Shown: positions 1 through 22,308 of the stretch, in pieces
How the letters are laid out: each line of letters begins with the position of its first letter
How positions within the stretch are numbered: the stretch's first letter is position 1
DNA from: a virus
Strand: one strand, 5' to 3'
DNA: 22,308 nt
IMG/VR virus record: IMGVR_UViG_3300028558_000274
Coordinates: 1-22,308 of that record
Translations under genes and position numbers: made by a program
The notes under the pieces: model-generated
What the model saw: the letters and a program-made list of their open reading frames with translations, nothing else
What the model was told of the DNA's origin: nothing
The model's database searches: none

Positions 1-2
1 TT

Positions 3-1745
3 TACCAGAACCCGTATGTGAGCGTTGAGGACATCTATGCTTACGCGATGGACATCATTCGCTCGAACAACCGATTCGGCGGCGTCTATCCGTCCGACCG
101 GTTCTTGCCGATTATCGACCTATACAAACTCTGGCATATGGATAACCGCGCCAAGAGCACCAGTCTCAAGGCGCTGCAGGTCAGCATGCGTTCCGAGTCG
201 GTGATGGAAATGCCGCTGCCGTTCGACCAGCCTTTGACCAGGGCGCAGATCGACCAGTACCTCATTCCGTATAATCGCCACGACGTCGCGGAGACCAAAA
301 AGTTCGCGCACATTTCAATGGACGCGATCAAGTTCCGTATCGGGCTTATGGATACGCTGAAAGGCGACGTGCCGAACTGGAACGACACTAAGATCGGCTC
401 CAAGATTCTCGAACAGCGGCTCGGTATTGATAAATACGCCGGCACGACACGCCGCGACACCATTCCGCTCAACGACATTATTTTCCCATACATCCGGTTC
501 GACCACCCCGAGTTCAACCGCATTCTGAACTGGATGCGCGGACAGACGCTCGCCGCGGACGAACTGACCGAGTCAATCCAGACCAAGGGAGTGTTTACGG
601 GAGTCAAGGCGACGGTCGGCGGTCTCGATTTCCACTTCGGCACGGGTGGAATTCACGGATCCGTCAGCGCGCAGCGGTTCGTCGAGGACGACCGCATTAT
701 CTGCGACATTGACGTCGCGGCGCTGTACCCGTCGATCGCCATCGTGAACGGGCTTTATCCCGAGCACCTGGGAACGCGGTTCGTCGAGGAATATGCGAAG
801 TTGCCAGTGGAGCGCGGCAAGTACGCCAAGGGCACCGTGCAAAACGCCGCGTTCAAGCTCGCCGCGAACGGCACATACGGCAATAGCAACAACGCATATT
901 CGGTGTTCTACGACCCGCGTTTCACCATGCAAATTACCATCAACGGGCAACTTATGCTCTGCATGTTGGCGGAGCGGCTGTTGATGGTGCCGAGCCTGGA
1001 GATAATCCAGATCAACACGGACGGCATCACGTATCGCATTCATCGCGTGATGGCACCGATTGCCGAGCGCGTCCGGTCGGAATGGGAAACCCTCACCAAG
1101 TTGAAGTTGGAGGAGGCGCGCTATCGGCGCATGTGGATCCGCGACGTCAACAACTACATCGCCGAAACGACCGACGGCAAGTTGAAGCTAAAAGGGGCGT
1201 ATTGGTATCCCAAGAACTTCCCCGACGACATCACGAACGCCAGCCCGCCGGCATGGCATAAGGACTTTTCCAACGTCGTCGCCACCAAGGCGGCGGTCGA
1301 CCACATGGTCAACGGGACCGACATCGAGCGGTTCATCTACAGCCACCGCGACCCGTTCGATTTCATGCTGCGCGCCAAGGTGGACCGCTCGTCGCGGCTG
1401 AAGTTGGGCGGGCGCGAAATGCAAAGGATCATGCGCTATTACGTGGCGGTGAACGGCGCCGAACTGAAAAAAATCAGCCCGCCAGTCAAGGGCGCGCGGG
1501 TGGGGGACTGGAAGCGCCGCAACGGGATTAGTGACCAATTGTGGCATGACGTGACACAGGAGGTGGGACCGGGCGTATGGGACGCAAGGATTCACACGGC
1601 GAACAAAAGCAAATACGTCATTCGCGAAATGGCCATCGAGTCCGGGTTCAAGGTGGCGGACTGTTCGGTGGCGGCCGATTTCGATTTTAGCAACGTCGAT
1701 TATGCTTGGTACGTTGACCAGGCGCGGCGGCTGGTGATTCCGTAA
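3..1745 (+). CDS. Family B DNA polymerase (5' partial)
   Basis: Replicative DNA polymerase of the phage. The frame is open to the left edge, so the start and the first exonuclease motif lie outside; the GTG at 18 is probably internal. Counting from that GTG, an exonuclease region is visible: IDLYKLW near 33-39 and an Exo III-like YNRHDVAET at 85-93. Polymerase motif A is DVAALYPS at 232-239, motif B is KLAANGTYGN at 280-289 and motif C is NTDG at 333-336. In families with DTD at motif C the second Asp is the essential metal ligand, and it is kept here while the first is Asn, so activity is plausible. The stop TAA shares its last A with the ATG of the next gene (VRR-NUC), suggesting a replication operon. 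Family assignment is firm; subfamily is not determined. Confidence 0.93.
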   Translation, partial: YQNPYVSVEDIYAYAMDIIRSNNRFGGVYPSDRFLPIIDLYKLWHMDNRAKSTSLKALQVSMRSESVMEMPLPFDQPLTRAQIDQYLIPYNRHDVAETKKFAHISMDAIKFRIGLMDTLKGDVPNWNDTKIGSKILEQRLGIDKYAGTTRRDTIPLNDIIFPYIRFDHPEFNRILNWMRGQTLAADELTESIQTKGVFTGVKATVGGLDFHFGTGGIHGSVSAQRFVEDDRIICDIDVAALYPSIAIVNGLYPEHLGTRFVEEYAKLPVERGKYAKGTVQNAAFKLAANGTYGNSNNAYSVFYDPRFTMQITINGQLMLCMLAERLLMVPSLEIIQINTDGITYRIHRVMAPIAERVRSEWETLTKLKLEEARYRRMWIRDVNNYIAETTDGKLKLKGAYWYPKNFPDDITNASPPAWHKDFSNVVATKAAVDHMVNGTDIERFIYSHRDPFDFMLRAKVDRSSRLKLGGREMQRIMRYYVAVNGAELKKISPPVKGARVGDWKRRNGISDQLWHDVTQEVGPGVWDARIHTANKSKYVIREMAIESGFKVADCSVAADFDFSNVDYAWYVDQARRLVIP

Positions 1746-2116
1746 TGGCCCGCGCGCCCCTAGAGCACGATCTACAGCGCGCATTTATTATATGGGCGCG
1801 CGGCCACAAGAACCTGTCGCCGGCGCTCCTGCCCGGCGTCGTGTGCTGGTCGGTGCCCAACGGCGGCACCCGCGACGGGTTCGAGGCCAAGCGGCTCAAA
1901 GAGGAGGGGATACTGGCGGGCATCCCCGACGTGCATTTGCTTTGGGGCGCCCTCCACTGCCTCGAATTCAAGACCGCCACGGGCCGGCTATCCCCCGCCC
2001 AAGTGGACCTGCACCCCCGCCTAGTCGCCGCCGGGGCGCGTGTGGCCACGGCCTATTCGCTGGACGAGGCGAAGCAAATTGTCCGCGCTTGGGGGTTGAC
2101 AATACACGGTCGGTGA
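1745..2116 (+). CDS. VRR-NUC domain nuclease
   Basis: A 123-aa single-domain nuclease of the PD-(D/E)xK superfamily, VRR-NUC type, a group that in phages is linked to DNA replication, recombination or branched-DNA processing. Visible motifs in order are PNGG at 38-41, GIPD at 59-62 (metal-binding Asp), the catalytic pair ExK at 74-76 in LEFKT, and the GRLSPAQ segment at 80-86 that ends the core. The length fits stand-alone phage VRR-NUC proteins. The ATG overlaps the polymerase stop by 1 nt (TAATG), so translation is probably coupled and the protein likely works with the polymerase. The exact DNA substrate cannot be read from sequence. Confidence 0.9.
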   Translation: MARAPLEHDLQRAFIIWARGHKNLSPALLPGVVCWSVPNGGTRDGFEAKRLKEEGILAGIPDVHLLWGALHCLEFKTATGRLSPAQVDLHPRLVAAGARVATAYSLDEAKQIVRAWGLTIHGR

Positions 2117-2123
2117 GTAGGAT
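2096..2123 (+). promoter_or_regulatory. Sigma-70-like promoter, + strand
   Basis: TTGACA at 2096-2101, a 16-nt spacer and TAGGAT at 2118-2123. It overlaps the end of the VRR-NUC gene and faces the small HTH gene and the peptidase/methyltransferase/integrase genes. The -35 box is inside a copy of the recurring 12-mer TTGAYAATACWC. Inferred from box match and spacing only. Confidence 0.5.
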
Positions 2124-2158
2124 GCGTCCAGTAGCAATGCCCAAGCAGTGAGTTCGCT

Positions 2159-2392
2159 TTGTACGACCGTTCCGACACGACATGGCTGTTCCGTTTCTAT
2201 TCTGGCGACGCACTTAGCGACATCGGCGCGTCGTTGTTTCGAAGCGGGATGGCGATTTCCACCCGCATCCGAGACGCCGGTCTGCCTCGCCGTCCGCGCG
2301 GAAACTTCAACGCCCCCGTTCGGGAACAGTGGCTCCAACGTCCCGACATCGTCGCACTGCGCAACAAGTACCGACCTAGAGAGGCAGCATGA
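2159..2392 (+). CDS. Small helix-turn-helix protein
   Basis: A 77-aa protein whose residues about 13-45 (YSGDALSDIGASLFRSGMAI, then RIRDAGLPRR) resemble a homeodomain-like helix-turn-helix with the usual pattern of G-x-S/A-hydrophobic-D-I-G, followed by a recognition helix and a terminal R-x-AGLP. A DNA-binding role, perhaps in control of the downstream operon, is inferred. The only usable start in this frame after the TAG at 2132 is TTG 2159; no clear ribosome binding site precedes it. A promoter lies directly upstream. The stop overlaps the next ATG as ATGA, which supports it being a real coupled gene. Confidence 0.6.
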   Translation: MYDRSDTTWLFRFYSGDALSDIGASLFRSGMAISTRIRDAGLPRRPRGNFNAPVREQWLQRPDIVALRNKYRPREAA

Positions 2393-2958
2393 TCTTCCCG
2401 TATCGCATTCGCCACGATGTTGTCTTGCGCGCCTTGGTCGTCGTTGGCGTGATCTTGGCGACTGTAATCGCCCTGTCCATGAGCGCGGCGCATGCAAGCC
2501 CAATCGAGTGCGGGCGGTTCGGCTGTTCAGACTGGTCGCGCCACGCCGCACCCGTCGTCAGCAAGCGGCACCACGCCCGCCACCATGCCGCTCACGACGC
2601 CAACGGCAACATTGCGGACAGCCGCTACTGCCACCCTGAGACTGCCGCCGGTCGCATCACGATCGCCTGTGACCTAGCGCCGAAGATGGTCGGCTTCATC
2701 AATGACGTCGTGGCGCGCGGCTTCAGGGGGCCGGTGCATTGCCTTTCCTATTCCAAGAGCCACGTTGCGCACAGCCTGCACTTCCGCGGCGAGGCGTGCG
2801 ACTTCGCGCAACGCGGATGGGGGCGGACGGTTCCGGTGATGCGGCGGGTGGCCGATCTGGCGGCGAAATGGGGTCTGCGCGACGGCTGCACATTTCGGGA
2901 CTGCGGGCATGTTGATTCGGGTAGGTCGATCGGTCGGGTTCGGATGGTGCGGCGGTGA
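2389..2958 (+). CDS. Secreted M15-like zinc peptidase
   Basis: A 189-aa exported protein. Residues about 11-36 form a signal peptide ending near AHA-S. After a His-rich stretch (HHARHHAAHD, 61-70) comes a compact domain with the D-Ala-D-Ala carboxypeptidase/M15 signature: SLHFRGEACD at 129-138 fits SxHxxGxAxD, and GHVD at 173-176 supplies a further zinc ligand. Six or more Cys residues suggest periplasmic disulfides. Members of this fold cut or bind peptidoglycan peptides. The ATG has AGAGAGG upstream and overlaps the preceding stop (ATGA). Its place in the early/integration operon instead of the lysis cassette is unusual and suggests lysogenic conversion or a wall-modifying role. Alternative: a catalytically inactive wall-binding protein. 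Confidence 0.7.
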   Translation: MIFPYRIRHDVVLRALVVVGVILATVIALSMSAAHASPIECGRFGCSDWSRHAAPVVSKRHHARHHAAHDANGNIADSRYCHPETAAGRITIACDLAPKMVGFINDVVARGFRGPVHCLSYSKSHVAHSLHFRGEACDFAQRGWGRTVPVMRRVADLAAKWGLRDGCTFRDCGHVDSGRSIGRVRMVRR

Positions 2959-3149
2959 CCATGAAGCGCGACAAAATCAAGATCGCCGTATCGCTCTGCG
3001 TTCTCGCTGTGGTTTTGACTTGGGCCTATCTCTATCCATCGCCGGAGGGGCGATGCGTGTCGGAGGAGATATGGGAGGACGGAGGATTCGCGCTCTTTGC
3101 TGTTCCGCCCACCAAACACCTCTATTGCACGCATTGGGTCTATCGTTGA
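2955..3149 (+). CDS. Small membrane protein, unknown function
   Basis: A protein of 62 to 64 aa. The GTG at 2955 overlaps the preceding TGA as GTGA, matching the style of the operon; ATG 2961 is the alternative start. Residues about 9-26 (IAVSLCVLAVVLTWAYLY) form one hydrophobic segment, preceded by Lys/Arg residues, which predicts an anchored protein with a short, two-cysteine outer domain ending in HWVYR. I do not recognise a family. Its position between a secreted peptidase and a methyltransferase, with overlaps on both sides (GTGA in, TTGA out), supports it being real. Confidence 0.5.
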   Translation: MTMKRDKIKIAVSLCVLAVVLTWAYLYPSPEGRCVSEEIWEDGGFALFAVPPTKHLYCTHWVYR

Positions 3150-4105
3150 CCGTCCGCCTCTACATCGGCGACGTACGGTCGGAGCTGCGGCGCATCGCGT
3201 CGAACAGCGTTCATTGCGCCGTGACGTCGCCGCCATATTTCGGACTGCGCGACTACGGATGCGCTGGCCAGATCGGCTTAGAGCCGACACCCGACGACTA
3301 CGTTGCGGAAATGGTCGCGGTGTTTCGCGAGGTGCAGCGAGTGCTGCGTCCAGACGGAACGCTGTGGCTGAACTTGGGGGATAGTTACGCCGGCGGAGGG
3401 TGTGGCGCTCGTGACCCGGAACGCTGGCCTAAACAATCGCGATCGGCTGGTACGACGATGCCGATTCACTCCAAAAAACAGACGGGTCTTAAAAACAAAG
3501 ACCGCCTGATGATCCCCGCCCGCGTCGCGCTGGCACTGCAAGCCGATGGCTGGTATTTGCGCGACGAAATCATTTGGCACAAGCCGAACCCGATGCCCGT
3601 GAGTGTGACCGATCGCACCACGCCAGCGCATGAAATGCTCTACATGCTGTCGAAATCGGCGCGGTACTATTACGACATGGAGCAAATTCGCGAACCGTTG
3701 AGCGAAAGTACGCTTAAACGGTGGAAAGGTGTTCCAACTCGTACTGGCCCGAACGGCACAGATACCGTGGCGCGATCAACGCCGACCGGTAAAGAAACGA
3801 CTTGCGGTGCCAATCCCGCCGGACGCCAGCCTCGCTCCGTGTGGTCGATACCCACTCGCCCGTTCAAAGGCGCGCATTTCGCCACGTTCCCGCCCGACCT
3901 GATTCGACCGTGCATTCTCGCCGGCTGCCCCAAGGGCGGCACAGTCCTTGACCCCTTTTTCGGAGCGGGCACCACTGGCGTTGTGGCGAACGAACTTGGT
4001 CGCAACGCAGTCGGCGTCGAGTTGAACCAGGAATATGCCGCCATCGCACTTGAACGCATCTTGGCGGCGCAGGGCGCGAACCGGCGGTTACAGGTGGCGG
4101 CGTGA
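3146..4105 (+). CDS. DNA methyltransferase, beta group (N4-cytosine or N6-adenine)
   Basis: A 319-aa site-specific DNA methyltransferase of the N4/N6 family (N6_N4_Mtase). Catalytic motif IV, TSPPY, is at 27-31, before the SAM-binding motif I, DPFFGAGTT at 269-277: the beta-group order. The SPPY form favours N4-cytosine, whereas DPPY is usual for N6-adenine, but specificity cannot be settled by eye. The middle (about 85-235) holds the variable target-recognition part. Start is TTG 3146, overlapping the preceding stop as TTGA; longer in-frame starts would run far into the upstream gene and precede the conserved RLYIGDV start of the fold. No restriction enzyme is nearby, so it is an orphan methylase, probably for protection from host restriction or for regulation. 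Confidence 0.9.
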   Translation: MTVRLYIGDVRSELRRIASNSVHCAVTSPPYFGLRDYGCAGQIGLEPTPDDYVAEMVAVFREVQRVLRPDGTLWLNLGDSYAGGGCGARDPERWPKQSRSAGTTMPIHSKKQTGLKNKDRLMIPARVALALQADGWYLRDEIIWHKPNPMPVSVTDRTTPAHEMLYMLSKSARYYYDMEQIREPLSESTLKRWKGVPTRTGPNGTDTVARSTPTGKETTCGANPAGRQPRSVWSIPTRPFKGAHFATFPPDLIRPCILAGCPKGGTVLDPFFGAGTTGVVANELGRNAVGVELNQEYAAIALERILAAQGANRRLQVAA

Positions 4106-4419
4106 CCCTCATCCCCCTGTCCGAAGCCGCCGCCCAAATCCCCGGCGCCACCTCTCAGACCTTGCTCCGCCGGGCGCGGCAGGGTAGGTTGACAGTGTAC
4201 CGGGTGGGTCGATCATACGCGACAACGCCCGAGGCTGTTGCGGAGATGGTGGAATCTTGTCGCGTCGCGCCAAAGGGCCTCGACTCTGGCTTAGACCAGC
4301 CCGTCACGATGCGGCCGGCACCGTCACACATCTCGCGACCTGGATCATCCGAGACGGACAGCGCGCAAAGGGAACTGGATGCGGCGCTGGCGAAACTAAA
4401 GAAGCCGAAAGGGCGCTAG
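4102..4419 (+). CDS. Excisionase-like HTH DNA-binding protein
   Basis: A 105-aa protein whose first 53 residues resemble MerR/AlpA-type excisionases: LSEAAAQIP, then SQTLLRRARQGRLTVYRVGR and a PEAVAEMV tail, that is, a recognition helix followed by a wing ending in VGRSY. These proteins bind near attachment sites and turn integrase toward excision. The rest is low-complexity and ends in KKPKGR. The start is GTG 4102 overlapping the methyltransferase stop (GTGA). The last 163 nt also encode, in another frame, the N-terminus of the integrase. Position just before int supports a recombination directionality role. Confidence 0.7.
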   Translation: MTLIPLSEAAAQIPGATSQTLLRRARQGRLTVYRVGRSYATTPEAVAEMVESCRVAPKGLDSGLDQPVTMRPAPSHISRPGSSETDSAQRELDAALAKLKKPKGR

Positions 4420-5420
4420 CCGCCTACATCGATTCCAAGCACACATCGCACGTTATTTCGACCAAGCGCGACCCCGCCTTTATCCTGGTCGACGACGTGC
4501 TCGCGATATACGCCCGCGACATCGCGCCCAAGCACGCACGCCCCGACGAAACCGCAGCCCGCATAAAGCGGTTGGCGGCGTTCTGGCACGCCCGCAGGCT
4601 ATCTGAGGTAACCGGGCAGACGTGCCGCGAATACGCACGAAAGCGTGGTGGCGGTGCGCGGCGAGAACTGGAGGAGTTGCGCGCGGCGATCAACTATCAC
4701 CGCCGAGAGGGGCTGCACGACAAGATCGTCTCGGTGGTGCTTCCGGCGAAACCGCCATCCCGCGAACGCTGGCTATCGCGCGAGGAAGCCGCGCGCTTGA
4801 TCCTGACCGCGTGGCGGCACAAGGACGACAACCCGTTTCAGCGGCGCACCTGGCGCCATGTGGCCAAGTTCATGCTAGTCGCCCGGTACATGGGGTCGCG
4901 AGCCGCGGTCATCTGCGGCGCGTCGATCGAACCCAAGCGTCCGGCCGGCAAGCCGTGGATTGATTTGACCACGGGCGTTTTCCACGGGCGCCCGCAGGGG
5001 CACCGGGACACCAAAAAGCGGCGGCAGACAGTTCGGGTGCCTGACCCGCTTTTGGCGCACCTACGGCGATGGCAGCGGCTCGGGCAACGCTACGCTGTGG
5101 AGTGGCGCGGCAAGCCCGTCACGCGCGTTTCCAAGGGTCACGCGGCGGCGGTCGCCGCGGCGGAGTTGGAGCCGGACGTCACGCCGCACACATGGCGGCA
5201 CACGGTCGCCTCTTGGGCAATGCAGCGCGGCGCGGATCCCGGTGAGACTGCCGAATTCCTAGCCATGTCCTACGAGACGCTAATCCGGGTCTATGGTCAT
5301 TTCCGGCCGAACCAATTTGCGAGCGTTCACGCGGCGCTGGCGAGCGACGGCAAGCGCCACAGGACCGCCACAGATAACCGTGAACGCGAAGGCAACTCAC
5401 GCGACCGCAGTACACGCTAA
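4257..5420 (+). CDS. int: Tyrosine recombinase, phage integrase
   Basis: A 387-aa site-specific integrase. The N-terminal 60 residues form an arm-binding-like module (MSRRAKGPRLW, then RGTGC-type GTGCGAGE and an AEx2L helix). A SAM-like core-binding domain spans about 73-160 and the catalytic domain about 170-360. Catalytic residues visible are Arg in GSRAAVI (about 215), a Lys in TKKRRQ (about 253-254), HTWRH (His311, Arg314) and the nucleophile Tyr346 in RVYGHF. The start TTG 4257 with GGTGGA upstream is supported by homology of its first 50 residues with the protein starting at 5663. It lies 163 nt inside the xis-like gene. The attP core begins 35 nt after its stop, and an arm-type repeat pair lies in its 3' end. 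Confidence 0.93.
   Translation: MSRRAKGPRLWLRPARHDAAGTVTHLATWIIRDGQRAKGTGCGAGETKEAERALAAYIDSKHTSHVISTKRDPAFILVDDVLAIYARDIAPKHARPDETAARIKRLAAFWHARRLSEVTGQTCREYARKRGGGARRELEELRAAINYHRREGLHDKIVSVVLPAKPPSRERWLSREEAARLILTAWRHKDDNPFQRRTWRHVAKFMLVARYMGSRAAVICGASIEPKRPAGKPWIDLTTGVFHGRPQGHRDTKKRRQTVRVPDPLLAHLRRWQRLGQRYAVEWRGKPVTRVSKGHAAAVAAAELEPDVTPHTWRHTVASWAMQRGADPGETAEFLAMSYETLIRVYGHFRPNQFASVHAALASDGKRHRTATDNREREGNSRDRSTR
5355..5374 (+). repeat. Left arm-type direct repeats of attP
   Basis: Two direct copies of CGCCACAG at 5355-5362 and 5366-5373, 11 bp apart (one helical turn), inside the integrase 3' end. The second is part of the 11-mer ACCGCCACAGA (5364-5374), which recurs exactly at 5552-5562 beyond the core. 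Interpreted as integrase arm sites from placement and repetition. Confidence 0.55.
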
Positions 5421-5455
5421 GGCACTGTAATCGCTATGTCTGCTCGCTGGGGTAA

Positions 5456-5504
5456 CACGTTCGGGACGTGGGGGTCGCAGGTTCAAATCCTGCCACTCCG
5501 ACCA
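5456..5504 (+). other. attP core: 3' half of tRNA-Pro(CGG)
   Basis: The segment folds as the 3' part of a tRNA. Anticodon stem CACG/CGTG encloses the 7-nt loop TTCGGGA (5460-5466) with anticodon CGG at 5462-5464. The T-arm is GCAGG-TTCAAAT-CCTGC (5477-5493), and the acceptor 3' strand CACTCCG, discriminator A and CCA end at 5504. Upstream sequence does not form a D-arm or the matching CGGAGTG acceptor strand, so this is not a complete tRNA gene. Phages that integrate in tRNA genes carry exactly such a 3' segment so that the host tRNA is rebuilt. It lies between the integrase gene and further phage genes, with paired repeats on each side, so it is best read as attP. Confidence 0.85.
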
Positions 5505-5541
5505 ATCAAATCAAGGGCTTAGGTTTTCCCGACCGACCTAC

Positions 5542-5562
5542 CGCCACCAGAACCGCCACAGA
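5542..5562 (+). repeat. Right arm-type direct repeats of attP
   Basis: CGCCACCAG at 5542-5550 and CGCCACAG at 5554-5561, 12 bp apart and in the same orientation as the left pair. The 11-mer ACCGCCACAGA at 5552-5562 is identical to that at 5364-5374. The pair begins 37 nt after the tRNA CCA. Interpreted as arm-type integrase sites. Confidence 0.55.
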
Positions 5563-5596
5563 ATGCCATCAATCTTTGACGCTTATTGCTACCCCG

Positions 5597-5638
5597 TTGA
5601 CTTTTCGCGCACAATCGAGTAAATTGTCAACTATTGAC
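5597..5638 (+). promoter_or_regulatory. Promoter plus dyad operator before the GIY-YIG gene
   Basis: TTGACT (5597-5602), a 17-nt spacer and TAAATT (5620-5625) form a sigma-70-like promoter. Immediately after the -10 lies the perfect dyad GTCAA-CTA-TTGAC (5626-5638), whose arms extend imperfectly outward. The dyad matches GTTAA-CAC-TTAAC at 6426-6438 as GTYAAnnnTTRAC, so the same repressor may bind both. Functional role is inferred. Confidence 0.45.
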
Positions 5639-5662
5639 GATTATAATGTGCGGAGCGACGAA

Positions 5663-6097
5663 ATGTCCCGAAGATCGAAAGGCCCCCGCCTGTGGTTTAA
5701 TCGCAAGCGAAATCTTTGGTTTATCCTCGATACGCCGAACATTCAGCGCGGGACGGGATGCAAGATCGGCGAGCGCGAGGAGGCCGAAAACCTCCTGTTC
5801 AAATACATCGAGGAAAACGGCCGAAATCACTACGTCTATTTCGTGACTGCCGATGCCCCAGATTTCCCGGTCAAGATCGGAATTTCGCTTAAGTTCAGGC
5901 AGCGCATAAACGACTTGCAGACCGCCTTACCTTACGAGATTCAGACGCTCGCCATTCACCCGACAAAGGACGCGATTTTTGAGCGCCGGCTGCACCGGAA
6001 GTTCGACCATCTCCACATCCGCGGAGAGTGGTTCCGCCGCACGCCCGAACTATTGGCGTATATCGAATCACTGGTCACGACCGACCAGGCGGCGTAG
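5663..6097 (+). CDS. Integrase-arm-domain / T5orf172 (GIY-YIG-like) fusion
   Basis: A 144-aa two-part protein. Residues 1-50 (MSRRSKGPRLW, then RGTGC at 29-33, GEREEAE, and a KYIE helix) are clearly homologous to the first 60 residues of the integrase of this phage. Residues 57-137 are a T5orf172/MUG113 domain of the GIY-YIG superfamily: YVYFV (57-61), VKIGIS (70-75), R near 79-81 (FRQRINDLQ), ERRLHRKF (107-114) and GEWF (121-124), which line up with the GIY, YIG, Arg and Glu positions of the nuclease core. ATG 5663 has GGAG upstream at good spacing; longer starts would run into the att core. A role in recombination, att-site control or DNA cleavage is inferred; the catalytic state is unknown. 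Confidence 0.75.
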   Translation: MSRRSKGPRLWFNRKRNLWFILDTPNIQRGTGCKIGEREEAENLLFKYIEENGRNHYVYFVTADAPDFPVKIGISLKFRQRINDLQTALPYEIQTLAIHPTKDAIFERRLHRKFDHLHIRGEWFRRTPELLAYIESLVTTDQAA

Positions 6098-6115
6098 CCG
6101 CCGCCGCCGCCGCCC

Positions 6116-6352
6116 CTAAGTCTCATCCCAAATAATTCCACGGCTATTTCCCGAAAATGTGAAGCGCACGCCCTCGCGTTCGTAGTATCCTTGCAAGCGT
6201 GCGCGCAAATCGAGACTCGCCTGTCCTTCCTCGACGCGCCGGATAGAACTGTCTGAAACGCCCGATCGGTCGGCGAGCCGCCGCACCGAGAGCGACAGTA
6301 CCGCACGCGCCGCACGCGCCTGGCGCGGCGACATCGCCCTAATCGTCTGCAT
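6116..6352 (-). CDS. Small XRE-family HTH regulator (repressor candidate)
   Basis: A 78-aa DNA-binding protein. Residues 8-43 form a helix-turn-helix of the Cro/CI (XRE) type: SPRQARAARAVLSLSVRRLA, then a turn with GVSDSSIRRVEEGQ. The tail is short (YYEREGVRFTFSG) without a peptidase or dimerisation domain, as in many small alphaproteobacterial regulators. ATG 6352 is chosen because GGGGGT precedes it; an in-frame ATG at 6391 would add 13 residues but has no ribosome binding site. It faces away from the + gene at 6552 across a region with several dyads, the usual layout of a lysogeny switch. It converges with the GIY-YIG gene, 18 nt away across a (CCG)5 run. Confidence 0.75.
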   Translation of the reverse strand: MQTIRAMSPRQARAARAVLSLSVRRLADRSGVSDSSIRRVEEGQASLDLRARLQGYYEREGVRFTFSGNSRGIIWDET

Positions 6353-6425
6353 TTGCACCGACCCCCAAGAGTCACTCTCGGCGCGCAACATGGCGAAAAT
6401 TCACGGTTTTTCAATGCTTGTCGCT

Positions 6426-6485
6426 GTTAACACTTAACCGGGAACCTGTGAACTATAATTCAACCGACCGTGAGCAAATTTTGCT
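6426..6485. promoter_or_regulatory. Operator-like dyad array in the divergent intergenic region
   Basis: Three dyads lie in an AT-rich gap: GTTAA-CAC-TTAAC (6426-6438), TGAA-CTATAA-TTCA (6449-6462) and AGCAAA-T-TTTGCT (6473-6485). Their centres are about 23-24 bp apart. A TATAAT (6454-6459) lies in the middle one. The sequences differ from each other, so one binding protein for all three is not shown. The gap 6392-6551 holds no other gene that I can support except a possible 7-codon ORF (6532-6555) whose stop overlaps the next GTG. Confidence 0.4.
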
Positions 6486-6551
6486 TGCGGGTGAATAAAT
6501 TTTGACTAAGGTTGTGGTCGTTAGTGCACACATGCAACGAACGGGTGGAGC

Positions 6552-6734
6552 GTGAAACAAATAACGGGGGCAGAGCGGGCGGCCTTGGTAGGCCCGAAAT
6601 CGGGGGATGAAATCGACGACGGAATCGCGATGGCGCTACTCGATGCGGCTCGCGAGCTGGCCGAGGTCAAAGAGCGGATTGAGACGCTGGTGAACACGCA
6701 CGCGATGCGTCGCGGTGTGAAGGTGGCGGCATAA
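6552..6734 (+). CDS. Small hypothetical protein in the control region
   Basis: A 60-aa protein, acidic and helical in the middle (MALLDAARELAEVKERIETL, about 27-46), which suggests a coiled-coil. No family recognised. GTG 6552 has GGAG only 1 nt upstream, which is poor spacing, but a 7-codon ORF (ATG 6532, stop TGA 6553-6555) ends on this GTG and could couple translation. It is the only + gene between the operator-like region and a strong terminator, so it is the sole product of that transcript. That position is the one usually held by a Cro-like or anti-repressor gene, but no HTH is visible. Confidence 0.5.
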   Translation: MKQITGAERAALVGPKSGDEIDDGIAMALLDAARELAEVKERIETLVNTHAMRRGVKVAA

Positions 6735-6756
6735 CCGAGATGCGAGTGGGCGACTC

Positions 6757-6783
6757 GGCCGCGCAAATGCGGCCTTTTTCTTT
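6757..6783 (+). terminator. Rho-independent terminator
   Basis: Perfect 6-bp GC stem GGCCGC (6757-6762) / GCGGCC (6769-6774) with loop GCAAAT, followed by TTTTTCTTT. It sits just after the 60-aa gene and stops + transcription before it enters the convergent DUF7338 gene. No U-tract exists on the other strand, so it is one-directional. Confidence 0.85.
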
Positions 6784-7213
6784 ACCAGTTCAGTTTTATT
6801 CCGGCGAAACCGGATGGCTGCCATCCCGCGTACCACGTGACACGCTTGCCGCTGTAGCTCACGAACGGCAGCGGGATCCCGACGTGGAGCACGCACCACT
6901 GCCAACCCGTCTCGCCCAGGTCGTTGCGCTGGATGGTGCCGACCGGTGCGCGGCCGGTGACTGCGTAGTTTCTATCAGCCACACCGACGACGAAGCATCG
7001 GAAGTTCTGGAGCGGATTGCGCAGGACGTTCCATGTGAACCAACGCCGCCACTGCGGCCACTCGGGGTGATACCAGTCGGCTTGGTCGACGGTCTGTTCA
7101 GTAGCGTTGCCGAACCACCACACGGGGTTGATCTTTTTCCACGGTGAGACGGGCGTCCGGCCGGTGACGGTCGCGCTGGTTTGGTCGGCGTTGAATGTCC
7201 ATGTTTCAGGCAT
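6782..7213 (-). CDS. DUF7338-like phage protein
   Basis: A 143-aa protein rich in Trp and aromatic residues. Its pattern (NPVWWFGN, DWYHPEWP, WNVLRNPLQNF, FVVGVADRNY, LPFVSYSGKRVTWYAGWQPS, then GIKLNW at the end) is that of DUF7338-type proteins widely found in tailed phages and prophages; the function is unknown. It was placed from memory of the family pattern. ATG 7213 has AAAGGG upstream. It stands alone on the - strand between two short + genes, and its stop abuts the terminator of the gene at 6552. Confidence 0.65.
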   Translation of the reverse strand: MPETWTFNADQTSATVTGRTPVSPWKKINPVWWFGNATEQTVDQADWYHPEWPQWRRWFTWNVLRNPLQNFRCFVVGVADRNYAVTGRAPVGTIQRNDLGETGWQWCVLHVGIPLPFVSYSGKRVTWYAGWQPSGFAGIKLNW

Positions 7214-7268
7214 TGACTCGCCCTTTCGGCGCGGTTAGCTTATGTTCCTACGCAATAGGAGAATAGGT

Positions 7269-7433
7269 ATGCGTGAACAAAACGAGTACAACGAGCGGGC
7301 ATTGATGGTGCTGGTGCGCGAGTCGCGGCGGATGGAGGACACCGCCGAGCGCGTGCGCCTAGTGGTCGAGGCGATGGCCAAGCGATCAGGAATTAGGGAG
7401 GCGCGAACGGAGGACGGATTCGAGGCGACTTAG
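7269..7433 (+). CDS. Small hypothetical protein
   Basis: A 54-aa charged, helical protein (MREQNEYNERALMVLVRESR at the start). ATG 7269 has a good AGGAG at 7256-7260; an upstream in-frame ATG at 7242 lacks one. No family recognised. Its last 48 nt overlap, in antisense, the 3' end of the dATP/dGTP diphosphohydrolase-like gene. The strong ribosome binding site is the main support. Confidence 0.5.
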   Translation: MREQNEYNERALMVLVRESRRMEDTAERVRLVVEAMAKRSGIREARTEDGFEAT

Positions 7434-7814
7434 TATGGCCGAAGCGGCACCAGGCAGCGGGCGATCGTCAATTAGATTCCCCGTCTCCATTGCGTCGAGC
7501 AAGATGGCGCAACAGCCAATGACGTGCCCGAGGTGGTGGACGCCGCTATCGGGCGCGCACTCCTCTCCGTCAAGATAATCGGCGAGATGACGATACGCAG
7601 CGGCGATATAGGTCCGCGCCGGCACTTTCTTTTCGCGCCAGTTGTACGGGCCGTACTTTGTGGCACCGTCCACCATCGCATGTGCACCGTGAATGATCCC
7701 GGCCGAAGGTAACAGCGACAAATCGACCTTGCGGGCGCCGACGAGTGTTTTAGGGTTCACCTCGTCGTCGGGCGGGTTCGGCATCTTTCCCGACGTGCTG
7801 CAATGGGCGGTCAA
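7386..7814 (-). CDS. dATP/dGTP diphosphohydrolase-like protein (DUF5664)
   Basis: A 142-aa protein resembling the phage dATP/dGTP diphosphohydrolase N-terminal domain (DUF5664). It shows KVDLSLLP (29-36), GATKYGPYNWR (50-60), AAYRHLADYLDGEECAPDSG (72-91) and HHLGHVIGCCAILLD (93-107), giving the His/Glu/Asp-rich helices of this family. Such enzymes convert purine dNTPs to dNMPs, and relatives take part in base-modification or nucleotide-pool control; here the reaction is inferred from family. TTG 7814 overlaps the preceding stop (TTGA) and has GGAG 8 nt upstream; ATG at codon 11 is an alternative. No PurZ-like gene is in the window. Confidence 0.7.
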   Translation of the reverse strand: MTAHCSTSGKMPNPPDDEVNPKTLVGARKVDLSLLPSAGIIHGAHAMVDGATKYGPYNWREKKVPARTYIAAAYRHLADYLDGEECAPDSGVHHLGHVIGCCAILLDAMETGNLIDDRPLPGAASAILSRLESVLRSRLPNS

Positions 7815-8014
7815 ATCGAACGCTCCAACAGGTCGGCCGCTTCCTTGGCGACTTCAATGAGTGCCGTGGTCTGCGGGGCGATCGCCGCGCTTTCCGGGTG
7901 AATGGCTGCGCGCAGGCGCGTTGTGACCTGTGACGTTGTGTCGATGCACTGATTCGTGGCGCGGCACCTGCCATTGGTGCAGGTCGCGGGGTTACACATT
8001 CCAGATTCGTCCAC
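7811..8014 (-). CDS. Small Cys-rich hypothetical protein
   Basis: Up to 67 aa from GTG 8014, or 62 aa from the in-frame ATG at codon 6; a TAA lies just upstream in frame, so it cannot be longer. The first 24 residues carry four Cys (MCNPATCTNGRCRATNQC), spaced like a small zinc-binding or disulfide knot; the rest is a helix (TALIEVAKEAADLLERSI). No family recognised and no good ribosome binding site. The TTGA overlap with the next gene is the main support. The 92 nt upstream (8015-8106) hold no feature that I can support. Confidence 0.45.
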   Translation of the reverse strand: MDESGMCNPATCTNGRCRATNQCIDTTSQVTTRLRAAIHPESAAIAPQTTALIEVAKEAADLLERSI

Positions 8015-8106
8015 ATCGTCGACAGAACATTATCCAGCGCATGCGAAACCGAGGCGACCGCGCTACAATCTGGTGGCGATGACGGTGGAAAATGGCGCAC
8101 CAGAGG

Positions 8107-8322
8107 CTACGCATGTGCCCGCGCCTTCCGCGCCGCGATCTTCATCATGTTGGTCCCGTGCGCCCAATGGCCGTTCAAGGTGCGGAGGTTTGCCGTGCTT
8201 GGGTCGTCAAGGAACTTGGCAATCGCTTCGGTGATTTCGGAGTGGATCAGTTGCAACTCGAACCGGATGCCTTCCTCTTGGGCAAGAATGGCGGCGTCGT
8301 GCAGTTGACCCGGTGATTGCAT
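8107..8322 (-). CDS. Small helical hypothetical protein
   Basis: A 71-aa protein (MQSPGQLHDAAILAQEEGIR start), helical, with a Lys/Arg-rich end. It resembles the short helical phage proteins of unknown function; no named family is assigned. ATG 8322 has a strong GGAGG (8328-8332 on the complementary strand) 5 nt upstream, and a sigma-70-like promoter sits just before it, so a distinct transcription unit starts here. Confidence 0.65.
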   Translation of the reverse strand: MQSPGQLHDAAILAQEEGIRFELQLIHSEITEAIAKFLDDPSTANLRTLNGHWAHGTNMMKIAARKARAHA

Positions 8323-8343
8323 ACTATCCTCCCCGATGCGTTG

Positions 8344-8371
8344 ACAATACACCAAGGGCGGGGCGTGTCAA
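8344..8371 (-). promoter_or_regulatory. Sigma-70-like promoter, - strand
   Basis: On the - strand: TTGACA (8371-8366), 16-nt spacer, TATTGT (8349-8344), placing a start near 8337, 15 nt before the ATG at 8322. The -10 lies within a copy of the 12-mer TTGAYAATACWC (read on the + strand at 8341-8352). The -35 overlaps the metallophosphoesterase stop. Confidence 0.5.
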
Positions 8372-9600
8372 GTCGTCGAGCGCACAGGGGGGAAGTTCTG
8401 CTTGTTCCGCCCGATCTCGCCGCCGTCCCGGTGAAGCGTGATCGACTGCATCGAACTGCCTGCGCGGTAACCGTGACTATGTGCAAACGAATCGCGTGGC
8501 ACCGGCTGGCGAAACGACTCGCAGATGAGCGAGCCGACTTCCTTTTTTGTCTCGTGGTGGATGTGGCCGAAGATGCACCAGCGATAAAGCGATGCGTTCC
8601 AGTATTCGGGGTGGTCCTCCGCCATCATTATGTACATGCGCTCGGGTTTCATGGTGTGCCCGTGCGTGGCACCGATGTAATTGACGCCGAACAAGTGGAA
8701 AAAGTGGTCGTTGTTGCCGTCCTCCGGATCAATCTCCACGCGAGGCTCGTTTTCGTAGAACATGCCGAGCGATATGTTTAGCCAGCTCGCCGACTCGGGG
8801 TCGTGGTTACCCTTCAGATTCTTGACGATGACTTTCTTGTGCCGCTGCAGCGCGAAATCAATCGTGGTGCGCAGCGTGTTGACGCCGACCCAACGCACCT
8901 TCTGGCTTCGACCATCGACGTCCAGTTGGTGACCGGAGGCGGGCGTAACGTTGCGCTGATCGTCGGCGTGGAAAAAATCACCCGTGTTGATAATGACAGC
9001 GGTATCGGCGGCCGGCGAAAGTCCGATAAGGCGCTGCAGAGTGCTTTCGATTCGCGCCGTGCCGATTTTCAGGTCGTTCGACTCGCCCGTTTCCTTCCCG
9101 AAGGCCATCATGCCGGTATGCGGGTCGACGATCGGGTAGTAGTTGCACAGATCCGCGTCCGTATCTTTCGGCGGCGGGACGAGTTTGGCAAAGCCGCGGT
9201 ATTGTTCGAACTCTTGCTTGATCGCGGAAACAAGGTGCGCCGTGTGGGATGCGTCCTCTCGCGTCTTGACCCACTTTGCCAGTTCCCGCCCGTTGGGATC
9301 CACCAGGGCGGAGACGCCCTTGATGCTATGCCCCGCAGGCACCGCAAACGTCTCACCCGCCTCGGGGCGCTGCTCCACCGACTTGCCGCGGGGGCCATCG
9401 GTGACGCGCGCAATGCGGAAGCCCGGCATTGCAGCGGGCGTGTCTAGCAACATCCCGCGCTCGGCGGCCGATTTAAGGTGACCTTGGAAAGTGGACCTAG
9501 CCAGTCCCGATACCTTAGCCGCGGCGCGCTCTGACCCATACTCTCGGTATAGGTCGGCGGCGGCTCGGCACTGTTCGTCGGTGTGACCGGCTTGTGCCAT
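8368..9600 (-). CDS. HTH-linked calcineurin-like metallophosphoesterase
   Basis: A 410-aa two-domain protein. Residues 8-48 (ADLYREYGSERAAAKVSGLA, then RSTFQGHL) form a helix-turn-helix resembling phage terminase-small/resolvase-type HTHs. From about 150 comes a calcineurin-like phosphoesterase: DPH (159-161), GDFFH (207-211), GNHD (264-267), ATHGH (311-315) and GHIH (345-348) give the full set of two-metal ligands. The family includes phosphodiesterases and the Mre11/SbcD nucleases, so a DNA-processing role is likely with the HTH as targeting element. ATG 9600 lies 1 nt after the preceding stop. The exact substrate is unknown. Confidence 0.85.
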   Translation of the reverse strand: MAQAGHTDEQCRAAADLYREYGSERAAAKVSGLARSTFQGHLKSAAERGMLLDTPAAMPGFRIARVTDGPRGKSVEQRPEAGETFAVPAGHSIKGVSALVDPNGRELAKWVKTREDASHTAHLVSAIKQEFEQYRGFAKLVPPPKDTDADLCNYYPIVDPHTGMMAFGKETGESNDLKIGTARIESTLQRLIGLSPAADTAVIINTGDFFHADDQRNVTPASGHQLDVDGRSQKVRWVGVNTLRTTIDFALQRHKKVIVKNLKGNHDPESASWLNISLGMFYENEPRVEIDPEDGNNDHFFHLFGVNYIGATHGHTMKPERMYIMMAEDHPEYWNASLYRWCIFGHIHHETKKEVGSLICESFRQPVPRDSFAHSHGYRAGSSMQSITLHRDGGEIGRNKQNFPPVRSTT

Positions 9601-9601
9601 C

Positions 9602-9889
9602 CTAATTGCCGCGGTCCTTTGTCAGAAGCTCGAACAGATTGTCCAGGCGTTCCGACATATGCTTCACGTCGCTGCGCATCCCTTCGACCGCAACCACCGT
9701 GCGCCCTTCGGCGGCGACGAGCGCGTTATTCAAAGCTGCGTCACTGGCCTGTAGAACCGCGACATGTTTTTCCAGTTCGACTATTTTCTTGTCGCGCGTC
9801 GCGAACGCGCTATTGATCCACCGCACCAAGCCGACCGTGGCGCTAAGTACGACGGAAATAGCCGCCAGTGTGGTCCAGTCGAGTATCAT
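9602..9889 (-). CDS. Membrane-anchored coiled-coil protein
   Basis: A 95-aa protein with one N-terminal transmembrane segment (residues about 8-28, TLAAISVVLSATVGLVRWI) followed by a long helix with heptad-like spacing (KKIVELEKHVAVLQASDAAL and on to NLFELLTK). The ATG overlaps the protease stop (ATGA). An N-terminal anchor with a coiled-coil tail is seen in spanin- or holin-associated phage proteins, and it lies at the end of the lysis block, but I do not assign a family. Confidence 0.6.
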   Translation of the reverse strand: MILDWTTLAAISVVLSATVGLVRWINSAFATRDKKIVELEKHVAVLQASDAALNNALVAAEGRTVVAVEGMRSDVKHMSERLDNLFELLTKDRGN

Positions 9890-10686
9890 TTCGCGCCGCA
9901 ACGCGCGAACAGGTCCGCAGCGCCGTTCGTCTTGAGGAACGCCTTGATATCGGACAGCGGCACGGAGAAACTGAAGCCGCCGGCAGCCGTGCCGCGCACG
10001 TTCACGCCGACGAACTCGCCCGAGCCGTCATAGAGCGCACCGCCAGAATTGCCGGGCGCGATGGGTGCCGAGTGCTGCACAAGGCCGTGCTCGCCGTTGT
10101 CCGTAAGATCGCCAAGACTGCCGGCGAGTTGTAGGTCGCGATACGACCGCTCGACACTCGACACGATGCCCTTGGTCACGGTCGAATAGAGCACTGCATA
10201 GGAATTGCCGACGGCGTAGACCGTGTCGCCGCGAATCGGATCGGTGCACGCCAGAACGGCAGCCTGCGTCGCGGGCAACTTCGTCTGGACCTTGAGCAAC
10301 GCCAGATCGAGCGCCTTGTCGGTGTCCACGACTTTATAGACGTAGCTGTTCGTCTGGACGATGCTCGGGCCGGCGTAGTATTCCTGGCTGACGGTGCCGG
10401 GACGGACGATCTGGATCTTCTCTTTGGTGACCTTGCCGTCTTTGTCGACCTTGTCCTTTTCGACCGTCTCATATTGGCTAGTGACGCAATGCGCTGCGGT
10501 CAACACATAGTTGCGGTTCGTGTCGATCAGCGTTCCCGAACAACCCTTGTTGACCAGGAAGTTCGTCTGGTCGATCTGCCGGTTCATGTCCGCGATCTTC
10601 CAGCCATCGGCGCGGGCGTAGCCAACGACGGCAAGGAGCGCCAGCACGACGAGGACGGGGAGCAGCCACTTGTTGAATTCGCGCAT
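9886..10686 (-). CDS. Exported trypsin-like serine protease (S1 family)
   Basis: A 266-aa protein with a signal peptide or anchor (residues 7-26, WLLPVLVVLALLAVVGYARA). The chymotrypsin fold shows all three catalytic residues: TAAHC with His66, KALDLALLK with Asp127 and PGNSGG with Ser214. No PDZ domain follows. S1 proteases of the DegP/HtrA style act in the periplasm. In a phage lysis block it could cut envelope proteins, mature another phage protein, or alter the host surface; this is inference. An ORF-specific extra loop (about 73-100, Lys/Asp/Val-rich) separates His and Asp. The start ATG 10686 has AAAGGA upstream, 11 nt after the o-spanin stop. Confidence 0.9.
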   Translation of the reverse strand: MREFNKWLLPVLVVLALLAVVGYARADGWKIADMNRQIDQTNFLVNKGCSGTLIDTNRNYVLTAAHCVTSQYETVEKDKVDKDGKVTKEKIQIVRPGTVSQEYYAGPSIVQTNSYVYKVVDTDKALDLALLKVQTKLPATQAAVLACTDPIRGDTVYAVGNSYAVLYSTVTKGIVSSVERSYRDLQLAGSLGDLTDNGEHGLVQHSAPIAPGNSGGALYDGSGEFVGVNVRGTAAGGFSFSVPLSDIKAFLKTNGAADLFARCGAK

Positions 10687-10699
10687 TACTGTGTGTCCT

Positions 10700-10903
10700 T
10701 TACCAGCAGCCGAGACGATGGCCGGTTTCGTTGTGGATACGGATTTGCTCGACGGTCGCTTTAGTGTCGTGCTTCATCGAATAGGTAATCGCCCGCCACG
10801 CCGCGCACTGCGCAGCGGTGTCAGTTGTCGCGGTTGTACTGGTCGCGCATGCCGGGAGTAGCAGGAGACTTGCCAACGCTACGCACGGCAGCAGCGTGCG
10901 CAT
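10700..10903 (-). CDS. o-spanin (Rz1-like) outer-membrane lipoprotein
   Basis: A 67-aa lipoprotein. The signal sequence (MRTLLPCVALASLLLLPAC) ends in a lipobox-like LPAC with Cys19, predicting lipid attachment; the rest carries the CAAWRAI... HNETGHRLGCW pattern of rhizobial phage Rz1-type proteins. ATG 10903 (no clear ribosome binding site) lies within the 3' end of the i-spanin gene in another frame, and the two genes overlap 83 nt, which is the classic partly overlapping Rz/Rz1 layout. Role: joins with the i-spanin to fuse inner and outer membranes at lysis. Confidence 0.8.
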   Translation of the reverse strand: MRTLLPCVALASLLLLPACATSTTATTDTAAQCAAWRAITYSMKHDTKATVEQIRIHNETGHRLGCW

Positions 10904-11186
10904 CGGTGCCGCGTTGAACCGCAGCCTGTTCGGCTTTGTCCCACTTGGCTTGCACAGATGCTTTTCCATCGTGGACTCCGATTCCATAAATGACGGTTGC
11001 CCCGCCGATGATGACCGCGGCGACGAGCGCCCAATCGCGAATGTGGTTGATGTTGCGGCCGAGCCACGGGCCGATCAGCGGAACGGTTGTGGCCGACGCA
11101 GCGAGCGCCGTTGCGAACACGAATAGCAGGACGCAGAGCGTGATCGCGCCGAGGCCGAGTGCGTAGTGGGTCAGGATGGCGAGCAT
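10821..11186 (-). CDS. i-spanin-like (Rz) inner-membrane protein
   Basis: A 121-aa protein. Hydrophobic segments at about 8-31 and 52-72 are followed by a helix with VHDGKASVQAKWDKAEQAAV (about 73-92), the typical i-spanin periplasmic helix pattern. The second segment just before that helix is the usual Rz anchor; the first is an extra one, so topology needs two crossings. ATG 11186 follows the preceding stop by 1 nt (TGACATG). The o-spanin starts within its 3' end. Confidence 0.7.
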   Translation of the reverse strand: MLAILTHYALGLGAITLCVLLFVFATALAASATTVPLIGPWLGRNINHIRDWALVAAVIIGGATVIYGIGVHDGKASVQAKWDKAEQAAVQRGTDAHAAAVRSVGKSPATPGMRDQYNRDN

Positions 11187-11187
11187 G

Positions 11188-11316
11188 TCAGCGCCTCATC
11201 AGTTGAAACAGCGCCAAGAACCCCTGCGCGCTCAACACGACAAGGCTGATGAACGCGCCGGCGCCGAGAACGAAAAGCGTGATTGCACCGATCATCGCGA
11301 GTAGGGGACTGGCCAT
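11188..11316 (-). CDS. 42-aa small membrane protein in lysis cassette
   Basis: A 42-aa protein, mostly one hydrophobic stretch (MASPLLAMIGAITLFVLGAG at the start, then AFISLVVLSAQG), ending in LMRR. ATG 11316 has a very strong GGAGG 9 nt upstream, and the stop is 1 nt from the i-spanin ATG. Position between lysozyme and spanins suggests a holin partner or antiholin; no family is recognised. Confidence 0.65.
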   Translation of the reverse strand: MASPLLAMIGAITLFVLGAGAFISLVVLSAQGFLALFQLMRR

Positions 11317-11320
11317 TTGT

Positions 11321-11851
11321 TCAATCCTCCCTCAAGCACCACGTCCGCTCGCCCCAAGTGCGATCGGTGCGGCGGTTAACGAGGCCCTTGAGAACCTTAC
11401 CGGCGGCGCGGGTGTATTGGGTGATGGCGTTGCAGCCGGCCTCGACGCGCCCCTTGTTGAGATAATCGGCAATGGAGGGGTGGTAGACGCCGGCCTTGTC
11501 GTAATGGCCCTTGCACACCCGACCCGGCCCAATGTTGACGGCGAGGCTAATCAAAGCCGCTTGCCGGTGTGGCGGGAATTCGTTGAAGCCCGGCATGCAG
11601 GCTTGCAGCGGGGCGGCGTAACGCGGCGCCAGTTTGGCCAGTTCTTCGGTACACTTGGCGCGGCTAAATTTCATGCCGGGCTTTAGCCACGGCCAGTCGT
11701 AATTGGTGATGCCGCCGCAGACCGTGGTCACGCCCGCCGGATCGAACGGGAGATGTTCGGCAACAAGATTCATTCCCTCCCAATGGCCATAAAGCAGGGC
11801 GGCGAGGGTGGCGGCGGTCGCGCCTAGGCCGGCCTTGCGGGCGACGCTCAT
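11321..11851 (-). CDS. Lysozyme/endolysin (GH24), SAR-type
   Basis: A 176-aa muramidase that cuts peptidoglycan. The N-terminus (AGLGATAATLAALLYG, residues 7-22) is a weakly hydrophobic, Ala/Gly-rich signal-anchor-release segment, followed by the catalytic Glu25 (HWEG), Asp37 (FDPAG) and Thr42/43 (TTVCGG). RRTDRTWGERTWCL is the usual C-terminal signature. A Cys close to the active site (Cys45) fits SAR endolysins that are held inactive until release. ATG 11851 overlaps the holin stop (ATGA). SAR behaviour is inferred from the leader composition. Confidence 0.9.
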   Translation of the reverse strand: MSVARKAGLGATAATLAALLYGHWEGMNLVAEHLPFDPAGVTTVCGGITNYDWPWLKPGMKFSRAKCTEELAKLAPRYAAPLQACMPGFNEFPPHRQAALISLAVNIGPGRVCKGHYDKAGVYHPSIADYLNKGRVEAGCNAITQYTRAAGKVLKGLVNRRTDRTWGERTWCLRED

Positions 11852-12054
11852 TCGTCCCACCCCGGCTGCGCGACGAAGCGGAGAGCGAGGGTGGCGAGCG
11901 AGAGGCCGATGGAACCCGACACGAACCAGCCGAAAGAAAGGCTATCCTGGAACGCCGGCCACACCGCGTAGAGGCCCGACAGGACGGCATTCAACGCCGC
12001 AGCCCTGACGCTCCAGAGGCGGTGTGCCTTTTGCCATTGCTGAATGGGGGCCAT
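11848..12054 (-). CDS. Holin-like small membrane protein
   Basis: A 68-aa protein with two hydrophobic segments (about 18-34 and 40-60), starting MAPIQQWQKAHRLWSVRAAA and ending RFVAQPGWDE, which resembles short phage holins of alphaproteobacterial phages (DUF7940-like pattern). It lies directly before the lysozyme, with an ATGA overlap. No ribosome binding site precedes ATG 12054, but a strong promoter ends 6 nt upstream, so leaderless translation is possible. An in-frame GTG at 12072 lies within the promoter and is unlikely. Confidence 0.7.
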   Translation of the reverse strand: MAPIQQWQKAHRLWSVRAAALNAVLSGLYAVWPAFQDSLSFGWFVSGSIGLSLATLALRFVAQPGWDE

Positions 12055-12060
12055 GCGCGT

Positions 12061-12089
12061 ACAATACCGCACTTATGGAGTATTGTCAA
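12061..12089 (-). promoter_or_regulatory. Lysis promoter, - strand, with inverted repeat
   Basis: On the - strand: TTGACA (12089-12084), 17-nt spacer, TATTGT (12066-12061). The -35 is in a copy of the 12-mer TTGAYAATACWC, and the -10 sits in an inverted copy of its GTATTGT half (ACAATAC, 12 nt, GTATTGT), a plausible operator. The predicted start falls at about 12054, the A of the holin ATG. The remaining sequence 12090-12141 shows only a weak leader for the + gene. Confidence 0.55.
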
Positions 12090-12141
12090 CGTAGGATTAA
12101 ATACTGGTTGCGGAGGTCGGCCGATGCGACTAGGGTGAGGT

Positions 12142-12753
12142 ATGTTGAGAAGCACAGCCATCGATTGCCTGCACGCCGCTCTGGCCAGGGTCGCGCGACT
12201 CAAGGCGCGGCGATATCCCGACATGATCCGCGTCATCGAGAGCATGTCTGGCGCGACTGCGACCGGGGTCGGAATCGCAGATTATCTAGCTCTTTACGAA
12301 CACGTCCTTTACGCCCGTCCCCGTTACATTCTCGAACTTGGTGCCGGACTAAGCAGTGCGGTCATTGCCGCCGCGACGGTCGCTGCCGACTACCAGCCTC
12401 GGTTCGTGGCAGTCGAGGAAAACCCCGAATGGACCGCGCACCATCGCGTCATCATCGCGCCCGAACTGCTAGAACGAATCGAGTTGATTGAGCGCCGCGC
12501 GGAGGCGACAGCCAACGGCGCCCACTACATCAATTTGCCAATCTTACCTTATGATTTTGTGCATGTTGACGGTCCCGCTACGCCCGATGTCACCTGCGAC
12601 ATTATCGAACTATCGCCGCATCTAGCGTCACGCTGCCGCATCATTTTCGACGGGCGCGAGGCGAGCGCACGGCACGCTCGCCCCCATCTTGAAGCGGCAG
12701 GATTTAGACTCCGCCGCGGTCCGCTCACGCTCAGCCACGAATTTTGGCGCTAG
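12142..12753 (+). CDS. Class I SAM-dependent methyltransferase-like protein
   Basis: A 203-aa protein, the only + gene between - strand lysis and tail blocks. Residues 63-75 (ILELGAGLSSAVI) match methyltransferase motif I, FVAVEENPEW (89-98) has the acidic residue that binds the ribose of SAM, and DFVHVDGP (138-145) fits motif IV/post. A Rossmann methyltransferase fold is probable; the substrate (protein, sugar, lipid or small molecule) is unknown. AGGG lies 7 nt before ATG 12142. Its stop and that of the convergent tail-fibre gene share CTAG (12750-12753). Isolated strand and function suggest a moron. Confidence 0.75.
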   Translation: MLRSTAIDCLHAALARVARLKARRYPDMIRVIESMSGATATGVGIADYLALYEHVLYARPRYILELGAGLSSAVIAAATVAADYQPRFVAVEENPEWTAHHRVIIAPELLERIELIERRAEATANGAHYINLPILPYDFVHVDGPATPDVTCDIIELSPHLASRCRIIFDGREASARHARPHLEAAGFRLRRGPLTLSHEFWR

Positions 12754-14963
12754 TGCCACTGAATCGTAACGCCGTAGATCGGAATGATCTTGCCGTTGAG
12801 CGTCTTGACGCGCGCTTGTATCGACGACCCGCTGGTACAGGCTGTGTCAGCCGTTTCGGCAACTTTGCGGCCTGACTGGCCATTGCCCGCGCTCGACAAG
12901 GTCGCCGACGCCCAATTCGTGCCGCCGTTGCATGACACCTCGACGGTCAAATCGGTGTTGAGCGTCGGCGTTGCCGTGTTGTCATACTCGACCAGCACAC
13001 GAGCATTGGCCGCGGCGCTCGTCGGAGTCTGCGCCGTCGTCACGATGGTCATGTCGTTGACCGGTGACGTGTATGCGTTCAGGTCCGACAATTGAACGGC
13101 GGACGTTCCGTAGTTGTTCTGTAACAAGACCGCCGCGACGTACCGAGCGGTAACCGAACCAGTCCGCGTAAAATCTGTTACCGATGACGGAATGGTGATG
13201 TCTGAGCCGAGTTCAGTCCAGGTCGTTCCGTCAGTCGAATAATAAAGTCCCATGCCGTTGGTGGGGCCAGCAGGACGAGCGAGTTGCTTCACCTCAATCT
13301 GCGTGACAGTGTAATTGGCACCAAGATCAAGTTTCGCCATAATGCGCGAGTTGATGCCGGCAGCACTCAAATCGCCGATGGTCGTCAGCGAGATATTCGT
13401 GCTGGTGTTATTATCGTTGATGTTCGCTGCCGTGCCACCAAGAGGCGTCGATGGCGTTGCCGTCGTAAACCGCGTCAATGTCGGGGTCGACGCAACATAA
13501 CTCGTCTGCGCGTTCGTTGATGTGCGCGTGCCGTTTGTGAGCGTGGCAATGCCAGCGGCGTCCATGAAGCCATCGGCAACCAAACCGACGGAACGACGAT
13601 AGGTGCCGAAAAGCTTTGCCTGATAGATATAATTGAGCAGGAAATCTTGGCGCTCGGTGGTCGTCATCCCGCCACCGCCACTGGTCGCAGGAACGGACCA
13701 GTTGCCGCCCGCGTCGAGATACTTGCCGGCGGAGAAATCGCCTGCGCCTGGCGCAGGAGCTAGGCCCTTCGTGCCGCCCGATCCGGCGTCGCCAACCATT
13801 CCCGGCAGCAACGCCGTGAGCGTCGCCGCAGTCGAATAGGTCGAACCATTGAGCTTCATCGTGCTCGTGGCGCTATCCAGGGTCTTGTTTGTCAACGATT
13901 CCGCACCCGCCAGAGTGGCGAGCGTACCCGTGGCGGGCAGCGTGACGTTCGTAGCACCTGTGGTCGTGAGCGTCAGAGCATTGGCACCCGCAGTGGTGAA
14001 TGCCGCCGCGGTCGTGATGTCGCCGCCCATGTTCAGCGTGCGCGAGGCATCGTTGACCTTGACAGTGAGTGTGCGGCCGGCGGTCAGGGTCTCATTCGCA
14101 GTCACGGTCAGGTCGAACGCGCCCGTGCCGGCGTTGCGTATGGCGAGGCCCGTCAGACCTGTTGCAGTACCGCCATTGATGGTCGGAGCGGTCAGCGTCT
14201 TATTGGTGAGCGTATCGGTCGTAGCGCGGCCGACCAGCGTGTCGGTAGCCGCCGGAAGCGTGAGTACGCCCGACGCCGCTGCAGAAGCCTGCACGGTGGT
14301 CGTGCCGGAACTGGACCCTTTGTGGATAACGGTGCCGCTGTTGAACGACTTCGCGCCGGTGACCGTCTCGACGTTACCGAGCGTCATCGCCGTGCCGGAC
14401 GCGGCCGGGCCGGTCAGCGTCACGCCGTCGGGAATGGTCAGCGTCGCGCCCGTCGCCGGCGCGGTGATGGCGACCTTATTGATCGAGGTGGCAGTCGCGA
14501 CGCCCAAGGTGGGCGTGACCAGAGTCGCGCCGGTCACGAGCACGACCGCACCTGTGCCGCTCGATCCGTCCGAAAGATCGGCGACGGCTGGCTGCGCGCG
14601 GGTGACATTGCCATCCGTGCCGACGCCGGTCAGGAACTGATGCGACACCGCGACGCTGGAGAACACACCGCCGAGGCTGCCAACGGTCGGGGCGGGAATG
14701 GTCGTGTTGCGCTTGAAGCGCGTGCCGACCGAATCGACGATGCAGCTCAACCCGTCGTCCGCGGTGGTCGTGTCGCTCAGATCGGCGTCGAAGCCCTGAC
14801 CTGCAATGTCCACGCCGAAGGCATCGGAGTAGTCGTGACTGCGCACCTCGTCAGCGTTCGCCACGCGCAGGCGCACCCGGCCTTTGAAGTAGGACCGGTC
14901 GTCTGCCTTGCTGTTGGCAGTGCCGTCGACAAAAACGCTATTGATGGGGTGATCGGTGGCCAC
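12750..14963 (-). CDS. Tail fibre protein with F5/8-type C-terminal domain
   Basis: A 737-aa fibre. Residues 55-86 carry DTTTADDG... RFKR, a motif shared with the fibre at 14999. The middle (about 100-440) is low-complexity Thr/Gly/Ala-rich beta repeats including two LTNKTL units. Then come TTTERQDFLLNYIYQAKLFG (about 448-467) and a discoidin-like (F5/8 type C) region, AKLDLGANYTVTQIEV to DLNAYT, likely to bind surface glycans, and a terminal domain ending GKIIPIYGVTIQWH. It is the likely host-binding fibre. GTG 14963 has GGAG 7 nt upstream; the 12-mer TTGATAATACTC lies between it and the preceding gene. Confidence 0.85.
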   Translation of the reverse strand: MATDHPINSVFVDGTANSKADDRSYFKGRVRLRVANADEVRSHDYSDAFGVDIAGQGFDADLSDTTTADDGLSCIVDSVGTRFKRNTTIPAPTVGSLGGVFSSVAVSHQFLTGVGTDGNVTRAQPAVADLSDGSSGTGAVVLVTGATLVTPTLGVATATSINKVAITAPATGATLTIPDGVTLTGPAASGTAMTLGNVETVTGAKSFNSGTVIHKGSSSGTTTVQASAAASGVLTLPAATDTLVGRATTDTLTNKTLTAPTINGGTATGLTGLAIRNAGTGAFDLTVTANETLTAGRTLTVKVNDASRTLNMGGDITTAAAFTTAGANALTLTTTGATNVTLPATGTLATLAGAESLTNKTLDSATSTMKLNGSTYSTAATLTALLPGMVGDAGSGGTKGLAPAPGAGDFSAGKYLDAGGNWSVPATSGGGGMTTTERQDFLLNYIYQAKLFGTYRRSVGLVADGFMDAAGIATLTNGTRTSTNAQTSYVASTPTLTRFTTATPSTPLGGTAANINDNNTSTNISLTTIGDLSAAGINSRIMAKLDLGANYTVTQIEVKQLARPAGPTNGMGLYYSTDGTTWTELGSDITIPSSVTDFTRTGSVTARYVAAVLLQNNYGTSAVQLSDLNAYTSPVNDMTIVTTAQTPTSAAANARVLVEYDNTATPTLNTDLTVEVSCNGGTNWASATLSSAGNGQSGRKVAETADTACTSGSSIQARVKTLNGKIIPIYGVTIQWH

Positions 14964-14983
14964 GTATATTCTCCACTAAAGAC

Positions 14984-14995
14984 GAGTATTATCAA
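14984..14995 (-). promoter_or_regulatory. Copy of recurring 12-mer TTGAYAATACWC
   Basis: TTGATAATACTC on the - strand, in the 35-nt gap between the two tail-fibre genes. No consensus promoter with correct spacing is seen around it; the gene after it has its own ribosome binding site. Listed because the 12-mer also occurs at 2096, 8341, 12078 and 16335. Confidence 0.4.
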
Positions 14996-14998
14996 CCG

Positions 14999-16333
14999 CT
15001 AGACGCGGATATATTCCTCGATGAAGGCGCCGCCTGTCGTGCCGTTGCCGCCGACAGGGGATGTGCCGCCGATTCCAATCGTCACTGGCTCGGTGGCCGA
15101 AAGATCGGCTACGTCGACCCATCCGGCACCGGAGCCGCCGGCACCGGCGCCGTCACCGCCGCTGCCGTTGCCGCCTCTACCGAGATTGCGACCGGGGGAA
15201 GCCGCAGAGCCGAAAGGTCCGCCGGAATGACCACCGCTCGTACCGGACCCTGCGGCGGAGCCGAAATCCTCCATGCCTGTAGTCAAGCCACCGGCCGCGC
15301 CGGCGGCGGCGACATCGCCCGCATGGCCGCCTTCAGCCGTCAGATGCGTGCCGAAGGTTGTCGGTCCACCCGACCCGCCGGGACTGCTGCCACCGCCGCC
15401 GCCGCCGCCGCCGATCAGATAGACTTTGACGCCGAAGCAATTCGCGTCGTGGACGAAATTACCCGTGGATAGAAATTGTGTGAATTTGATTTTAAATTCG
15501 CCGGACGCCTTATTCCACGACGATCCGTTGAAAACGATGTCCGCGTTCTGCGCCTTGTCGTACGCTTTCCAGCCGTTCGTCGGCACGTAGTAGACCCACG
15601 CACCGCTCTCGTAGCGCGCGATCTGTGCGGCCTTGCCAGCCCACGCGCCGGTCGGCGATGAGCCGACGATGTACTCGACGTTTGCAGTCGGAGAGACCGG
15701 CGGCGCGTTTGTCGTCTGATTCTCGATTATCCAGCGCACTTTCGCACCGCCGCCGGACATGGCAGACGGAAGCACCGACCCTGTCGTCAAAGCTTGCGAA
15801 CCGAACCCGGCGGTAAGCGTTCCGCCCGACGTCTTGTGGTAATAGGTGTCGGTGGACTCGTCGTAGACGAATTGTCCGATGCGAACCGCCTGGAAAACCC
15901 AACCGCGGGCGAGATAGACGCCGATCTGTCCATCCTTGCCCGCCCAATCGGCACCGGTCGCTGCGGTCGGGATGTAATAGGTATCGCCACTCACGGGGGA
16001 CACGGGCTGCGTGGTCGTCGTGGTCGAGAGCACAGCGTAAGGCGTGGGGATTGCGGCAACGGCCTTGTATCGCTTCGCGTCCGCCGTAACCGCGCAAGTA
16101 GTGCCGTCGTGCGCGGTCGTGGTGTCGGTCGAGTCGTACTGGAAAAGAATGCCTTTCCACTGGATGTAGAGCGGCAGCGTGCCGTCGGCCGGATCGACGA
16201 CAGTAAAGTTTTGCGTATCCTCGGTGTCCGAGAAGACCCAAATGAATCGCTTGGTGACGGCTGTGCGCTGCAGCGCCTTGTCGGCTGCGCTACCGACCGG
16301 CCATGCCGCGACTGTGTCTAATGCGCTGCTCAT
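14999..16333 (-). CDS. Tail fibre protein, DUF2793 repeats and Gly-rich tip
   Basis: A 444-aa fibre. N-terminal residues 68-92 contain DTTTAHDG... RYK, shared with the fibre at 12750. Two DUF2793-type repeats follow (about 115-170, GDTYYIP... GWVFQAVRIGQF, and 219-275, NVEYIVG... GWKAYDKAQNAD). The C-terminal 150 residues are glycine-rich (VYLIGGGGGGGGSSPGGSGG and on), like the receptor-binding tips of other phage fibres. ATG 16333 has no obvious ribosome binding site; the 12-mer TTGATAATACAC lies in the 9-nt gap before it. Surface receptor recognition is inferred. Confidence 0.85.
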   Translation of the reverse strand: MSSALDTVAAWPVGSAADKALQRTAVTKRFIWVFSDTEDTQNFTVVDPADGTLPLYIQWKGILFQYDSTDTTTAHDGTTCAVTADAKRYKAVAAIPTPYAVLSTTTTTQPVSPVSGDTYYIPTAATGADWAGKDGQIGVYLARGWVFQAVRIGQFVYDESTDTYYHKTSGGTLTAGFGSQALTTGSVLPSAMSGGGAKVRWIIENQTTNAPPVSPTANVEYIVGSSPTGAWAGKAAQIARYESGAWVYYVPTNGWKAYDKAQNADIVFNGSSWNKASGEFKIKFTQFLSTGNFVHDANCFGVKVYLIGGGGGGGGSSPGGSGGPTTFGTHLTAEGGHAGDVAAAGAAGGLTTGMEDFGSAAGSGTSGGHSGGPFGSAASPGRNLGRGGNGSGGDGAGAGGSGAGWVDVADLSATEPVTIGIGGTSPVGGNGTTGGAFIEEYIRV

Positions 16334-16334
16334 G

Positions 16335-16346
16335 GTGTATTATCAA
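16335..16346 (-). promoter_or_regulatory. Copy of recurring 12-mer TTGAYAATACWC
   Basis: TTGATAATACAC on the - strand, overlapping the stop codon of the tail hub gene and ending 1 nt before the fibre ATG. GATAAT here could serve as a -10 box 5 nt before ATG 16333, which would give a leaderless mRNA, but no good -35 is seen. Confidence 0.4.
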
Positions 16347-18847
16347 CCCACATTCACGGAAGCAAGCGTGAACGGCTTTTCGTCCACGCTCGGATTCCAG
16401 TTGGATTCAATCGAGGCGTCGTATTCGGTCAGGGCGAGGGTTACGGTCGAAAAATCGTCGGAGAAGCCGACGCCCGTCACCATGTAATTGCCGATCGCCA
16501 TCGGCCATAGTTGGCTATCCCACGTCCCAACCGATCCGATGAGTTCGTCCGCCGCGACTGCGAGAATGTTCGCGTCAACGGGAACGGTGATCGTTTTACC
16601 AAGGCGCGAGCTGTCGACATACGCCTTGAGCAACCGTTCGGCGCGGCGATAGTCACGGGTGAAATCCAGCGACAGTGTGCCCGGCAAAACCTCTCCGTCC
16701 GTCGCCTGAAGATCGTAGCGGTCAAGGATCGGGCCGTTGACGGTCTGGTAATTCTGCTCCTCGGCCACAAAGACGACTTGCGCGCGATTGATGAGGTCGC
16801 GCTTGGCCTTCGCCGCCTGGTACGTGAACCCGCCGGCAATGATGCCGTCGTGAATGGTGAACGTCGGCGTCTTTGGCCGCGACGACGAAACCCACACCTT
16901 GCCGCCGCTCATCAGCACGTAACCGCGGTTCGCACTGAGCAGTCGCGGCAGCACGCTATACGGCTTTTCGTTCAGAATGATCGCGCCGTCGATGGTGTAT
17001 CGCTTGATAAGCGTGCCATCTGCGCAGCCGACCAGTTCATCGTCATATGTGGCTGCGTCTGCTACGCGGTCCCAATCGATCTTGTCTTTCGGGATACGAC
17101 CGCCGAATTCGCGCGTCAGATACCACGCCTGCACGAGAGAGGCGTTATTGGACCACTTCCACGTCGTTTCGTCGTCAAGCAGTTGCTGCGGATCGCGCGG
17201 GTCATAGACCTTGACCCCGTCCACCGACAGGTACGGATCGGGGCGCGCAACCTGTCCCCACAGGGCGTTGAATGCATCTTGCGTCGAGCCGCCGAAATTG
17301 TACTCGCCGACATACGTGGCAATTCCGCGCTGGCGGAAAATCGTGGTCGACGATCCGGTGTAAAGCGTGAAACTAGCCACAAAGATCGAATGCGTGCCGG
17401 CGTCCCCGTTCTGCTCCTCGATGCTGACTTCGTAATAGCGATACGCTGTGGAGTTGCTGAATGTGCCGGTAAAAGCCGCGTTCGCCGAATAGCTAGCGGC
17501 TACGCTGACGTAAAGGTCGGTCCACGTCGAGTTGTCGTTCGAAGCCCTCAAACGGACGATAACACTTGCACTGGATAAGGCGGCGTCGGTTGGCGCTGTC
17601 ACACAGAAGCCGGTAGCCGTCACCGAATGCCCGGAGCCGAGGTCAGCGCCAACTACTGCGGTCAGATTTCCGGTGCCTTCGTAGGACGCGCTTTGCAGCG
17701 CGACTTTGATCGTTTCGTTGAGCGCCGCAGCACCATTGGTCATCGTACCGATGACGGAAGCGTTGGCGAACGAAACTAGCGAGAGGCTGACGTTCGGATA
17801 CCGCGCCAAAATGAGCGGGTCGGCGTCTTGATCGACAGCACCGAATCGCAGCGACACCCGCATGTTGCCGGGATAGTTCGGCTGTCCGGGTGAAGACAGT
17901 GGCGTTTGAATCGAGTTCGGCGCCAGGTCCGAAAATAGAAGCGTGTCGGTGCCAATGGTGATGCTGCGAACGGCGGAAATTTCTCCGTCATTAATCAAAA
18001 TGCCGTGCGTCAGATACGGCGGCGTCACCTGTTCGAAAAAGAGCGCGCCGCCAACGTAGGCATTACCAACGATGATGCGCTTATACGGAAGCGACTGGCG
18101 TTCGGTGACCTGCACCGACGCTTGCGTACTCTGACCGCCGAGGACGCCGCTGCTACCGCTGGATAGCGACGAATCGCTACCAAGAGATCCCAAGCCTGTG
18201 TGCGGCTGGAGGAATGATGCCGCGAGCGAGAAGCCGACAGAGAGAACCGAAAGCGCCACGAAACCGACTGCACCAGCGACGAATGTAGACGCGCCAGTCA
18301 CGCCGACCACCGCCAAGATGGCAACACCGATGGTGACCGGATCGTAATTCGCGGCGTAAGTCGGTGCGACGCCGCCCATCTTCATGGCGGGTCCGTGAAC
18401 CGGCGGTTGTTCTGCGTCATTGAGCACCGACCACGCAATCGGCACGTTCTCGGCCTGCACCGTTGTAAAGCCGCGCTCGTTGCGGGCAACGAACCAGTCG
18501 CGCGCCCGGCAAATGGCGGTGGCCTGAACCGCCGCGCCTTCGGTGATCGTCCACACCAACCCCACGTCGCCGGGCTTCGCCCATCGCGGGTCGATACGCT
18601 TCCAGCCGTGCCGACGCGCTGCGCCTTGGAGCAATCCCTGCATCCCGCCGTTGGCGGAGATGTAACGCAGCGCGCCGAAGCGGGAGTGATACCGGCCCCT
18701 ATACGCAGCGACCGGGTCGTATCCCAACGCATCCTTGACGATGTCCGCAGCCCACAGCGCGCAATCGTCCACGCCCCAACGCATGACCGATCGCCCGGCG
18801 CGATCCATGCCGGCCAAAACTGCTTTCTCTAAGGCGGCTCGCGTCAA
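16343..18847 (-). CDS. DUF6950-tail hub fusion protein (tail tip J-like)
   Basis: An 834-aa tail-tip protein. Residues about 14-150 match DUF6950 (WGVDDCALWAADIVKDALGY, then YRGRYHSRFGALRY, and KPGDVGLV), an NlpC/P60-related domain usually found as a separate tail gene; DC is present (Cys about 29) but I see no His in the usual place. A hydrophobic glycine/alanine stretch (about 172-215) follows, then the tail hub region (SLPYKRIIVGNAYVGGALFF, DGEISAVRSITIG), a galactose-binding-like insert (about 430-540) and a long beta-rich end. It is likely the central hub above the fibres. The start TTG 18847 overlaps the previous stop (TTGA); the ATG at codon 14 is the alternative. Confidence 0.8.
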   Translation of the reverse strand: MTRAALEKAVLAGMDRAGRSVMRWGVDDCALWAADIVKDALGYDPVAAYRGRYHSRFGALRYISANGGMQGLLQGAARRHGWKRIDPRWAKPGDVGLVWTITEGAAVQATAICRARDWFVARNERGFTTVQAENVPIAWSVLNDAEQPPVHGPAMKMGGVAPTYAANYDPVTIGVAILAVVGVTGASTFVAGAVGFVALSVLSVGFSLAASFLQPHTGLGSLGSDSSLSSGSSGVLGGQSTQASVQVTERQSLPYKRIIVGNAYVGGALFFEQVTPPYLTHGILINDGEISAVRSITIGTDTLLFSDLAPNSIQTPLSSPGQPNYPGNMRVSLRFGAVDQDADPLILARYPNVSLSLVSFANASVIGTMTNGAAALNETIKVALQSASYEGTGNLTAVVGADLGSGHSVTATGFCVTAPTDAALSSASVIVRLRASNDNSTWTDLYVSVAASYSANAAFTGTFSNSTAYRYYEVSIEEQNGDAGTHSIFVASFTLYTGSSTTIFRQRGIATYVGEYNFGGSTQDAFNALWGQVARPDPYLSVDGVKVYDPRDPQQLLDDETTWKWSNNASLVQAWYLTREFGGRIPKDKIDWDRVADAATYDDELVGCADGTLIKRYTIDGAIILNEKPYSVLPRLLSANRGYVLMSGGKVWVSSSRPKTPTFTIHDGIIAGGFTYQAAKAKRDLINRAQVVFVAEEQNYQTVNGPILDRYDLQATDGEVLPGTLSLDFTRDYRRAERLLKAYVDSSRLGKTITVPVDANILAVAADELIGSVGTWDSQLWPMAIGNYMVTGVGFSDDFSTVTLALTEYDASIESNWNPSVDEKPFTLASVNVG

Positions 18848-19401
18848 GTCGGGGTCCACTGCAAGTTTTGGTTCACCAATGCCGGAATCATGTCGAGGCC
18901 GGTATCGCCCGGAAATTTCCAGTGCTGATTCTCCGGCGTCCACGCTTCCTCGACGGCGCGGTCGAGGATGTAAAAGCCTGTGTGCGCCACGATGTTGATG
19001 GTCGCGGTGCCATCGTCGGCGAGCACGAACGATTGCGTATCGAGTTCGGAGTCGACCAACTGCACCGGATCGGCGACGATATTGCCGTTGTCATCCAAGC
19101 AGCCGAGCCACACGAGGCCAGCGCGGTTGTGAACGTCGTCTGCCAACTTGGCCAGAATGTCGGCGTCAACGCCGCTAAGCGCGAACGTGATGTCCTGCGC
19201 TTCGATCTGGCTCGACTGCTTGACCGGCGTCACGCTGCCGAGTGGCCCGACGCCTACCCAAGTGTGACCATTCCAGGTCAGCGAACCGACGTTCGAGCAG
19301 AAATAGCCGGTGCCGCTCGGGTGATCGACTTCAACGAACAGGACGCGCGGTGCGCCTTGCTTCAACGCCTGCGCCATACGCTCGGTGACGGGACGACTCA
19401 C
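18844..19401 (-). CDS. Tail-tip/baseplate assembly protein
   Basis: A 185-aa protein with the pattern of tail-tip proteins in the position of lambda L or DUF2163: SLTWNGHTWVGVGPLGSVTP (about 40-59), TFALSGVDADILA (72-84), LVWLGCLDDNGNIVADP (95-111) and NQHWKFPGDTGLDMIPAL (157-174). It likely joins the tube end to the hub. GTG 19401 overlaps the previous stop (GTGA). Function is from position and pattern; no catalytic motif is seen. Confidence 0.7.
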   Translation of the reverse strand: MSRPVTERMAQALKQGAPRVLFVEVDHPSGTGYFCSNVGSLTWNGHTWVGVGPLGSVTPVKQSSQIEAQDITFALSGVDADILAKLADDVHNRAGLVWLGCLDDNGNIVADPVQLVDSELDTQSFVLADDGTATINIVAHTGFYILDRAVEEAWTPENQHWKFPGDTGLDMIPALVNQNLQWTPT

Positions 19402-20132
19402 GGCACCAAATCCAGCGCCTCGACGAGCGAAAAGGAAATCGACCCCATGAATCCGGCTGCAAATTCCATTTCGCCCGAGTCGTCCGTCGTCAGCCGAAAC
19501 ACCGACGCCGCGGTGCGTAACGAAACCGTGTCGCCGACCGACACGCCGGCGCGCAAAGGGGGTTCAATCTGAATACCGATCTGACCGGATGCGTCCGTAT
19601 TGCCACCGATCATCGCGTGGTAGCGGTGCGGAAAACCGGCCGGCACTCCGTTCGGCTTGATCTCCAGCGGATCGCCGCGGCGCAGCGCATTGACCACGGA
19701 GGCCGGAAAGCCTTTCAAGACCAGATAGCGGCTGCCCTTGGCGGCGACCTGCGCGACGTAGACCGTCGGCGGCATCAGCCCATCGACGAAGCCTGTGCTG
19801 TCCGAAAAGAGCGTGCCGTCGCTGAACCGGCTGCTTGCAGGTGCTGTGTTGCGATTGTACCAGCAGTCCAACTTGGTCGGGTCGGCAAAGCGCAACAGTC
19901 CGGCGCGACCGCGCAATCGCGAAAAGAACGCCTCGGCGTCTTGCCGATTGGGATCCTGCAGCGGCGCCGTGGTCATGTCGACCATCCACAACTGCGCGTG
20001 CGGACCCTTGATGCTTACCGCGCCTTGCCACGGGCGATTGGCAACCTGCGACATTGAGCGCAGCCGATACTTACCGGGGACGGCAAGTCCCCAATCGTAC
20101 CAGGCGGCGGGAAAGTCGTAGATCGTGGTCAT
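19398..20132 (-). CDS. Minor tail protein (distal tail-type)
   Basis: A 244-aa protein lying between the tape measure and the tail-tip assembly gene, the position of the distal tail or minor tail M-type protein. It opens MTTIYDFPAAWYDWGLAVPG and has a beta-rich body with LWMVDMTTAPLQ, FFSRLRGRAGLLRFADPTK (69-87) and a C-terminal SGEMEFAAGF. The F-x-RGRAG-x-RF-ADP pattern is common in small siphovirus tail proteins. ATG 20132 lies 2 nt after the preceding stop. Confidence 0.7.
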   Translation of the reverse strand: MTTIYDFPAAWYDWGLAVPGKYRLRSMSQVANRPWQGAVSIKGPHAQLWMVDMTTAPLQDPNRQDAEAFFSRLRGRAGLLRFADPTKLDCWYNRNTAPASSRFSDGTLFSDSTGFVDGLMPPTVYVAQVAAKGSRYLVLKGFPASVVNALRRGDPLEIKPNGVPAGFPHRYHAMIGGNTDASGQIGIQIEPPLRAGVSVGDTVSLRTAASVFRLTTDDSGEMEFAAGFMGSISFSLVEALDLVP

Positions 20133-20134
20133 CG

Positions 20135-22308
20135 CTACCGTTTCGGCGGCAAGTAATTGCCGGGCGAGTTCTGGCTAAGCTTCTGGACAGCGGCGACGGT
20201 CTTTTGCTGCGTGTCAGCCGCGCTCTGTGCGATCTGCTGACGCAACCGCGCCTCGACGTTCGGGTCGGCGTTGTTGAACACGTACTGCGGGGCGACGTTG
20301 ACCACGGTCGGTTGGCTGCCGCTTGATGTGGCGACGCCGAGCTTGCCGTTCTTGGTGCGAGTAAGCGGCATGACCGCTTCCGGGCCAGCCTCGCCCATCA
20401 AACCAGCACCGTCCGCGAACTTCATCGGGCCGTTACCGGCGGAGAACAGCGTCGGGCTGCTGACGATCTGACCGGAATAGGCGCTGATACCGCGACCGGC
20501 GAACACATTGCCGTTGGCGGAAGCCCATTGAAAATTGCCAGCGTCACCGGTTGCGCCTTGGAAGCCGGTGCCGGAACCGCTGCCACCAATTCCGAGCAAC
20601 CCAAGCAAGCCGCCGCCACCGCCGAAGGCTTTGCCCCACAGATTATCGATCGCCATGTTCATCAACTTGTCGGCGATCTTGTTCAGCGCATTGGAGCCGG
20701 CCGTCTCAAACGCTTGCCACGCCGTCGCGCCCGCCTGCAGTTGGGTCCGCATGTCGGTCGCGAAGCCGTGCAGCGCGTCTTGGGCGGTGTTAGCCAGGCC
20801 GGCGAACGCATTATTCAGACGGATCGCCTGCGCTTCCGAACTGGCCAATGCGGCAGGAACATCGTTTCCGTACAGACCCTTTAACTGCTGTGCGATCTGC
20901 ACGTCTTCCGGCGTTAGAAACGCGGTCTGCCTGCCAAAATTGATGCTCGAATTGACGTTCGCACGCTCCGCTGCCTGCGCCTGCTTGCCCATTGCATCGG
21001 CAGATGCCAGCAAGTCGGCGGTCTGCTGTTGCGTCAGAGGATGACCGAGGCGGATATTCTCGTAGACCTTGGCCATCACCGCGGCATACGTCGCGGCCTT
21101 CCCCGTCGCCATGTCAATCGTGGCGGCCTGGATGGTGTAGGAATCAGCAGACTTGTCGATGGCCGTAATGCCGAGCTGTGTCTCGTAGGTGTATTTCTGG
21201 ATCGCGGCGACTTGCGCACCGGTCAATCCCGCGCCCTGCTGTTGCGCCTTGGCAACCTGCAACATCTTCTGCGCGACCATGTCGGAGATGGTGGCGAGAG
21301 GACCAAGGGCGCCAGTAGCCAATCCGATCTGCTGAATCGCAGCGTCGAGCTTTACGGCGCCAACGGCGCGATTGAAGTCGTTAATCGCGGCCGTGCTGCC
21401 CTGCGTGCCGAATGCATTATTCGCGTTTTCGGCATCGAGCTTCTTGAGCGATGCGGTCAATTTATCGGCGATCGTGGCACCCGAGCCGAGCGCAGATACT
21501 CGCGCAGCGGCTTGTGCGGCAATAACTTGGGCGGTTGGTCCGGCAGCGGGTGCATCCAAGCCCGTAATTGCCGGCGGATAGTCGGGTGTTGGCCCAACCA
21601 TGCCGTTGATCTTCGATGATGGTGATTGCTTCGAAAAAATACCGGCAGCCGCTGTTGCAGCCACGCCGCCCAACATGAATACTCCCGCCAAGCCGCCTTC
21701 CAGCAAATGACGCAGATCGTCGGAAGCTTTGAACTGCTTTGCCACTTCCGACACATTCAAGAGCGTGTCGTAATATTTCTTCTCGTTCTCCAGTACTTCC
21801 GACGTAAAAACCGATGCAAAGTTATTTTTGGCGAGACTCGACGCCTCATCGATCTCGATCTTCAAATCGTTCCAGTGCTGGACCTGCTGCTGCGTCAGCA
21901 AATCAGCCTGGTTAAGTCCATCGACCAGCCCATTCATTCCGCCGGCTGCAGCAGTCGAATCGAGCACGCGACCGATGGCAATGCCGTTGCGACCGCCGCT
22001 CGCCGAGCGGGCAATTAGATTTTTCTGTTCTTGGTCGGCGTTATGGTACGCTAGAGCAAGCAAGTTCCACGCAGTCGTCGTGTCCTTGGTTGCGGACAAC
22101 TGACTGACGAGCGTGGGGCTGATCTTGCTCAGTTCGGTGAAAAGTGGACCTGTGCCCTGCCGCAGTTGCTGGACGCTCACCGTGAACATGTCCAGGCTTT
22201 GCGTCATCATCTCCGACGAAATGCCGACGCGGTCGCCTGCGATCTGCAACCCCTGCAGTTGCGTGGTCGTGATGCCGGCAGTATCGGCGATATTCGTCAG
22301 ACTTTGGG
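20135..22308 (-). CDS. Tail tape measure protein (5' partial)
   Basis: The frame is open to the right edge, so the N-terminus is outside; at least 720 residues are visible. Long Ala/Gln-rich helical regions, a hydrophobic segment (LLEGGLAGVFMLGGVAATAA) near the visible first third, and a Gly-rich segment (AFGGGGGLLGLLGIGGSGSG) are typical. The C-terminus has the conserved tape-measure tail MKFADGAGLMGEAGPEAVMP followed by LTRTKNGKLGV. It sets tail length and may form the DNA channel during infection. The gene order with the tail-tip genes agrees with this. Confidence 0.92.
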   Translation of the reverse strand, partial: QSLTNIADTAGITTTQLQGLQIAGDRVGISSEMMTQSLDMFTVSVQQLRQGTGPLFTELSKISPTLVSQLSATKDTTTAWNLLALAYHNADQEQKNLIARSASGGRNGIAIGRVLDSTAAAGGMNGLVDGLNQADLLTQQQVQHWNDLKIEIDEASSLAKNNFASVFTSEVLENEKKYYDTLLNVSEVAKQFKASDDLRHLLEGGLAGVFMLGGVAATAAAGIFSKQSPSSKINGMVGPTPDYPPAITGLDAPAAGPTAQVIAAQAAARVSALGSGATIADKLTASLKKLDAENANNAFGTQGSTAAINDFNRAVGAVKLDAAIQQIGLATGALGPLATISDMVAQKMLQVAKAQQQGAGLTGAQVAAIQKYTYETQLGITAIDKSADSYTIQAATIDMATGKAATYAAVMAKVYENIRLGHPLTQQQTADLLASADAMGKQAQAAERANVNSSINFGRQTAFLTPEDVQIAQQLKGLYGNDVPAALASSEAQAIRLNNAFAGLANTAQDALHGFATDMRTQLQAGATAWQAFETAGSNALNKIADKLMNMAIDNLWGKAFGGGGGLLGLLGIGGSGSGTGFQGATGDAGNFQWASANGNVFAGRGISAYSGQIVSSPTLFSAGNGPMKFADGAGLMGEAGPEAVMPLTRTKNGKLGVATSSGSQPTVVNVAPQYVFNNADPNVEARLRQQIAQSAADTQQKTVAAVQKLSQNSPGNYLPPKR

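What the first reader, a model, noticed from the sequence alone, without database searches (positions are those of the whole stretch)
5663..6097. Integrase arm-binding-like domain fused to a GIY-YIG-superfamily domain, next to attP
The first 50 residues of this 144-aa protein match the first 60 of the integrase 1.4 kb upstream (MSRRxKGPRLW, RGTGC/KGTGC, AExxL...YI), but the catalytic part is replaced by a T5orf172/MUG113 domain with YVYFV, KIGIS, Arg and GEWF. The two genes lie on either side of attP. An orphan copy of the domain that places integrase on DNA, fused to a nuclease-type domain, could compete for arm sites, set integration/excision direction, or cut att DNA, including att sites of competing elements. 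I know of no described function for this arrangement.
Basis: partly seen in the sequence, partly recalled or inferred. Interest (0 to 1): 0.78.

Follow-up and report, generated by a model that had tools for sequence, protein, structure and literature searches.

The report
Integrase-guided nuclease beside phage attachment site
A small temperate-phage protein joins a copy of the DNA-gripping domain of the neighbouring integrase to a DNA-cutting-type domain, and similar fusions turn up next to unrelated integrases in other elements, which suggests a recurring kind of nuclease aimed at phage attachment sites.

Summary
Window 5663-6097 encodes 144 aa. Residues 1-51 belong to the N-terminal (arm-binding-type) domain family of phage 16-3-like integrases: profile E 2.5e-22, 64.9 bits, against 11.5 bits for the best of 5000 shuffles. 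Residues 57-134 are a T5orf172/MUG113 GIY-YIG domain with the catalytic-type Tyr, Arg and Glu intact. The gene lies beside attP, a tRNA-Pro(CGG) 3' half shared with phage 16-3 and flanked by CCGCCACAGA repeats. Two relatives lack the gene there. The survey shows more. I found seven fusions of this plan, using three unrelated integrase N-domain types. Each lies by an integrase, and own-pair similarity beats every other pairing (1 of 5040 permutations). One further fusion carries its neighbour's Xis-type helix-turn-helix, and one a whole integrase. Related GIY genes in viral contigs lie next to, or fused with, an integrase in 18 of 22 integrase-bearing records; MUG113 genes in chromosomes mostly do not (7 of 57). 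Best reading: a chimeric, attachment-site-directed nuclease, homing-endonuclease-like and parallel to ICP1 Odn (T5orf172 plus a replication-initiator domain). Cutting and target are inferred, not shown. New variant of a known kind.

The parts
5663..6097 (+). chimeric gene: integrase-type arm-binding N-domain + T5orf172/MUG113 GIY-YIG domain, 144 aa
5663..5815 (+). N-domain (residues 1-51), beta-beta-beta-alpha, 16-3-type integrase N-terminal family
   Evidence: HMM E 2.5e-22; AF2 and VIA-align: AP2 domain 6sy0 Z 5.4, lambda Int arm domain 1z1b Z 4.9
5831..6064 (+). GIY-YIG (T5orf172/MUG113) domain, residues 57-134; Y59, K71-I72-G73, R81, E107, GEWF
   Evidence: Slx1 6sei Z 5.4, At-HIGLE 7wme Z 5.2
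4257..5420 (+). tyrosine integrase, TTG start, 37% identical to phage 16-3 Int
   Evidence: phrog_1 integrase 1.4e-22
4102..4419 (+). excisionase-like HTH gene overlapping int, as xis overlaps int in phage 16-3
   Evidence: phrog_1840 excisionase 2.7e-5; 16-3 annotation
5456..5504 (+). attP core: tRNA-Pro(CGG) 3' half; 5456-5477 identical to 16-3 attP
5352..5374 (+). candidate left arm sites (AAGCGCCACAG, GACCGCCACAGA), inside the int 3' end
   Evidence: inferred as arm sites from position and repetition
5540..5562 (+). candidate right arm sites (ACCGCCACCAGA, ACCGCCACAGA)
   Evidence: inferred
5597..5625 (+). promoter-like TTGACT-17-TAAATT upstream of the GIY gene
   Evidence: consensus match only, 2 found against 0.7 expected
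6116..6391 (-). HTH regulator; its relative follows attP in the GIY-less relative L169
   Evidence: HTH_3 1.3e-4, below cut-off; local alignment score 162 to the L169 ORF

Best explanation
The gene encodes an attachment-site-directed endonuclease: a T5orf172/MUG113 GIY-YIG domain steered by a copy of the arm-binding domain of the neighbouring integrase. SHOWN: the two-domain make-up; the homology of the N-domain to the integrase family; the position beside a genuine attP; the intact catalytic-type residues; and recurrence of the same plan in at least seven loci with three unrelated integrase N-domain types, each lying by an integrase whose N-domain is of the same type. INFERRED: the protein binds arm-type sites of its own and related elements and the GIY domain cuts DNA near them. 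The likeliest use is homing-like. It breaks the integration module of a co-infecting or resident rival that has the same arm sites but lacks the gene. Repair from the gene-bearing phage then spreads the gene with its int-attP neighbourhood, or the rival is simply destroyed. The carrier would be spared if the cut site were split or missing, as in I-TevI-type enzymes, which bind without cutting when no cut site is at the right distance (described for I-TevI; PMC10448857). Binding the arm sites just upstream of its own promoter-like sequence could also autoregulate the gene.
For: N-domain profile test. N-domain fold: AP2 domain Z 5.4, lambda Int arm domain Z 4.9, rmsd 2.3 A over 42 residues. GIY fold: Slx1 and At-HIGLE, Z 5.4 and 5.2. 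Y59, KIG, R81 and E107 invariant in 40 of 40 domains. Second full-length homologue in a Rhizobiales genome, directly between int and a tRNA-Pro(CGG) att half. Independent fusions: L163 (int-GIY-tRNA-Asn), L166, L255 (GIY next to tRNA-Glu), L257 (GIY next to tRNA-Gly), L285. Own integrase is the best match of the seven for six of seven N-domains, and only 1 of 5040 permutations, the observed one, reaches the observed sum. GIY N-terminus resembling the Xis-type HTH upstream of int: L164, score 82, shuffles at most 52. Whole integrase plus GIY in one protein: L167. P0001-like GIY genes adjacent to or fused with int in 18 of 22 integrase-bearing viral records. No GIY gene at this place in the relatives L169 and L171, so the gene is an add-on. 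Precedent: Odn, T5orf172 + RepA_N, cuts the PLE origin, and E180A inactivates it (PMC8263062). T5orf172 genes treated as homing endonucleases at exchange boundaries (PMC10448857). Window 1-6757, including int, attP and GIY, is 100% identical to contig L038; beyond it identity falls abruptly to about 80-97% in the aligned parts.
Against: No binding or cleavage was tested. An arm-directed nuclease faces its own arm sites, and how self-cutting is avoided is not shown. The gene lies right of attP in the window but between int and att in L160, L163, L255 and L257, so one fixed insertion site is not seen. Most int-adjacent GIY genes do not carry a recognisable int domain. The identical 6.76 kb tract is much larger than the gene, and its left end lies outside the contig, so it is not specific evidence for homing. 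Fold-match Z scores are modest (4.9-5.4).
Confidence: 0.5

Rival explanations
1. Regulator: the protein is a non-cutting or rarely cutting competitor that occupies arm sites and sets integration/excision direction or lowers Int activity, like an excisionase or an orphan arm-binding domain.
For: The N-domain keeps the conserved basic MSRRxKGPRLW tail and the TGC motif of integrases; the gene is within 160 bp of attP; another int-adjacent GIY protein carries an Xis-type HTH instead; L165 has the GIY-HTH gene just upstream of int, where xis usually lies.
Against: Catalytic-type Tyr, Arg and Glu are invariant in 40 of 40 domains, not expected of a pure binder. The phage already has its own xis-like gene. 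Close relatives do without the GIY gene.
Confidence: 0.2
2. Superinfection-exclusion (moron) nuclease: expressed from the prophage edge, it cuts incoming DNA carrying the same class of attP, protecting the lysogen's attachment locus, without homing.
For: Position at the prophage end beside the tRNA in L160, L163, L255 and L257; Odn shows that a T5orf172 chimera can serve pure interference (PMC8263062).
Against: The prophage's own excised attP would share the sites; no expression data; nothing in the sequence separates this from homing.
Confidence: 0.2
3. Remnant: the N-domain is a leftover of a duplicated integrase and the fusion has no att-related function.
For: Tandem integrations at one att site can leave truncated int copies (general knowledge).
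Against: N-domains are only 33-54% identical to the neighbouring integrase, yet frames are open and catalytic-type positions are unchanged across independent loci with three domain types.
Confidence: 0.05
4. Integration helper: the GIY domain nicks or trims att DNA as part of the normal recombination of these phages.
For: Tight linkage with int in many elements, and one protein with int and GIY in one chain.
Against: Phage 16-3 integrates, and the window's closest integrase relatives appear to integrate, without it; tyrosine recombinases need no extra nuclease (general knowledge).
Confidence: 0.05

Closest known systems
Odn (Gp88), origin-directed nuclease of vibriophage ICP1, and its coliphage homologues (PMC8263062, PMC10448857)
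   Same: T5orf172 GIY-YIG domain that keeps the catalytic Arg and Glu, fused to an N-terminal DNA-binding domain about 42% identical to that of a mobile-element protein.
   Different: Odn uses a RepA_N replication-initiator domain from a rival satellite and cuts its origin. Here the domain is an integrase arm-binding type, it matches the element's own neighbouring integrase, and the gene sits beside its own attP.
T5orf172 homing endonuclease genes of ICP1-like and T5-like phages (PMC10448857)
   Same: Same nuclease family, modular DNA-binding N-terminus, presence/absence between relatives, neighbours of key modules.
   Different: Those carry mostly zinc-finger domains (CapR, DUF723, DUF4397; 200 of 229) and cluster near terminase, ribonucleotide reductase and capsid genes; integrase N-domains are not among the domains reported in the sections I read.
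Integration module of Rhizobium phage 16-3 (int, xis, attP)
   Same: int 37% identical over 94% of its length, xis overlapping int, attP core with 22 identical bp in tRNA-Pro(CGG).
   Different: 16-3 has no GIY gene annotated beside attP.
I-TevI and other GIY-YIG homing endonucleases
   Same: GIY-YIG nuclease joined to a separate DNA-binding part.
   Different: I-TevI is intron-borne with C-terminal DNA binding; here binding is N-terminal, from an integrase, and the domain has KIG instead of YIG.

Membership tests
T5orf172/MUG113 (GIY-YIG superfamily) | profile match over the curated cut-off | tested here: met
   PF13455 41.6 bits (cut-off 22.3), PF10544 28.2 bits (cut-off 20)
T5orf172/MUG113 (GIY-YIG superfamily) | catalytic-type Tyr, Arg and Glu | tested here: met
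   Y59, R81, E107 invariant in 40 domains; YIG Tyr replaced by Lys in all 40
T5orf172/MUG113 (GIY-YIG superfamily) | endonuclease activity | not testable with these tools
   needs protein
16-3-type integrase arm-binding domain | sequence profile | tested here: met
   E 2.5e-22; best of 5000 shuffles 11.5 bits
16-3-type integrase arm-binding domain | three-stranded sheet plus helix like lambda Int N-domain | tested here: met
   AF2 topology; 1z1b Z 4.9, rmsd 2.3, 42 residues; Z modest
16-3-type integrase arm-binding domain | binds arm-type sites | not testable with these tools
   candidate sites named
Tyrosine recombinase | catalytic domain with RHRH/Y residues | tested here: not met
   no integrase match beyond the N-domain in 144 aa
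Odn-class chimeric nuclease | T5orf172 fused to a domain shared with a mobile-element protein | tested here: met
Odn-class chimeric nuclease | RepA_N domain aimed at a replication origin | tested here: not met
   N-domain is integrase-type; no RepA_N match
Homing endonuclease gene | absent from related alleles of the same locus | tested here: met
   L169: int, attP, then the HTH regulator without GIY; L171: attP then a small ORF
Homing endonuclease gene | gene conversion tract around the gene | tested here: inconclusive
   6757 bp identical to L038 then abrupt divergence; larger than the gene, one end unseen
Homing endonuclease gene | cuts the gene-less allele and spares its own | not testable with these tools
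   needs assay
Excisionase | promotes excision; HTH or winged-helix fold | tested here: inconclusive
   no HTH in this protein, function untested; the xis-like gene is at 4102-4419

The most novel reading that the evidence does not exclude
A previously unrecognised class of integration-module nucleases: temperate phages and integrative elements repeatedly fuse a T5orf172 nuclease to the arm-binding domain (three unrelated types) or Xis-type domain of their own recombination system, making attachment-site-directed nucleases that drive homing of whole int-attP modules and police which element may occupy a given tRNA site.
Probability: 0.4. Interest if true: 0.88.

Novelty: new variant of a known kind. 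Interest (0 to 1): 0.72.

Why it matters
If right, competition between prophages for tRNA attachment sites has a dedicated weapon that borrows the integrase's own address system, and the frequent swapping of integration modules between temperate phages gains a candidate driver. It would also show that making directed nucleases by joining T5orf172 to a mobile-element DNA-binding domain, known from ICP1 Odn, has happened many times around integrases. The pairs of integrase and fusion give ready-made natural variants for testing arm-site specificity.

Tried and rejected
Phage and plasmid collections searched with the whole protein: hits are to the GIY part, at most reaching into the linker or helix before it. 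N-domain: no Pfam or NCBIfam hit and only a sub-significant PHROG hit (phrog_26775, E 0.25), so custom profiles were used. Single-protein scan of viral contigs: only identical copies and one GIY-only hit. The genome-contig scan used only the GEWF pattern. Tree of 40 GIY domains: star-like, int-linked genes not one clade, so origin counts cannot be read from it. 'N-domain is closest to its own integrase' within the 16-3 type: only second of 41 for the window and for L160, so co-evolution within that type is weak; the strong signal is across types. L255's own integrase is not its best match (59.5 against 75 for L257 and 101 for L041), and its reading frame is interrupted. Foldseek alone gave nothing at E under 0.001. 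Mixed alignment of N-domain and GIY rows misaligned, so the two parts were aligned apart. L165 GIY N-terminus against the L164 Xis: no similarity. Literature searches found no paper on an integrase N-domain fused to T5orf172; only open-licence PMC papers were searched.

Full report
OBSERVATION. The window is a whole 22308-base IMG/VR viral record. ORF 5663-6097 encodes a 144-aa protein (P0001). Residues 1-50 align to residues 1-59 of the integrase at 4257-5420 (38% identity, pairwise E 1e-11). Residues 57-131 match MUG113 and T5orf172 over the Pfam cut-offs. I built a profile from 21 integrase N-termini that excludes P0001; it scores P0001 at 64.9 bits. Leaving out the window's own integrase as well gives 64.7 bits, and 5000 shuffles reach at most 11.5 bits. 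AlphaFold2 predicts strands 9-13, 18-24 and 27-30, helix 38-52, then a separate GIY-type domain. VIA-align places the N-domain with an AP2 DNA-binding domain (Z 5.4) and the lambda integrase arm domain (1z1b, Z 4.9, rmsd 2.3 over 42 residues). It places the C-domain with Slx1 and At-HIGLE (Z 5.4 and 5.2). These Z values are modest and are used only beside the sequence evidence.

ATTACHMENT SITE. The integrase is 37% identical to that of Rhizobium phage 16-3 over 94% of its length. An excisionase-like gene (phrog_1840) overlaps its 5' end, as xis overlaps int in 16-3. The window and the annotated 16-3 attP share 22 identical bases, and 5461-5504 matches a tRNA-Pro(CGG) 3' half. CCGCCACAGA occurs exactly at 5365 and 5553 and nowhere else without a mismatch. 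Each has a degenerate partner next to it (AAGCGCCACAG at 5352, ACCGCCACCAGA at 5540). I infer these to be the arm sites. So int and the GIY gene lie on either side of a genuine attP.

HOMOLOGUES. Searches of phage and plasmid records with P0001 find the GIY half only. In 397 Rhizobiales genomes there is one further full-length homologue (L140/L160, 42% identity over 3-141). It lies in the order xis-like, int, GIY fusion, tRNA-Pro(CGG) att half, then chromosomal transport genes. A pattern scan of viral contigs based mainly on the GIY motif gave 36 records that I then searched for integrases. Of the 22 with one, 16 have the GIY gene directly downstream of int on the same strand. One (L165/L044) has it directly upstream, and one (L167/L097) has integrase and GIY in one protein; 4 are not adjacent. 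Two of the 18 are near-duplicates. With gaps under 500 bp on contigs of about 50 kb, chance would give roughly 3% per record (my estimate).

UNRELATED DOMAINS, SAME PLAN. In L163 (Novosphingobium) the GIY N-terminus LPKYVTRFVSQHGSVRYRFRRKG matches the adjacent integrase LPKHVSKFESQHGTVRYRFRKAG, and tRNA-Asn follows. In L166 the GIY N-terminus RAGRPRFNPSSRERALGF matches its integrase RDGRPRFIPSARERKLGF. As a background test I took MUG113 hits in 347 Rhizobiales and 348 Sphingomonadales genomes and fetched 60 loci with small open frames. Only 7 of 57 have an integrase within 1 kb, so the family in general is not integrase-linked. Yet those 7 include three more fusions with an integrase-type N-domain: L255 beside tRNA-Glu, L257 beside tRNA-Gly, and L285, whose integrase is beside tRNA-Leu. 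Over the seven fusions (window, L160; L163, L255, L257; L166, L285) the own-pair similarity sum is reached by 1 of 5040 permutations, the observed one, and by 1 of 24 permutations within domain types. Own-pair identity is 33-54%. A GIY protein in L164 carries an HTH similar to the Xis-type HTH upstream of its integrase (score 82, shuffles at most 52).

LIMITS OF THE PAIRING. Among 41 integrases of the 16-3 type the window's own integrase is the second-best match to P0001, almost tied with the first, and the same rank holds for L160. The strong signal is that domain types match, not that each pair co-evolved in fine detail. L255's N-domain is closer to other integrases than to its own. Most int-adjacent GIY genes do not carry a recognisable integrase domain. 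The viral sample was chosen with a motif derived from P0001 and so describes that subfamily.

ACTIVITY AND MOBILITY SIGNS. Tyr59, KIG 71-73, Arg81 and Glu107 are invariant in all 40 GIY domains. GEWF is also nearly invariant, but that motif was part of the selection. The relative L169 (integrase 59% identical) has int, attP and then the HTH regulator without a GIY gene, and L171 likewise has none after attP. The gene is therefore best read as an addition. Contig L038 is identical to window 1-6757, across int, attP and GIY, and then diverges abruptly. This points to recent exchange of the module, but the tract is far larger than the gene and one end is unseen.

MECHANISM. The best-supported reading is a chimeric endonuclease directed to attachment-type DNA by an integrase arm-binding domain, probably spreading or defending int-attP modules in a homing-like way. 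The precedent is Odn of phage ICP1: its N-domain is 42% identical to the RepA_N domain of a satellite, its T5orf172 domain cuts the satellite origin, and the E180A change abolishes cutting (PMC8263062). T5orf172 genes are interpreted as homing endonucleases with swappable DNA-binding domains (PMC10448857), and the sections read name zinc-finger and RepA_N domains but no integrase domain. Binding, cutting and self-protection are inferred. A regulator or an exclusion nuclease remain live rivals.

NOVELTY. The kind (T5orf172 chimeric or homing nuclease) is known. The variant (integrase arm-binding, Xis-type or whole-integrase partner, beside its own attP, arisen with several domain types) was not found in the literature available here.

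Noticed in passing
L167:14740-16245 (G008, viral contig): One protein of 501 aa holds a complete tyrosine integrase (PF00589 6.6e-17) and a C-terminal MUG113/T5orf172 domain.
   Followed up: partly
L164:8891-9319: GIY gene overlapping the 3' end of int by about 14 bp; its N-terminal HTH resembles the Xis-type protein encoded just upstream of int.
   Followed up: partly
L165:11671-12156: GIY gene with an HTH-like N-terminus directly upstream of int, in the place usual for xis; possibly an Xis-GIY fusion.
   Followed up: no
window 6757: Sharp mosaic boundary: 1-6757 identical to contig L038, then about 80-97% identity in the aligned parts.
   Followed up: partly
L255 (int upstream of 2926-3486): The integrase reading frame next to this fusion is interrupted, from a real decay or a sequence error.
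   Followed up: no
Rhizobiales and Sphingomonadales genomes: A frequent class of roughly 400-aa MUG113 proteins, not examined here, likely another functional family.
   Followed up: no
window 5352-5562: Two pairs of direct repeats (CCGCCACAGA type) flank the attP core; the right pair lies just upstream of a promoter-like site for the GIY gene, which would allow autoregulation.
   Followed up: partly
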